From assembly GCA_029211065.1 (NCBI GenBank), contig JARGFK010000014.1, positions 1 through 60,283 of the forward strand: a stretch of 60,283 nt of DNA, in the 5' to 3' direction. The notes under the pieces are model-generated. The model was not told where the DNA came from. It saw only the letters and a list, made by a program, of their open reading frames with translations, and did no database searches. Shown one piece after another: positions 1-60,283 of the stretch. Position 1 is the stretch's first letter; every line of letters starts with the position of its first letter. The position numbers were made by a program, and so were the translations under genes. Origin of the DNA: Desulfobacterales bacterium (GTDB lineage Bacteria; Desulfobacterota; Desulfobacteria; Desulfobacterales; JARGFK01).

Positions 1-388
1 TCTGTTTTTGCCCTGCCGTTTCTGTATTTTTACCTGCACTGGCAAAGCGGCAAAAAGGGAATTGAAATCGAGAACCGTCCGGTTCTGGCCATTTTGAAGC
101 AGGTGGCTGAAATCAAGTTTGAACTTTCCCTGGCACAGCAGGAGATCGAGCGGCGCAAAACAGCGGAAAAGGAACGGGACAAGGTCATACAAGAGCTTCA
201 GAAAGCCCTTTCAGAGGTCAAGACACTGCGGTTTTTTACCCATATGCAGCAGCTGCAAGAGCATACGTGACGATAAAGGGTACTGGAACCGAATAGAGAA
301 ATATATCCAGGACCATTCCGATGCTGAATTCAGCCACGGTATTTGTCCGGACTGCGTTAAAAAATTATATCCGGATATAAAAATTTAA
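1..388 (+). pseudogene. C-terminal end of a membrane sensor protein, frameshifted
   Basis: The first reading frame enters from outside the window with a hydrophobic segment (residues 1-13), then a charged coiled-coil linker ending EVKTLR near base 234, after which it runs into a stop. From about base 235 the next frame continues the same protein with LPICSSCKSIRDDKGYW and a final Cys-x2-Cys stretch (HGICPDCVKKLYPD). That tail is well known at the C-terminus of deltaproteobacterial PAS/Cache sensor proteins and kinases. Joining the parts needs a one-base skip, or two bases are missing. The ATG at 119 lies inside the linker in the wrong frame and is not a real start. The break could be a true mutation or an assembly error. 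The signal the protein senses is not visible. Confidence 0.7.
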
Positions 389-521
389 GACGGATCGCAG
401 GTGTATCTATTTGGTTTCTTTCTTTTTTTATCCTTTATATATGTCTTGATTTACCAGCAGTTATTGCCTATATTTCTAAAATGTACGACTGCATAGAAAC
501 CCCTGCAGTTGCATATAGAAC
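389..521. other. intergenic spacer
   Basis: Short AT-rich spacer between the sensor tail and the DUF3426 gene, with a pyrimidine-rich stretch near 417-435. No clear hairpin, promoter or strong ribosome binding site is seen. Confidence 0.4.
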
Positions 522-2585
522 ATGAAACAAAAAGCAACTGCGTCAAATGGTTCTTTAACCGGAGCATTGGAAGTGGAACCGAACAGCCAGAACCCAGCAG
601 ATGAAAGCAAAATTAGCGAGGGATTTGTCCGCTGTGACGCCTTGACCCGAACGGGTTCACCCTGCAAGAATCTTGCAATCGCAGATGGGCGCTGCTGGAT
701 TCATGGGGGCCGCAAAAAGAAATCCCCGCCTGAAAATGAAAATATTTCAGGTGCAGGACCGGTTTTAGCAGAAGCTGCGGCAATGTCCGTTCAGGAAAAG
801 ATCGACGCTGAAAACACGGACAGTGGTGCAGAAACGGGGTCGATCAGCGATCCACCGGCCATCGAGTTCCCCGGGACTGTTGAAATCAGTGCAGCAGATA
901 TCGAGCTGATCAGCGAGGGGGAGGCGCCGGGGGGCCTGCCGGAGGCCGCTGCATCGTCGCCGGCTGAAGCCGGCCCACCGGAAATTGTGTGGGAGGATGA
1001 ACGGCCGGACAAGGCGGAGCCGGTAAGCGGAGCCGCTGAACTGGACATTTTGTGGGAAGATGGACTGCCGGATGAGGAACCGTCGGAAGACGGGATGGAA
1101 CTGGGCATCGAAATCGATGCCGGGGAAACTGATGCAGATGAATCGGAAGATCAGCCCCTTTTGTTACCGGACGGTGAACTGCCCGGGGAAGAAACCGAAG
1201 GGGACATCGACTTCGATGCCGATAGTCTGGGATTGGAAATGGAGGAGGAGCCCGGCATTGAAACGCCGGAATCGGCGTTGCAGCAAAGACCGGGGTTTGA
1301 GGATTGGGCTGATAAGCCCGATAAGGGGCCGTCAGATGAAGCAGTGACGGATGCATCGGTCGGGAGTCCGGACGTCAGCCTGGAGATGCAGGCTGAATCC
1401 GAGGAAGCAGCTCCTGACAGAACACCTCTAGCGGCGGCGGGTGCGGCTGAATTTGAAGACCTGGAGCTGGAGATTTTGCCGGATGACGAACTGCCGGCCG
1501 AGGAGATTGCGCCGGGAGTCGATTACGCCGCCGACAATGAAAGCACGAATGCGGATTTTTCAGAAGGGGCGCCCTTTAAAGCCCCCGGGGCTGAAGATGA
1601 GGATGTCATTCTTGAAGTCTTGCCCGATGCAGGCGCGGACCAGGCGGCTGACGAGGCTGATATCGAAATAGATCTTGATGACGATACGGTTTTCGATTCC
1701 GGAGAGTCAGTGGCCATATCCGGCCATGAAAGGGAGTCCGAATCCGAAGACGACTGGCTGGGGGTGAACGATATTAACCGGTTCGGGGCTGCAGCCGGAC
1801 ACCCGAAAGTGAATGACGTGCCTGAATTCGCGGCCCCTGATGGCGAACAACCAAACCGTCCGATTCCCCAAGCGTTCTACCCGCGCCAAACGGGTCCGGG
1901 TTCAGGTGATGTTGCACCGGAGTATAAAACCCGGACGACTATCGGCAAGTTTCAAGAGATCCATGTGGATCCTTCCCGCAAGAGTGAGCCAAAGAAAACA
2001 AAGGCGCTGAAACCACCGGGTCAAAAAGGGGCATCTTTCTGGCGAAGACGTGTCGGCATCCCCGCACCGTTATTCTGGGGGATGACATGTCTGCTGCTCT
2101 TCCTGGGGGGGATATCCGTTCTGCATTACGGTCTCGGCATACGCATCCCTTATATCAGTGGCATGTTGCGCCCTAAAGTTAAGGACTTAGGCAATCTTAA
2201 GATAGCAGTATATGGAACTGAAAGCCGGTTTGTACAAAATTCTCATAGCGGCCCGCTGCTGGTTATTTCCGGCTGGGTTCGGAATGACTACAATGCGCCC
2301 CGCGGGCAAATCCGCGTTACCGGAAGACTCTTTACCCATAATAATTTCGTAAAATCGCAGACTGTTTATTGCGGCGATCTGATTTCGGATGAAGCGCTTG
2401 GCGGCCTTTCTGCGGAAACCATTCAAAAACGCCTTTCAGAACGGCTTGACGTTATAGGGCCGAAAGAAACGGTGGCGCCCCGGCAAACCCTTCCCTTCAT
2501 GATCGTTTTTTCCCAACTGCCGGAGGACTTGGCGTCACTGGAAAAATATACGGTTGAGGTAACCGGTTCATCTCAGACCAGATAA
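522..2585 (+). CDS. acidic single-pass membrane protein with HGG-type Cys/His motif and C-terminal DUF3426
   Basis: A 687-residue protein of unusual build. Residues 38-61 hold C-x8-C-x8-C-x2-H followed by HGG (CDALTRTGSPC...GRCWIHGG), a motif resembling HGG zinc-binding-like domains known mostly from phage-related proteins. Residues 65-470 are highly acidic and low in complexity, with recurring blocks of the form LEILPDDELP/EEIA and ILWEDGLPDEEP. One membrane helix follows near 515-540 (LFWGMTCLLLFLGGISVL). The last 130 residues (ISGWVRNDY...FMIVFSQLPEDLASLEKYTVEV) match DUF3426, which in deltaproteobacteria usually sits behind an N-terminal zinc ribbon. Here the HGG-type motif seems to take that place. 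No strong Shine-Dalgarno sequence precedes the ATG. The MFS gene follows 15 bases downstream. Function unknown; the topology suggests a cytoplasmic acidic arm and an external DUF3426 domain. Confidence 0.8.
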   Translation: MKQKATASNGSLTGALEVEPNSQNPADESKISEGFVRCDALTRTGSPCKNLAIADGRCWIHGGRKKKSPPENENISGAGPVLAEAAAMSVQEKIDAENTDSGAETGSISDPPAIEFPGTVEISAADIELISEGEAPGGLPEAAASSPAEAGPPEIVWEDERPDKAEPVSGAAELDILWEDGLPDEEPSEDGMELGIEIDAGETDADESEDQPLLLPDGELPGEETEGDIDFDADSLGLEMEEEPGIETPESALQQRPGFEDWADKPDKGPSDEAVTDASVGSPDVSLEMQAESEEAAPDRTPLAAAGAAEFEDLELEILPDDELPAEEIAPGVDYAADNESTNADFSEGAPFKAPGAEDEDVILEVLPDAGADQAADEADIEIDLDDDTVFDSGESVAISGHERESESEDDWLGVNDINRFGAAAGHPKVNDVPEFAAPDGEQPNRPIPQAFYPRQTGPGSGDVAPEYKTRTTIGKFQEIHVDPSRKSEPKKTKALKPPGQKGASFWRRRVGIPAPLFWGMTCLLLFLGGISVLHYGLGIRIPYISGMLRPKVKDLGNLKIAVYGTESRFVQNSHSGPLLVISGWVRNDYNAPRGQIRVTGRLFTHNNFVKSQTVYCGDLISDEALGGLSAETIQKRLSERLDVIGPKETVAPRQTLPFMIVFSQLPEDLASLEKYTVEVTGSSQTR

Positions 2586-2600
2586 AACAGGAGATCGGGT

Positions 2601-3914
2601 TTGGCCTACCTGCCGCCCAAGTCATATAACTATCGCTATGTAATCTGCGCGCTGATATTCAGCGGCTATGTGCTTGTTTTTTTTCAGCGCCTATGCCCGG
2701 CCGTACTGGCGCTTGATATCCAGGCGTCCTTTGGTGTGGGGGGGACGCTGCTGGGTGTCCTGGCGTCCGCGTATTTTTATCCCTATGCCCTGATGCAACT
2801 CCCCACCGGGCTGCTGGTCGATCGCTGGGGGCCGCGCTATACGGTTTCCTTTTTTTTTGTCATCGCCGCGCTGGGCGCCCTTTTGATGTCGCACACCAAC
2901 AGTCTGGCCACCGCCGTTTTCGGACGCGTGCTGGTGGGGCTGGGGGTATCGACCCTGTTTGTGTCTAATTTTAAACTGATCGCTGAATGGTTTGACCCCC
3001 GGCAGTTTGTGATTATGGGCGGTCTTTTTATGGCAATGGGCGGTGTGGGCGCCCTGCTGGCCAGTGCGCCGCTGGCCTGGGCCAGCAGCCTGATGGGCTG
3101 GCGCATGACCCTGGCTGCTGTCGGAGCGTTGACATTCGTGATGGCCGTCCTGATCTTTGTCTTTGTACGCAATCGTCCGTCGGATATGGGGTTGGCGCCG
3201 ATCCGAACGGTTCCGGCTGCGGGATCGGTTCCTGACATCCCCCTCTGGCAGGGCCTTAAAACCGTGGTGACGTCCGGACGTTTTTGGCCGATATCGATCT
3301 GGGGGTTTTTTGCACCCGGCATCGCCTTTGCCGTCGGCGGGCTCTGGGGCGGTCCTTTTCTGATGCAGGTCTATGGCCTCAGCAAGCCTGCGGCCGGCGG
3401 GATCCTGTCGATGTTTGCGCTGTCTTTGATTTTAGGCAGCCCCTTGCTGGGCTGGACCGCCAATCGGCTGGGCCGAAAAATTGTTCTGATCGGCTGCAGT
3501 ACGCTGATGCTGCTCGCTTCTCTGACACTGTATCTTTTCATGACGCGGTTGAATCCGGCCGGGTTGTACGTTCTGTTCTTCTGTATTTTTTTGGCAGGCG
3601 GCGCTGCCGGTCCGATTCAGGCCGCTGTTTCCAAAGAGCTTTTTCCCATGGCGATCGCCGGAACGGCCATGGGTTGTGTCAATATATTTCCCTTTTTTGG
3701 GGGCGCCTTTTTCCAGATTCTGGTGGGAATGATCATTGCTGGGGATGAGACTGGCGTGCGTTCCGCCGTCCTAAGCGCTTACCAGAAGATGTTTCTGATC
3801 TACTGCGTGGGCGCACTGGTATCGCTGGCGGCGTCCTGCCTGATGCCGGAAACCCTTGACAAAGGGGGCGAGGTTGTGGATTTCGGGCTAAAAGACAGGC
3901 CTTCCATGCCGTAA
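2601..3914 (+). CDS. MFS transporter
   Basis: A 437-residue protein with about 12 hydrophobic helices. The major facilitator motif A is visible between helices 2 and 3 (GLLVDRWGPRY, residues 70-80), and a second-half equivalent follows (GWTANRLGRK). The start is a TTG preceded by AGGAG about 8 bases upstream. No ATG near the N-terminus would keep the first helix. The general pattern resembles organic-anion or sugar-acid symporters of the inner membrane, but the substrate cannot be read from the sequence. It lies 15 bases after the DUF3426 gene and may be co-transcribed with it. Confidence 0.88.
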   Translation: MAYLPPKSYNYRYVICALIFSGYVLVFFQRLCPAVLALDIQASFGVGGTLLGVLASAYFYPYALMQLPTGLLVDRWGPRYTVSFFFVIAALGALLMSHTNSLATAVFGRVLVGLGVSTLFVSNFKLIAEWFDPRQFVIMGGLFMAMGGVGALLASAPLAWASSLMGWRMTLAAVGALTFVMAVLIFVFVRNRPSDMGLAPIRTVPAAGSVPDIPLWQGLKTVVTSGRFWPISIWGFFAPGIAFAVGGLWGGPFLMQVYGLSKPAAGGILSMFALSLILGSPLLGWTANRLGRKIVLIGCSTLMLLASLTLYLFMTRLNPAGLYVLFFCIFLAGGAAGPIQAAVSKELFPMAIAGTAMGCVNIFPFFGGAFFQILVGMIIAGDETGVRSAVLSAYQKMFLIYCVGALVSLAASCLMPETLDKGGEVVDFGLKDRPSMP

Positions 3915-4099
3915 AACACGCTGAGGAATTTACCTTGTGGTATAGATAATCCTGCCCTTTTATGATACGATACAACCTGCTGATATGGCCGGGCTAAAAA
4001 TGAATTGCAGCACCCCGGGAGAGCAGGCGGGGGGGCAAGCGGTGTTCTGCCTGAAATAGTTTTTGGAGTCCGTTCGGCCTAATTTGTGTGAAGAGACCA

Positions 4100-5641
4100 A
4101 TGGAAAACAAGAGAACCGAAACGATCCTTTTCGTAGACGATGAAGTGGATATTCTGGAATTGGCCGACGAGTATTTCCGGCACAAGGGGTATCAGGTTAT
4201 AACCGCATCAAACGGCCATCACGCTGTGGAAGTCCTGAAGAACGAGAAAATAGATTGCTGCTTTACCGATATCAACATGCCCGGAATGGACGGGCTGGCG
4301 CTTGCCGAATATATCCGTGAAGCGGACAATACCATACCGGTTATCGTGATGACGGGCTATCCCTCTCTGGACAATACCCTCCACACCTTAAAAAATGGGG
4401 TGGTTGATTTTTTGATAAAACCGATCAGCTTGAATCAGATGGAGTTGTGCCTGCGGCGGGTGCTGCGGGAACGCGAGCTTTTCGTGGAAAATATTATTTT
4501 AAAGAAGGAGGTCGAAAGCAAAGCCCGGCTTGAGGTTTTAAACAAGGAACTCCTTTTTAAGGTCGAAGAGTTAAATATTTTAAATAAAATAATGAGTCAT
4601 TTTACCTCGATTGACTCAAGCTTCGATATCTTTAAACGGGTTGTCGAATTGTCACTGGAGCTGAGCGGTGCGCAGGAGACGAAATTTTATGTCATCAATG
4701 ACGCCGTCCAGCGACCTTTTGCAATCGCGGCGTCCGGCAGGGATTGCCCGGACGGCGGCAATGACGGGATGCAGGCCGTGGAATCCTTGATTATGGAGGT
4801 CGTTGCGGATGAATTGCCGCTGCTGATCGCTGAAAATAAAGGGGTACGCGGGTTGCCCCGGGATATATCGTCTCTGTTGCTGACACCTTTAAAAATAAAA
4901 GACAAGGTTTTCGGGGTATTAATGGCCACCATATGTACGGGATCGGCCCGGTTCACCGATAAAGACCTGTTTTATATGTCTTTTATGACGAAAAACGCTG
5001 CCTATGCCATTGAAAACCTGGCGCTGTATGAAAATATCTATCAGAATCTTTTTGCAACCCTGTACGGGTTTGTAAGGGCCCTTGAATTTCGCGATCTCTA
5101 CACCCAGCAGCATTCAATCCGTGTGACCGATTTATCGATATTAATCGGTCGGGAACTGGGGTGCGCCGCCGAAGAGATTGATATTCTCAATGTGGCCGGT
5201 CGCCTCCATGATATCGGCAAGATCGGCATCCGGGATGACATTCTGCTGAAACCCGGACAGTTGACCGATGTGGAATTCCAGAAAGTCCAGGAGCATCCCA
5301 ACATCGGCGCAGACATTGTCGGAAAGCTGGGGATGTGGGGCCGGGAACAGCAAATTATCCGATGCCACCATGAGCGTTTCGATGGGTCGGGATATCCGCG
5401 CGGCTTGCAACATGACAACATTCCGCTGTTGGCCCGCATTCTGTTTGTGGCGGATGCCTTTGATGCCATGACGTCGGATCGGGCCTATCGGAAAAAGCTG
5501 GACATCAACAGCGCCATGCAAATGCTGCTGGCCGGGGCCGGCACCCAGTTTGATCCCGAAATAGTGAAGGTTTTTAACGACCTCCATCGAAAAGGGGTTA
5601 TTTCAAAATGGGAAAATACCGGAGACTCTCCACAGCCGTAA
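4100..5641 (+). CDS. response regulator with HD-GYP phosphodiesterase output
   Basis: Domains in order: a receiver domain (about residues 5-125) with phospho-acceptor Asp near residue 57 in DINMPGMDG and Lys in LIKP; a coiled-coil linker; a GAF-like region (about 165-310); and an HD-GYP domain (about 330-500) with RLHDIGKIG and the GYP signature in DGSGYPRGL. HD-GYP enzymes hydrolyse cyclic di-GMP, so phosphorylation probably controls c-di-GMP level. The metal-binding His and Asp residues are intact. The frame also allows a GTG start at 4088; the ATG at 4100 is chosen because it gives a usual receiver N-terminus, although the ribosome site is weak. No histidine kinase partner is adjacent. Confidence 0.92.
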   Translation: MENKRTETILFVDDEVDILELADEYFRHKGYQVITASNGHHAVEVLKNEKIDCCFTDINMPGMDGLALAEYIREADNTIPVIVMTGYPSLDNTLHTLKNGVVDFLIKPISLNQMELCLRRVLRERELFVENIILKKEVESKARLEVLNKELLFKVEELNILNKIMSHFTSIDSSFDIFKRVVELSLELSGAQETKFYVINDAVQRPFAIAASGRDCPDGGNDGMQAVESLIMEVVADELPLLIAENKGVRGLPRDISSLLLTPLKIKDKVFGVLMATICTGSARFTDKDLFYMSFMTKNAAYAIENLALYENIYQNLFATLYGFVRALEFRDLYTQQHSIRVTDLSILIGRELGCAAEEIDILNVAGRLHDIGKIGIRDDILLKPGQLTDVEFQKVQEHPNIGADIVGKLGMWGREQQIIRCHHERFDGSGYPRGLQHDNIPLLARILFVADAFDAMTSDRAYRKKLDINSAMQMLLAGAGTQFDPEIVKVFNDLHRKGVISKWENTGDSPQP

Positions 5642-5810
5642 ATTCCCATACAGCTTACAAAAAGGGAAACTTGCGGGGATAGAGCGGCGGGGCGTCTCTA
5701 TACGCCGGGGAGTGCCGGCAGCAGCCAAAATACCATTGACTTGCCGGATTTCATATGTTAATTAAATCACCTTTGGTTGATTTTTTTGATGATGCTGGGC
5801 GTTCTTTTCT

Positions 5811-6032
5811 ATGCAAAGAGAAACCAGACGTTATATCAGGGATCTCGCCTATTTCGGCAGTCTGGGTTTCCAGATAGCGCTTCCCATTGTCATCTGTTAT
5901 TTTATCGGAAACTATCTTGATGAAAAAGTGTTTCACTCGTCACCTTGGGCGGCACTTATTTTTCTTGTTTTGGGAATCGCTGCCGGCTTTAGAAATATCG
6001 CGCTGGCGATAAAAAAAATAAGAAAGTTCTAA
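5811..6032 (+). CDS. atpZ: AtpZ-type F0F1 ATPase gene 1 protein
   Basis: A 73-residue protein with two membrane helices (about 13-33 and 44-64) and the conserved ATPase-gene-1 pattern of a charged N-terminus, then GxxxIALPIVICYFIGNYLDEK. AtpZ proteins sit at the head of ATP synthase gene clusters and, with AtpI, have been linked to Mg2+/Ca2+ supply or c-ring assembly. It is followed by atpI, atpB and atpE on the same strand, the split arrangement typical of deltaproteobacteria, where F1 genes lie elsewhere. Confidence 0.88.
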   Translation: MQRETRRYIRDLAYFGSLGFQIALPIVICYFIGNYLDEKVFHSSPWAALIFLVLGIAAGFRNIALAIKKIRKF

Positions 6033-6090
6033 CGTGCCTCTCAAAATGAGGCGTTCGGCAACTGTCCTAAAAAGCTGAAAGACATGTTGT

Positions 6091-6477
6091 ATGGGTATCC
6101 AACAGCGCATACTTAGATTTATCAACTATTCCAATTGGGTCGTGCTTTTGATTGCCAGCATCGCCGCCGGCATCATCGCAAAGTTTGATTTTACCATGGG
6201 GATTATCGCCGGCGGTCTGATTGTTACCATCAACTTTCACCTCATGTATCGTACCCTTAAAAAGGCTTTTAATCGAACCCGCCTTCCTTCAGTCAAATCC
6301 ATCGTTGCCAGGCACTATTTTCGGTTTATGCTCAGCGCAAGTCTTATCTTTGTTCTGATTTCAAAACATATGGTCGACCCCGGGGGGCTGTTGATCGGTC
6401 TTTCTGTCGTGGTGGTGAGCATTAAGATCGCAGCCCTGTACGAGTTAAAAAATATTATTTTCAAGGAGGCAACTTAA
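6091..6477 (+). CDS. atpI: ATP synthase subunit I
   Basis: A 128-residue protein with about four hydrophobic segments (ending near residues 28, 50, 95 and 118), matching the AtpI/UncI family that assists assembly of the c-ring in the inner membrane. The gene lies between atpZ and atpB, and its stop codon is one base before the atpB start, consistent with one transcript. The family is poorly conserved, so the call rests on size, topology and context. Confidence 0.8.
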   Translation: MGIQQRILRFINYSNWVVLLIASIAAGIIAKFDFTMGIIAGGLIVTINFHLMYRTLKKAFNRTRLPSVKSIVARHYFRFMLSASLIFVLISKHMVDPGGLLIGLSVVVVSIKIAALYELKNIIFKEAT

Positions 6478-6478
6478 G

Positions 6479-7177
6479 TTGGAACATCCGTATCTTTTTC
6501 TGGTCAAGGCCACTGAATTTACCGGCATTAAAAGTCTTGAGCACTTTGCGCATGCCTATCCACATGTTCTTTATTCCTGGCTGGTAATGATCGTTCTGAT
6601 CGTGATGGGAAGCATTGCCACCCGGAACTTAGCCAGCATCCCGACGAAGATGCAGAATGTTTTTGAATTTGTTGTCGTGGGTCTTGAAGATTTTATCGTC
6701 GATATTACCGGCGAGGAGGGCCGCTGGTTTTTTCCGGTCCTGGGAACGGTATTTCTGTATATCTTCGTCTGCAACCTGATCGGACTGGTTCCCGGATTTT
6801 TTCCGCCGACGGCGAGCTATAATACGACCCTGTCATGCGCCATCGTTGTTTTTTGTTTTACGCATTATATCGGTTTCAGGTACCATGGCGCCAAGTATTA
6901 TAAGCACTTCATCGGACCGGTATGGTGGCTGGTCCCAATTATGCTGCCCATTGAATTGATCAGCCATTTTGCCAGGGTGCTGTCGCTGTCCATGCGTCTT
7001 TTCGGCAACATGAGCGGGCATGAATTGGTCTTGGCGATCCTTTTCGGTCTGGCCGGCGCTTTTTTTGTGCCGCTGCCGATCATGGCAATGGGGATCTTTG
7101 TTGCCTTTGTTCAGGCGTTTGTGTTTTTTATGCTCTCGATCATGTATTTTGCCGGCGCGATGGAACATGCGCATTAA
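6479..7177 (+). CDS. atpB: F0 ATP synthase subunit a
   Basis: A 232-residue integral membrane protein. The essential Arg of helix 4 is in LSLSMRLFGNMSGHE, and the C-terminal helix carries QAFVFFMLSIMYFAGAMEH, typical of subunit a, which forms the ion half-channels against the c-ring. The start is a TTG at 6479, one base after the atpI stop, with AAGGAGG about 8 bases upstream that decides this start. atpE follows after a 74-base gap. Confidence 0.95.
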   Translation: MEHPYLFLVKATEFTGIKSLEHFAHAYPHVLYSWLVMIVLIVMGSIATRNLASIPTKMQNVFEFVVVGLEDFIVDITGEEGRWFFPVLGTVFLYIFVCNLIGLVPGFFPPTASYNTTLSCAIVVFCFTHYIGFRYHGAKYYKHFIGPVWWLVPIMLPIELISHFARVLSLSMRLFGNMSGHELVLAILFGLAGAFFVPLPIMAMGIFVAFVQAFVFFMLSIMYFAGAMEHAH

Positions 7178-7251
7178 AAAAAGCCTTAAATAATCAAGAT
7201 GGGAAAGTTAGAAGAAGCCAATGAATCACACCTAAAAGGAGGAAGCTGAAG

Positions 7252-7533
7252 ATGGAAGAACATGTGTTGAAATTTTTTACGGCCTGCGTTACGGCTGCCG
7301 GATTCGGTATCGCTATCGCAGCTGCGATTGGCGGCATCGCACAGAGCTTGGGGTTGAAAGCCGCGGTGGAAGGGATTGCCAGAAACCCCGAATCTTCGGG
7401 CAAGGTCACGGTTACCATGATTATCGGTCTGGCCCTGATCGAGTCGCTGGTTATTTATACCCTGGTAATTGCCTTTATGCTTTTGGGGAAAGCCCCCCAA
7501 CTGGCAGATATGCTGAAGTTGCTGGGTCAATAG
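7252..7533 (+). CDS. atpE: F0 ATP synthase subunit c
   Basis: A 93-residue hairpin protein with two helices joined by the polar loop ARNPES, the standard c-ring subunit. The ion-binding carboxylate is Glu64 in LALIESLVIY. Gln31 in helix 1 and Ser65 next to the Glu match two of the Na+ ligands known from Ilyobacter tartaricus (Gln32, Glu65, Ser66), but the next residue is Leu rather than Thr. The coupling ion is therefore left open, as similar Gln/Glu-Ser patterns occur in relatives thought to use protons. AGGAGG lies 12 bases before the ATG. No b or F1 genes follow. Confidence 0.95.
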   Translation: MEEHVLKFFTACVTAAGFGIAIAAAIGGIAQSLGLKAAVEGIARNPESSGKVTVTMIIGLALIESLVIYTLVIAFMLLGKAPQLADMLKLLGQ

Positions 7534-7557
7534 AAAGTTTCCATTCCTAATGAAGCA

Positions 7558-7590
7558 GGGGCCGTGTGGGTTATCCACACGGCCCCGATG
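7558..7590. terminator. hairpin terminator between atpE and uvrA
   Basis: A perfect 12-base inverted repeat, GGGGCCGTGTGG (7558-7569) and CCACACGGCCCC (7575-7586), has a 5-base loop and is followed by GATGTTTT. It lies between two convergent genes and probably ends transcription of the atp operon, and possibly of uvrA from the other side. Confidence 0.85.
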
Positions 7591-7592
7591 TT

Positions 7593-10406
7593 TTATAAGT
7601 ATTTTCTTAAATATCGACCGGTATGGGAAGCATCGTTTCCGGCAAGTTCTTCCGGCGTGCCGCACCCCACCACATACCCCCCCGCATCCCCGCCTTCCGG
7701 CCCCAGGTCGATGATGTGGTCGGCGGATTTGATGACATCCATGTTATGCTCAATGACAATGACCGTATTGCCGGTGTCCACCAGCGTGTTCAGGACATTC
7801 AAAAGTTTCTGAATGTCGTCGGCATGCAGGCCGGTGGTCGGTTCATCCAATATATAGACCGTCCGGCCGGTGCTTCTTTTGCTTAATTCGCGTGACAGCT
7901 TGACGCGCTGGGCCTCTCCGCCCGACAATGTGGTGGCCGGCTGTCCCAGCCGGATATATCCGATACCGACATCCGCCAGGGTCGTCAACTTGACGCGGAT
8001 GGTGGGGATGTTTTTAAAAAACTGGAGGGACTGGTTGACGGTCATATCCAGAATGTCCGCAATGTTTTTACCCTTGTATCTGATCTCGAGGGTTTCACGA
8101 TTGTACCTTTTCCCCTGGCAGACATCGCAGACAACGTAAACATCCGGCAGAAAATGCATTTCAATTTTTATGATGCCGTCGCCGCTGCAGGCTTCGCAGC
8201 GGCCGCCCTTGACATTAAAACTGAAACGACCGGCTTTGTAACCGCGCATGCGGGCTTCGGGTGTCTTCGCAAAAAGTTCCCGGAAGTGGGTAAACACACC
8301 GGTATACGTCCCGGGGTTTGATCGCGGTGTCCGGCCGATGGGGGACTGGTCGATGTTGACAATTTTATCGATATGCTCAATTCCGGCAATGGATTGATAT
8401 TTTCCAACGGGAACGCGGGCGTGGTAGAGGCGCTGGGAAAGGACCCGAAAAAGGGTTTCCAGCAACAGGGTTGATTTTCCCGAACCGGACACGCCGGTGA
8501 TGCAGACAAAGAGGCCCAGGGGAAACACGACATCGATGTTTTTAAGATTGTTTTCCGCGGCTCCCAGCAGGACGAGCTTTTGCTGCGAGCCGGAACGACG
8601 CCTGGCAGGGATTTCAATCCGTTTGCGACCGGAAAGATATTGACCGGTCAATGATTTCTCGCAGCGCATCAACTGGGCCGGTATCCCTGAAAAAACCACT
8701 TCGCCGCCCAGCATTCCTGCGCCGGGTCCCATATCCACAACATGGTCGGCTGCACGAACAGTTTCTTCATCGTGTTCGACGACCATGACGGTATTGCCGA
8801 GGGCCCGCATCTGCATCAGGGTTTTCAAGAGCCGCTGGTTGTCGCGCTGATGAAGACCGATACTGGGTTCGTCCAGAACATACAACACGCCGGTCAATTT
8901 TGATCCGATCTGGGTGGCCAGCCGGATGCGCTGGCTCTCTCCGCCGGAAAGGGTGTAGGCCGAGCGGTCAAGGGTCAAATAGTTGAGCCCCACGTTTTCA
9001 AGAAACGTCAGTCGTTCAATAACTTCTTTCAAGATCCGTGAGGCAATAATTTTTTTTTGGCCGCTTAACGTCAGGCTGTTAAAAAAAGTGTGGGCCGACG
9101 CTACCGATAGCGCAGTGATTTCAAATATTCGCCGGCCGCCGACCTGGACTGCGCTGCTGATCCGGTTGAGCCGGGAGCTGTTGCATTCCGGACAGATACG
9201 AAAGTTCATGAACCGCCGGATTTCATCGCGGGACTGGTGGGAGTCGGTTTCGAGATAGCGTCTTTCAAGTTTCGGCAGGATTCCTTCAAAGGGCTTTCGA
9301 TAGGTGTAGCGGCGGTTATTGCGCTCAAAATAATAGGTGATTTCTTCTTGACTTGAGCCGTATAAGAGCACCTGTCTGAATCGTTCCGGAAGATCTTTGT
9401 AGGGGGTATAAATATCCACGCCGTAGTGGCGTGTGAGGGCTTCTAAAAATTCGACAAAGTGAACGGAATTTCGGTTGGCCCAAAGGGCGATTGCCCCATC
9501 CCGCAGGGAAAGTTCGGTATTGGGAACGATCAATCCCGGGTCAAACTCCGTGGTTGAACCCAACCCGTCGCATTTTGGACAGGCGCCCTGGGGAGAGTTG
9601 AAAGAAAAGCTGGCCGGCGTCAATTCGGGGAAACTGATGCCGCAATCAATACAGGCCGCTTTTTCGCTGAAAAGATAGGACCCTTTTCCAACGACATCCA
9701 CCCTAAGGATTCCATCTGACCGGGAAAGAGCCAATTCAAGAGAATCCGCCAGGCGATTCCTGATGGATTCCTTAACGATCAGCCGATCCACAACGACGTC
9801 TATGGTATGCTTTTTGTTTTTATCAAGCCGGCCGACGGATTCAAGTTCCAACATCTCACCATCTATCCGGACGCGGGCAAAACCCTCCTTTTTAAGCTGT
9901 TTGAAGAGCGCTTCGTGCGACCCCTTTTGGTCGGTTACCAGCGGGGCCAGGATGATGACCTTGTCGCCCGAACCCAGCGCCATAACCTTGTCGACTATCT
10001 GGTCTATGCTTTGCGATGTTATCTCCCGGCCGCAACGATAACAATGCGGCGATCCGACCCGGGCAAAGAGCAAACGTAAATAATCGTATATTTCCGTAAC
10101 GGTTCCCACTGTTGAGCGCGGGTTATGGCTGGCTGTTTTTTGCTCTATCGCGATGGCTGGCGAAAGGCCGTCAATCGAATCGACGTCCGGCTTTTCCATT
10201 CTTTCCAAGAACTGGCGCGCGTATGTTGAGAGCGACTCGACATAGCGGCGCTGTCCTTCGGCATAAAGGGTGTCAAAGGCCAGGGTTGACTTGCCGGACC
10301 CCGAAAGCCCTGTTACAACAATGAGTTTGTTGCGCGGCAGTTCAATATCAATGTTTTTCAGATTGTGCTGCCTGGCACCCCGAATGATGATGGCTTCAGA
10401 TTCCAT
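7593..10406 (-). CDS. uvrA: excinuclease ABC subunit A
   Basis: A 937-residue UvrA, the damage-recognition ATPase of nucleotide excision repair. Visible features: first Walker A GLSGSGKS (about residues 33-40); a zinc module CIDCG...CPKCDG near 255; first ABC signature [11 protein letters not shown]; second Walker A GVSGSGKS near 635; a zinc module CEAC...CDVCQG near 740; second signature [11 protein letters not shown] near 825; and the Walker [11 protein letters not shown]. The frame opens 26 codons further upstream, but the family begins at [18 protein letters not shown], so the ATG at 10406 is chosen. It stands alone and converges with the atp operon. Confidence 0.97.
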
Positions 10407-10491
10407 AAAGTGATCATTTCCCGACAACGCCGGTGGATGGGCGCGACTGAATAAAATATTGCCCAGGGACGCCCCATCCGGCATATGTCAT

Positions 10492-10596
10492 TATACCGCT
10501 TTCCATAATAAAGTTCCGAAACAATGAATTGCGGTATAAGCGGTTGTAGAAAAAAACGTTGGGATAACGGAACGTTTTTTTGACAACCGCTGTATA
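10492..10596. repeat. 105-base structured repeat, copy 1 (left of the dnaA-like gene)
   Basis: Begins TATACCGCTTTCC and ends GACAACCGCTGTATA. The first part can fold through TACCGC...GCGGTA. The second part is a long hairpin with arms GCGGTTGTAGAAAAAAACGT and its near-complement around loop GGGATAACGG. A second copy lies at 12550-12653 in the same orientation, with about four differences over the first 98 bases. The shared arm also resembles the ends of a degenerate element at 23642-23923. Probably a non-autonomous inverted-repeat element. Confidence 0.85.
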
Positions 10597-11137
10597 AGAC
10601 GGCAAAATTAAATCGAAAAATTCATCATACTACAGAAACCCGGTTTTTTTTCAAATAAAATCATATTGATTTAGATTTGCAGTAAAGGGCTGCATCGGAC
10701 CAACTTTAAACAGACGCTCTGAAATTAATTAGAAAATATTAGATAATAAGAGATAATGGTAGAAAATAAGAGATATTTTGATAAGGCATAATTGTCAAGA
10801 TTCTAAGCAGAAGCGTGGATATGCCTAAAATGTTTAAAGAAATAGGATCTTTCCCGAAAGGGTTCATTCCGTAGCGATTGCAGGCCGGTTTAGTTATATA
10901 TCAAATAAAAACAAAGAGATAAAAATTGTTCATAACTCGTTTGCAAATAAACTTTAACCCCTATTTTTTCGGTTTGACACCCGCGGGTCAATGCCATAAA
11001 AGATAACCAGTTTTTGGGGGGACAGTTTTTTCATAATCCGAGATAACTCTGTCAAACCGTTTGGTCTTGTTGCAATTTTTCCAATTATCTCTTCAATAAC
11101 AACACCTTATTTTCATTAACGTCGATTTTTTTTATTT
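10597..11137. promoter_or_regulatory. AT-rich region with repeated TTATCTCTT motifs; candidate origin or DnaA-binding region
   Basis: No gene lies here. The stretch is AT-rich (notably 10600-10800 and 10900-10960). The 9-mer TTATCTCTT occurs exactly three times: complement at 10748-10756, complement at 10914-10922, and direct at 11085-11093. Close variants occur at 10768-10776 (one mismatch), as TTATCTCGG on the complement at 11038-11046, and partly at 10741 and 11000. The motif shares TTATC with the classical DnaA box TTATCCACA, which I did not find here. Its position just before a divergent dnaA homologue suggests binding sites for that protein, acting in autoregulation or as an origin. This is inference. 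Confidence 0.5.
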
Positions 11138-12478
11138 ATGGAAGCTATCTGGCAAGAAGCCAAAAATGTTTTAAAAGAACAAATTCCACGCCACAGCTTC
11201 AGCATGTGGATTGAACCCATGGAGTTTGAAAAAGACAAGCCGGGCGGTCTGGTGTTGACCTGCCCGAATTTGTTTTCTAAAAAACGGGTTCTTGATCAGT
11301 ACGGGGCCTTGATCGAGCAGGAAATGGCTCGGATTTCCGGCAATCCCTGCCGGCTTTTTATTACTGTGTCCGGCAGAAACGGAGATTCAAAATCAAAACC
11401 GGAGGAAGAACGTCAACTGCCGCTTCCCCACCTGAACCTGCAGCCCCACAGCGGGCGCCTGCTGCGGAAAGATTTTACCTTTGACCAGTTTGTTGTCGGG
11501 GATAATAATGATTTTGCCTATACAGCGGCACTTTCTCTGGCTTCACACAAAAATTCGCACCAAAACTCCCTGTTTCTCTTATCCAAGACCGGTATGGGGA
11601 AGAGTCATCTCTCCCAGGCCGTGGGCCATTCCATTTTATCTGAAACCCCGTCCGAGCGGGTCTATTATATCACCTCGGAAGACTTCACCAATGAAATGAT
11701 TCATGCCCTGCGGCATGACGTCCTTGACAGGTTCAAAGAAAAATACAGAAAGCGCTGCGACGTGTTGCTGCTGGAGGATATCCATTTCCTGAGCGGAAAG
11801 GTGGGCACCCAAACCGAGCTCGCATTAACCCTGGATTGTCTGCTGGATGCCAATAAAAAATTAATTTTCACCAGCTGTTATTTGCCGGCCGACATCCCGA
11901 AAATGAATGAGCAGTTGAGTTCACGGCTGTCCTGCAGCCTGATTTCAGCCATTGATCCGCCGGATTTCAGGACACGGGTCCGGATTTTAGAAAAAAAAGC
12001 CAAGCTAAATGGATATGAGATGCCGGACGATGTTAAAAGTTACCTGGCAAGCGAGCTTTCAGATAATGTCCGGCAGCTTGAAAGCGGCCTGATCGGCGTG
12101 ACCGCCAAATCTTCTCTCTTGGGTGCGCCCATTGATTTGGGCCTTGCCAGAAGCGTTGTCAAAAATATTGCCCGGCAGAGCAAAAATATTACCATTGATG
12201 TCATCAAAAAATTGGTGTGCAGGGAGTTTAACATTTCCATCGGCGATATCGTTTCACGGTCCCGCAAACAGACCGTTGTCCGGCCGCGGCATATCGCCAT
12301 GTTTTTGTCCCGTCGATATACGGATTCTCCGCTGCAGGAGATCGGGCGTAGTTTCAACCGCTATCACGCCACAGCTCTTCATGCCATTGGGGTGGTGGAA
12401 CGTGAATTAAGGCAAAGCGTTGCCATGCGCCGGCAGGTAGAATTTATAAGCAATAAACTTGAAGCCGGAAAGTTTTAA
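11138..12478 (+). CDS. dnaA: divergent DnaA replication initiator homologue
   Basis: 446 residues with the full DnaA layout: N-terminal domain I (1-80), short linker, AAA+ domain III (about 108-345) and C-terminal DNA-binding domain IV (350-446). The Walker A is SKTGMGKS (149-156), lacking the first Gly of the usual form, and Walker B is LLLEDIHFLSG, with Glu where most have Asp. In domain IV, SRKQTVVRPRHIAMFLSRR is canonical, but the box-contacting loop usually reading GGRDHTTV is NRYHATA (407-413). It is one residue shorter, with Tyr for Asp and Ala for Thr at base-contacting positions. That implies altered box preference. dnaN is not adjacent; neighbours are uvrA and suhB. It may be the lineage's main initiator or a paralogue. 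Confidence 0.88.
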   Translation: MEAIWQEAKNVLKEQIPRHSFSMWIEPMEFEKDKPGGLVLTCPNLFSKKRVLDQYGALIEQEMARISGNPCRLFITVSGRNGDSKSKPEEERQLPLPHLNLQPHSGRLLRKDFTFDQFVVGDNNDFAYTAALSLASHKNSHQNSLFLLSKTGMGKSHLSQAVGHSILSETPSERVYYITSEDFTNEMIHALRHDVLDRFKEKYRKRCDVLLLEDIHFLSGKVGTQTELALTLDCLLDANKKLIFTSCYLPADIPKMNEQLSSRLSCSLISAIDPPDFRTRVRILEKKAKLNGYEMPDDVKSYLASELSDNVRQLESGLIGVTAKSSLLGAPIDLGLARSVVKNIARQSKNITIDVIKKLVCREFNISIGDIVSRSRKQTVVRPRHIAMFLSRRYTDSPLQEIGRSFNRYHATALHAIGVVERELRQSVAMRRQVEFISNKLEAGKF

Positions 12479-12549
12479 CCCCCTTCCGTCCCTCCCGGTA
12501 TCGGTTTTTTCAATTTTATCCCGGCATTTCCAGTTTGCGCCACCCCCTA

Positions 12550-12653
12550 TATACCGCTTTCCATAATCAAGTTCCGAAACGATGAATTGCGGTATAAGCG
12601 GTTGTAGAAAAAAACGTTGGGATAACGGAACGGTTTTGTGACAACCGCTATAT
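12550..12653. repeat. 105-base structured repeat, copy 2 (right of the dnaA-like gene)
   Basis: Direct copy of the element at 10492-10596. The first 79 bases differ at two positions. The distal hairpin arm differs a little more (AACGGTTTTGTGAC for AACGTTTTTTTGAC). The copy sits in the gap between the dnaA-like gene and suhB, so the two copies bracket dnaA and its upstream region. Confidence 0.85.
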
Positions 12654-12759
12654 CCGCTTTGCAGCCGAAGGAATGGCCCGACCCGGGTCCGCTTAAACGT
12701 TCCGTCCCGGCCGAATAAATATTGACAGCACCAACTAAAAAATTATAGAAACACCCCTT

Positions 12760-13560
12760 ATGTTGCTGGAATCTGAAAAAAGGGTGGGGGTTGCTGCAGC
12801 CTTTAAAGCTGCCGAAGTACTGCGGATGAAGCTTGGCCGGGTAAAAAGGGTCCGGAAAAAAGGAGCCAACGATCTCGTTACCGAAGCTGACGCCGAATCT
12901 GAAAAGGTCATCATCGATACCATTCGGGGCGCTTTCCCTCGCCACGGCATTCTGGCGGAGGAAAGCGGTGATGATATCGGGTCGGCCGACTGCTGCTGGA
13001 TAATTGACCCCCTTGACGGGACAACGAATTTTGCCCACGGATTGGGGCTTTTTTCAATTTCCATTGCTTTTCGTGTAGATAAAGAGCTTGTTTTGGGCAT
13101 TATTTTGAGCCCCATGACGGATGAACTCTTTATTGCAGCCAAGGGGCAGGGGGCCTTTTTAAACGGTCGGCCGATACGGGTTTCGGACGTGAAAACCGTT
13201 TCGGAAAGCCTGCTGGTCACGGGATTCCCCTACGACCTTGAAAATGTTTTTAGCCCGATGATGAATCGATTTACAAGCTGTTTAAAAGTTGCCCAGGGCG
13301 TAAGGCGGCTGGGTTCTGCGGCCCTCGATCTGTGTTATGTGGCCTGCGGACGTTTTGAAGCTTTCTGGGAACAGAATTTAAAACCATGGGATACGGCTGC
13401 CGGGGTGGTAATTGCCGGCGAAGCCGGGTCGGTTATTACGGATTTTTCGAACAGCGCATTTACGCTTGATAAAAGGGAAGTTCTGGCAAGCAACGGGAAT
13501 ATCCATCAGGAAATGCTTTCATTATTGGATTTAAAGGATGGGACATGCGAAAAGAGTTAA
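12760..13560 (+). CDS. suhB: inositol-1-monophosphatase family protein
   Basis: A 266-residue member of the Mg2+-dependent inositol monophosphatase family. Metal-binding motifs are intact: ILAEES (about 66-71), IDPLDGTTNF (about 87-96) and KPWDTAAG (about 211-218). SuhB-type proteins hydrolyse inositol or other sugar phosphates and in some bacteria act in rRNA transcription antitermination; which role applies is not visible. The gene overlaps the next small gene by 16 bases. Confidence 0.92.
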   Translation: MLLESEKRVGVAAAFKAAEVLRMKLGRVKRVRKKGANDLVTEADAESEKVIIDTIRGAFPRHGILAEESGDDIGSADCCWIIDPLDGTTNFAHGLGLFSISIAFRVDKELVLGIILSPMTDELFIAAKGQGAFLNGRPIRVSDVKTVSESLLVTGFPYDLENVFSPMMNRFTSCLKVAQGVRRLGSAALDLCYVACGRFEAFWEQNLKPWDTAAGVVIAGEAGSVITDFSNSAFTLDKREVLASNGNIHQEMLSLLDLKDGTCEKS

Positions 13561-13742
13561 TGCGGTCAGTTGCATTGGACGACTATCTGGGTTGTTTTGG
13601 TGGATTCAACATCAACGACAAGGTTTGTAAAAAGTTTTGTGCGCTCAATCTGCGCTGTGCCATTGAGCAGGAACAAAATGCGCGCATTGAAATTCTGGAA
13701 GAACTGATTTCAGACAACAGCCTCAATTTAAAAGTTCAATAG
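13545..13742 (+). CDS. small Cys-containing protein of unknown function
   Basis: A 65-residue protein with four Cys residues (GCFGGF, KVCKKFCALNLRCAIEQ) and an acidic C-terminal helix (NARIEILEELISDN). The ATG overlaps the end of suhB by 16 bases and follows AAGGATGGG, a good ribosome site inside the suhB coding region, so translation is probably coupled. The Cys spacing (C-x3-C-x6-C) could bind a metal, but no family is recognised. Confidence 0.6.
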   Translation: MRKELMRSVALDDYLGCFGGFNINDKVCKKFCALNLRCAIEQEQNARIEILEELISDNSLNLKVQ

Positions 13743-13778
13743 CCCAATTCAAATTATCTTATAAAAAATCTCTCTGCA

Positions 13779-13842
13779 GCAACTCGACTTGTCTTCGACC
13801 CTGAGCTCAGGCCGAAGGGGGGTTGTCGACAAGTCTTGCTCC
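13779..13842. terminator. palindromic hairpin between convergent genes
   Basis: Outer arms GACTTGTC (13786-13793) and GACAAGTC (13828-13835) enclose the palindrome CCTGAGCTCAGG (13800-13811), flanked by TTCG and CGAA. The inner part resembles a TTCGA/CTCAGG repeat unit common in bacterial spacers. It is followed by TTCTTTTTTTT at about 13850-13860, so it may end transcription of the suhB unit ahead of convergent hflX. Confidence 0.55.
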
Positions 13843-13918
13843 AGGGGGATTCTTTTTTTTGAGAGATGCGTGGTCTGATTTGCTTGGTTTTTGTAAGTAC
13901 CACTCTTTGCCCTGTTGT

Positions 13919-15550
13919 TTATACTGCGTTAGGGCTAATGCTGGAAGCCATTGCCTGGATCAAGTCGCCGAGGGTGGCGCTGTTATTGGCTGAAATAGCG
14001 ATTCCTTTAATCGACCGGACGAAACCGGGGAGTGTTTCAGGCGGCACCCGGTCTTTTTTGTTCAATACCCGGATCGTAGGGATCCGGTGCAGGTTCAGAT
14101 CGGTTAGGATTTTTTCAACGGATTCAACTTGGTCTTCGAAGCGCGGATTGCTGATATCAATAACATGCAGTAAGAGATCAGCGCTTTCAAGTTCTTCCAG
14201 AGTGGCGCGAAAAGCCACCATCAAATCCTTGGGGAGATTCTTGATAAACCCCACCGTATCCGTGATGATGACCTCAATGTCCCGGGGAAATTTCAAACGC
14301 CGGCTGGCAGGATCCAAGGTGGCAAACAGGCGGCTTTCGGCCAGCTCGTTGCTTTTGGTGAGCGAATTGAGCAGGGTCGATTTCCCGGCATTGGTGTATC
14401 CGATGATGGAAATAACCGGCAGCCCTTTTTTTTGCCGGCGGGCTTTTTGCTGCTTCCTGTGTTTGCGGACCTGGGTCAACGCCTTTTCAAGCCGTCCGAT
14501 CCGGTCGCGGACCCGACGCCGGTTAATTTCCAGCTTGGTTTCCCCCGGACCGCGGCCGCCGATGCCGCCGGTCAAGCGCGACATGGCCGTGTTTTTCATT
14601 ACCAGCCTCGGCAGCAGGTACTTGAGCTGGGCCAGTTCGACCTGAAGTTTACCTTCCCGGGTTTGGGCGCGCTGGGCAAATATATCGAAAATCAATTGGG
14701 TCCGGTCGATGACCTTAAGTGCGACCTGGTCCGTTATGGAGCGAATTTGCGACGCATTCAATTCCTGGTCAAAAACGATGAGGGTGACGTCCTTCTGCAG
14801 CGCCAGAATGGTTAGTTCCTGGAGCTTTCCGATGCCCATCAGGAACCGGGTGTCGGTCTGGTTTCGATGCTGCAGCACGGTTCCGATAACATGAATTCCG
14901 CCCGACAGGGCAAGCTCTTTTAGTTCCGCCATGCTGTCAAGGGAAACTTTTTTGGGTGCGGTGGATACGCTTACCAGCAGCGCGCGTTCTTTTTTCAGGT
15001 CGGCATTATAAGAAGCCCGGACATGGGCGAGTTCATCCTCAAGGGCCTTTATCATCTGCAGACAGCCGATTTCAAGCTGATGCGGAGATAGCGGCGGCAG
15101 TTGTTGATAGGGGGCCTCGGCCGTGTCTCCCGGCAGAATGTGGCCGGCGTGGACCTGACGGGGCAGCCCGTCCGCGTTAATGGTGACGGCGGCCATCATG
15201 TCCAGGCGCAGCAGGGCTAAATCGGTCAGATCGTCCCGGGTAAGGGGCTCGTCGCCGAGATGGGTATGCACGCACCGTAATCCTTTAAGTCGGCCGGGCG
15301 TAATGCGATAGGCGTCGGTATCGGGGATGACAATTTTTTGATGATCGCCGACAATGACATAGGAAATCTGGCCGTTGCGGTCTATCAACAGGCCGATCTG
15401 GCGGCGCAATTCATGCGAGATGAGGCAGATGTCGCGGGTGAGTTCGCTGGTTATTAGAAAATCAGGGGGGATTCGACGTCGGTAAAGATTTTCCAGCCGG
15501 CGAAAATGGTTTGCTTTCAGCCCGCCGGTATTTCCATAAATCCGCTTCAT
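13919..15550 (-). CDS. hflX: GTPase HflX
   Basis: 543 residues in the long deltaproteobacterial HflX form. HflX binds 50S ribosomal subunits and splits stalled or stressed ribosomes. The N-terminal extension (about 1-150) precedes the HflX domain with [19 protein letters not shown] and a coiled coil, then a G domain with GYTNAGKST (G1), DTVGFI (G3) and LNKKD (G4). The frame opens at a TTG at 15589, but the family begins [12 protein letters not shown], supporting ATG at 15550. It lies 79 bases after dnaB on the same strand and may end that operon. Confidence 0.95.
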
Positions 15551-15628
15551 TAAGTTTTGATTTTTTTCCCCCTGATTGATCGCAAACAAAAAGAAAAGGC
15601 GGGATAACGCTTTAAGATAGTGGTCACT

Positions 15629-16993
15629 TTATTCCCGTGTGGTAAGATTTTCAAAACGGGTGTAGGCCCCGAAAAATTTAATATTAACATCGCCGATGGG
15701 CCCATTGCGCTGTTTTTTCAGCAGGATTTCAGCGGTTCCTTTTTTGGGGTTGTTTTCATCTTTATTGTAAACTTCGTCACGGTAGATAAACGCAACCACA
15801 TCCGCGTCCTGTTCAAGGGCTCCGGATTCCCTTAGGTCTGAAAGCAGGGGACGTTTGTCCTGCCGTTCCTCCAGCTTCCGGTTGAGCTGGGACAAGGCGA
15901 TGACCGGCAGGCTGAGTTCCTTGGCCAGTATTTTTAAGGATCGCGAGATCTCCGAAATTTCAAGATCTCTGCGTTCAGCCGAGGCGCGCGTCTTCATCAG
16001 CTGCAGGTAATCGATAATAATCAGGCCGATGTCTTTGTCTATTTTGAGCCGGCGGGCCTTTGCCCGAATTTCAACCACCGAGATATCCGGCGAATCATCT
16101 ATGAAAATGGGGGCATCGGCCAGGATGCCGGCGGCATCGGTTAGTTTGACCCAGTCTTTTTTACCGAAAAAGCCGCTGCGTAAACGGGATGAATCAATTT
16201 TTGCCTCGGTGCACAGCATCCGCATGGAGAGTTGTTCCTTGGCCATTTCAAGTGAAAATATCGCCACGGGGATATTGGCTTCCACCGCAACATTTCTGGC
16301 GATATTAAGGGCAAATGCGGTTTTCCCCATACTGGGACGACCGGCCAGAATAATCAGGTCCGAATTTTGGAAGCCGGATGTCAGGCCGTCAAGGTCGGTA
16401 AATCCGGTGGGAACACCGGTAACCAGACTCTTGTTGCCCTGACGTTCTTCCAGGGTATCGATATTGTCTTCGATTATTTTGCCGAGGGGGAAAAAGGCCG
16501 GCCGGATTTTGTTCTGGGATATTTCGAAAATCGCGTTTTCGGCAAAATCGATGACCTCGGAGACGTCGCCCGGGTTTTGGAAACACTGTTTACTGATGGC
16601 ATTGGCTTTTTCGATCAGGCGGCGCAGGCAGGCCTTATCACGAATGATTTTAGCATAATGCTGGGCATTGACGGCCAGCGGGACGGTGTCTACGATGGAG
16701 GCAAGATAAGATGCCCCGCCGGTTGCTTCCAGTTCGCCTTTCTCCCGCAGCAGGTTGCTCAGGGTGACAAGGTCCACCGGTTCGTTTTTGGAAAAAAGTT
16801 CGGTGATGGCGGAAAAGATTTTTTGGTGGGCGGATCGATAGAAATCCGCCGGCCCCAGGATGTCCATGATATCCAGCAGCGTTTGGTTATCAATTAAAAT
16901 GGCGCTCAGGATCGATTCTTCCGCCTCAAGACTTTGAGGAGGAAGGTGCTGGAGTAAAGGATCTTTTTGGGTTTGTAATCGGCTGCCGGCCAT
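15629..16993 (-). CDS. dnaB: replicative DNA helicase
   Basis: 454 residues with the DnaB N-terminal domain (about 15-120, starting PPQSLEAEESILSAIL) and RecA-like C-terminal domain with Walker A GRPSMGKT near 215 and IIDYLQLM. DnaB is the hexameric helicase loaded at origins and forks. The placement after rplI, in rpsF-rpsR-DUF2232-rplI-dnaB order, is a common bacterial arrangement. A hairpin with a T-run separates it from rplI. Confidence 0.97.
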   Translation of the reverse strand: MAGSRLQTQKDPLLQHLPPQSLEAEESILSAILIDNQTLLDIMDILGPADFYRSAHQKIFSAITELFSKNEPVDLVTLSNLLREKGELEATGGASYLASIVDTVPLAVNAQHYAKIIRDKACLRRLIEKANAISKQCFQNPGDVSEVIDFAENAIFEISQNKIRPAFFPLGKIIEDNIDTLEERQGNKSLVTGVPTGFTDLDGLTSGFQNSDLIILAGRPSMGKTAFALNIARNVAVEANIPVAIFSLEMAKEQLSMRMLCTEAKIDSSRLRSGFFGKKDWVKLTDAAGILADAPIFIDDSPDISVVEIRAKARRLKIDKDIGLIIIDYLQLMKTRASAERRDLEISEISRSLKILAKELSLPVIALSQLNRKLEERQDKRPLLSDLRESGALEQDADVVAFIYRDEVYNKDENNPKKGTAEILLKKQRNGPIGDVNIKFFGAYTRFENLTTRE

Positions 16994-17021
16994 CAGTTCA
17001 ACTGTTCTAAAAGTTGTTTAA

Positions 17022-17052
17022 AAAAATGGGCGTTTTGCCGTCACCCATTTTT
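17022..17052 (-). terminator. intrinsic terminator or attenuator between rplI and dnaB
   Basis: On the minus strand, AAAAATGGG and CCCATTTTT form a 9-base stem with a 13-base loop, followed by further T residues. It lies in the 77-base gap after rplI, so it may lower dnaB expression relative to the ribosomal genes. Confidence 0.7.
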
Positions 17053-17070
17053 GTCTGTGAACCCTGCCAA

Positions 17071-17514
17071 TTATTCCGGTGTGATTTCCACGGTGATTTC
17101 CGGTTCTACATCCGTATAGATACGGATCGGTACTTTGAATGAGCCGAGGGTTTTGATGGGTTCACCCAGAAGGATCATTCTTTTTTCAATTTGAATATCC
17201 TGGGCAGACAGAGCCGCGGCGATGTCCCGGGTCGTTATCGAACCGTACAGGCGGTCCTCTTCGCTGACCTTTGCCTGCAGTTTACACACAACGCCATCCA
17301 GCCGCTTGGCCATTTCTTCGGCAATCTTTCTTTCCTTGGCGATTTGAATGTTAAGCTTGGCTTTTTCCTGCTGCAGCATTCGGTGATTTTCCGGTGTGGC
17401 AAGAACCGCTTTTTTCTGTGGCAAAAGATAGTTTCGGGCGTATCCGGCTGCAACGACGACTTCGCTGCCGATGATTCCCAGGGAATCAATGGTTTCTTTT
17501 AAAATTACTTTCAT
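17071..17514 (-). CDS. rplI: 50S ribosomal protein L9
   Basis: 147 residues, the usual length. The N-terminal signature MKVILKETIDSLGIIGSEV and the GYARNYLLPQKKA block are characteristic, followed by the long connecting helix and C-terminal RNA-binding domain. AGGCCCTTAAATG-type spacing gives a reasonable ribosome site. It is in the rpsF operon. Confidence 0.97.
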   Translation of the reverse strand: MKVILKETIDSLGIIGSEVVVAAGYARNYLLPQKKAVLATPENHRMLQQEKAKLNIQIAKERKIAEEMAKRLDGVVCKLQAKVSEEDRLYGSITTRDIAAALSAQDIQIEKRMILLGEPIKTLGSFKVPIRIYTDVEPEITVEITPE

Positions 17515-17551
17515 TTAAGGGCCTCCACTATGAATTGAAAAATCCTGTTTT

Positions 17552-18517
17552 TCAGGAGTCTTCTGATATTGACCGGCCGGTTTCAATTTTTCTGAAATTT
17601 AGCCAGGTATCGAACAAACCCAACCCGATCACAAACAGCAGGAACAGTTGTTGCAAGGCAATCAGGCTGTATAAAAAAAATCTCAGCATGGGCGGAAGCC
17701 GCTTTTTATCAAAAAAAAATGACACAACGGCAATCCCTGCAAAAAAATATATCGTCAGCAGAATTATCAGCCCATTCAGGCCAAGCATTTTAAACGATTT
17801 AGCCCCGGTCAGCAACAATCCACCGGACCCGATGACGCCCCACACGAGAAAATCGGGCGACCGCCACCGGTTAAGGGCGCCATACCCGGGAAAAAACAGG
17901 CTTTTGCGGATCAGGATCAGCCTGGCCATCAGCAGGTTCATCCATGAAACAAACAGAATCGAAGCAACAGCCAACCCGGGTATAATTCTTACAATAGCGT
18001 ATTGAATATCTTTTAAAGAACCGGCTATCAGACGGACATTTTCATCCGACATGCCCATGCGCTCATACATTGCCAGAGAAAATTCCAGATTCATAAGGAC
18101 ATAATCTGAAACCAGCTTATAGATCCCCGTTTGGGATCCGATACTGTAAAAGAACAAAGCCAGCATGCCGATCAGCAGAACCGAGCCGGCTGCGAATCCG
18201 ATGGTTATTTCCACCGTCAGATTCATTTCGATCAGCTCGGCCAGAACAAACCCGAGGATGATCAGTCCGGCAAAGAACACGGCTTCGAAGGACAGGCTGC
18301 CGGTAACCACGACCACGGCGGTAATGGTCACTGCCGGAACAATGCCACCATTTTTACGGCCGAGCTTGGACCTGTAAAAAAGGACCGGCAGCGGGAGAAA
18401 TAGTGCACAAAACAACCCCAGGAGCGGCATATAAATTGAAACGGCGAAAATTGAGATGGTAATTGTTATACCGCTCAGAATGTCCCTTGACACTTTGCCC
18501 TGGTTGGGTTGAGGCAC
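17552..18517 (-). CDS. DUF2232 (YybS-like) membrane protein
   Basis: 321 residues with about eight hydrophobic helices, matching the DUF2232/YybS family found between rpsR and rplI in many bacteria. The position here is the same. Function is unknown; the context has led others to suggest a link to ribosomes or cell division. It lies 40 bases after rpsR and 37 bases before rplI. Confidence 0.85.
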   Translation of the reverse strand: MPQPNQGKVSRDILSGITITISIFAVSIYMPLLGLFCALFLPLPVLFYRSKLGRKNGGIVPAVTITAVVVVTGSLSFEAVFFAGLIILGFVLAELIEMNLTVEITIGFAAGSVLLIGMLALFFYSIGSQTGIYKLVSDYVLMNLEFSLAMYERMGMSDENVRLIAGSLKDIQYAIVRIIPGLAVASILFVSWMNLLMARLILIRKSLFFPGYGALNRWRSPDFLVWGVIGSGGLLLTGAKSFKMLGLNGLIILLTIYFFAGIAVVSFFFDKKRLPPMLRFFLYSLIALQQLFLLFVIGLGLFDTWLNFRKIETGRSISEDS

Positions 18518-18557
18518 TATCCGCTTCTCCTTTGAGGCAGCCCGGAATAAGGATCAA

Positions 18558-18836
18558 TTAAAATTCCGATGTGCCTACATAAGGCAGGAGCGCAATGGTC
18601 CGGGCGCGTTTAATCGCCACTGTCAGAGAACGTTGATGTTTCGCACAAGTTCCCGATATTCGCCGGGGGATAATTTTACCACGCTCTGTAATAAAATATT
18701 TTAATGCCCTTGCATCCTTGTAGTCAATTTCCAGCTTGCTGTCTGCACAAAAGCGGCAAACTTTTCGTCGATGATATACTTTTCGTTTACGGCCGCTATC
18801 ATTATTGGCGCGTTTACGGATGGGTGGGGGTGCCAT
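18558..18836 (-). CDS. rpsR: 30S ribosomal protein S18
   Basis: 92 residues from the ATG at 18836. The core [29 protein letters not shown] is typical S18, with the Cys pair seen in some lineages. A longer open frame exists upstream but overlaps rpsF and has no S18 similarity. AAGGAGGAATCC spans the rpsF end, and the start lies one base past the rpsF stop, so translation is coupled. Confidence 0.97.
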
Positions 18837-18837
18837 T

Positions 18838-19344
18838 TTAGGATTCCTCCTTGTTGTTTTCAGCCGGGGCTGGCGCCGGATCGGTCGGTTTCGCTTCGAC
18901 TTCGGCAGTTTCGACAGGGGATGACGCAGGCTTGGCTTCGGCCGCCTGAGACGCCGATTCTTCAAGGGCGGCAGCCTTGGCCTCGGCCGTCCGTGACGCC
19001 GATTCTTCCAGAGCGGCAGCCTTGGCTATTTCTTCCTGGATGTGCTCGGGGTCAACCTTTTCTGCCTGCATGATCGTCATAAATTTTAAAACCCTGTCAT
19101 CGATTCTAAAAAACCGCTCGATTTCATCAACAAGGGGGCCGGAACCGCAGTAGTCAATACGGGAGTAGAATCCACGCACCTTTTTCTTGATTTCGTAAGC
19201 GAGCTTTTTGGTTCCCCAGTTGTCAATCTTGACCAGGATTCCGTTTTGTTGCGGGATCAGTTCCCTGACCCTGTCAAAGACAGGCTCTCGCTGTTCATCC
19301 CCAACATCGGGATTCACAATCACAATCGTCTCATATCTACGCAT
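18838..19344 (-). CDS. rpsF: 30S ribosomal protein S6 with repeated Ala/Glu-rich C-terminal tail
   Basis: 168 residues against the usual 95-140. Residues 1-95 are a normal S6 ([15 protein letters not shown]...[15 protein letters not shown]). The remaining 70 residues are an Ala/Glu/Pro-rich tail with two copies of a 15-residue unit [15 protein letters not shown], encoded by a 45-base tandem repeat (about 18934-19024). S6 tails vary in length in nature. Ribosome site AAAGGAGG precedes the ATG. First gene of the rpsF-rpsR-DUF2232-rplI-dnaB unit. Confidence 0.96.
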
Positions 19345-19367
19345 AAAACCTCCTTTTGGCTATTCAA

Positions 19368-19388
19368 GCCCCGGCAAAAAGCCGGAGC
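19368..19388 (-). promoter_or_regulatory. leader hairpin of the rpsF operon
   Basis: On the minus strand GCTCCGGC and GCCGGGGC pair over eight bases (one G-U) around a TTTTT loop, about 25 bases before the rpsF start. S6:S18 complexes are known to bind a leader RNA with a conserved CCG in many bacteria, so this may be an autoregulatory element. The match to that RNA family was not tested. Confidence 0.45.
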
Positions 19389-19417
19389 AAGGACGGATAT
19401 GAATTTAAAAACGTAAA

Positions 19418-19447
19418 AAAATATCATTATAAAATATTATATGTCAA
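19418..19447 (-). promoter_or_regulatory. putative sigma-70 promoter of the rpsF operon
   Basis: On the minus strand TTGACA (19442-19447) is followed after 18 bases by TATTTT (19418-19423), in a very AT-rich context about 75 bases upstream of rpsF. The -35 box is perfect; the -10 is weaker. Confidence 0.5.
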
Positions 19448-19515
19448 GTTGAATTTATTTTAAATATAAAGGGGCCGGCTTTTTTAAATGATAAGCCAAC
19501 CCCGCTTTCAGCTTT

Positions 19516-19592
19516 TGGTGGGCCGTGTTGGAATCGAACCAACAACCTACTGATTAAGAGTCAGGTGCTCTGCCTAGTTGAGCTAACGGCCC
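19516..19592 (-). tRNA. tRNA-Lys(CUU)
   Basis: On the minus strand the sequence begins GGGCCGTTAGCTC and ends with acceptor CGGCCC, discriminator A and an encoded CCA. The anticodon loop CTCTTAA gives anticodon CTT for lysine. The D arm (AGCTCAACTAGGCAGAGC) and T arm (GGTTCGATTCC) are canonical. Total 77 bases including CCA. Confidence 0.97.
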
Positions 19593-19655
19593 TCTGGTCA
19601 ATTCAATCATGAACGGTTAGGCTCATATCAACTTTGCCGGGGCGTGTCAAATTTT

Positions 19656-20411
19656 TTATAGGTCCGGCCACATTTTATCCTTTCTTTTTTTCTGGTTTTT
19701 GCGGTCTTTTTTCCAGGCGATGTCCTTTTTTCTTTGTTTGTCGCGAAAATGCGGCCCAGGAGGCTTTGGGCCGGGCAAATCCAGCAGGAAAGTGCCGGCA
19801 GATTTGTGCGGATATATTTCCGCTACAATCGCCTCTTTTAGCGGTTTCGGCCTTTGTTTGGCCACGGGGGGGCTGGTGAAGCAATCGAACGGGACGGTTT
19901 CCGTCAGAAAGAGTGTCTGGCCAAGTTGATGAAAAACAGACCCCCTGTCCAACATTTTCGGGACGATTACCGTCAGCAGGACCGGCATGGGGTCTTTACG
20001 CTTTCCCATTCGCACAGCCATATCGCTGCTGGAAGACAGTACGACCCGGGAGTGTCCCATTGGAAAAACGCCTTTTTCCAGGACAACCGCATGCGCTTTT
20101 CGACGGACACAGGTAAAGAGAAGTTTCGGAAGGTTTTGAGCAGGCGTTGGCCGGGGAAGTTGCGTGCGGTTTTTGGCACGGATGGTATCTGTCTTTATTT
20201 CGATGGCCGGGTCCGGGACTGTTAAAAGAATTTCAGCAAGATGCTGACGGCGGACATATCGCCAGCCGTCTTCTTCGCTGATTACCTGAAGCAGTTCCTT
20301 GACCTTAATGAAGCCGTCTCCATCCGGCACCAGACCGAATTCATCCGGCTGGCGTCCCAGCATGTACGCCAAGAGCTTAGAGAGATGTTTTGGGTCCCTG
20401 CGCAGCGTCAC
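19656..20411 (-). CDS. KptA/Tpt1-like RNA 2'-phosphotransferase homologue with altered active site
   Basis: 251 residues. The N-terminal half matches the winged-helix part of Tpt1/KptA (LSKLLAYML...PDEFGLVPDGDGFIKVKELL), and the middle matches the ADP-ribosyl-transferase-like half. True Tpt1/KptA enzymes move a 2'-phosphate from RNA to NAD+. Their catalytic Arg-His pair (LRHxP) is replaced here by Gly-Arg (LGRQP, residues 18-22), the HGT NAD-binding motif reads FTC, and the HVHLS block reads SRVVLS. A Lys/Arg-rich tail (205-251) could bind nucleic acid. Either the chemistry differs or the protein only binds its ligand. It is divergent from hemL and near tRNA-Lys. Confidence 0.72.
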   Translation of the reverse strand: MTLRRDPKHLSKLLAYMLGRQPDEFGLVPDGDGFIKVKELLQVISEEDGWRYVRRQHLAEILLTVPDPAIEIKTDTIRAKNRTQLPRPTPAQNLPKLLFTCVRRKAHAVVLEKGVFPMGHSRVVLSSSSDMAVRMGKRKDPMPVLLTVIVPKMLDRGSVFHQLGQTLFLTETVPFDCFTSPPVAKQRPKPLKEAIVAEIYPHKSAGTFLLDLPGPKPPGPHFRDKQRKKDIAWKKDRKNQKKRKDKMWPDL

Positions 20412-20515
20412 GATTAAAACCTTCCTTGACCCGGGTATTCGGGTTTGTTATCTGTACCAAATAAAACAAAAGAAGCCAACTCTAACCGTCCAGAGAACGA
20501 AAGGATATAAAACAC

Positions 20516-21808
20516 ATGCTGAAGACTGAAACTTCCAACAAACTTTTTAAAAAGGCAACGGAAATCATTCCCGGTGGTGTTAACAGTCCGGTGCGGGCCT
20601 GTCGGTCGGTGGGAACCGAGCCTATTTTTATTGATCGTGCCCAGGGCAGTTGGCTGTATGATGTGGACGGGAACCGTTATATCGATTACATCGGCTCATG
20701 GGGGCCCATGATTCTCGGCCACCGCCATCCGCAAGTCCTGGAGGCCATCGCCTCGGTTCTTAAACGCGGGACCAGCTTTGGGGCGCCGACCGACCTTGAA
20801 ATCCAATTGGCGCAACTGGTCATTGAGGCCGTTCCCTCTATTGAAATGGTCCGGATGGTGAATTCCGGTACAGAAGCAACCATGAGCGCCATTCGGCTGG
20901 CACGGGGCGTTACCGGTCGGGAACAGATTGTGAAGTTTGACGGCTGCTATCATGGACATGCCGATTCGCTCATGGTTGAGGCGGGGTCCGGCGTCGCCAC
21001 ACTGGGAATTCCCGGGAGTCCCGGTGTGCCGGCGGCCTTTGTTGCAAGCACGCTGTCATTGCCGTATAACGACATTGATTGTGTAAAGTCCGTCTTTGCG
21101 GCTCAGGGTGAAAAGATTGCCTGCGTCATTGTGGAGCCGGTGGCGGGAAACATGGGACTGGTTTCCCCCGCCCCCGGTTTTCTGGAAACCTTGAGGGATC
21201 TGACCGTCCGCGCCAACAGCATTTTGATATTCGACGAGGTCATGACCGGGTTTCGGGTGGCGTACGGGGGCGCCCAGTCTTTGTATGGAATCAGCCCTGA
21301 CATTACCTGCCTGGGAAAAATTATCGGCGGCGGGATGCCGGTGGGCGCTTACGGCGGAAAACGCGAGGTCATGGAACATGTGGCTCCCCAGGGGCCGGTA
21401 TATCAGGCCGGGACGCTCTCCGGCAACCCGGTTGCCATGGCAGCGGGTATAGCCACCCTGAAGGAGTTGCAAAAGTCCGATTTCTACAAGGCGCTGGAAA
21501 AAAAATCCGTGCGCCTGTCCGACGGCCTGGCCGGGGCAGCCCAAAAGGCAGGGATTCCGGTGGCCATCGACAGGGTCGGCTCCATGCTGGGCCTTTTTTT
21601 TACAAAGCCGCCGGTGCGAAGTTTTAAAGATGCCAAAACCAGCAATTTAGATCAATTCAAGGCGTATTATAAGGGGATGCTGCAGGAGGGGATTTACCTG
21701 GCGCCTTCTCAATTTGAAGCGCTGTTTGTTTCGGCCGCACATACGGCTGAAGATATTGATGCGACTGTGGCGGCTGCCGCGAAGGTGCTGGCCGGGATCG
21801 ACCGATAG
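20516..21808 (+). CDS. hemL: glutamate-1-semialdehyde 2,1-aminomutase
   Basis: 430 residues, full length. This PLP enzyme makes 5-aminolevulinate in the C5 tetrapyrrole pathway. Visible: N-terminal [17 protein letters not shown]; substrate/PLP residues [16 protein letters not shown]; Asp in [13 protein letters not shown] Lys in [18 protein letters not shown] near 266; and [23 protein letters not shown] precedes the ATG. It stands alone, divergent from the KptA-like gene. Confidence 0.97.
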
Positions 21809-21990
21809 GTTTATATTGACGGATCCTTTGGGAGTTTTTTGCACTTTTTCATACAGGTCCGTGTAGAAAAGGATACGGACAGGGCGTGTCGGTCCTATAT
21901 AAAACAGCCCCTATAAAACCAAACTGCTCAGTTGGGATGACCATTTTATGTATGGAAAGCTGTTTTAATAATTGGCTTGACCTAACCTTT

Positions 21991-22028
21991 GCACAGTTTT
22001 GTGTGCAGGGATGCACACAAAACTGTGC
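21991..22028. repeat. perfect 17-base inverted repeat between hemL and the M23 peptidase gene
   Basis: Arms GCACAGTTTTGTGTGCA (21991-22007) and its exact complement (22012-22028) are separated by GGGA. The genes on either side converge, so a bidirectional terminator is the simplest reading. There is no T-run after the right arm, so a protein-binding palindrome or cruciform is possible. Confidence 0.7.
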
Positions 22029-22077
22029 ACCTGACGCTGGGGCTTAAATCCCTCAACGCACCTATATTTAGATTCTT

Positions 22078-23004
22078 TTAATCCAGAATGTATGCCCTTG
22101 GTTTAACCGGGATGCCGTTTACAAGGACCTCGTAATGCAGATGCGGTCCCGTTGTTCTTCCGGAAGTACCAATAAAACCGATACCTTCTCCTCTTTTTAA
22201 GTTGTTCCCCTGTTTTTTTGACAACGTCTTCAGGTGGCCATAACGGGTGGTCATTCCATGACCGTGGTCAATAACGATCATTTTACCCATGCTCCCCTTG
22301 GGGCCGGCAAAGGTTATGAGGCCGTCACCCGTTGCAAAGATTGCCTGGCCGTTTACAGCGGCAATATCGATTCCTTTGTGAAATTCACGCAAGCCGGTAA
22401 AGGGCGAGTTGCGGTATCCGAATCCGGAAGATATCCACCCATCGGTGGGCCATATGGAAGGGGTCGAGGACAGCAGACTGCGTTGGTCTTCCAGATAGTC
22501 CAGCAATGCCATAAACCCCTTGCGTTGGGCCATGGTGGCTTCATCCACCTGTTTGAGTTGCGTGTGCATTTCACGCAGTAAATCATCATGGCTTTCATCA
22601 ACGGGAACATTTATCTCCATATCGGCCGGGATCGGGCCGCCAATGCCGAACAGGCTGCCTGATCCGGGCGTTGCTTCTATGTTGGAAATGATTCTTATTT
22701 TTTTTTCAAACTGATCAAACGCCAAGACGGCAGATTTTAACCTGTTTATTTCACTTGCAAAAAATTGAATCTGGCGTCGCTGGCGGGATATTTCATCCGA
22801 TTGAAGCGTTAGTTTGTGCCGCATATTAAAAGCGGTGCCGTGAGCCTCTTTGAGATTTCCATAATCAATGGCATAAGCGGTCATAACCGCCAACCCGGCT
22901 GCCAGGAGGCACAGCAGAGACACGATCCGGTTTGTGGAAACCGAAAGCGACTGGAGGCGTGCGCTGTGTTCGCGGAATACAAATACGGTAATTTTTTTGG
23001 ACAT
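22078..23004 (-). CDS. M23 family peptidase, membrane-anchored
   Basis: 308 residues: an N-terminal cytoplasmic stretch, one membrane helix (about 28-46), a coiled-coil region (55-105 and 140-170) and a C-terminal LytM/M23 domain (about 190-305). Zinc ligands appear intact in EFHKGIDI (near 214) and HLHYEV (near 290), with VIDHGHGMTTRYGHL between. Such proteins cut peptidoglycan peptide bonds in the periplasm during growth or division. Confidence 0.9.
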   Translation of the reverse strand: MSKKITVFVFREHSARLQSLSVSTNRIVSLLCLLAAGLAVMTAYAIDYGNLKEAHGTAFNMRHKLTLQSDEISRQRRQIQFFASEINRLKSAVLAFDQFEKKIRIISNIEATPGSGSLFGIGGPIPADMEINVPVDESHDDLLREMHTQLKQVDEATMAQRKGFMALLDYLEDQRSLLSSTPSIWPTDGWISSGFGYRNSPFTGLREFHKGIDIAAVNGQAIFATGDGLITFAGPKGSMGKMIVIDHGHGMTTRYGHLKTLSKKQGNNLKRGEGIGFIGTSGRTTGPHLHYEVLVNGIPVKPRAYILD

Positions 23005-23091
23005 ATCTATTTATCAACAGCCGGCATCTGAATCGTTTAAGCAGGTCGATCTGTGCAACGACCAGTTATTTAAACATAACTAATTGACATA

Positions 23092-23457
23092 TTAATGAAT
23101 TGTCTGTAAAGCCGCATCCTTAATAATTGCCAGTTCGATCAAATAATGTCCTTTGAAGCGACCCTGTTCATCCCTGGCGATCTGTTTGATCTGGGTTTCC
23201 AGATCCACAGTGGGACACAACGAATCGGTGCTGTAGTATCTGCTTTTAAAAACAGTACCCACCTTGAGCTGGTTCAGAAGGGCTGAATCTTCTTTAACCA
23301 TGATAAACATGGGCTCTGATGAAAAATTCCAGATTTTAAACTGATAGAGCATCTTCAGTTCCTGGATTAAGAGTTCGACACTGTAAAAATTGGCCGCTTG
23401 CCGCTGTGATAGATGGTCCTGCTGCGATGGGCCTGACTCGGTCTCCCAAAAATTCAT
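23092..23457 (-). CDS. conserved small protein, possibly PilZ-like
   Basis: 121 residues, soluble. The centre FKIWNFSSEPMFIMVKEDSALLNQLKVGTVF and the end RFKGHYLIELAI resemble PilZ-like proteins of Desulfobacterota, but the c-di-GMP-binding RxxxR and DxSxxG motifs are not clear. AGAGGGGGAAAT before the ATG is a fair ribosome site. Function not assigned. Confidence 0.6.
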   Translation of the reverse strand: MNFWETESGPSQQDHLSQRQAANFYSVELLIQELKMLYQFKIWNFSSEPMFIMVKEDSALLNQLKVGTVFKSRYYSTDSLCPTVDLETQIKQIARDEQGRFKGHYLIELAIIKDAALQTIH

Positions 23458-24005
23458 AATTTCCCCCTCTCGCCGGGATCATTGAAGCATTTCTGACGGA
23501 TGGGCTCACACGTCAGTTCACAATATTCAATGCAAAATGAATGCCAGCATGGAAAATAATCCCCTGCAAAAAAACGTGAAGCTTTTTTAGGGATAAATGC
23601 AGCGGTATGTTGAACCGCCGTCATCACTGTGAAATTTGTTTTATAGCAATTGTCAAAATTCCGTTCCGATTAAGCCGCTGGACAATTCCGTTTCAATCGG
23701 CAAAAACTCGCAAATAAGCGTGCGTAGCAATTGAACTCGGCCTGGATATTTAGAGCATTTCAAGAAGATCAACTGATGAACAAATCAAGTCCATCAGATG
23801 AGGTTCAATTGAACGCACTCTAATTTGCTCAAACAGTTTGCCGACCGAAACAGAACAATCCGGCGGCTGGTGTTCAAGCTATAAACCTCATTCAATGGGA
23901 ACATATTTTTGACAACCACTCTAGACCGGAGCAGAGAGGGGCTGCCGACCATTGGGGTTTTAGAACGACTTATCGGCATGTGGGGGAAAACGGAGAGGAC
24001 CTGAA
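23458..24005. other. 550-base intergenic region with a degenerate repeat element
   Basis: No convincing coding frame. It contains the degenerate inverted-repeat element 23642-23923. Inside it a CAATTGAA motif recurs (near 23728 and 23808) in opposite context. No clear promoter for the flanking minus-strand gene is visible here. Confidence 0.5.
23642..23923. repeat. degenerate MITE-like element related to the 105-base repeats
   Basis: The left end TATAGCAATTGTCAAAATTC and the complement of the right end TAGAGTGGTTGTCAAAAATA match at about 20 of 27 positions. Both resemble the hairpin arm of the 10492 and 12550 repeats (GCGGTTGT-AAAAAAACGTT). About 230 bases of unrecognised DNA lie between the ends, with no intact open frame. 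Confidence 0.5.
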
Positions 24006-25502
24006 TCAGGAAAGGCTATATTTTGATATCAGGCGCGAAAGGTATGTCCGCTGGATATTCATTATTTGAGCGGCCCGGCTGCGGTTGCCTTCGGTGTGCT
24101 TGAGGTTCAGGGCAATGAATTCCTTTTTGAAATTATTGACGGCCTCCTCCAGTGTCAATCCGACCTGTAGGCAGGTGCCCGCCGGTTCTGATACGGAAAA
24201 AGGCAGATCCTGTGGTAAAATCTTCTTGCCGTCTCCCATGACAACCGCCCGTTCCAGAACATTGCGCAGCTCCCTGATATTGCCGGGCCAGTGATAGAGA
24301 AACAGTTTTTCCATGGCCTCTTTTGATATGGTCAGATACGTGCTGCCGGATTCCTGCTTGAAGATGTCCAGAAAATATTCGGACAACAGCGGGATGTCTT
24401 CCATGCGATCTCTTAAGGACGGCATGTTGATCTGGACCACGTGCAGACGATAGTATAAATCATCTCTGAAGCGGCCGGCGGCAACCTCCTCGTCCAGTAT
24501 TTTATTGGTTGCGGAGATGACCCTGACATCCACGGCAATGGGCGTATTTCCACCCAGGCGGTAGAAGCGGCCCTCCTGCAGAACCCGCAGCAGTTTCGCC
24601 TGCATTCCCGGGCTCATTTCAGCGATTTCATCCAGAAAAATGGTGCCCTTGTCGGCCAGTTCAAATTTGCCGATTTTGCGGCTGGTAGCCCCGGTAAAAG
24701 CGCCTTTTTCATGACCGAAAAGTTCATCTTCCAGCAGGGTTTCCGGCAGAGCGGCACAATTTATAATAATCAACGGCTTATCTTTGCGCGGTCCGGCGCC
24801 GTGAATCAAGCGCGCCAACAGCTCCTTGCCGGTTCCGCTTTCTCCCAGAATCAGGGCGCTGGATTTTGAGTTGGCGACTTTAAAGGCATCGGAAATAACA
24901 TTTCTAAAGGCCGAGCTTGTGCCGACAAGCTGGAATTTAAAGCCGAGTTCTTCTTTCAGATCGACGTTTTCATTTTTAACCTGTTCGATTTTCTTGGCAT
25001 TGCCGATGGCCAGGGCAGCCAGATCGGCAAATTCTTTCAGTATTTTCATGTCGGTTTTTTGAATGGCACTGCCGTCTGTCTTATCGATAATCTGGACCAC
25101 ACCGATGGTGTCGCCATCCATCTTCATGGGTACACAGGCAATGGAGCGGGTTTCAACCCCAAGGGACTCGCTTATTTGCTTATACCAGCGCGGATCCTTG
25201 CGGACGTCCGATATCAGAAGCGGTTTTCCCTTGGCGGCAACATAACCGGCAATTCCCTGCCCGATGTTCAGCTTAAAGGCCTTGACCTCATCCTTTTTTT
25301 CACCGGTGGCAGCCTTAAAATAAAGTTTGCGGGTCTGTTGATCCAGCAGCAGCAGGGAACTCGCCTTGGCGTGCATCATCCGGCTGGCTGACTGCAGGAT
25401 CAGCTCCAGCAGACGGTCCAGGTCCTGTATCGAAGATACCCACGATGAGATTTCTTTCAGCTGTGTGATGGGCCCCTTAGCTTTCAGCGTTGATGATGCC
25501 AT
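24006..25502 (-). CDS. sigma-54-dependent transcriptional activator with GAF domain (NifA-like)
   Basis: About 498 residues from the ATG at 25502. Domains: GAF (about 25-185), sigma-54 AAA+ domain (about 195-430) with Walker A GESGTGKE, the sigma-54-contacting loop GAFTGA and Walker B GTIFLDEIAEM, and a Fis-type helix-turn-helix at the C-terminus (NRSRAAQIMNIQRTYLSRLI). It activates RpoN promoters in response to a GAF-sensed ligand. It is transcribed away from the OCD-UbiD-HBCR operon, with a 473-base shared upstream region, so it is a plausible regulator of that operon. The frame extends 16 codons further upstream, but MASSTLKAKG is the likelier start. Confidence 0.93.
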   Translation of the reverse strand: MASSTLKAKGPITQLKEISSWVSSIQDLDRLLELILQSASRMMHAKASSLLLLDQQTRKLYFKAATGEKKDEVKAFKLNIGQGIAGYVAAKGKPLLISDVRKDPRWYKQISESLGVETRSIACVPMKMDGDTIGVVQIIDKTDGSAIQKTDMKILKEFADLAALAIGNAKKIEQVKNENVDLKEELGFKFQLVGTSSAFRNVISDAFKVANSKSSALILGESGTGKELLARLIHGAGPRKDKPLIIINCAALPETLLEDELFGHEKGAFTGATSRKIGKFELADKGTIFLDEIAEMSPGMQAKLLRVLQEGRFYRLGGNTPIAVDVRVISATNKILDEEVAAGRFRDDLYYRLHVVQINMPSLRDRMEDIPLLSEYFLDIFKQESGSTYLTISKEAMEKLFLYHWPGNIRELRNVLERAVVMGDGKKILPQDLPFSVSEPAGTCLQVGLTLEEAVNNFKKEFIALNLKHTEGNRSRAAQIMNIQRTYLSRLISKYSLS

Positions 25503-25975
25503 GAGTTTATCCGTTTGCCTTTCGGAACATAATGGTTGAAGCGCGCACACCTGTATACTTTTTTAAACGGTGTTATTATAATATAAAGAACAAGTTTGTG
25601 TCAATTCAGACCTTAAAAGGCCGGTTTTGGGGATGCCGTTACATGCCAGTGGGGTGGGAAGATATAGATGAAAATACGCTGCAATCCTCTCTGTGCCTTG
25701 TTCCTGATGGATGGACTGAAAGATCCTGCGGTACTGCTGTTTATCAGATTCGAAAAACGATTGCTCAAAATATTCGCACGGATGATATCCAGGGGGTTTT
25801 TGCTTGACTTGGGCCCTGTTTTTTTATTAGTTAAAATGTAGTCATAATGTAATTACACCCGGAAAAAACCATTGGGTCAGAGGCGCGTCTAAGATAGTTG
25901 TGTGTGCTGAGAGAGACTTTAAGGATAACGCGTTTTGTCTGAGATCAGAGTCTCATTCCTGAAAGGAGGACGGCA
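25503..25975. other. divergent upstream region between the sigma-54 activator and the aromatic operon
   Basis: Contains the strong minus-strand promoter at 25575-25604. On the plus strand I looked for GG-N10-GC (-24/-12) sigma-54 promoters and found no good match. A plus-strand open frame at 25532-25807 overlaps the promoter and has no recognisable protein features, so it is not called. A TTGACT at 25804-25809 lacks a convincing -10. Confidence 0.5.
25575..25604 (-). promoter_or_regulatory. consensus sigma-70 promoter for the sigma-54 activator gene
   Basis: On the minus strand TTGACA (25599-25604) and TATAAT (25575-25580) are separated by 18 bases, both boxes perfect. It lies about 75 bases before the ATG at 25502. 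This predicts steady housekeeping expression of the activator, with control exerted through ligand binding. Confidence 0.8.
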
Positions 25976-27049
25976 ATGCCCATCGTTTTAACCCATGAAG
26001 AGGTTGAAGGCATTCTGACGATGGCCGATACCATCGAAGCCCTGGAAAAAGCCTATGAACAGCTGGGGCAGGGAAAAGCAATCACCCGGCCGCGCTCCGA
26101 TATCATTATACCGGGTTATTCCGAGTGGGCCGGAGCGATTTACGCCCTTAAAACCATGGACGGGGCGGTGCCGGAAATGGGGTATGCTTCCATCCGACTG
26201 AATTCCGACACGGTTCACTGGCCTGTAAAAAACGGCAAACAGTATCGTGAAAAAATACCCACCATGCCGGGAAATCGCTGGATGGCGCTGGTGCTGCTGT
26301 TCAGCGTCCGGAACGGAGAATTGCTGGCGATCATGCCGGACGGGGTGGTGCAGCGAAACCGGGTGGGGGGCACCAACGGTCTGGGCGCCAAATATATGGC
26401 GCGCGGCGATGCAAAGGTATATGGACTTTTCGGCACCGGCTGGCAGGCCGGGGGGCAGTTGATGGCGGTTGCGGCCGTGCGGGACTTGGAACGGGTAAAG
26501 GTATACAGCCGCAACTCCGACAGTCGCAAAGCTTTTGCTGAGCATTGGCGCAAACGGCTGTCGCTTGATATTCAGGCGGTGGATAGTCCCGAGGATGTGG
26601 TCAAGGAGAGCGACATTGTCGGGCTTGCCACCAGTACGATTGAACCGATTTTTAAAACAGCCTGGCTGACGCAAGGGCTGCATCTCACCTGTATCAAACC
26701 GCCGGAATGCGAGGCCACTGTTTACCAAAAAGTGGATCGGCTGGCCATCAATTTCAAACATGGCTATCCCAACCACTATTACCTGGGCCAAAAACCGGTG
26801 GATGCGCTGGAAAAGGCCTGGACGACCGGGAAGGAAATGAATTTAGACGGGGTACCGGAACTGTGTGATCTTATTACAGGCAAAGCCGTATCCCGGCAGG
26901 ATGACAGCGAGACCAATTGTTTTTTAAACAATATCGGCCTGGGTTTTCAGTTTTCCGCTGTGGCCGGCCGGGTGTATGAGCTTGCCAGAGAGAAAGGGAT
27001 CGGAAAAGAATTGCCTCTGGACTGGTTTACCCAACCGGTCCATCCATAA
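25976..27049 (+). CDS. ornithine cyclodeaminase / mu-crystallin family protein
   Basis: 357 residues. The nucleotide-binding motif GLFGTGWQAGGQLMAV lies near 150-165, followed by ERVKVYSRNSDSRKAFAEHW and DIVGLATSTIEPIF, all typical of the family. Members are NAD(P)-linked enzymes acting on amino or imino acids (ornithine cyclodeaminase, ketimine reductase, opine-type dehydrogenases). The substrate is not clear. A strong AAAGGAGGACGG precedes the ATG. First gene of an operon with UbiD and a molybdoenzyme, which argues against simple proline synthesis. Confidence 0.88.
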   Translation: MPIVLTHEEVEGILTMADTIEALEKAYEQLGQGKAITRPRSDIIIPGYSEWAGAIYALKTMDGAVPEMGYASIRLNSDTVHWPVKNGKQYREKIPTMPGNRWMALVLLFSVRNGELLAIMPDGVVQRNRVGGTNGLGAKYMARGDAKVYGLFGTGWQAGGQLMAVAAVRDLERVKVYSRNSDSRKAFAEHWRKRLSLDIQAVDSPEDVVKESDIVGLATSTIEPIFKTAWLTQGLHLTCIKPPECEATVYQKVDRLAINFKHGYPNHYYLGQKPVDALEKAWTTGKEMNLDGVPELCDLITGKAVSRQDDSETNCFLNNIGLGFQFSAVAGRVYELAREKGIGKELPLDWFTQPVHP

Positions 27050-27090
27050 AAACGAGCGTCCATTATTTACATAAGGAGGAATAAAACGAC

Positions 27091-28563
27091 ATGACAGATA
27101 CGCTAAAGAGCAGCATGAATCATCACGTTCCATTTGACGACCTGCGGCAGTGGATGGCAGAGGCCGATAAGCTGGGCGAACTGCGCAAGGTCGACGGCGC
27201 CACCTGGCAGGAAGAGATCGGGATGGCCACCGAGCTGCTGCAGCACGACGAAAAAGCGCCCACGGTCTTGTTTGACAACATCCCCGGCGCACCGGCGGGC
27301 TACCGGGTACTGGTTAACTTTTTCGCCGGCAAACGCATGAACATGACACTGGGCTTTCCCACCGATTTAAGCAAGTTTGAGCTGAGCCGGGCGTTTATGG
27401 ATGTCTACCGGCGTGGTCTGGAAAACTTGATCCCCCATGAAATCGTAACGGACGGCCCGGTCCTGGAAAATGTCATCACCGGGGATGACGTCGATGTCAC
27501 CAAGTTTCCGACGCCGATCTGGCATGAGGCCGATACCGGCCGGTATATCGGCACCGGCAGCTTCGACGTGACCCGCGATCCGGATGAGGGCTGGATTAAT
27601 ACCGGCACCTACCGGGTCATGATTCATGACGCCAAACGGGTCGGGTTCTACATTTCCCCCGGCAAGCACGGCCGTGTTCACAGAGACACATACATGGCCC
27701 GGGGAGAAGCCATGCCGGCCTGTATCGTCATCGGCAGCGACCCCCTGATGTTTTTGATGTCAAGCACCGAAGTGCCCCACGGCGTGTGCGAATATGATGT
27801 GGCCGGCGCGATCCGCAACCGGCCGATGCCGATTGTCAAGGGACAGATCACAGGGCTTCCCTTTCCAGCCAACGCCGAAATCGTGCTGGAAGGGTTTGTG
27901 GAGCCGGGCAACCTGCTGCCGGAAGGGCCCTTCGGCGAGTGGACCGGTTATTACGGCAGCGATGTCCGGGAAGAACCGGTTCTGGATATCAAGGCCATTT
28001 ATCATCGCAACGATCCCATCATCCTGGGATGCCCGCCCCAGCGGCCGCCGGAAGAACAGTCGCGCTACCGCGCGGTGATCCGCTCGGCCCTGATTTGGGA
28101 CCAGGTTTTAAAGGCGGGCGTGCCCGATGTTAAAGCGGTTTGGACGCATGAATGCGGCGGTTCCCGCCTCTTGACGGCGATATCCATCAAACAGCGCTAC
28201 CCCGGCCATGCCAAACAGGCCGGTGTTATTGCTTCGCAATGCCGGGCCGGCGCCTATGCCGGGCGGTTTGTGATCGTCGTCGACGACGATGTCGATGTGA
28301 CCGACCTGGACTTCGTCATGTGGGCGGTGTGCACGCGCTGTGATCCGGCTACGTCCATTAATGTTCTGACCAATACCTGGAGCACGCCGCTGGATCCCCG
28401 CATCGATCCAAAGGACAAGGCCATGGGCAACAACACCAACTCCCGGGCAATTATCGACGCCTGTCGTCCGTATCACTGGCGCCACCAGTTTCCCAAAGTA
28501 AACATGCCGAGTCCGGAAACAACCAAAAGAGCCTGGGAAAAGTTTTCGTACCTGTTTAAATAG
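27091..28563 (+). CDS. UbiD family (prenylated-FMN) decarboxylase
   Basis: 490 residues, typical UbiD length. UbiD enzymes use prenylated FMN to remove or add carboxyl groups on aromatic and unsaturated acids. The catalytic triad seems present: Arg near 175 in TGTYRVMIH, and two Glu near 277-282 in LPEGPFGEWTGYYG. The C-terminal VVVDDDVDVTDLDFVMWAV block binds metal and multimerises in the family. AAGGAGG lies upstream. No UbiX (prenyltransferase) gene is in the window. With the HBCR-like genes next to it, an aromatic acid is the probable substrate. Confidence 0.93.
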   Translation: MTDTLKSSMNHHVPFDDLRQWMAEADKLGELRKVDGATWQEEIGMATELLQHDEKAPTVLFDNIPGAPAGYRVLVNFFAGKRMNMTLGFPTDLSKFELSRAFMDVYRRGLENLIPHEIVTDGPVLENVITGDDVDVTKFPTPIWHEADTGRYIGTGSFDVTRDPDEGWINTGTYRVMIHDAKRVGFYISPGKHGRVHRDTYMARGEAMPACIVIGSDPLMFLMSSTEVPHGVCEYDVAGAIRNRPMPIVKGQITGLPFPANAEIVLEGFVEPGNLLPEGPFGEWTGYYGSDVREEPVLDIKAIYHRNDPIILGCPPQRPPEEQSRYRAVIRSALIWDQVLKAGVPDVKAVWTHECGGSRLLTAISIKQRYPGHAKQAGVIASQCRAGAYAGRFVIVVDDDVDVTDLDFVMWAVCTRCDPATSINVLTNTWSTPLDPRIDPKDKAMGNNTNSRAIIDACRPYHWRHQFPKVNMPSPETTKRAWEKFSYLFK

Positions 28564-28644
28564 TCCCGGCGTTTTAGCTTAAGGATCGATCCAGCTATCG
28601 AACGGCGTAGGGGTGCGACCGCGGGTCGATTTAAGGAATTGAAC

Positions 28645-29640
28645 ATGCGGCTGCCGAAATTCTCATGTGTGAAAGTTGCGTCTGTGGAAGAGGCCTCCCG
28701 CCTGCTGGCGCAGCCGGACGTTGAAACCTGTCTGTCGGCAGGCGGTACGGAGCTTTTACCTCGCATGAAATACGGGCTCTCTCGCCCCCAAAAGCTCATC
28801 AGCCTTAAGGGGGTGGCAGCGGAAGCGCCGGTATTGGGGGAAGACGGCAGCATCCAACTGCACGCCCTGATGACGCTGTCGGCGGTGGCGGCGTCTCACC
28901 TTGTTCAGGAAAACGCGCCGGTTCTTGCGGCCGCTGCGGCCGCGGTCGGTTCCAACGAAATCCGCAACATGGCCACTCTGGGAGGCAATTTATGCCAGGA
29001 CAGTCGCTGTCTTTACTACAATCAACCGCACGATTTCCAGTTTACGGCACCCTGTTTTAAGCGGGGCGGCGATCAGTGCTATTTTATCCCCGCAGGGAAA
29101 AAGTGCCGGGCGGTTTTCATGGCAGACACCGCGCCGGCATTAATCAGCCTGGGGGCAAACGTCTATGTCGTGGGACCGGTAGGCTCTGGCAGCATACCAC
29201 TGGAAAAGCTTTACAGCAACGATCCCCTGCGGCCGGTAACACTGGCTTCCGGGGAGATTCTCTCCCGGATAATAATCCCGGCCCGGCCGATGCAACGGGT
29301 AGAGGCCTTTGCTAAATTCAGCTGGCGGCCCGGTTTTGAATTCAGTGCCGTCAGCGTGGCTGTTGTTCTGGATCTGGATGAGGATCGGCAGACCTGCCGC
29401 AGTGCCCGGCTTTCGGTGGGATCCATAGCGGCAGGGCCCCTGCGGCCCCTCAAGGCCGAGGCGGTCCTTGCGGGCGGGCGCCTGAGCGACAAAGTGATTA
29501 CAGCGGCTGCCGATCAGGCCGCAGCGGAAATCCATCCGGTTCCGCATCATGGTTATTCCCGGGTCTATCTGACAGAATGTTTGAGGGCTCAGGTCCGGCG
29601 GGTTTTACATTCAGCCATCGGGCCGCTTGCTAAAACATAA
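28645..29640 (+). CDS. FAD/4Fe-4S subunit, 4-hydroxybenzoyl-CoA reductase beta-like
   Basis: 331 residues from the ATG at 28645 (AAGGA 7 bases before; a TTG at 28639 is the alternative). FAD motifs: LSAGGTELLPRMK near 30-42 and TLGGNLCQD near 111-119. Distinctive are Cys122, 137, 145 and 154 (DSRC, APC, DQC, KKC), which match the cysteines of the extra [4Fe-4S] cluster found only in the beta subunit of 4-hydroxybenzoyl-CoA reductase, not in ordinary xanthine-dehydrogenase or CO-dehydrogenase medium subunits. That cluster lets the enzyme run as a low-potential dehydroxylase. This supports a reductive aromatic role. Confidence 0.88.
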   Translation: MRLPKFSCVKVASVEEASRLLAQPDVETCLSAGGTELLPRMKYGLSRPQKLISLKGVAAEAPVLGEDGSIQLHALMTLSAVAASHLVQENAPVLAAAAAAVGSNEIRNMATLGGNLCQDSRCLYYNQPHDFQFTAPCFKRGGDQCYFIPAGKKCRAVFMADTAPALISLGANVYVVGPVGSGSIPLEKLYSNDPLRPVTLASGEILSRIIIPARPMQRVEAFAKFSWRPGFEFSAVSVAVVLDLDEDRQTCRSARLSVGSIAAGPLRPLKAEAVLAGGRLSDKVITAAADQAAAEIHPVPHHGYSRVYLTECLRAQVRRVLHSAIGPLAKT

Positions 29641-29654
29641 GGGGAGGGACCAGC

Positions 29655-30149
29655 ATGGTTGAGTATACCGGGAAAAGGCTGATCCAATTGAACATCAATG
29701 GCGAGCAGTTTTCACTGGCTGTCGAGCCCCAGGAGACATTGCTTGAGGTGTTGCGAAACCAGTTGGGACTGACCGGAACCAAGGATGGCTGCGGCACGGG
29801 AGAATGCGGCGCCTGTACGGTCCTGATGGATGGAAAACCGCAACTGGCCTGTCTGCTGCTGGCAATTGATTGCCAGCAGGTGAAGATCACCACCATAGAA
29901 GGGCTGAGCACAGGGAGGCAGCTGACCTCCGTCCAGGAAGCCTTTCTGGAAGAGGGCGCTGTTCAATGCGGATTCTGTACGCCCGGCATGGTGTTGGCGA
30001 CATCCGCCTTGTTAACGGAAAACAGCCGGCCATCCGAAAAAGAAATTAAAAAAGCGCTTGAGGGCCATCTGTGCCGCTGCACCGGATATAACAAGATTAT
30101 CTCAGCGGTTCAACAGGCTTCGGCAAAGATGACCCGGAATGTAACCTAA
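29655..30149 (+). CDS. [2Fe-2S] subunit, 4-hydroxybenzoyl-CoA reductase gamma-like
   Basis: 164 residues. It has two [2Fe-2S] sites: a ferredoxin-type one with Cys46, 51, 54 and 66 (DGCGTGECGACTV...LAC), and a helical one with Cys105, 108, 140 and 142 (QCGFC...HLCRC). This is the small electron-transfer subunit of the xanthine oxidase family. It is 14 bases after the beta gene and 9 bases before the alpha gene, with GGGGAGGGA upstream. Confidence 0.94.
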   Translation: MVEYTGKRLIQLNINGEQFSLAVEPQETLLEVLRNQLGLTGTKDGCGTGECGACTVLMDGKPQLACLLLAIDCQQVKITTIEGLSTGRQLTSVQEAFLEEGAVQCGFCTPGMVLATSALLTENSRPSEKEIKKALEGHLCRCTGYNKIISAVQQASAKMTRNVT

Positions 30150-30158
30150 GGAGTCGAC

Positions 30159-32489
30159 ATGGGCGGCCTGGATTATGTAGGTAAACGGATATTGCGAAAA
30201 GACGGCCCCCTCAAGGTGACCGGTCAGGCAACGTATACGGTGGATATCCGGCCAAGCGGGCTGCTGACGGGACGGATTCTGCGAAGCCCGCATCCCCATG
30301 CCCGCATTCTGAACATTGACATCTCCCGGGCGCTCCAGCTGGCGGGTGTCAGGGCGGTGATCACCGCCAAAGATGCCCCCGGAATCAAACACGGTTTTGT
30401 CGAGACGCCCCGCTATCCGGCGGATCAGTGGCCCCTGGCAGCCAATCGGGTCCGGTATGTCGGCGAGGAGATCGCTGCGGTGGCGGCCGTTGATTCCCAT
30501 GTTGCCGCAGAAGCCCTGTCGCTGATCCGGGTGGACTATGAACCGCTTCCGGCGGTATTCGAACCGGAAGAGGCCATGGGGACGGATGCGCCCGAGATTC
30601 ATCCGCGGCATCCCAAAATCACGGACCCTTTCAGCAATATCGCCGGCAAAACCGATTCCGGCTGGGGGGACGTTGCGGAAGGTTTTGCCCGATCCCACTA
30701 CGTTCGGGAAGACCGCTTCCAAAGCCATCTGCGAACCCACGGGTATCTGGAACCGCAGGTGACCGTGGCTGATTTTGAATCGAGCGGCAAACTGAATGTG
30801 TGGACCTCTTCACAGGGTCCGTTTATCAAACGCGCCAAGCTGGCCCGGACCCTTGGTCTTGCGCAGTCGGCGGTCCGAATTCATCAGGCTTATGTGGGGG
30901 GCGCTTTCGGCGGCAAGATCGACCTCTTTTCCCATGAATTTTGCGCGGCCCTGCTGTCGCTCAAATCCGGGCGGCCGGTGAAAATTGAAGCCTCGCGCGA
31001 TGAGATTTTTTCAGCCTATCGTCACGGGCAGCCGCTGATTGTGGAGTTGAAAACCGGCGTCAAAAAGAATGGGGCCCTGCTGGCTCAGCAGATTCGGGTC
31101 ATTAACAACTGCGGCGCGTATCGCGGCAGCGGCGCCGTAATTATTTTTCTTTCCTGGGGCTTTGTGATGCTGCCCTATCGCCTGCCCAATCTGAAATATG
31201 AAGGATTTGCGGTCTACACCAACAATTCGGTCCGGGCCCCCCAGCGCGGTCACGGCGCTCCCCAGATCCGTTTCGCCGTGGATTCCCAGTTGGACATGAT
31301 TGCCGCAGAATTGGGAATGGACCCCATCGCTATCCGTCTTAAAAACGCGCGGCAGTCCGGCGAATCCCTTCCCAACGGCGACAACGTGCACAACTGCGGC
31401 CTCAGCCAATGCATTCAAAAAGCGGCCGACCATACCGGCTTTCAACAAAAATACGGCCGCAAGCGGTCCACGGCCGGGCCAACAGATCCGGTCCGTCGCG
31501 GCATCGGCATCGGGGTGAGTTCCTATTTCAGCGGGTCGCTGATTTACCCCAACAGTTCTTCGGTAGTGGTGAAAATGAATGACGACGGTTCAGCCACGCT
31601 GCTTACCGGTGCGCTGGATATCGGCCAGGGGGCCGAAACCATCCTTTGCCAGATTGTGGCCGAAGAGTTAAAAATACCAATGGATGAGATCGAGGTCATT
31701 GCGGCGGATACCGAAACAACGCCGGTGGACATCGGTTCGTGGATCAGCGGCAATGCCTATGTGACCGGCAATGCCGCGCGGGTTGCCGCAACCGAGGTCC
31801 GCAAAAAACTGCTGGAACTGGCGGCGGAAGAACTGGAGGCCAATCCGGATGATCTGGTGGTCGCAAACAAAAGTGTTTATGTGGCCGGTTCGCCGGACCG
31901 GCGGCTGTCTTATGGGCAGTTGATTGCCGCCGGCATTCGCAAGCGGCGCGGTGATCCCCTGATCGGCGAGGGCCACTGGCGCACCATGAAGGACGTACCT
32001 TTTCACCCAAGCCTGGCAACCACGAAAGGCCGCTGGAGTGAAAATTACGCCTTTGACGCCCAGGTCGCTGAGGTCGAGGTGGATACCGAAACCGGAGTCG
32101 TCCGCCTGCTGCGGGCGGTTACGGCGCACGACTGCGGCTTTCCCATCAATCCGCTCCTGGTGGAAGGACAGATCGACGGTCAGGTGTCCATGGCGCTCGG
32201 ACACGCCTTCATGGAGGAAGTCCGTATGGAGGCCGGCCGTACCTTAAACCCCAGTTTTTTAGAGTACCGCATGCCCACCATACATCAGGTGGCCGTCTCC
32301 GAACATATCGACGTCATCACCGAAAGTTATCAAAAAGATCGACCCTACCGCACCAAGGAAGTGGGCGAGGGGTATGTGTCGGCCATCCTGGCGGCGATTG
32401 CCAATGCCATTTACGATGCGGTGGGTGTCCGTCTTTTCGAAACGCCCTTTACCCCGGAAAAGATTTTAAAAGGACTGGGTAAAATATAG
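30159..32489 (+). CDS. molybdopterin catalytic subunit, 4-hydroxybenzoyl-CoA reductase alpha-like
   Basis: 776 residues, the large subunit of the xanthine oxidase family. Visible: AYVGGAFGGKIDLFSHE for molybdopterin binding; RAPQRGHGAPQ; GALDIGQGAETILCQI; and near the C-terminus KEVGEGYVSAI, holding the active-site Glu. The subunit order beta-gamma-alpha and the beta [4Fe-4S] insertion point to a 4-hydroxybenzoyl-CoA reductase relative that removes a ring hydroxyl from an aromatic CoA ester using reduced ferredoxin. No CoA ligase lies beside it. Other substrates of the family cannot be excluded. Confidence 0.9.
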   Translation: MGGLDYVGKRILRKDGPLKVTGQATYTVDIRPSGLLTGRILRSPHPHARILNIDISRALQLAGVRAVITAKDAPGIKHGFVETPRYPADQWPLAANRVRYVGEEIAAVAAVDSHVAAEALSLIRVDYEPLPAVFEPEEAMGTDAPEIHPRHPKITDPFSNIAGKTDSGWGDVAEGFARSHYVREDRFQSHLRTHGYLEPQVTVADFESSGKLNVWTSSQGPFIKRAKLARTLGLAQSAVRIHQAYVGGAFGGKIDLFSHEFCAALLSLKSGRPVKIEASRDEIFSAYRHGQPLIVELKTGVKKNGALLAQQIRVINNCGAYRGSGAVIIFLSWGFVMLPYRLPNLKYEGFAVYTNNSVRAPQRGHGAPQIRFAVDSQLDMIAAELGMDPIAIRLKNARQSGESLPNGDNVHNCGLSQCIQKAADHTGFQQKYGRKRSTAGPTDPVRRGIGIGVSSYFSGSLIYPNSSSVVVKMNDDGSATLLTGALDIGQGAETILCQIVAEELKIPMDEIEVIAADTETTPVDIGSWISGNAYVTGNAARVAATEVRKKLLELAAEELEANPDDLVVANKSVYVAGSPDRRLSYGQLIAAGIRKRRGDPLIGEGHWRTMKDVPFHPSLATTKGRWSENYAFDAQVAEVEVDTETGVVRLLRAVTAHDCGFPINPLLVEGQIDGQVSMALGHAFMEEVRMEAGRTLNPSFLEYRMPTIHQVAVSEHIDVITESYQKDRPYRTKEVGEGYVSAILAAIANAIYDAVGVRLFETPFTPEKILKGLGKI

Positions 32490-32564
32490 GGCGCCTCCCA
32501 CGGTCTCTTTTATAGCGGCTGTCAGATAAATTCCCATGGATAAGCTTCAGTTGAGAATAGATTG
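32490..32564. other. spacer with half-copy of the GCGG-TTGTCA repeat end
   Basis: TATAGCGGCTGTCAGATAAA at 32511-32530 resembles one end of the inverted-repeat family seen at 10492, 12550 and 23642. A clear partner end was not found. It lies between convergent genes. Confidence 0.3.
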
Positions 32565-33113
32565 TCAACGGAGCATACTGGCCGGGGCAACTCTTATTCC
32601 GGCTTCGGCTAGCTTCAGCCAGTTGTCCCAGGCCCTTTGAATCCGGTCCGACCGGGACAGGGCAACCCCGTGGGCCCCTATTTCCTTTTCATTGAAATAG
32701 CGTACAGCCTTTTTTCCCAGGCATTGGGCCTGATACTGGAGCCGGGCGGATTCGTTCAGAAAGACCGCCCGGACCACCGCTTCTTCCACGCTGCCGCCGG
32801 TGACGACATTGCCGTTGCCCCTGAGCAGAATGGCGTTGCCGTTACCCAGCTTATCGATCATCTGATCACCGATGTGGGCCACATCAGCGAGCTGCGGTTC
32901 ATCCAGCAAGGCTGTTTCTCCCATCAGGATGGCGCCGAAGTCATGGACCGGCCTGACCGGCTCCATGCGTATACCGAACACTTCGCACCAGGGACTCTGG
33001 GTTCGGGCGACCGCCATCACTTCCGGTCGGGCCTTATAGATGTTGACGTGCAGAAAAACCTCATTGGGGGCGCCGCCGGGAGAATTTTTGGTCAGCTTGT
33101 TTCCCTGAAAGTC
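32565..33113 (-). pseudogene. truncated class II aldolase/adducin-family remnant
   Basis: From the ATG at 33020 an open frame of 151 residues shows the C-terminal part of a class II aldolase (AILLRGNGNVVTGGSVEEAVVRAVFL). The same frame continues similar to the family upstream of that ATG (NKLTKNSPGGAPNEVFLHV) to about 33113, where it runs under the 3' end of the VWA gene. The N-terminal third of the family is missing. The metal-binding His residues seem lost: the usual HxH reads RTQ (VARTQSPW) and the HG of RGHG is RGNG, while the catalytic-position Glu (APNEV) remains. Some relatives in this family are aromatic decarboxylases, so the gene could once have served the neighbouring operon. Confidence 0.65.
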
Positions 33114-33877
33114 AACCGCTTCTCGAAATCGATTAGGGAATGTCCATAGCGATGTGGTGAGAAATCCGCCCCGCTTTCACTGAAATAGCGCGCCCAAAAT
33201 GTTTGTATGGATCGAAATTTGTTGGGATCGGCCGCACTGGCACCCGCTACGTAGACCTTAACGCCGTTTAACTTGGGGATGAGGTTGTTTTCTTGCCGAA
33301 ACTTGATGGCTGTGCTGATATACTGGCTGGTCATCTCGTCCCGATCAAATTTGTATTCCTTTGAATCCTGGATCATGTCGGACAGGATCACCAGAATTTT
33401 CCGTCGATTCTTTTCGTCGTGAAAAATGGTATCTGCAATATTCAGAGAATTTAGAATTTCGGTCTGCAGCGTCCCCTGCTTGCGAGATAAAAGCCGATTG
33501 ACCTCCCTTCTGATTTTCTGTTTGGTCTTCGTCAGGTTATTTTCAAACTGCAGACGATTCACCCAGATTGATTTTGTTGGAATTTCCTCATTCACTGCCG
33601 CCTTGAAATCGATGTAGGAACGGCCGGTGATGGTCCCCACCACCACACGATCCCCCTGCCCCAGGTGCTGATAGATCATCTCAAAGGCCTCTTTATAGAC
33701 CGTTCGTCGGGCATTATTGGTGCTGCCCGACATATCAACAAAGATGACAATCGCCCGGGAACCTTTTTCGGGCGTTACGGGTTTTTCAGAGGCGTCGACC
33801 CGCCCCTCCATTTGGCTGCATAGCAAAAGCGCGCCAAGAAGGATAACATCGAATAGTTTGAATTTAAGCTGCTTCAT
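33092..33877 (-). CDS. secreted von Willebrand factor A domain protein
   Basis: 261 residues with a signal-like hydrophobic N-terminus (about 8-28) and a VWA fold with an intact metal-ion site: DMSGS (near 48-52), a downstream Thr, and LVILSDMIQD (near 160-170). VWA domains bind protein partners through Mg2+. The preferred ATG follows AAGGAGGTT. The membrane-protein gene on the same strand ends 19 bases before it, so the two are probably co-expressed. The 3' end overlaps the aldolase remnant by about 20 bases. Confidence 0.82.
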   Translation of the reverse strand: MKQLKFKLFDVILLGALLLCSQMEGRVDASEKPVTPEKGSRAIVIFVDMSGSTNNARRTVYKEAFEMIYQHLGQGDRVVVGTITGRSYIDFKAAVNEEIPTKSIWVNRLQFENNLTKTKQKIRREVNRLLSRKQGTLQTEILNSLNIADTIFHDEKNRRKILVILSDMIQDSKEYKFDRDEMTSQYISTAIKFRQENNLIPKLNGVKVYVAGASAADPNKFRSIQTFWARYFSESGADFSPHRYGHSLIDFEKRLTFRETS

Positions 33878-33896
33878 TTGGATAACCTCCTTAACT

Positions 33897-34880
33897 TCAC
33901 AAAAGGGCCTGACCGGCCACTAATCTCAGCTGGCTGGTCACGGTTTCCAATTTTCTGTTGTCGTCCTCTTTGTCGAAATCAACACCCAGTTCATGATCAA
34001 GTTCAAAGGATTTGGGTTTTTCATGGTCGGGCCGCACACGCTGGTTGATTTTGCGGTAGTAATATATTATTTCTTGGGTTCGCTGCTGGATTCGATGTAG
34101 TTTTTGCTGCTGCTTTGTAAGAATCTTTCGATACCTTGCCTCGATGGTTCGCATGGCCTTATTGAGCTGGTTGGTCCTGCGATGTAAATGTTCGAGGTTG
34201 GGGTCCCTGTCATGCGCAAAATAGGAACAGAGGGTGGCGGCAGCCAGGATAACCAGATTCAGTCCCACAAAGGCGGCGCCTATCACCGTACTGTTGCCGA
34301 AGCTGCCGACAGCGCCCGTTTTGCTAAGATCGCCCAAGTACTGGACACGCACATAGCCGATGGAAACCAAGCCCCCGATGGTTAGGATGAGAAGTGTTCC
34401 GATCCCGATGGCATTCTTCCACCAGGGAACAGACCAGCGTTTGAAAAGGATCCCCATGGCGTGGGCAATCCAAGGTATTGCGACAGCCACCCCTACCGCC
34501 ATGATCCAGGTGAAAATCTGGCTTTCCCCGAATACTGAAAATGCTAAAGAATTCATGGGAATTTCACTCAGGACGAATAAAAGCATCAACGCATAGTATT
34601 TCATCCGGCTCAGCTCCACGCTCGGTTCGCTGCGACCGATCTTGGCAGAATGGGTATCATAGTCTTTGGAAATGCGCTGATAATCCTTAAACAGGGGTTT
34701 GTGTCTTCCGTTCAGGGTTTCTAATTTAGGACCGTATGAAGAGATTATCTGGCGGGCGCCATTCCGGGCCATTGCCATCAACTCTTGCTCGAACTGAGAA
34801 AATTGCGGATCATTCTTGCCGGGAAGATTGTTTTTGGCATCATTTACGGCATTTTGCCGCGCCTTTAATTTGCTATACAT
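33897..34880 (-). CDS. membrane protein with cytoplasmic coiled coils, VWA partner
   Basis: 327 residues: a charged helical N-terminus (1-90), about four membrane helices (near 97-115, 123-143, 157-178 and 197-217), then a long basic coiled coil (225-285, many Gln/Arg/Lys) and an acidic end (FELDHELGVDFDKEDDN). No family recognised with certainty; the shape is somewhat like DUF4407-type proteins. AAGGGGGAAAT precedes the ATG. It is the first gene of a two-gene unit with the VWA protein. The topology would suit a membrane platform for the secreted VWA protein. Confidence 0.7.
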   Translation of the reverse strand: MYSKLKARQNAVNDAKNNLPGKNDPQFSQFEQELMAMARNGARQIISSYGPKLETLNGRHKPLFKDYQRISKDYDTHSAKIGRSEPSVELSRMKYYALMLLFVLSEIPMNSLAFSVFGESQIFTWIMAVGVAVAIPWIAHAMGILFKRWSVPWWKNAIGIGTLLILTIGGLVSIGYVRVQYLGDLSKTGAVGSFGNSTVIGAAFVGLNLVILAAATLCSYFAHDRDPNLEHLHRRTNQLNKAMRTIEARYRKILTKQQQKLHRIQQRTQEIIYYYRKINQRVRPDHEKPKSFELDHELGVDFDKEDDNRKLETVTSQLRLVAGQALL

Positions 34881-35336
34881 ATTTCCCCCTTATCTGTTTA
34901 AGTGTCATTAAACGAAGAAGGCTCCGAAATGTTACCTGTGTTGGTTCCGGATAATTGAAGAACCTTGCAGCCCCGCCTTGCGGGACGGGGTTAGCGCTCG
35001 CTGTTGCGGTTCAATATGAGCAAAGAATATGCCAGATGACGGCCGGCAATTATTATGATTATAAATTCTGTAGGTTAATGTCTGAAACCCCTTATAAGCA
35101 TAACGGCCGTCTTTATTTTTATTACAAAAAAAGATACACATCGTATGAAAAATGTCATTTATATCCCGTCGCTGGGGAAAAGGGGCGCGTTGCGTGAAAA
35201 TGGGGACGTTCCCACTCTTTAATTTTGCCGTGTGAATTTCATTTTAAAGCGAGAGGGGCAAGCGGAATAAATAGTCGGTTTCCGTTTGCCCCTGTTTCGT
35301 GATGGGTGTGCGTTGTTTCTTTGAAGTGTCGGAAGA
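34881..35336. other. 450-base intergenic region with hairpins
   Basis: Holds a GC-rich hairpin CCCCGCCTTGCGGGACGGGG (34971-34990) and the larger inverted repeat 35254-35293. No protein-like frame, and no sign of the missing aldolase N-terminus. Confidence 0.5.
35254..35293 (-). terminator. hairpin downstream of the DUF4405 gene
   Basis: AGGGGCAAGCGGA (35254-35266) and TCCGTTTGCCCCT (35281-35293) pair at 12 of 13 positions around a 14-base loop. It lies 43 bases past the stop of the minus-strand DUF4405 gene. The T-run beyond is weak (CTTTAAAAT). Confidence 0.5.
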
Positions 35337-36422
35337 TTATTTCATGATCTCATAGATATCGCTCGGGTTTAGTTTAAACGCTTCGGCCAGCTCTTTCAGT
35401 TTATCATCCGGTTTTGCCGGGATGCCTTTGGCGGTTAGTTTCAGAAGTGCACCGGTCTGGTCGAGGTTGTATTTCTGGCAGACTTCCGCAATCGTCATCC
35501 GGCCTAAGCCGGTGGGGATATCCTGCTGAAGGGCGGCGACACTTTCTGTTTTGGCTTCACTTGAGGGCTGCGGCGTTTGGGCCGGCTGGGATTCGGCGAT
35601 TTTTCTGATCAGGTCGTATATATCCGACGGCCCCATGTTATGTTTTTCGGCGATGGTTTTCATGTTCATGTCCGCGGTTGCCTTGATATTGTTTGCCCCT
35701 AAGCCGCGTATGATGGTTTCCATATCCAGGCCGTATTCTTGAACAAAACTCGCTACCGTGCGTTTGCCGGTACCGGCCATGGGGTTTTCCGGCATTTTGG
35801 GTTTGCCGGTGGCGCTGTCTATTATCTCCGCCGGTTTCATGGCCAGATAAACCTGCTGCGGCGCTATCTTGTTTAATTTGGCAATCGCCAGCAGGGTCTG
35901 ATTTTCATCTTCGAACTTGATGCCGGCTTTTGTAAGACCTTCCGTGCTTTGGTTGAGATCATACCCGCTGCGGCGGGCAAGGGTTTTTAAGGTCGACAGT
36001 TCGGCATGACCGTAAGGGGGTTCGCCGTACTTGACGCCGGCGGCATCCTTGATGGATTCACTCAGGTCCAGCACCCAGCTGAAGGGCGGCACTGTGAAAT
36101 AGGAACCCACCACGCACACGATGGTGACAATCAGGGCGATGTTGAATTCTTTGTTAAAAAACTTCAGCGCCTTGGCTTTGTTTTTCAGGTATGACACGAT
36201 GGGTTTCCAATTATAGTAGATGTGCAGCAAGATCGCGATCAGGAATAATACGCCGATGATGATATGCTGGTTTCCCCAATCGGGCTTGTCCAGGCCCCAC
36301 AGGTGCCAATCGGCCCAGTAGGCAACCCTGCCCTGGGGCATGATATAGAGGATCACACTGTTTAAAATGAGTACCACAAATGACAGCAGCGCGGTCAAGG
36401 ATGTAATTTTTCGCATGTTCAT
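35337..36422 (-). CDS. DUF4405 membrane protein with three C-terminal helical repeats
   Basis: 361 residues. The N-terminus (1-120) has about three membrane helices with conserved His in WGNQHIIIGVLFL and LLHIYYNWKP, the DUF4405 pattern, whose paired His might bind haem. After a linker come three related units of about 50 residues (near 143-198, 218-272 and 308-361), each ending in NxxPxxIYxxM/I: LAIAKLNKIAPQQVYLAM, KTIAEKHNMGPSDIYDLI and KELAEAFKLNPSDIYEIM. Proteins of this kind are common in Desulfobacterota. Possibly a membrane redox or sensory protein; function not established. Confidence 0.78.
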   Translation of the reverse strand: MNMRKITSLTALLSFVVLILNSVILYIMPQGRVAYWADWHLWGLDKPDWGNQHIIIGVLFLIAILLHIYYNWKPIVSYLKNKAKALKFFNKEFNIALIVTIVCVVGSYFTVPPFSWVLDLSESIKDAAGVKYGEPPYGHAELSTLKTLARRSGYDLNQSTEGLTKAGIKFEDENQTLLAIAKLNKIAPQQVYLAMKPAEIIDSATGKPKMPENPMAGTGKRTVASFVQEYGLDMETIIRGLGANNIKATADMNMKTIAEKHNMGPSDIYDLIRKIAESQPAQTPQPSSEAKTESVAALQQDIPTGLGRMTIAEVCQKYNLDQTGALLKLTAKGIPAKPDDKLKELAEAFKLNPSDIYEIMK

Positions 36423-36770
36423 GACGGCTTAAACCTCCCAAGCGTGTATAAATTAAATTTCTGTTAATTGTAGAGAAGATTATCTTAGTTCAGCTTAATA
36501 AAAATGTAATAAAAATGCTTCGAGCAAATGCTTCGGGGAATCTGTTACTTTTAATTGTCAGCAATTTATATGCCAGTTTTTAGGTGGTACCTGATCGATA
36601 TATAACATTATAAAATTATAGTAAATATTAAAATTAACGTGTTTTAGTGGTGATAAAAAACAAACCACACGGGAACTTATGGATAAAATGTATCCAGCCG
36701 TATGGGTATAAATTATCCATCGAATATACAGCTTGCCTGCTGTAATGGACTGTGATAATTAGAACCATTT
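36423..36770. other. AT-rich divergent intergenic region
   Basis: About 350 bases between two divergently transcribed genes. An 8-base inverted repeat ATGGATAA (36679-36686) and TTATCCAT (36713-36720) lies 50 bases before the downstream ATG and could be an operator. No clear -35/-10 pair was found. Confidence 0.35.
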
Positions 36771-37103
36771 ATGAAACAGTATGTTATTGACGAACTCAGA
36801 CCTGCAGATTTTAATAAAATCAAGAAGTTTCTGGATGAGACCCATGAATCTTCCAAATTGGGTCACCTTTACTGGATCCGGCTGGATGACGAAATCCTGA
36901 CGCCGGTCCAGACCGAACACAAAGACTGTTATCCATTTTATTTTGCGGTTGAATTAGAACCGGATCGAATCAGTTTTGAATTGCTGATCCGAACCCAAAA
37001 TCGGGTTAAATGCGACTGCATGGGCTATGCCACCGAAGACCAGAGAAACTGGCTGATACAAATGGTGGACGCCGTTTTTACCCGGTTAAACATCAAAATC
37101 TGA
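36771..37103 (+). CDS. conserved hypothetical protein
   Basis: 110 residues, soluble, acidic N-terminal helix (DELRPADFNKIKKFLDE), then a beta-rich centre (LYWIRLDDEILTPVQ, YPFYFAVELEPDRISFELL) and a Cys pair (KCDCMGYA). It gives the impression of a compact alpha/beta protein. I do not recognise the family. It is separated by 93 bases from plsC on the same strand. Confidence 0.62.
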   Translation: MKQYVIDELRPADFNKIKKFLDETHESSKLGHLYWIRLDDEILTPVQTEHKDCYPFYFAVELEPDRISFELLIRTQNRVKCDCMGYATEDQRNWLIQMVDAVFTRLNIKI

Positions 37104-37196
37104 AATGGGAATTCCGGGGCCTCTAAGGGGTTTTGAGCGTTCATGATAAATCAGCAGTTGTCATGGGGATCGCGTGCTGAATTTTAGGGAAGGGAT

Positions 37197-37916
37197 ATGA
37201 TCCGGTCGGTATTTATCTTAATTTGGATTGTGATGGCTACGGGTTTTTTCAGCGTGATGGCGATTATCGCCTCATTGCTGGACAAAAAAGGAGAGTGGCC
37301 CCATTTGGTCGCCAGGGTGTGGGGGCGCTCCATCCTGTTTGGCGCCCGGGTGAGAGTTACGGTGAAAAATCCAGGCAATATCGATCCCAGCCGGTCTTAC
37401 ATATACATGTCCAACCATCAGAGCAATTTTGATATTCCGGTGCTCCTGGCCTACCTGCCGGTGCAGTTCAGGTGGCTGGCCAAAGTGGAGCTTTTTAGCA
37501 TCCCGATTTTCGGTTTTGCCATGCAGCGGGCCGGATATATCAGCATTGACCGCTCGGACCGCAAGGCCGCTATTTTAAGCCTCAGGCGCGCCGCCGAAAT
37601 CATCCGGGGCGGGGTATCCGTGATGATTTTTCCGGAAGGAACCCGCAGCCGCGACGGCAACATTCGCCCTTTTAAGAGCGGCGGATTCATTCTGGCCATT
37701 GATTCCGGTGTGCCGATTGTTCCGGTCATCATCCACGGCACCTTTCCGATCATGCCCAAAGACCGGCTCCGGATCCGGCCTGGAAACGTTGTGTTGGAGA
37801 TCCAAAAGCCCCTTGAAACATCTTCATACTCCAGAAGCGGCAAGGCCGAGCTTTTGGAGAAAGTTCGGCAGATCATAACCGAGTCTCACGAAAAGGGAAA
37901 ACAGCGCGTTGAGTAA
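37197..37916 (+). CDS. plsC: 1-acyl-sn-glycerol-3-phosphate acyltransferase
   Basis: 239 residues with an N-terminal membrane helix. The acyltransferase motifs are intact: SNHQSNFDIP (HX4D, near 70), the FPEGTRSRDG block (near 143) and VPIVPVIIHGT. PlsC adds the second acyl chain to make phosphatidic acid at the inner membrane. AGGGAAGGGAT precedes the ATG. The end overlaps the rnj start by 8 bases. Confidence 0.95.
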   Translation: MIRSVFILIWIVMATGFFSVMAIIASLLDKKGEWPHLVARVWGRSILFGARVRVTVKNPGNIDPSRSYIYMSNHQSNFDIPVLLAYLPVQFRWLAKVELFSIPIFGFAMQRAGYISIDRSDRKAAILSLRRAAEIIRGGVSVMIFPEGTRSRDGNIRPFKSGGFILAIDSGVPIVPVIIHGTFPIMPKDRLRIRPGNVVLEIQKPLETSSYSRSGKAELLEKVRQIITESHEKGKQRVE

Positions 37917-39564
37917 ATTGAAAATCATACCCCTGGGCGGCCTGGGCGAGATCGGTCTGAATATGATGGTTTTTGAATACGGCGACACCATCTTTATCGT
38001 TGACGCCGGACTGATGTTTCCGGAAGATTACATGCTTGGGGTGGACTATGTCGTTCCGGACATGGATTACATTAAACAGAACAAAGCGAAGGTTGCCGGC
38101 GTCATTTTAACCCACGCCCACGAAGATCATATCGGCGCATTGCCTCATCTGGTAAAGATGATCAATGCACCCTTATTCGGCACCGCATTTACTTTGGGGA
38201 TGATCCGATATAAACTTGAAGAACATGACCTCCTTTCCGAGGTTGAGCTGCACGAAATCTTCCCCGGCGAGAAGCTTAAAATCGGAGAATTTGAACTCGA
38301 ATTCATCCGGGTCAGTCACAGCGTTGTGGATGGGGTCGGCCTGGCGATAAAAACACCGCTGGGTCTGATTGTCCACACCGGCGATTTTAAGATCAGCCTC
38401 ACGTCCATCGACGGCATGATGACCGATATCAACCGGTTTGCCCAATGCGGCCGGGAGGGCGTCCTGGCGCTGCTGTCGGACTCGACCAATGTCGAGCGAG
38501 AAGGCTTTACAAAATCCGCCCAGGAAATCGGGGAGACCCTGGCAAACATTACCCGCGGCAGCAAGGGCCGGATTATCATTGCGCTGTTTGCTTCCAACAT
38601 TGCCAGAATTCAGCAGATAACCAAGATCGCCCAGGAACGCGGCCGCAAAGTGGTATTCAACGGGCGCAGCCTGGTGGTCAGCGTTGATATTGCCAAAAAA
38701 CTGAGATATATCGAAATCCCCCCCAAAATGGAAATCGATATCGACCAGATCGACAACTTTGCCGATGACGAGATCATCATGATCATGACGGGCAGCCAGG
38801 GAGAACCGATGTCCGCCCTTGCCAGGATCGCGGCCGGAACCCACAAGCAGTTGAAGACAAAAAAGGATGATACGGTTATTCTCTCGTCGAAATTTATTCC
38901 CGGAAACGAAAAAGCCATCACCAATATCATCAACAGGCTCTACCAGCAGGGGGCCGACGTGATTTATGAGAAAATTTCGTCGATCCATGTTTCCGGTCAT
39001 GCCCTGCAGGAAGAGCTGAAATTGATGATCAATCTGACGAAACCCGAATATTTTATCCCCATTCACGGGGAATACCGCCATTTAATCCTGCATACCCGGC
39101 TGGCCGAGAAAGTCGGTATTGCCAGGGAAAATATTCTGCTTGCCCAAAACGGTCAGGTCATTGAATTTGATAAAAGCGGCGGAAGCATAACCGGCAAGGT
39201 GACAACGGGCCGGGTGCTGGTGGACGGCAAGGGAATCGGGGATGTCGGCCGGAGTGTTTTAAAGGAGCGCCGGACCCTTTCGGAAGAAGGCCTGGTCGTC
39301 GTCAATATCGCCTTTGATGAAGAGACCGGAATCGTGATATATGGGCCTGAAATCGTTTCGCGCGGTTTTGTTTTTGAAACCCAGACAGGGCATCTTCTGG
39401 AAGAGGCAAAATGCGTGATTTTAGAGATCGTTGAGGAAGTAACCCCTGAAGAGCCCAATCGCATGGCGATCATACAATCCAAAATCAAATCGGCACTCAG
39501 GCAATATTTTTATTTTGCCATTAAACGTCGTCCGGTGATACTTCCATTTGTGATGGAAATATAG
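37909..39564 (+). CDS. rnj: ribonuclease J
   Basis: 551 residues: metallo-beta-lactamase domain with LTHAHEDHIGALPHLV near 67-82, beta-CASP domain (near 200-370) with SNVEREGFT and GSQGEP, and the C-terminal RNase J region (MINLTKPEYFIPIHGEYRHL, DGKGIGDVG). RNase J has 5'-3' exo- and endonuclease activity in RNA decay. The start is TTG at 37909, inside the end of plsC. It lies 4 bases before ftsK, so plsC-rnj-ftsK form an operon. Confidence 0.96.
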   Translation: MSKLKIIPLGGLGEIGLNMMVFEYGDTIFIVDAGLMFPEDYMLGVDYVVPDMDYIKQNKAKVAGVILTHAHEDHIGALPHLVKMINAPLFGTAFTLGMIRYKLEEHDLLSEVELHEIFPGEKLKIGEFELEFIRVSHSVVDGVGLAIKTPLGLIVHTGDFKISLTSIDGMMTDINRFAQCGREGVLALLSDSTNVEREGFTKSAQEIGETLANITRGSKGRIIIALFASNIARIQQITKIAQERGRKVVFNGRSLVVSVDIAKKLRYIEIPPKMEIDIDQIDNFADDEIIMIMTGSQGEPMSALARIAAGTHKQLKTKKDDTVILSSKFIPGNEKAITNIINRLYQQGADVIYEKISSIHVSGHALQEELKLMINLTKPEYFIPIHGEYRHLILHTRLAEKVGIARENILLAQNGQVIEFDKSGGSITGKVTTGRVLVDGKGIGDVGRSVLKERRTLSEEGLVVVNIAFDEETGIVIYGPEIVSRGFVFETQTGHLLEEAKCVILEIVEEVTPEEPNRMAIIQSKIKSALRQYFYFAIKRRPVILPFVMEI

Positions 39565-39568
39565 GCTT

Positions 39569-41716
39569 ATGCGTAAAGAAATCATCGGCATTTTTCTTTT
39601 TTTTCTGGTGGTATTTTCTTTAATCAGCCTGCTGTCATTCAGTCCGATGGACCCCTCTGTAAATCACGCCCGGGCAACCGGCCCGATTCATAATCTTTTC
39701 GGTCTGGTGGGCGCCCATCTGGCGGGACTTCTTATCTTTCTGTTCGGACTGGGGGCTTTCTGGATTCCGGTTTTGCTCCTGTTTCTAAGCATCCATTTTT
39801 TTGGCGACCAGCCGGGCAGGGCCGCCCTTTTGATTATCAGCGGCGGAGTCCTTTTGGTGGTTGCCACCGGCAGCCTATTTACGTTTCGCCAGGATCATTA
39901 TCTGATCTTTGGAAGTAAATTTTCATCCGGCGGTATTATCGGAATACTCATCAAAGCTTTCCTGGTCAAATATGTTAATCTCACCGGCAGTATTTTTATT
40001 CTGACACTTGTCTGGGTTGTGGGCTTTATCCTGACAACCGGGTTTTCGCTGGTCCGTTTTGCCGGGCGTACCTGGCAGCTGATCATTGTCATTGCCGATC
40101 GTGTCCGGACACTTCTTGTCAAGTGGAATGAGCGACGCAAAAAGGCCCAGAAACGGGCGAAAGTAAAAAAAGAACAAACTGTCCAGGCCGAACGGGAAAT
40201 CAAGATTACAGCCCCGGCGACCAAGCCGATTAAAGAAGCTCCCGCGCCCAAACAGGAAGTATTCGAGTTTATGCGGGTTTCTTCCGGATTTCAGGTGCCG
40301 TCCTCTAATTTGCTGGATAATCCGGATAACAGAAAAGACGCGACCGATACCGAAAACCTGCGGATGCAGTCGAAGCTTCTTGAAAAAAAACTGGATGACT
40401 TCGGGGTTAATGGAAAGGTCGTTACGGTCACTCCCGGACCTGTTATTACCACATTCGAGTATGAACCGGCGCCGGGTGTAAAGATCAATAAGATTGTGAA
40501 CCTGTCCGATGACCTGTCCCTGGCGCTGCGCGCGGCCAGCATCCGGATCGTCGCACCGATACCGGGAAAAGCGGTCATCGGCATCGAAATTCCCAATTCC
40601 GTCAGGGAAACCGTCCGTTTCAAAGAGGTCATTGTTTCCAATGTGTTTGAAAAGTCAAAATCAAAACTGCCGCTATGTCTGGGCAAAGATATAGTCGGTA
40701 ATCCGGTTGTGGCTGAACTCGATAAGATGCCGCATCTTCTCATTGCCGGGGCGACCGGGTCCGGGAAAAGCGTGGCGCTCAATGCGATGATCTGCAGTTT
40801 CCTGTATCGCTCGACGCCGGATCAGGTCCGCCTGATCATGATCGATCCCAAACGGATAGAACTTTCCAGCTATGACGGCATACCCCATCTGATCACGCCG
40901 GTGGTAACGGACGTTAAAAAAGCAACCAACGCGTTGTTCTGGGCCGTAAAGGAAATGGAGAAAAGATACGAGCTGCTCTCCCTGAAAAATACCCGGCACA
41001 TCAATCAATACAACCAGAAGATCGAAAAGGAGCTTCAGGGCGCCCAGGACGATGAGCTGCAGAAACTGCCCTTTATCGTTATTGTAATCGACGAGCTTGC
41101 CGATCTGATGATGGTGGCCTCACGGGACGTGGAGGTGGCCTTGACCCGGCTGGCCCAGATGGCGCGGGCCGCCGGCATCCACCTGATCCTTGCCACCCAG
41201 CGGCCGTCGGTGGATGTTTTGACCGGGATTATCAAAGCCAATTTTCCGACGCGCCTGACTTTTCAGGTTTCCTCCAAGACCGATTCCCGCACCATCATCG
41301 ATGCCAACGGCGCCGAGAGCCTGCTGGGAAACGGCGATATGTTGTTTATGCCGCCCGGCACCGCCAAGCTCCAGCGCATCCACGGCGCTTTTATTTCGGA
41401 AGCGGAGATTGCCCGGATAACGGAATTCCTGAAAAAGCAGCAACGCCCTGAATACGATACGAGCATTACCCAGGCGCGCATTGAAGAACAGGCGCTCTCG
41501 GAAACTGCAGATTACGACGAAAAGTATGATGAGGCGGTTGCACTGGTGACGAAAACCCGACAGGCCTCCATATCCATGGTTCAGCGCCATCTCCGCATCG
41601 GGTACAACCGGGCGGCACGTATTATCGAGATGATGGAAAAGGAAGGGATTGTCGGTCCTTCCGACGGCGCCAAACCCCGGGAGGTCCTTGCCAGGGGGTA
41701 TGAGGATGTGCCCTAA
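39569..41716 (+). CDS. ftsK: DNA translocase FtsK/SpoIIIE
   Basis: 715 residues: an N-terminal membrane domain with about four helices (1-170), a short basic linker, a motor domain with Walker A GATGSGKS near 395 and Walker B IVIVIDELADLMM near 510, and a C-terminal winged-helix gamma domain (ISMVQRHLRIGYNRAARIIEMME), which reads KOPS polarity sequences. It moves chromosome DNA through the division septum. It directly follows rnj. Confidence 0.96.
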   Translation: MRKEIIGIFLFFLVVFSLISLLSFSPMDPSVNHARATGPIHNLFGLVGAHLAGLLIFLFGLGAFWIPVLLLFLSIHFFGDQPGRAALLIISGGVLLVVATGSLFTFRQDHYLIFGSKFSSGGIIGILIKAFLVKYVNLTGSIFILTLVWVVGFILTTGFSLVRFAGRTWQLIIVIADRVRTLLVKWNERRKKAQKRAKVKKEQTVQAEREIKITAPATKPIKEAPAPKQEVFEFMRVSSGFQVPSSNLLDNPDNRKDATDTENLRMQSKLLEKKLDDFGVNGKVVTVTPGPVITTFEYEPAPGVKINKIVNLSDDLSLALRAASIRIVAPIPGKAVIGIEIPNSVRETVRFKEVIVSNVFEKSKSKLPLCLGKDIVGNPVVAELDKMPHLLIAGATGSGKSVALNAMICSFLYRSTPDQVRLIMIDPKRIELSSYDGIPHLITPVVTDVKKATNALFWAVKEMEKRYELLSLKNTRHINQYNQKIEKELQGAQDDELQKLPFIVIVIDELADLMMVASRDVEVALTRLAQMARAAGIHLILATQRPSVDVLTGIIKANFPTRLTFQVSSKTDSRTIIDANGAESLLGNGDMLFMPPGTAKLQRIHGAFISEAEIARITEFLKKQQRPEYDTSITQARIEEQALSETADYDEKYDEAVALVTKTRQASISMVQRHLRIGYNRAARIIEMMEKEGIVGPSDGAKPREVLARGYEDVP

Positions 41717-41862
41717 CTTGAAATCCGGCTCTGAATCACTCCGGAGAAATCGTTACCTTTTGGGAAATTCGGCAGAGTAAAATCCGAAGCACGAAGCACG
41801 AAATTCGAAACAAACAACAATGACAGACTTTACCGTTTTGAGAAACAAAAAAAACGGAGCTC

Positions 41863-42489
41863 ATGAAATCCGAACTGAACATTGATCTGATCGATAAAAT
41901 CAAGGGTTTTCTCGACCCGGAAGAAGGACAGTGCCTGTATGACATGGCACGCAAGGCCAGCAAACGGGGGCCGTGTCTTGAAATCGGAAGTTATTGCGGC
42001 AAATCAACTGTCTATATCGGCACGGCCTGCCGCGAAAACAGCGCTATTCTGTTTTCCATTGACCATCACCGCGGTTCGGAGGAGCAGCAACCCGGCGAGG
42101 CGTACTTTGATCCGGAGTTGTTCGACCACAACACCGACCGGGTGAACACCTTTGAATTTTTTAGAAAGACCATTGAAATGGCGGGACTCGATGAAACCGT
42201 CGTTGCGATGGTATGTCAATCAGCTGTGGCCGCCCGCATGTGGAATACCCCATTAAGCCTTGTCTTCATTGACGGCGGCCACAGCTATGATGCTGCGTTG
42301 GGAGATTATCAGGCTTGGATGCCCCATCTGAAGCCGGGCGGCTATCTGCTGATTCATGATATTTTTGAAGATCCGGCCGAAGGCGGGCTGGCCCCCTATA
42401 AGGTTTATTCTCTGGCGCTGGCCTCCGGCCGCTTCAGGGAGATTGCGCGGATGAAAACGCTGGGGGTGTTAAAAAAGGCTGAAGGCTGA
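41863..42489 (+). CDS. class I SAM-dependent methyltransferase
   Basis: 208 residues, Methyltransf_24-like. The SAM-binding motif reads CLEIGSYCGKSTVYIG near 47-62, then SIDHH and a later LVFIDGGHSYDAALGDYQAW. Substrate unknown. It ends in KKAEG, encoded by an arm of an inverted repeat shared with the convergent methyltransferase downstream. The 146-base spacer before it holds short GAAGCACGAA repeats (41784-41805). Confidence 0.85.
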   Translation: MKSELNIDLIDKIKGFLDPEEGQCLYDMARKASKRGPCLEIGSYCGKSTVYIGTACRENSAILFSIDHHRGSEEQQPGEAYFDPELFDHNTDRVNTFEFFRKTIEMAGLDETVVAMVCQSAVAARMWNTPLSLVFIDGGHSYDAALGDYQAWMPHLKPGGYLLIHDIFEDPAEGGLAPYKVYSLALASGRFREIARMKTLGVLKKAEG

Positions 42490-42722
42490 AGGTGGATAGG
42501 CTGAAGGGGGCAAGTAATTGCCGATTGATGATTTCCGATTGACGATTGGAAAAACACTTAAATCGAAAAATATCAATTATAGATCAACAATCGAAAATAA
42601 AGGGTGAGGAGTTGGGGTAAATAAAGACTGAATGCGAAAATAGATAGACTGAAGGGAGAAACGTGTTCCTCATTTCAATCAACAATCAACACAACCTTCA
42701 GTCTTCAGTCTTCAGCCTTTTT
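42471..42722. repeat. inverted repeat joining two convergent methyltransferase genes
   Basis: AAAAAAGGCTGAAGGCTGAA at 42471-42490 and the complementary-type CTTCAGTCTTCAGCCTTTTT at 42702-42721 form arms about 210 bases apart. They contain CTGAAG tandem units, and further AGGCTGAAGG units lie between. Each arm encodes the last residues of the gene it overlaps (KKAEG and KKAED). It may act as a bidirectional terminator or be a repeat insertion. Confidence 0.6.
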
Positions 42723-43418
42723 CAGATACAGCACCAGGCTTTTGCCTAAAATGGGGTTCAGCAGATGGTCCAGAAAGCGGGTAATCCACGGTCGTTTCAT
42801 GATGTCCCACGTCAGCAGATCGTGATATAAATTTACAGCCACGGCATCCTTGCGGGTCGACCCCAGCAGACATTTCAGCCACCAGTAAGGTACATGCAGA
42901 CTGTGGGCATAATGAGACGACCATTTTTTTAAGCCGCTGTTTTCCAGCAATTTGATCAGCTCTTTTTTTTTGTAAATACGAATGTGCCCATTGTTGGCGT
43001 TATGATACTCCCGGGAAAGAGCCCAACAGATCCGCTCCGGCCAAAAACGGGGTACGCTGACAACCAGATCTCTGCCCGGCTTGAGAACCCTGACGACTTC
43101 AGCCACAGCCATGCGGTGATCCGGGATATGTTCCAGGATTTCCGAACAGACGATCAGATCGAAAAAATTGTCTTTAAACGGAAGCCGGTTGATGCTGGCG
43201 GCAAGGAGGTCCCAGCGGCCGCGTTTTCCCTCCAGACGTTCCTGGAATATCAGCCTCTTTTTCGTTTCAATGACGTCAGCGGGGTTGATATCGGCGCCGA
43301 GAACCTGAATCCCTTTGGACCGGGCGATGGCGGCGGTGTGGCGGCCCGAGCCGCAACCGATATCGAGTACCCGCAAGCCGGGCGCTAATCGCAGCCTGTT
43401 AACGTCGATTGAAATCAC
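42705..43418 (-). CDS. class I SAM-dependent methyltransferase
   Basis: 237 residues from a GTG at 43418. SAM motif RVLDIGCGSGRHTAAIA lies near residues 15-31, then LGADINP and LPFKDNFFDLIVCSEILEHI. A much longer frame upstream overlaps the glycosyltransferase and has no protein similarity. The GTG has AGGGA 9 bases before and overlaps the glycosyltransferase end by 20 bases, so the two are translationally linked. The C-terminus is hydrophobic (FLDHLLNPILGKSLVLYL), fitting a lipid or glycan substrate. Confidence 0.85.
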   Translation of the reverse strand: MISIDVNRLRLAPGLRVLDIGCGSGRHTAAIARSKGIQVLGADINPADVIETKKRLIFQERLEGKRGRWDLLAASINRLPFKDNFFDLIVCSEILEHIPDHRMAVAEVVRVLKPGRDLVVSVPRFWPERICWALSREYHNANNGHIRIYKKKELIKLLENSGLKKWSSHYAHSLHVPYWWLKCLLGSTRKDAVAVNLYHDLLTWDIMKRPWITRFLDHLLNPILGKSLVLYLKKAED

Positions 43419-44652
43419 GAATGGTTTCCCTGTATGCCGCTGCCGTCTTTTCAGCCGCTTTTCCCCAGGTGAAATGTTCCTGGACCCTTTGATAACCGGC
43501 TCGGCCAAGCTGACCTGCCCGCTCGGGATTGTCGAGTATCGCGGCAATGGCGCCGACAAGGGCCTGTTCATTTTTAGGCGGGATGAGGACACCGGCATTA
43601 CCCACCACTTCCGGCAGTGCGCCGCCGGTGGTGCTGACCAGCGGAACCGCACATGCCATCGCTTCTATTGCCGGGAGACCGAATCCTTCATAAACAGACG
43701 GAATAACGGCAACTGCCGCCCGGGCATATTGTGTTACGAATTCTTTATGATCGATCCGGCCGGTAAATGTAATCATGCCGCCGATACCCAGGTCCCGAAT
43801 GAACGTTTCGATATCGCCGTTTTTCTTGGGGGATCCGATGACCACCATGTTCACTTTGCGGGTTTTGGAAATGACCGAGAGGGCCTTTAAAAGATAATTC
43901 AGTCCCTTTAAAGGCGTATCGGCGCTGTTGGTTACGATGATGCGATTCTTCTCGCGTTCGACTTCGGGCATCGGGTAAAAAATGTTCGTATCAACGCCGT
44001 TGGGGACAATTCTGAAACGATTCAGCGGGATCTTGAATTCACTGCTGATGTCTTTGCGGGAATGTTTTGAAACAGTGATAATATGAGAAAAGGCTTTGGC
44101 AACCCTTTTTTGCATGCGGATAAAAGAGTACCAGCGCATTTCTTTTAATTTTTTCCAGAAAGTTGCGGCGTTTCGAACCGCTATGTCCCGGTCCACGGTA
44201 ATGGGATGATGGATGGTGGCAATGGTGGGGGCCAGCCGGCTGATGTTTCGGACTCCGTATGACAGGCTCTGGTTGTCGTGGATGATATCGTAGTGGTGAG
44301 CGGTCTTTCTTAACAATTTAAACGCTCTTTGCCCGAATGTGTAGGGTTCGGGAAAACTCATGGTGGAAACTCCCAGCCACTCGATCAGGTTGATGGGATC
44401 CATGAGTTCCCTTAAGGAAGGAACACGAAAGAGGTTGTCGGGATTGTACAGATCAAGACCGGGGAGGTTATGAATCTTAATGCCGTTGTCGCTTGTGAGC
44501 ACGGGCGGACCGGAAACGATATCCACCTGATGTCCGAGACCCTTAAGGGACCGGCTCAGGTTATTGATATAAACACCCTGACCGCCGCAGTGGGGATTGC
44601 TGCGGTAGCTCAATAAGCATATTTTTAAGGGATCATCATCGACCCATGACAT
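43399..44652 (-). CDS. GT4 family glycosyltransferase
   Basis: 417 residues, GT-B fold. N-terminal Gly-rich loop SNPHCGGQGVYINNLS; C-terminal nucleotide-sugar site ITNSADTPLKGL and VIPSVYEGFGLPAIEAMACAVPLVSTTGG (E-x7-E). This is a retaining glycosyltransferase, probably for a surface glycan. It is paired with the downstream methyltransferase; other polysaccharide genes are absent from the window. Confidence 0.92.
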   Translation of the reverse strand: MSWVDDDPLKICLLSYRSNPHCGGQGVYINNLSRSLKGLGHQVDIVSGPPVLTSDNGIKIHNLPGLDLYNPDNLFRVPSLRELMDPINLIEWLGVSTMSFPEPYTFGQRAFKLLRKTAHHYDIIHDNQSLSYGVRNISRLAPTIATIHHPITVDRDIAVRNAATFWKKLKEMRWYSFIRMQKRVAKAFSHIITVSKHSRKDISSEFKIPLNRFRIVPNGVDTNIFYPMPEVEREKNRIIVTNSADTPLKGLNYLLKALSVISKTRKVNMVVIGSPKKNGDIETFIRDLGIGGMITFTGRIDHKEFVTQYARAAVAVIPSVYEGFGLPAIEAMACAVPLVSTTGGALPEVVGNAGVLIPPKNEQALVGAIAAILDNPERAGQLGRAGYQRVQEHFTWGKAAEKTAAAYRETIRDFNRR

Positions 44653-44716
44653 TTGAGATAATTTTCCGTCGGCGCAGTATTAATGTCGTGTCCTATAAAT
44701 AAGTTGCAAAAACAAT

Positions 44717-44782
44717 GTCACTCCCGCGCAGGCGGGAGCCAGAAAAATGATCTCTGGATTCCCGCTTTCGCGGGAATGACGG
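44717..44782. repeat. palindromic repeat with ATTCCC-N8-GGGAAT core, copy 1
   Basis: Two hairpins in a row: CTCCCGCGCAGGCGGGAG, then ATTCCCGCTTTCGCGGGAAT. The second matches a pattern known from dRS3 repeats of Neisseria and seen in many other genomes. The 27-base block from TGGATTCCCGC to GAATGACG is identical in the copy at 51381-51453. Confidence 0.75.
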
Positions 44783-44881
44783 ACAGACTGATTTCAAGAA
44801 TAGTCAGAAATGATTTGCAATAAATGGAAATAAAATTTGCCGGATATTTAATTGTAACGTCAGTAAAAAGCAAGGCTATTT

Positions 44882-46651
44882 TTAAACCACCCGCAATACT
44901 TCTTCAATCGTCGTGATGCCATTGAGCACTTTTTGAATACCGTCCTGGCGCAAGGTTACCAGATTATGTTTTAACCCTTCGGTTTTGATTAAGTTTGAAT
45001 CAAAGGTTTTTAGCACCAGGCTTCTGAGCGCTTCATTTAAAACCAGAATTTCAAAAATCGCGATCCGCCCGCGGTAACCGGTATGGAGGCAGTGCGGGCA
45101 TCCCTTGGCCCTGTATATCGGTTTATTTTTAATCTGGCCGGGATCAATATCCATGCCTTTCATAGCGATTTCGTCCGGCAGATACGCTTCTTTGCATTCT
45201 TTGCAGAGGACACGAATCAGCCGCTGGGCGATCACTGCAATCACGGATGATGATATTAAAAAAGGCTCTACGCCGATATCCACCAGGCGGGTGATGGCAC
45301 TGGCGGAGTCATTGGTATGAAGGGTGGAAAAGACGAGATGCCCGGTCAGGGCGGACTGAACGGCGATCTCGGCGGTTTCATGATCCCTTATTTCGCCTAT
45401 TAGAACAACGTCCGGGTCCTGCCGGACAATGGACCGGAGGCCTCTGGCAAACGTCAGGCTGATCTTGGGGTTGACCTGTATCTGACTGATGCCTTTGATT
45501 TTATATTCAATGGGATCTTCAATGGTTATGATGTTGATTTCCGGTGTGTTGATGGAAGTTAAAATGGCATACAGGGTGGTTGTTTTGCCGCTTCCGGTGG
45601 GCCCGGTGACCAGTATGATGCCGTTGGGGGAATGCACCAGATCCTGAAGCAGCGATAGCCTTTCAGGTGAAAGGCCTATTTCCGTCAGTTTTAAGAGTGA
45701 ACCGGATTTGTTGAGAAGTCTCAGCACCAGGCGTTCGCCGAAAGATGTCGGAATGGTGGAAACGCGAACGTCAATATCCTGATCGCCGATTTTGACTTCC
45801 AGGCGGCCGTCCTGGGGCAGCCGTTTTTCAGCGATATTCATTTTGGCCATGACCTTGATCCGCGAAATCAAGGCGGGCTGTATCCATTTCGGTGGCGTCA
45901 GCAGGTCGTAGAGAATACCGTCCACGCGATAGCGGACCATGAACTGGTCCTGGTAGGGCTCAAAATGGATGTCGCTGGCGCGTGCTTTTACCGATTGTGA
46001 AATAATATGATTCACCAGTTTGATGATGGGGGCATCGCTGGTATCATCCAGCAGGTCGGTCGTATCATCCATTACATTGATGATGGTTTGGCCGTTTTCT
46101 TCCATGTCCTGGACCAGCTGTTCAGCTGAATCGCCGCTCTGATCATAGGACAAATTGATGACGGACAAAATAGCGTCTTTTGCCGAGAGGACGACCTGAT
46201 AATCGTCTATTTTCAAAATTCTGGCCAGGTCATCCAGGGGCTGCAGGTGCATCGGGTCGTTTATGGCGATGATATAGGCGGCATTGCCCGGCGGCCTGAT
46301 ATCGCCGTAGGCGTCCGTGGGCCGGGGACGGGTGTCTGTTTCAGGTAGCCCGACAGTGTTGCCGAGGGGGACCATCATGTATTTTTTCAAGAACTGTATC
46401 GGCACCTGCTGGGTAAAATCGTTTCTGATGTTGTTCAAGGGAAGGACCGGCATAAACGGCATGTTATACTGAATGCTCAACGCTTCAAGGAGCTGCTTTT
46501 CAGTGATCATTTTTCTTTTGATCAGCAGATCGCTGATTCTGCCGCCTTTATCATCGCTCAGCTTTTGAACCTCGGCTAAATTTTCCTGCGTAACGCCGGC
46601 GGTATTATTCAGTATTTCCAAAAGTTGTTTGCCCATAATTAAACTTTGCAT
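44882..46651 (-). CDS. gspE: type II secretion ATPase GspE
   Basis: About 589 residues. N-terminal N1/N2 domains (LSDDKGGRISDLLIKRKMITEKQL), then the motor with VTGPTGSGKTTTLYA (Walker A), ITIEDPIEY (Asp box), LIGEIRDHETAEIA (Walker B), and the zinc tetra-Cys module CKEC...CPHC-x7-GRIAIFEIL. It powers pseudopilus assembly from the cytoplasmic side. ATG at 46651 is chosen over a TTG at 46669 because AAGG lies 8 bases before. An unusual insert near 105-130 (Pro/Asp-rich) is seen. Last gene of the operon. Confidence 0.95.
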   Translation of the reverse strand: MQSLIMGKQLLEILNNTAGVTQENLAEVQKLSDDKGGRISDLLIKRKMITEKQLLEALSIQYNMPFMPVLPLNNIRNDFTQQVPIQFLKKYMMVPLGNTVGLPETDTRPRPTDAYGDIRPPGNAAYIIAINDPMHLQPLDDLARILKIDDYQVVLSAKDAILSVINLSYDQSGDSAEQLVQDMEENGQTIINVMDDTTDLLDDTSDAPIIKLVNHIISQSVKARASDIHFEPYQDQFMVRYRVDGILYDLLTPPKWIQPALISRIKVMAKMNIAEKRLPQDGRLEVKIGDQDIDVRVSTIPTSFGERLVLRLLNKSGSLLKLTEIGLSPERLSLLQDLVHSPNGIILVTGPTGSGKTTTLYAILTSINTPEINIITIEDPIEYKIKGISQIQVNPKISLTFARGLRSIVRQDPDVVLIGEIRDHETAEIAVQSALTGHLVFSTLHTNDSASAITRLVDIGVEPFLISSSVIAVIAQRLIRVLCKECKEAYLPDEIAMKGMDIDPGQIKNKPIYRAKGCPHCLHTGYRGRIAIFEILVLNEALRSLVLKTFDSNLIKTEGLKHNLVTLRQDGIQKVLNGITTIEEVLRVV

Positions 46652-46843
46652 CTTTTTAGCCTTGAGCAAAAAGGGATTTCCCCCCCTTTATGCCGGCCCC
46701 TGAAAGGAAGATTTCAGGCTGTTATAAAATTCCCTTGCCGCCACATTCGGCGGGCCTATCGACCATGAGGATCAGGGCCGAAGGGCTTAGGTCGAAACAC
46801 TTAATCAAAGGGTAAACAGATATAGAAAATATGCGTTTCGGCC

Positions 46844-48889
46844 CTATTTGGCAGAACCGGTGCCGACTTCTTTTTTATTTTTTTCGTATAATTTGATGTT
46901 GCCTTCTTCGATTTTATCAAGCTGCTCTTTTTTGATTTGGTATATGGCTTCCGCTTCAGCCGGACTTTTGATCACTCTGGGTGTTAAAAATACATAAAGG
47001 TTGGTTTTCTCGTTGGCGTTGGATGCGGATTTAAACAGCCACCCCATTAAGGGGACATCACCCAGACAAGGAACTTTGGTTTCTGTATTGGTAGTTGTGT
47101 CGTCAATCAGGCCGCCGATAACAACGGTGTTGTTGTCTTTGACAATGACCGTGGTGTCAATCGTTCGCTTTAATGTGGTGGGGCGAAAATCAGTCGTTGA
47201 CTCCAGACTGGTGACCTCTAAAGAAATGTTCAGACGAACCTGTCGGTCTTTGCTGATTTGCGGTGTTATCTTTAATATCTTGGCAACATCCCGATACTCA
47301 AAGGAACTATAGGTCTCAGCAGCGTTTTCAGCGGCTGATCGGGTTTGAAAAGGGATATTCTTGCCGACGCTGATTTTGGCTTCCTGGTTGTCCGTGGTGA
47401 GAATCTGGGGAGTGGAAATGATGTGAACATCCTTGTCCGTTTTGTATGCCTGGATCACGGCTGCAATGCTGGGGAAAGATATGGTTCCTATCCCGGTGCC
47501 GATACTGATCGTTTCCCCCAGGACGCCTAAAGAAAACCCGGGCGGCAGGGGCGTGCTGACGATAGTGCTGGGATCTCCTCCCAATGGCCCCCCTGTGAAT
47601 CCTCCGCCATAAGCTGCGCTTCGGCCGCTATATTTGGTGTCTCCCCCAACAGTCCACTCGGTTCCCAGGCGGAAATCCTTAGAAGTATTGACTTCCATAA
47701 TGAGCGATTCAATATAAACCATTGCACGGGGGATATCTAGTTTTTTGATGACCTCTTCGATGATTGCAAAATCATCTTTTTCCGCCATGATGATCAGGCT
47801 GTTGGTGGCCTTATCGGCCGTCATCTTGACTTTTTCGGAAATCACCGGGGATTTCGGTTTCCCTTGGGCAGGCGCATCCTTTTTTTTGGGAATTTCCTGG
47901 AGGACTTTGACCAGTTCTTCAGCCGTGGCATTTTCCAGATAGACGACGCGGATATTTTCTTTTCCCCTCGGGATTTCCTTGTCAAGCAGCTTTATGAGCT
48001 GTTTAATCCGGAGGGTGTCATCTTCGCTGGCAAGCAGCACCAGGGTGTTGGTGCGCTCATCGGCCACCAGTTGGAGGGTCGTTTCCGGTGCGCCTTTCTG
48101 TTGGGGTCTCCGGGGGGTTTTAAAAATGGTTGCGAGGGTTTTTTCTATCTTTGCAGCGTCGGCATATTCCAGGGGAATGACGGAAATTTCCCGGCCGATG
48201 CCGGTAATGTCGATGGCTTTCAAGATATGAATCAGTCGCTGGATGTTGGAATATACATCCGTAACGATGAGCATGTTGGTGGGGGGATAGGCCAGGATGA
48301 CGCTGTTTTTGGATATTAAAGGGGCAAATAATCGCTTGATATCCTCGGGGTCGGCATATTTTAGCAGGATCAGCTGGGTCACAACTTTATCATCCGGAGA
48401 AGCGGCTTCTTCGCGCAACTTGGTCTCAATGTTTTTGGTGCGCGCATCCGGGGCCGGTATGATTTTAGTCACTTCGCCGGCCGGTACGGCGGCAAAGCCG
48501 TGAACTTCCAAAACCGATTCAAAGACTTTGTAGGCTTCCTGGAGAGATATTTTAGCAGGGGAGATAATGGTAACATTCCCCTTTACCCGATTGTCCACGA
48601 CAAAATTTTTCCCGGTCAGTTCGCTGATGAATTTAATAAAGACCGTGATATCGACATTGTTGAAATCAATGGTGACGAATCGATCCGCGCTGTTTTTATC
48701 GGGTACAACCGGCTGTTGCGGAGACGGCGGCGTTGGTGGAACAGCAGACTGAGCCCCTGTCGGTAAGGGTGGTGTCGAAGGAACAGTTGCCTGGGCCCCT
48801 GTGGGTGACGGCAATGCGAGTGTCAGCAGCATTGCGCATAAGGCCAACAGGCAACATGCTGTTTTTAGGCGGCGGCAGTATGGGTTCAT
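46844..48889 (-). CDS. gspD: type II secretion outer-membrane secretin GspD
   Basis: 681 residues. Signal peptide (1-32), a Pro-rich linker containing a short tandem duplication (PTGAQATVPSTPP and PTGAQSAVPPTPP), N0 domain (VTIDFNNVDITVFIKFISELTGKNFVVD), three N1-N3 repeats and the C-terminal secretin domain (SKDFRLGTEW...VVIGGLIDD...VPLMGWLFK). It forms the outer-membrane channel. Between it and gspE is a 190-base gap without a clear terminator. Confidence 0.96.
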   Translation of the reverse strand: MNPYCRRLKTACCLLALCAMLLTLALPSPTGAQATVPSTPPLPTGAQSAVPPTPPSPQQPVVPDKNSADRFVTIDFNNVDITVFIKFISELTGKNFVVDNRVKGNVTIISPAKISLQEAYKVFESVLEVHGFAAVPAGEVTKIIPAPDARTKNIETKLREEAASPDDKVVTQLILLKYADPEDIKRLFAPLISKNSVILAYPPTNMLIVTDVYSNIQRLIHILKAIDITGIGREISVIPLEYADAAKIEKTLATIFKTPRRPQQKGAPETTLQLVADERTNTLVLLASEDDTLRIKQLIKLLDKEIPRGKENIRVVYLENATAEELVKVLQEIPKKKDAPAQGKPKSPVISEKVKMTADKATNSLIIMAEKDDFAIIEEVIKKLDIPRAMVYIESLIMEVNTSKDFRLGTEWTVGGDTKYSGRSAAYGGGFTGGPLGGDPSTIVSTPLPPGFSLGVLGETISIGTGIGTISFPSIAAVIQAYKTDKDVHIISTPQILTTDNQEAKISVGKNIPFQTRSAAENAAETYSSFEYRDVAKILKITPQISKDRQVRLNISLEVTSLESTTDFRPTTLKRTIDTTVIVKDNNTVVIGGLIDDTTTNTETKVPCLGDVPLMGWLFKSASNANEKTNLYVFLTPRVIKSPAEAEAIYQIKKEQLDKIEEGNIKLYEKNKKEVGTGSAK

Positions 48890-48947
48890 TTTTCAATCCT
48901 GTGTTTAAAAAGTTTTCTGAAACTTTTTATATTGAATTCAATCATTA

Positions 48948-49787
48948 TTACGGCTCAATATTGTAGTTTATGGTTTGCATCTGGCCTCTGCGCTTGATAT
49001 CCAGTTTTACGGCCGAGGCGGATTTGATGGTTTCGTAAAATTTGAGGGCATCGTTCATCGATTCTATTTTTTCGCCATCGACACTGGTGAGAATATCGCC
49101 GCTGACCAGCCCCATTTTCCTGAAGATGGAATCGGGTTTGATCGCGGTAATGGTTAAACCGTCCAGTTTTCCTTTTTCAAAATGGGGGCGTATTCTAATC
49201 TCCTGTAACAGTTGATTCGGGTTTTGAACTGCACCTTCGAGCTGGGAACGATTAATTGAGATGTTCTGGGGCACTGAAACCGCTGTTTGGATTGGGGACG
49301 GTCTGGCGCCGGTGGCAGCCAGCAGCTTTTCCATTTCCAGAATTTCGTCTTGACCGTTTATATTTAAAACAACCTTTTCTCTTAAAATCATTTTTATGGT
49401 GGCATTTTGAATCGCATCGCCCGCACGGTAAAGATTCTGACCCGCCCGGTCGGATTCAATTACCGCATACGTCTGGTTATTGCCGCCGATGACGGTTCCC
49501 CAGAGTTTAAGCTTAAGCTCCGTTTGTTTCAGCGCGTCGATTTGAATCTGTTCCGGCTTGAGGTTTGTTTCAGGCTCTTTGCCGAAAAGATGACGTTCAA
49601 AAATGGGTTGATAGTAGGCCATGGGTTGGAAGGCCTCACTTTCAACCGGAGATGTCTTTTTGCGGGCTGCTGCGGCAACGTCGGAGACATCCAATTTTAG
49701 GATTGCGATCTTATAGAAGCTGTTTACGCCATAATGGATCACAATTGCAATTAAGATAAGATTTATTAAAGTGATATATCGCTTCAT
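48948..49787 (-). CDS. gspC: type II secretion inner-membrane protein GspC
   Basis: 279 residues: one membrane helix (7-27), homology region (LKLWGTVIGGNNQTYAVIE) and a C-terminal PDZ domain (KMGLVSGDILTSVDGEKIESMNDALKFYE). GspC links the inner platform to the secretin. It lies between gspN and gspD on the same strand. Confidence 0.93.
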   Translation of the reverse strand: MKRYITLINLILIAIVIHYGVNSFYKIAILKLDVSDVAAAARKKTSPVESEAFQPMAYYQPIFERHLFGKEPETNLKPEQIQIDALKQTELKLKLWGTVIGGNNQTYAVIESDRAGQNLYRAGDAIQNATIKMILREKVVLNINGQDEILEMEKLLAATGARPSPIQTAVSVPQNISINRSQLEGAVQNPNQLLQEIRIRPHFEKGKLDGLTITAIKPDSIFRKMGLVSGDILTSVDGEKIESMNDALKFYETIKSASAVKLDIKRRGQMQTINYNIEP

Positions 49788-49821
49788 CTGGTTTCGTCAA
49801 GACAGCCGAAAGAATGTTGCT

Positions 49822-50691
49822 CTAATTCAGGGAAAACACAGGGCTGTCGATAGTTCCGGCAAACTGAACCGGGAATTCGTTGTTATCGGTTCTTTTTTTA
49901 GACAAAAAATTCACCGGGAGCCTTTTCCTTAGATCCGCCAGAAATTGGTGATGCGGTCTGAAGGATCCGGACAGGTCTAAAATACTTTTGCTGATTGGCT
50001 CCGTTAATTCAACCGTTCCGTTAAATTTCCCGTCAATTTGGTCCCCTCGGATGATGCCCGTTTTAATCCGGACATTTTTCCCCGCGGCCGTGATATCGGC
50101 GGAAATATTCTTAAATGACAGGTGCTCCATGCCAAAAACAGACGCCAGGATTTCAACTTTAGCATCTGAAAGGTTCAACCCGGCCGATACAACTCCGGCG
50201 CCTCCTTCGCGGCTTTCAAATTGAACGGTTCCCCCGAGCGTGCCGGATATTTTTCGCTTGAGCAGACGCTCTAAACCGGCACTGCTGCCGATCTGAATGC
50301 CGGTTATGGCAGAATTCAATACAACCGCATGATTCGGCGCTTTCGGGTTCAGATCGAGTCGGCCTTTGATCGTTCCGCCGTAAAGGTCAGCTTTGAAAAG
50401 GAACGTATTCCCTGGACTGAATAAGGATCTTAAGTCGGGCCCGATTTTGAGTTCGGCAATATCGAGAACCGGCATGTTTTTGTGGGAAATATTCATCTTT
50501 TCCAACTTCAGGCCCGGCGGAAAGGTCGGTTTTGCCTGAACAAGGGTCAAATTAAAATCCGGATTGGCGCTTTTTAATCTGAAACTCAAATAGCTCCGGA
50601 CGGCGCTATCGGGAAACAGCCAGTAAAGAAAGAAAGCCGTGACTGCCACAATATAAAGGATATAAAAAAAACGAATTTTGTTCGGTGTCAT
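49822..50691 (-). CDS. gspN: type II secretion protein GspN
   Basis: 289 residues from the ATG at 50691 (AAGGA 8 bases before; a GTG at 50724 is possible). One N-terminal membrane helix, then a beta-rich periplasmic domain (DLYGGTIKGRLDLN, VQFESREGGAGVVSAGLNLSDAKVE) like the AsmA-related GspN family. GspN is often dispensable in other systems; it lies here between gspM and gspC. Confidence 0.85.
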   Translation of the reverse strand: MTPNKIRFFYILYIVAVTAFFLYWLFPDSAVRSYLSFRLKSANPDFNLTLVQAKPTFPPGLKLEKMNISHKNMPVLDIAELKIGPDLRSLFSPGNTFLFKADLYGGTIKGRLDLNPKAPNHAVVLNSAITGIQIGSSAGLERLLKRKISGTLGGTVQFESREGGAGVVSAGLNLSDAKVEILASVFGMEHLSFKNISADITAAGKNVRIKTGIIRGDQIDGKFNGTVELTEPISKSILDLSGSFRPHHQFLADLRKRLPVNFLSKKRTDNNEFPVQFAGTIDSPVFSLN

Positions 50692-50738
50692 GGTCTCTAT
50701 CCTTGATGCCGGAAAAGACGGCACAACGGTCTCAAATT

Positions 50739-51266
50739 TTAAATCTCGTAGGTTTCCACCTGCAAGACGGCATCGATCGTTCCCGGCGGTTTGTCTGCTT
50801 TTGATATGCTGATTCTCTTGACAAACACGGTGTTTTCCGAAGTTTCAACGCGATGCAGATAGGCGGTCAGCTGTTTTAAAGTGACCGCTTCGAGCTTCAT
50901 TTCCACCAGTGACAGTTTAAGGGGACCGTCCTTCTGGGAGGTGCTGGACGGCTTCATGTATTTTATTTTATTTTTGATATTGGTTTCACCGGCGAGTTCA
51001 TCCAAAAAAGAAAAAAGGGTAAATCCTTTTTGTCTTTTCGACAGCCGACTTTTTGAAAAATCGATGTGGGCAACGACGGTATCGTATTCGGATTTGAGTG
51101 CCAGCATTTCTTCTATTGTCTTTGTTTTTACATTAATCAGCCTGTTGAGGCGGTCCCGTTTGTCGATCATGGGGAAAAGAACAAACTGTACGATGATAAA
51201 CAGACATAAAAAAGCAGCGGCGGCGCCGATTGCATATTTTTCGCGTTTATTGAGTGTTGCCTTCAT
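50739..51266 (-). CDS. gspM: type II secretion protein GspM
   Basis: 175 residues with one membrane helix (about 12-32), a coiled coil (LNRLINVKTKTIEEMLALKS) and a small ferredoxin-like domain. This is typical GspM/PilO-like topology. It partners GspL. A repeat element sits in the gap towards gspL. Confidence 0.85.
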   Translation of the reverse strand: MKATLNKREKYAIGAAAAFLCLFIIVQFVLFPMIDKRDRLNRLINVKTKTIEEMLALKSEYDTVVAHIDFSKSRLSKRQKGFTLFSFLDELAGETNIKNKIKYMKPSSTSQKDGPLKLSLVEMKLEAVTLKQLTAYLHRVETSENTVFVKRISISKADKPPGTIDAVLQVETYEI

Positions 51267-51361
51267 ATCGTGTTGCCGTTACTTTATCAGGTGTTCCAAC
51301 ATGCTGCGCTGCATCATCCCGGGAGGCCTTTGCATAACGCTCCCGCCTAAAGCTGACACAT

Positions 51362-51480
51362 TCGTAAAAAGTCCTAAATTGCGTCATGCCTGCGAAGACA
51401 GGCATCCAGAACCATCTGAAATTACTGGATTCCCGCTTTCGCGGGAATGACGATAAAAGCTCGTTTTCGACTTTTTACGA
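51362..51480. repeat. inverted-repeat element with ATTCCC-N8-GGGAAT core, copy 2
   Basis: Outer perfect arms TCGTAAAAAGTC (51362-51373) and GACTTTTTACGA (51469-51480) enclose two hairpins: ATGCCTGCGAAGACAGGCAT, and ATTCCCGCTTTCGCGGGAAT as in the 44717 copy. The 119-base element lies inside the gsp operon between gspL and gspM, only 5 bases from the gspL stop. Confidence 0.85.
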
Positions 51481-51485
51481 GACCA

Positions 51486-52937
51486 TCAAAGCTGGAGGTT
51501 CAATTTAAAATTTACCCGGTTTTCTGTTTTTTCAATATTGGCCGAATTGATCGTGACCGTTTTAAAAAGTTTGCCGCCCTGCAGCTTTCGCTGAAAATTG
51601 TTTACCGAATTAAACGTGTCCGTATAACCAGAGATTTGGACACTGCCCGGTCCAATCACAATCCGATTCAATTCAACATCCACATCATCGGGAATCAACG
51701 TGCTGATGTCATAGAGGATGTCAATATTGCGGACGTTTTTTTGCGGAGATTCAGTGGAAATGGTTTGTTTTTTCGTGTTTTGAATTTCCACCCGCATTTG
51801 CTGCACCGGGTCCACAATCTTCTGGATATCCGGGAAGGTCGATCTAAAAATTTGGGTTGTCTGGGCATTCAGCCGGTCTACCTTTTTACCCATGAAATAG
51901 TTGTCAATAACGATATCCATAAAGGCAAAGGATGCAATTACACCAGCCAGTATCCCGGTCTGAATGAAATATTTTTTGTGCTCAACCCAGAGTTTCCTGG
52001 GAGCAAAGGGGCCTTTGCGAAAATTTAAAACCGGAAGACTTTCGAGGTCATTGAGGGCCAGCGCCAAGGCATTGTCCATCCGAAGCGGCTTCCATTCATT
52101 CACAGCAATATTTTTTACGGTCACGTCCGACAGCCTTGCCAGGTCCATAGCGGTAACGGGAATTTCCAGGTTTTGGGCAATATTGCCTAAAATGGATTTA
52201 TCTTCCACTCCGCAACCCGTTATCAAAACACCGCCGGCAATAATCTCCATTTGTAGAATTTCTTTTACAGCGGCAAGGGTCTGCTTGGCGTGATTGCAAA
52301 TAAGGGTGGCCCTATCTGAACTCCCGGTGCGCAATGAAAAAGAGCGGGCGTAGCAGACCCAGCCTGAAATGATCACAAAAAGTCCGCAATTTTTGAGCCC
52401 CATATCTATAAACAAACAGACATCCGGAATCTTTTTTGTTCTGGCAACGTGAAACGCCGTGCTATAGCCGCCCGCAGCCAGCACCGTCGGAACCAGTTTA
52501 GACTCGGCGAGTGTTTGCATGAATGATTTCAGTTCGGATGTTTCTGCTGCCGCAGCCAGGAGGCCCGAATGACTGTTTTGATTGCTCAAACCGGGTATGT
52601 GAAAGTCGATAATCAGGTCCTCCACAGGGAGCGGTAAGGTGGGCTCAAGCTCATAAGGAAGGATCTGCTTTATTTTTTTGGGCGCCTTAAAAGGGACGCG
52701 AATGTTCCGGTAAAATATGTTTTCGGAAGGATAGGCGGCGATACAGCTGGCGCCGGAAATGTCCGCCTGTTTCATCAGGCTGCTGATGCAATCGGAAACA
52801 CCCTGTTTTATTCCATTCGGTTCCGATATGGGGCTGTACGCGTGTGCTTCGATGGACATCCCCTTTATTTTGCTTTGCAGCAAAACAGCGGTTACGGCCT
52901 CTTTACGGATATCGAGCCCCAGAATTTTTCTGCTCAT
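51486..52937 (-). CDS. gspL: type II secretion platform protein GspL (PilM/PilN-like)
   Basis: 483 residues from the ATG at 52937. The N-terminal part is an actin-like PilM/GspL domain (ILGLDIRKEAVTAVLLQS, FIDMGLKNCGLFVI). A membrane helix follows (about 330-350, TGILAGVIASFAFMDIVI), then a PilN-like periplasmic domain (IDILYDISTLIPDDVDVELNRI). It joins GspE to the inner-membrane platform. AAGG is 7 bases before the ATG. Confidence 0.9.
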   Translation of the reverse strand: MSRKILGLDIRKEAVTAVLLQSKIKGMSIEAHAYSPISEPNGIKQGVSDCISSLMKQADISGASCIAAYPSENIFYRNIRVPFKAPKKIKQILPYELEPTLPLPVEDLIIDFHIPGLSNQNSHSGLLAAAAETSELKSFMQTLAESKLVPTVLAAGGYSTAFHVARTKKIPDVCLFIDMGLKNCGLFVIISGWVCYARSFSLRTGSSDRATLICNHAKQTLAAVKEILQMEIIAGGVLITGCGVEDKSILGNIAQNLEIPVTAMDLARLSDVTVKNIAVNEWKPLRMDNALALALNDLESLPVLNFRKGPFAPRKLWVEHKKYFIQTGILAGVIASFAFMDIVIDNYFMGKKVDRLNAQTTQIFRSTFPDIQKIVDPVQQMRVEIQNTKKQTISTESPQKNVRNIDILYDISTLIPDDVDVELNRIVIGPGSVQISGYTDTFNSVNNFQRKLQGGKLFKTVTINSANIEKTENRVNFKLNLQL

Positions 52938-53001
52938 TTCCAAACCTTGTCACATGGTTTATAGAACTGCAGGGTTTAAATTTCATGTAATTCCATATAT
53001 A

Positions 53002-54075
53002 TTATTTTGTTTGCCAATTCAAGACGCTACATACCCAGCGCCCGGTTTTTTTATCTTTTTCCCTCTCTACGACGGCGGTCACCCTGATTTTCATGTCCTG
53101 CAGGCTGGCGTCGGCATCAATTCTGAAGATGTCGCTTTGGGTGGTTATCAGGTCGGGGTCGATTTGAATACCACCGGCGCCGGGAACATTCTGATACCAG
53201 TCGGGTCTTGAAAGATCGTGAATATATGCCTGATCATTGGTTTCCAGACGATAGTCATAAATAGCCTGGGCAATTTCCCCGCTGTCGGCCGGCAGCAGGG
53301 CCGTCAAGACCGGAAGCTCTGCGGTATTGATATTTATTTTACCCTCAAAGGTGATTTTTTTTTCTTCCGTGCTGGTGATGCCATGAACCGTTACATACTG
53401 GGAAATTCCGGGTATCCCCCCGGCACCATTTAAAAGGTCCGTTGTCACCCCCTTGACGAGCGCAAGCTCGCCCAGATGATAAAAGGGTCCGTTTCGACAA
53501 GGATAGGGCGGCTGTAGTCCCTGATAATATCCGGATTCGGCGCCGCTCAGGCCGGTGATGGCCTCATCATCGCCCGAGTCGAGCCAGTCCTTGATGGAAT
53601 TGATAATCGCGTTGGGATCCGTATCTTCCTGGTAACTATCCGGAGCGGGGAGAAGCCTTAAAAACCGGTCCCACAGCTCCCGTTGGGCTTCGTTGAACTG
53701 CTGCCCTTCGGGAAATTGAACCAGGGCGTTGATCTGGATTTTAGAGCGTTCATCGGTTATTTTAAACGTAACGGCGCCATTTTCAAATGGGATTTGACGG
53801 ATTGCTTCATCTATTTTTTCAGGATTGGCCCAGTCTTCCTGCAGGGAGTCCGGGTCCGAATCTGTTCTATCTTTAATCAACATGGCCATGGCGGCATGGA
53901 CCCCCGAAGCTGCCATGTATGACAGGGTCACCCGGTCGCGGGCGGTGGCCGACACCACCACGGATGTGCGCACCTTGCGGTTCCACTCCAGCACCCCGGC
54001 AATAAGCACCGTAATGATGCTGATGGTAATCAAAAGGGCGATGCCGCGGTTATTCGACCATACGGTTTTCTTCAT
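53002..54075 (-). CDS. gspK: type II secretion minor pseudopilin GspK
   Basis: About 357 residues, the largest minor pseudopilin. Short N-terminus with NNRGIALLITISIITVLIAG membrane/cleavage segment, then the GspK domain with ERSKIQINAL, IKDWLDSGDDE and KININTAELPVLTALLP. GspK caps the pseudopilus tip. The ATG at 54075 is 9 bases after the gspJ stop. Confidence 0.92.
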   Translation of the reverse strand: MKKTVWSNNRGIALLITISIITVLIAGVLEWNRKVRTSVVVSATARDRVTLSYMAASGVHAAMAMLIKDRTDSDPDSLQEDWANPEKIDEAIRQIPFENGAVTFKITDERSKIQINALVQFPEGQQFNEAQRELWDRFLRLLPAPDSYQEDTDPNAIINSIKDWLDSGDDEAITGLSGAESGYYQGLQPPYPCRNGPFYHLGELALVKGVTTDLLNGAGGIPGISQYVTVHGITSTEEKKITFEGKININTAELPVLTALLPADSGEIAQAIYDYRLETNDQAYIHDLSRPDWYQNVPGAGGIQIDPDLITTQSDIFRIDADASLQDMKIRVTAVVEREKDKKTGRWVCSVLNWQTK

Positions 54076-54084
54076 TTTCAAATC

Positions 54085-54801
54085 TTATTCCGATTTTAGC
54101 CGGTATGCCGGCAGGGTCACCAGAGTTGCAAACTGCTGTGAAGATGATCCGTTGCCGAGTTCAAGCTGAATGCCGACCGCCCGGGGAGTGGCGTATTTAT
54201 ACTCGTCGGAATCGGAATCCCAATGATCAGTGTCGGCTCCTTCAGCGTCGTAATAGGTGAATTTCAAAGATTTGAGATTTTCACATAAAACCGGATCGCT
54301 GTGTTTTTCCCGGAAGGGTTCATACGGATAGAGGGTGTCGGAGCGGCGCAGGATAAACGTCCCGTTATCGCCGGGCTGAACGTAATAAACGATTTCAGCA
54401 ATGCCTTCCTGCCGGTTTTTCTCAAAAGCGACATGCGCCAGCGAAGTAAATCGAAGCCTGGAAAAGGATGTACCGCCAATAGTATCCATTTCAGCAAAAA
54501 AGCGATAGATATCGGAGGATGCGTCCGGCCCCGGCGGGGTGTATGCCGGTGGGAATGTGACATAGACAGCCTGCAGATCAAAAGTCATCCGGTTGAGACA
54601 ATTGCGGGCCGGTTCGTATACTGCCATGCCGCTGTCCAAAGCGTCGGTCGAAGAAAATATAAAATTATAGGAACCGAAAATCGTCGTTACGAGCACGCTG
54701 AAGATGAAGATCGATATTAAGATTTCGACAAGCGTGAACCCTCTTGAGCAACTCTTTTTTCTTTTGAGAAAATTCGGATTAAAACGTCCGGGTGTCGGCA
54801 T
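54085..54801 (-). CDS. gspJ: type II secretion minor pseudopilin GspJ
   Basis: About 238 residues. The prepilin signal SRGFTLVEILISIFIFSVLV with Glu at +5 is followed by a beta-rich head. The frame is open to 54852, but the ATG at 54801 gives a usual leader. The head carries an acidic loop DTDHWDSDSDEYK, possibly a Ca2+ site as seen in pseudopilins. Confidence 0.88.
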   Translation of the reverse strand: MPTPGRFNPNFLKRKKSCSRGFTLVEILISIFIFSVLVTTIFGSYNFIFSSTDALDSGMAVYEPARNCLNRMTFDLQAVYVTFPPAYTPPGPDASSDIYRFFAEMDTIGGTSFSRLRFTSLAHVAFEKNRQEGIAEIVYYVQPGDNGTFILRRSDTLYPYEPFREKHSDPVLCENLKSLKFTYYDAEGADTDHWDSDSDEYKYATPRAVGIQLELGNGSSSQQFATLVTLPAYRLKSE

Positions 54802-54871
54802 AGTTGCCAAGTACACGCTTTCGTAAATTCGCTTATGTATTCTACAACCCATATTTTATGACACCTTCCTG

Positions 54872-54919
54872 AAAAATCCCCCTTGCCCCCTTTGACAAAG
54901 GGAGGACGGGAGGGATTTT
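54872..54919. repeat. AAATCCC...GGGATTT hairpin repeat
   Basis: AAAAATCCC at the left and GGGATTTT at the right enclose CCCCCTTTGACAAAGGGAGG, giving an imperfect 20-base stem. This type of hairpin repeat is common in intergenic DNA of Desulfobacterota. It lies between gspJ and gspI, beside the MITE-like element. Confidence 0.6.
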
Positions 54920-54952
54920 AGAACGTTAACGTATTTATGAAAATATGTATTA

Positions 54953-55119
54953 GAAGCCATCTCAAAAATAGAATTTTGGTTCAAGATTAAGGCGGGGCCG
55001 AGTTTCAACCCGCCCCGCCTGTTGTCGGGATCTTCGACACGCATACTCAAGTATGTCGAGGACTTGAAACGAGAACCCAACGCAGATATTGGGCCAAAAG
55101 GCATTTTTGAGATAGCTTC
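54953..55119. mobile_element. 167-base MITE-like element with TA target duplication
   Basis: Terminal repeats GAAGCCATCTCAAAAATAGA (left) and GAAGCTATCTCAAAAATGCC (complement of right) match well over about 26 bases, each flanked by TA (54951-54952, 55120-55121). That fits a non-autonomous element moved by an IS630/Tc1-type transposase. The interior has a GGCGGGGC/GCCCCGCC hairpin and a GACATACTTGAG/ACTCAAGTATGTC palindrome. The right end supplies the last base of the gspI stop codon. Confidence 0.75.
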
Positions 55120-55559
55120 TATGGTTCCTGCAATATTGAATAAGTTCTTAATGTATAAACGAATTCGTTACGGTTAAACGATATTGTCACCTCTATTTTC
55201 TTTAAATCCTTGGCGGCGCTGCCGAATATCTCAGTGCTGACGTCGTCGATAGAGACCTGCCGGCTGTACCCGGGAAATTCATCCCCGAAATCACCGGCTA
55301 CAGATACCCGCCGACTGTCGGGAAACGCTCCAATTTCTGCCACCGTGCGTTGCGCCAGGAGCGGCGCTGTCGTGTAAAAACGGGCGCTGCCGTTCATGGA
55401 AATGGTCTGGGCATGCAGTTTATAAACGCTGATCAGCACGATCGCCATGATGGCCACCGCCACCATGATTTCAAGGAGGGTAAATCCCCGGCAGGATCGA
55501 AAGTAAACGGGTCCCCCCGGGAATACGCGCTCAGATTTCAAATCCGACGTATTTTTCAT
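55119..55559 (-). CDS. gspI: type II secretion minor pseudopilin GspI
   Basis: 146 residues. Prepilin signal CRGFTLLEIMVAVAIMAIVL with Glu at +5, then a small beta head. It overlaps the gspH end by 29 bases. The TAG stop is formed by the TA target site plus the first base of the adjoining MITE-like element, so the C-terminus may be affected by that insertion; length is within the family range. Confidence 0.9.
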   Translation of the reverse strand: MKNTSDLKSERVFPGGPVYFRSCRGFTLLEIMVAVAIMAIVLISVYKLHAQTISMNGSARFYTTAPLLAQRTVAEIGAFPDSRRVSVAGDFGDEFPGYSRQVSIDDVSTEIFGSAAKDLKKIEVTISFNRNEFVYTLRTYSILQEP

Positions 55560-56040
55560 AGAGTTTGACTCCGGAGAGGAACGGTTCGATTAAAAATGAC
55601 ATTTGCTTGCGGCTGCTGTTTTCAATATGGATCATGACCTTGTCGGAATAATCGGCCTTGTAAAAGCTGATTTCAACCTGCCCGCCGGTGATTTTTCCCT
55701 TAAACGGAAATTCCATGTCGATAATACGGACATCCTCCGGAAGACTGTAACCGGCATTCTCGGCCGTTTGGCGTTCTTCTTCAGACATGCCGTCGCTGGT
55801 TACCCATAATTTGCCGGCATCAAGATCGACATTTAAATTGTAACGTTTCTGATCGCGGACTGCCGCTGCTTTTAAACTTCGGACTGTGGTAATGAGCCAG
55901 CGGGAAAATTTTTTGGTATTGTCGGTTAAGACCGTGTCGTGAAACCGGGGAATGGCAAAAAACAACATGATGCTGATGAGCGAGATGACCACCACCAGTT
56001 CAATCAGCGTATAACCGCTGTTTTTTTTCGTTAGAGGCAT
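55531..56040 (-). CDS. gspH: type II secretion minor pseudopilin GspH
   Basis: 169 residues from the ATG at 56040. Prepilin signal NSGYTLIELVVVISLISIML (Tyr instead of Phe at +1) and a beta-rich head. The frame extends 75 codons upstream without pilin similarity, into the gspG end, and is not used. It overlaps gspI. Confidence 0.88.
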   Translation of the reverse strand: MPLTKKNSGYTLIELVVVISLISIMLFFAIPRFHDTVLTDNTKKFSRWLITTVRSLKAAAVRDQKRYNLNVDLDAGKLWVTSDGMSEEERQTAENAGYSLPEDVRIIDMEFPFKGKITGGQVEISFYKADYSDKVMIHIENSSRKQMSFLIEPFLSGVKLYEKYVGFEI

Positions 56041-56149
56041 TCGGGTATGGATGATAAAACCGTATTGAGGAAAGGCTACCCTGTTGTTGCAAAAGTCGAG
56101 GATGCCCCAGGTCCCCCCGCGTACGGGATTTTCGAAAGGCGTCCAAGGG

Positions 56150-56605
56150 CTATTCAATTTCCCAACTATTGATGTCCATATTTTTCCCGTCACCGCCGGG
56201 GACGCCGTCGGCGCCGTATGAAACAATATCAAACTCGCCGTGAACGCCGGGGGACAGATACACAAAATCGTTTCCCCAGGGGTCTTTGGGCAGCTTGCCT
56301 TTTTCCAGATATCCGCCTTCCCGCCATTTGGCGGGGATGTTGCCGGTGGCGGGCTGCTCCACCAGTGCCTGCAGCCCCTGTTCCGTTCCGGGATAGGATC
56401 CGTTGTCGAGCTTATAGAGTTTCAGGGCGGTTTCGATGCTTTCAATCTGGATTTTGGCCTTCATCTGCCGGGCTTCATCCGGGCGGCCCATGATCCGGGG
56501 AACGATGAGTCCGGCCAGGATGCCCAATATAACGATCACGACCATTATTTCAATCAGCGTAAACCCCCGATTGTTAAATCTGTCAGGTGGATGCTGCGGG
56601 TCCAT
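56150..56605 (-). CDS. gspG: type II secretion major pseudopilin GspG
   Basis: 151 residues from the ATG at 56605, preceded by GGAGGGGAA. Prepilin signal [21 protein letters not shown], then the GspG pattern [21 protein letters not shown] and [11 protein letters not shown], with the C-terminal Ca2+-site residues ([11 protein letters not shown]). First visible gene of the operon. gspF, which usually precedes gspG, is absent; a transposase lies upstream instead. Confidence 0.95.
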
Positions 56606-56753
56606 TTCCCCTCCGTAATGGTTCAATTCAAGCATGGGAGCGAGCTAACTTATTTATAGTATTATTAATAGATAATAACCAAAAAAGCAAATAAAACTAA
56701 TTCGGGAAAAGTCCTGTTTGCCAAGATGGTCTCATTGCTTTTAGGAAAAAGAG

Positions 56754-57844
56754 GGGACGGTCATGAAATTGTGCGTTTCTAGTCATTTTCTAAAGGAAAA
56801 TTATTTGCAGTCGCCAACTGCGCTCCCCGTTGCACCGCCCGGCTGACGGCCGACTGGCTGATCCCCAGCTTTGCGGCCACCATAAGGCTGCTGATGCCGA
56901 GTTCTTTTACTGCCCAGAAACACAGCAGGCTACGGGCTTTGACGCGATTTGGCTGTTTGCCCGGCAGCAGGATCTCTCCGGCACTCATTTCAAACAACTC
57001 GGCAGTGCGATGAACCGCTGTATCAAAGTCATAACCGCGATCAGCAAGCCGGTACTTTCGCACCATCTTTTCTTCCGCCTTGTCCAACACCGATTCGACA
57101 AAATCACTGTCGCCCAATATCCGTTCATCGCCTTTCAAGTGCACCCGTCTTCTTCGAGATGATTTGAGACGCTCCCAGCCGCCGGAACTTCTCACCAGCC
57201 CGCCGCCGGTTAAGTTCGCATTCCGTCCAAGGCCGACAGCCTTTGAAGCGAAGTTCCGATACTGTCTGCGTGATGCAGTCACGCGTTTGCCGAAAAAAGA
57301 TAAAATATAGCCCGCATCCTGCCACCGGTTCTTTTCGTAGCCCATCAGGCTGCTATGACCGCAGTAGGGGAATCGATCCAACTCCTCAAGAGTCGTTACG
57401 ACTTTTGCCCGCAGCGGGTTGAGGTGGATGTATCGCACGAGTTCCAAAAGATAGGAATCTTCCTGGCATAGTATCGACTTGAATCGATTCTGAAACAGAT
57501 GGCCATGCCGCTGGTGCCGCCGATTGAAGCTGACTGCATAACCGGTTAAAAGGCGTCTCATAATTATAGAGGTCGGGGTTTCGCCGGTTCTGAGCAGCAG
57601 GTGAAAGTGGTTCGGCAGCAGCGCCCAGGCAAAACAGGGGGTGTTGGTTTCAGATAGGATTTGGCCGAGGCGATCGACAAAATTGTTCCTGTCGATGTCG
57701 TCCCTAAAAATGTCGGTCTTTTCGATGCCGCGGCAGATGATGTGGTGCAGGGCGCCGGCAGCGTCGATGCGGGCTTTACGAGGCATATGAAGCGTCCTTG
57801 GCCTTATGAGGTTTGAAAGAAACGCCTAGTCTCAAGACCGTCCC
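56754..57844. mobile_element. REP-associated tyrosine transposase element with terminal inverted repeats
   Basis: The left end GGGACGGTCATGAAATTGTG (56754 onward) and the complement of the right end GGGACGGTCTTGAGACTAGG (ending 57844) match at 22 of 27 positions and both finish GCGTTTCT. They bracket a Y1 transposase gene. This is the arrangement of RAYT elements that mobilise REP-like repeats. Confidence 0.7.
56779..57786 (-). CDS. Y1 (REP-associated tyrosine) transposase
   Basis: 335 residues. The Y1 domain (1-160) has HUH in LLPNHFHLLL (near 57-66) and the catalytic Tyr in LVRYIHLNPLRAK (near 115-127). Then comes a linker with basic SSRRRRVHLKGDERILG and a C-terminal DnaA-like/helix-turn-helix segment (ISSLMVAAKLGISQSAVSRAVQRG). 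It cuts single-stranded DNA at hairpins. It lies upstream of gspG. The gene appears intact. Confidence 0.93.
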   Translation of the reverse strand: MPRKARIDAAGALHHIICRGIEKTDIFRDDIDRNNFVDRLGQILSETNTPCFAWALLPNHFHLLLRTGETPTSIIMRRLLTGYAVSFNRRHQRHGHLFQNRFKSILCQEDSYLLELVRYIHLNPLRAKVVTTLEELDRFPYCGHSSLMGYEKNRWQDAGYILSFFGKRVTASRRQYRNFASKAVGLGRNANLTGGGLVRSSGGWERLKSSRRRRVHLKGDERILGDSDFVESVLDKAEEKMVRKYRLADRGYDFDTAVHRTAELFEMSAGEILLPGKQPNRVKARSLLCFWAVKELGISSLMVAAKLGISQSAVSRAVQRGAQLATANNFPLEND

Positions 57845-57868
57845 TAAATTGGTGTAACAAATGAAATT

Positions 57869-58324
57869 TTATGCTTCATCCGTTTCGGATGGAAGTTGTA
57901 ACAATCTTACATCTTCAAGGTCCACTTCTCTACCTGAAGCCTTTTTTGAGGAAATTAAATCTTCGCGCGAGGCAACGTAAAATGATTGTCCCTGATATTC
58001 CATTACCGTGCAATGACTCCAAGCGTCATGGAAAAGCAAGCCGGGGGTCGATGTCTGAACGTCAATGCGAACTCGGTCTTTAAAGATGGTTATTTCATTC
58101 GATAGGATGTCATCTGCATTGGTAAGTGCTGCTGTGCCCATACCGGCGTCTAAGAGGGCATCGATCAGGCGTTGAGCATTATCGGGGGTGGATTCGATAA
58201 GTACATCTAAGTCAAATGTCGCTCTGGGTATTCCATAAAGGACAGCTGCGATACCGCCGATAACAACATATTTGACTTCATGTTTCTTGAAGGATGAGAA
58301 CACGTCCTTTAACCGGTTGAGCAT
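57869..58324 (-). CDS. nucleotidyltransferase-fold protein
   Basis: 151 residues. The N-terminal core VVIGGIAAVLYGIPRATFDLDVLI gives the GG...DxD pattern of minimal nucleotidyltransferases (DUF6036/AbiEii-like). A third acidic residue may be in RIDVQTS. Such proteins are often the toxin or modifying half of two-gene systems. It overlaps the preceding small gene by 47 bases, a strong sign of coupling. Activity not established. Confidence 0.8.
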   Translation of the reverse strand: MLNRLKDVFSSFKKHEVKYVVIGGIAAVLYGIPRATFDLDVLIESTPDNAQRLIDALLDAGMGTAALTNADDILSNEITIFKDRVRIDVQTSTPGLLFHDAWSHCTVMEYQGQSFYVASREDLISSKKASGREVDLEDVRLLQLPSETDEA

Positions 58325-58475
58325 CTTTCTTTCCTGCCAAATCAGGTTTTATTTCCAAGGCCAGGTCCGTGTAGCTGCAGAATATTTCCATCCTTTCGGA
58401 CAGAGGAAGGGATCGGAACCAACGAACTTTAGCTTCTATTGATTCGTCTTTTATGTCATGAGAAATTTTTTTCAT
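58278..58475 (-). CDS. small partner of the nucleotidyltransferase
   Basis: 65 residues from the ATG at 58475 (AGGTAATC upstream; an ATG at 58496 is also open). Sequence SIEAKVRWFRSLPLSERMEIFCSYTDLALEI is helical with an acidic/hydrophobic face. Small proteins of this kind pair with nucleotidyltransferase genes in Desulfobacterota, in my recollection. Role as antitoxin or chaperone is inferred only. Confidence 0.65.
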   Translation of the reverse strand: MKKISHDIKDESIEAKVRWFRSLPLSERMEIFCSYTDLALEIKPDLAGKKDAQPVKGRVLILQET

Positions 58476-58526
58476 ATGATTACCTGAATTTTGCATTGTT
58501 TTATAAAATCTCGTGCAAGAAAATTT

Positions 58527-59877
58527 GGTTCTTCTCCAAATTAGTTGGAGAAACTTTGATAAATTTTCAACGTAAAGTACCGCAGGTCATGGAATCCATA
58601 AGCTTTACGCTTAATGACCTTTATTTTGTTATTAACCCCTTCGAGTCTGCCGGTACTGATCGGGTAGGCGCAGTGATTTAGAATGCCATATCGATATCGG
58701 TTCAGCATCCGGGTAAAGGCATTCACAGAGCGATTGTTTAAGGATTGGGCCAATGCGCACCACGAGTCCAGCGCCTTGGTCGCCCAGGGCCTTGATCGAT
58801 AAGTCCAGATGTCTTTGAGCTTGTCCTTGAGGATCATGACCGTATTGATGGTTTCGTTAAGCTCAAGCAGTTCTTTAAGGTGTTGTCGCTGCTCCTGAGT
58901 TTTGATATTTTCACGGTTCTTTAACAACAGATACCGGCTGCCTTTATAAACGGCCTTATCGGCTTTGCCGGCTTTTCGATACTCGCTATTGCGTACTTTA
59001 TCGATAACCCGGCTGAAATTGGCGACCACATGGAAAAGGTCGAATACGATTTTCGCTTGAGGCACTTTTTTTTAACGGCCTTGATGAACGGATTCCACAT
59101 ATCCATCACCACGGCTTTGATGCCGTCAAGCTGCTGGTCGTTGAGCTGGTCGAAGAAGCTCTCCAACGTTTTAGCCCTGCGGTCTTTTCCGACAAAGACC
59201 ACTCGCCCGCTACGATAATCCAGCACGACGGTCAGATAGCGGTGGCCTTTGCGTATGGAGATCTCGTCCACGGCCAGAATGCTCAGTCCGTTTAAATCCG
59301 GCTGGCCAAAGTCGCGCTCCAAATAATATTTGTCGATGTCCTTGACCGTTTTCCAATCCAGATCCAAGTGCCGGGCCACTTCCGAAACGGTCATATATTG
59401 ACAGAGCTGGTATATGTAACGGGCCATCCGGCAGGTTACACGTAAGTACGGATGAAAAAGTTCCAGATCTTCGATATGGATACCCTGGCAGTGGGGACAA
59501 AATATTTTGCGGTAGCGGCAGTCGAGCCATACTTGGGCCGCAGCTATGTTCAGATCTCTGACCCGGCGCCGGGTCCAGCTGTGAACGGCGGCGGCCGTGA
59601 AACCACACCCATGGCAAATCGGTACAAACCGCTTGTCGGGTTGAATCTGGATATGAGCCGCATCGGCGTCGGGCGTAACGTCCTGGTTGATAATTTTGAT
59701 TCGACGAAAGGGAAAATAAGGTGCTATAGTGGGTACGGACATTGCGGGCCTCCTTTGGATATTGTTTTTCTTTGCAGATTAAACAAATACCCTTTAGAGG
59801 TACCGGATGCCCATTCTGTTTTGGTTGCTGGCCCACTATTTTACCTTTTTTGACTCCAACTAATTTGGAGAAGATCC
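58527..59877. mobile_element. ISL3-type insertion sequence, complete, 1351 bases
   Basis: Terminal inverted repeats of 24 bases with one mismatch: left starts GGTTCTTCTCCAAATTAG (58527-58550) and right is the complement of GGATCTTCTCCAAATTAG (59854-59877). An exact 8-base target duplication GAAAATTT flanks it (58519-58526 and 59878-59885), as expected for ISL3. It holds one transposase, split in two frames. The uninterrupted target would read CGTGCAA-GAAAATTT-TTGCACG, a palindrome. Confidence 0.95.
58541..59742 (-). pseudogene. ISL3 family transposase with a frame break at A AAA AAG
   Basis: First frame (59742 to about 59066): N-terminal zinc finger CHGCGF...CPHCQG, then a DDE core with AVDEISIRKGHRYLTVVLD and VVMDMWNPFIKAV. 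The second frame (59065 to 58541) continues VPQAKIVFDLFHVVANF... and ends with the third acidic residue in STGRLEGVNNKIKVIKR. Joining them by a -1 shift gives about 400 residues, normal for ISL3. The join lies in eight A residues followed by G (minus strand of 59066-59073), a classic slippery heptamer. It is either inactive by mutation or made by programmed frameshifting. AGGAGG precedes the ATG. Confidence 0.85.
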
Positions 59878-59885
59878 GAAAATTT

Positions 59886-60283
59886 TTGCACGGATAATTT
59901 TAGTTAAATTATCAAATGGTTGTAAACCTGTCGAATTTCGACTATTTGTAAAGCCCTGATTTTATTGGCCCTGAGAAGGCGGCTGGAAAGCCCTGTCTAT
60001 TCTGTGTTTGCGTATTTTAAAAAAATGGAATTTTACCCATTTGGTAAAAACAAGGTGTTTTTAGACTCCTTTTCAGCTCTGTAGTTATAAGGTTCCATGG
60101 TTACTATGTGCGTTTAGGAGCAATTTGGTGCAAAATTCAGGGATTAACTTACTAAATCCCGAACACGAATTCAACGCAAATCTTTGATTCTTATCTTTTA
60201 AAACTAAGTGGGTATGCACTTTACTCAACCGACCACATGGTGTAGTATGCGGTTATGGAGGAGCCAAGACACCCTGTTGCTGG
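59886..60283. other. unassigned AT-rich end of the window
   Basis: No convincing coding frame. A short palindrome TCGAATTTCGA (59932-59942) and a near-palindromic ACCCATTTGGTAAAA (60036-60050) are seen. GGAGGAG near 60256 might precede a gene that starts outside the window. Confidence 0.35.

Follow-up and report, generated by a model that had tools for sequence, protein, structure and literature searches.

What does a short word repeated upstream of dnaA represent: the binding site of an unusual initiator, an origin of replication, or something else? The question arises in a window of 60,283 nucleotides (the whole stretch of DNA that was analyzed), which is one contig of the 4.94-Mb draft genome of a Desulfobacterales bacterium. 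The first-pass annotation had proposed that the 9-mer TTATCTCTT, repeated upstream of dnaA, is a new DnaA box, co-evolved with an altered DnaA, at a candidate origin. The dnaA gene (11138..12478, + strand) encodes a DnaA of 446 amino acids (TIGR00362, 403.4 bits for a cut-off of 343.9), the sole full-length DnaA of the genome according to PF08299 and protein searches, and its closest relatives are in the Desulfobacterales. The divergent neighbor is uvrA (7593..10484, - strand; NF001503, 1533 bits), where the match begins at residue 29 and the real start probably lies about 28 codons inside the open reading frame. The interval containing the repeats is inside the 650-bp gap between the two genes. 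A 104-bp near-identical repeat (95%) is found on both sides of the dnaA unit (10492-10595 and 12550-12653); it is partly an inverted repeat itself and resembles a REP-like element or a small mobile element. We collected 110 dnaA loci of Desulfobacterales, aligned the 50 close upstream regions, and used 93 upstream regions for word counts. The E-values and shuffles given below take loci as independent, ignoring their shared ancestry.

The three exact copies of TTATCTCTT, on both strands, are where they had been reported: copy 1 at 10748..10756 and copy 2 at 10914..10922 (both on the - strand), and copy 3 at 11085..11093 (+ strand), in the dnaA leader. The near-copies were also confirmed, with one mismatch in ATATCTCTT (10768..10776, - strand) and TTATCTTTT (10998..11006, - strand) and two mismatches at 10738, 10783, 10837, and 11038, the last being TTATCTCGG (11038..11046, - strand). 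The interval has no TTATCCACA, as had been noted, and the single one of the window is at 7571. All exact copies of TTATCTCTT in the window are in this interval (3, for 0.29 expected from shuffles). There are 36 copies in the 4.94 Mb of the genome, so that three within 353 bp are a real local excess, and among these 36 we found no other dense cluster, the only other close pair being in contig C71. None of 2000 dinucleotide shuffles of the region gave three copies of TTATCTCTT. Since this word was chosen after looking at the sequence, a fairer comparison is with any 9-mer, and three copies of one or another are reached in 79 of the 2000 shuffles (4%) of this AT-rich region; the expectation of 0.003 put forward initially did not account for this choice. 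Hence, clustering alone is modest evidence, and conservation has to decide.

Across the 93 Desulfobacterales dnaA upstream regions, TTATCTCTT occurs five times, and four of these occurrences are at the position and strand of copy 1 (loci L022, L098, L026, and L040), which means that copy 1 alone has been inherited in this form. When all 9-mers of the upstream region are ranked by conservation, copy 1 is at the 86th percentile, the copy at 10768 at the 75th, and copy 2, which is 4 bp from the conserved box TTATGAACA, at the 73rd, with only its GATA part falling within a conserved block. The neighborhood of TTATCTCGG is at the 63rd percentile and copy 3 is unconserved (17th). Copies 2 and 3 look incidental. 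Relative to the canonical box TTWTNCACA, TTATCTCTT has mismatches at positions 6 to 9. The repeat is thus real, and its identification as the DnaA box is not supported by these comparisons.

Copy 1 is part of a larger element. It spans units 2 and 3, and ATATCTCTT, exactly 20 bp away, spans units 4 and 5, of a helically phased array of five decamers, AGAAAATATT AGATAATAAG AGATAATGGT AGAAAATAAG AGATATTTTG (10731..10780, + strand), for which the consensus in relatives is AGAWWWTNRR with a period of 10. Tandem Repeats Finder independently reported a period of 10 with 4.1 copies at 10728-10768. In the 50 aligned relatives, AG[AG] recurs at lags 10 (0.53) and 20 (0.49), no other lag in the range 5-19 exceeding 0.12. 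In-phase runs of at least three units are present in 25 of these 50 close relatives (0.3 in shuffles), in 11 of 49 more distant ones (0.5), and in 7 of 19 other Desulfobacterota (0.2); runs of at least four are present in 14 of the 50 (0.0 in shuffles). The periodicity and the conserved in-phase runs indicate that the conserved unit is the decamer, and the recurrence of TTATCTCTT is mostly explained by the joints between units, where the decamer reads AAGAGATAA. The distance between the array and the start codon is mostly 360-430 bp in close relatives. The window's array is AT-rich and adjacent to box-like blocks, its T-rich strand contains TTATT and CTCTTATT, and its core is AGAWWW, with AGATCT itself absent.

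The remainder of the upstream region is also structured. The blocks most strongly kept in the 50 close upstream regions are a distal A-rich block, TGGATATGCTTAAAAT, GGTTGTATTTA, AATTGTTNATAACTT, GGTTTGACA, and AAACCGTTTGAT. Among the most conserved words is GGTTTGACA, on which we base a putative dnaA promoter (10974..11002, + strand) made of a -35 TTGACA (10974-10979), a 17-nt spacer, and a -10-like TAAAAG (10997-11002) that is overlapped by TTATCTTTT. A consensus scanner did not list this promoter because its -10 hexamer is weak. A near-canonical box, ATATCCACG (10814..10822, - strand, 90th conservation percentile), is part of the conserved block CGTGGATATGCC, which reads TGTGGATATGC in relatives. 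A second conserved box-like site, TTATGAACA (10927..10935, - strand), is close to the putative promoter; it is at the 97th percentile among upstream 9-mers (scored one base to the left, at 10926-10934) and is the predicted DnaA box of the lineage, TTWTNAACA. The conserved block is lost or replaced in L093, the locus with the closest dnaA by protein (68%), where the upstream region is unrelated and carries a long imperfect inverted repeat.

The motif TTWTNAACA, or TTATNAACA, differs from the canonical box only by a C to A change at position 6, and therefore does not fit the standard consensus. It has 69 sites in 47 of the 93 upstream regions, when 6.0 would be expected, even if these are not 69 independent events, since many of the sites are orthologous. 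Under the same conditions TTATCCACA is nearly absent (2 sites), TTATNCACA has 7 sites, and the z-score of TTATNAACA is 28 versus 6 for TTATCTCTT. The counts of TTATNNACA words were 28 for TTATTAACA, 23 for TTATCAACA, 9-11 for TTATGAACA, and 9 for TTATAAACA. A profile changing one position at a time revealed the degeneracy of the standard box (W at position 3, N at position 5) together with A at position 6. The motif extends to the 19 upstream regions of other Desulfobacterota, with 8 sites for less than one expected, including 6 of TTATCAACA (0.2 expected) and zero of TTATCCACA. We found no cluster of TTATCCACA in genomes G000, G010, G048, and G053. Taken across the Desulfobacterales, the binding site of DnaA looks like TTATNAACA. 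The DnaA boxes characterized to date include TTATCCACA, TGATCCACA, TCATTCACA, TTGTCCACA, and the Thermotoga maritima AAACCTACCACC (PMC4285127, Table 1). The motif found here shares with them the length of nine, the TTAT 5' half, a free position 5, a tolerant position 3, and the ACA end, whereas every 9-mer in that table has C at position 6 instead of A. Epsilonproteobacteria offer another case of a lineage-specific box shift tied to substitutions in domain IV (core TTCAC, PMC5043019); there, however, T is fixed at position 5 and C is the rule at position 6, while here it is position 6 that changes.

Two other arrangements of these words were observed. In locus L318 (G050 C123:1475-1494), an exact tandem TTATCAACA-AG-TTATTAACA is found about 330 bp upstream of dnaA, with the two words head to tail at a spacing of 11 bp, as in DnaA arrays. 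One relative (L319 and G048 C1/C2) has more than 25 dispersed triples TTATAAACA-TT-TTATCAATA-AG-TTATGAACA, in which box-like 9-mers are spaced by 11 bp; this family could titrate DnaA or be the end of a transposon.

The DnaA protein has changed as well. Aligned with the Bacillus subtilis DnaA (8btg), the domain IV loop of the window's protein reads FN-RYHATALHA versus FGGRDHTTVIHA, and it is one residue shorter than the standard recognition loop FGGRDHTTVxHA. Among the residues that contact the box (listed in PMC7561715), P423Q, D433Y, and T435A have changed and the equivalents of R399, H434, and H439 are kept, so that the standard set is incomplete. In E. coli DnaA, Arg399 reads the TTA end and the helix reads TnCACA (PMC5742627). 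All readable Desulfobacterales homologs have this altered loop type. Other Desulfobacterota have loops such as NRNHAT, NRDHAT, NRNHST, and similar ones, from which it follows that D433Y belongs mainly to this order, and that the change at T435 and the shorter loop are more widespread, as is the TTATCAACA box. The changes of loop and of position 6 agree with co-evolution, without being proof of it. The idea of an altered initiator with a co-evolved altered box thus holds for the loop, altered throughout the order, and for the presence of an altered box-like motif, but the box would be TTATNAACA and not TTATCTCTT.

Taken together, these elements make it fairly likely that dnaA has its control region in this interval, with the array, the near-canonical box, the lineage box, and a sigma-70-like promoter with its leader, and that the interval is not oriC. 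DnaA would bind TTWTNAACA sites and thereby regulate its own gene. As the window region has a single exact TTWTNAACA (10927-10935), an autoregulatory cluster is weak here; 1-mismatch counts do not discriminate in AT-rich DNA, and our argument thus uses exact boxes only. The five 10-bp units would present identical faces on one side of the helix, and the phased array could be a series of weak sites along which copies of a protein line up next to each other. This protein may be ATP-DnaA or a regulator of direct repeats. We include ATP-DnaA because the AGAWWW core resembles AGATCT, the 6-mer bound by ATP-DnaA in E. coli, where it is active in the promoter of dnaA (PMC8203912). That promoter is also the precedent for autoregulation by DnaA through a 9-mer plus AGATCT sites, and DnaA acts on its own promoter in other bacteria too (PMC8203912). 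Both systems have an initiator box and several short sites starting with AGA before dnaA, with a promoter nearby. They differ in that the predicted box is here TTWTNAACA instead of TTATCCACA, and in that the short sites are in a strict 10-bp tandem array.

The array might instead be the operator of a different regulator, of the OmpR/PhoB type or DNA-bending, that recognizes 10-bp direct repeats and controls dnaA, in which case DnaA would not bind the array. Strict 10-bp phasing is typical of the direct-repeat operators of winged-helix regulators, and the array is both strictly phased and far from the promoter, at a distance of about 190-240 bp upstream of the -35 in the window. We find this somewhat unlikely, given that we identified no candidate regulator and that the AGAWWW core also resembles the 6-mer of ATP-DnaA (PMC8203912).

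Could the region nevertheless be the chromosomal origin, with the array as unwinding element and ATATCCACG and TTATGAACA as adjoining DnaA sites? The order AT-rich array, box-like blocks, and dnaA is conserved across genera, and the deposited genomes of Desulfoluna and Desulfosarcina are numbered from dnaA. Like the 13-mers of the E. coli unwinding element (GATCTnTTnTTTT, PMC5742627), the array is AT-rich and repeated, with TTATT on a T-rich strand, but its period is 10 instead of 13, it lacks GATC, and it does not coincide with a skew origin. This likeness means that it may be a former or secondary origin. The interval also has just one exact TTWTNAACA, and not the several boxes expected in an oriC.

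The strand skew argues against an origin at this place. The GC skew of the window is positive in 20 of 20 bins of 3 kb, on both sides of dnaA (with just 10.7 kb on the left). Among 47 loci, the third-position skews to the left and right of the gap have the same sign in most (r=+0.71), and the mean strand term remains positive on either side (around +0.07 and +0.04) once gene orientation is taken into account. An origin would invert the skew; by this measure the region is thus not the origin, neither in the window nor in most of the 47 relatives. Relative G010 (one contig of 4,455,399 bp; 80 sampled stretches) has two clean skew arms, the minimum being at 2.1-3.1 kb. That this switch can be seen at the 5-kb scale indicates that a local skew test can work. 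The dnaA gene of this genome is at 1.2317 Mb, mid-replichore, about 1.23 Mb from the switch, and its upstream region matches the conserved profile (E=1e-18). Hence, the block is retained even where the origin is elsewhere; the full profile matched only dnaA in this genome, and not the skew origin. An AT-rich gap at the G010 skew minimum (L147:2047-2680) has TTATGAACA, ATATCCACA, and an AT-rich tract, and is an oriC candidate.

For Desulfoluna limicola we searched for strand-marker patterns with a G-rich 9-mer, which switches strand twice, at 4.65-5.03 and at 1.6-2.05 Mb. The score of this arrangement is 53, for a maximum of 35 in permutations and a best value of 37 with the origin at dnaA. As dnaA is at position 1, the switch at 4.65-5.03 Mb is about 1.2-1.6 Mb away, and the skew origin is thus more than 1.2 Mb from dnaA in these two complete relatives. 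The three genome copies of TTGTTCATAACTTNT are all at 4.817-4.842 Mb in D. limicola, where an intergenic gap at around 4.817 Mb (L313:1200-1520) has five exact TTWTNAACA in 300 bp, including a TTATGCACA-AG-TTATGAACA tandem. This cluster is denser than that of dnaA and lies inside the switch interval; across 1.96 Mb of G010 and G053, the number of exact TTWTNAACA per 300 bp never exceeds two. We regard this gap as a good oriC candidate, and its cluster is evidence, separate from that at dnaA, in favor of TTWTNAACA as the box.

The exception is G048, the only genome compatible with an origin at dnaA, since the gene is inside a broad skew-switch interval (3.0-3.6 Mb). Its skew is coarse and its repeat family, with more than 25 copies, makes TTWTNAACA clusters of up to five, so we did not use it as proof. 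Genome G053 was discarded for skew, as its single "contig" consists of pieces linked by stretches of N and has no visible arms, and strand-biased octamers were discarded as markers because they were mostly a repeat of G010. rRNA operons were likewise discarded as markers of fork direction, the search having missed them in three of five genomes. In Desulfosarcina widdelii (G300 C1:6914140-6921103), a 16S rRNA gene seems to be broken into pieces separated by about 5 kb, which may be an insertion or two partly scored operons. The gene next to the skew minimum of G010 did not lead to the oriC of the window's genome, as its neighborhood is not conserved and no box cluster is present in L309. Overall, we judge an origin upstream of dnaA to be improbable.

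Finally, that TTATCTCTT is itself the lineage's DnaA box is hardly credible: it would account for the three exact copies with further near-copies, and its 5' TTATC agrees with the kept equivalent of Arg399 and an altered helix reading the 3' half, yet the same loop is found order-wide with only the five occurrences described above, copy 3 is unconserved, the genome has no second dense cluster, no copy was seen in the skew-origin gap of D. limicola, and TTATNAACA outscores it.

Our preferred reading, a dnaA control region, can be extended to the Desulfobacterota as a whole, where the position-6 box TTWTNAACA would have co-evolved with a shortened and substituted loop, and dnaA would be controlled by a phased array, through a filament of DnaA or a partner, away from oriC. 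We put forward this broader scenario tentatively, as one that may well not hold in full. The phased array would then be a conserved dnaA control element of a kind for which we found no description in the literature. If the scenario is true, initiator and box would provide a natural case of joint change at a base that is kept by the 9-mer boxes tabulated in PMC4285127. For this large order of sulfate-reducing bacteria, it would also mean that the origin is put in the wrong place by origin finders seeking TTATCCACA beside dnaA, and likewise by genome records whose numbering starts at dnaA.
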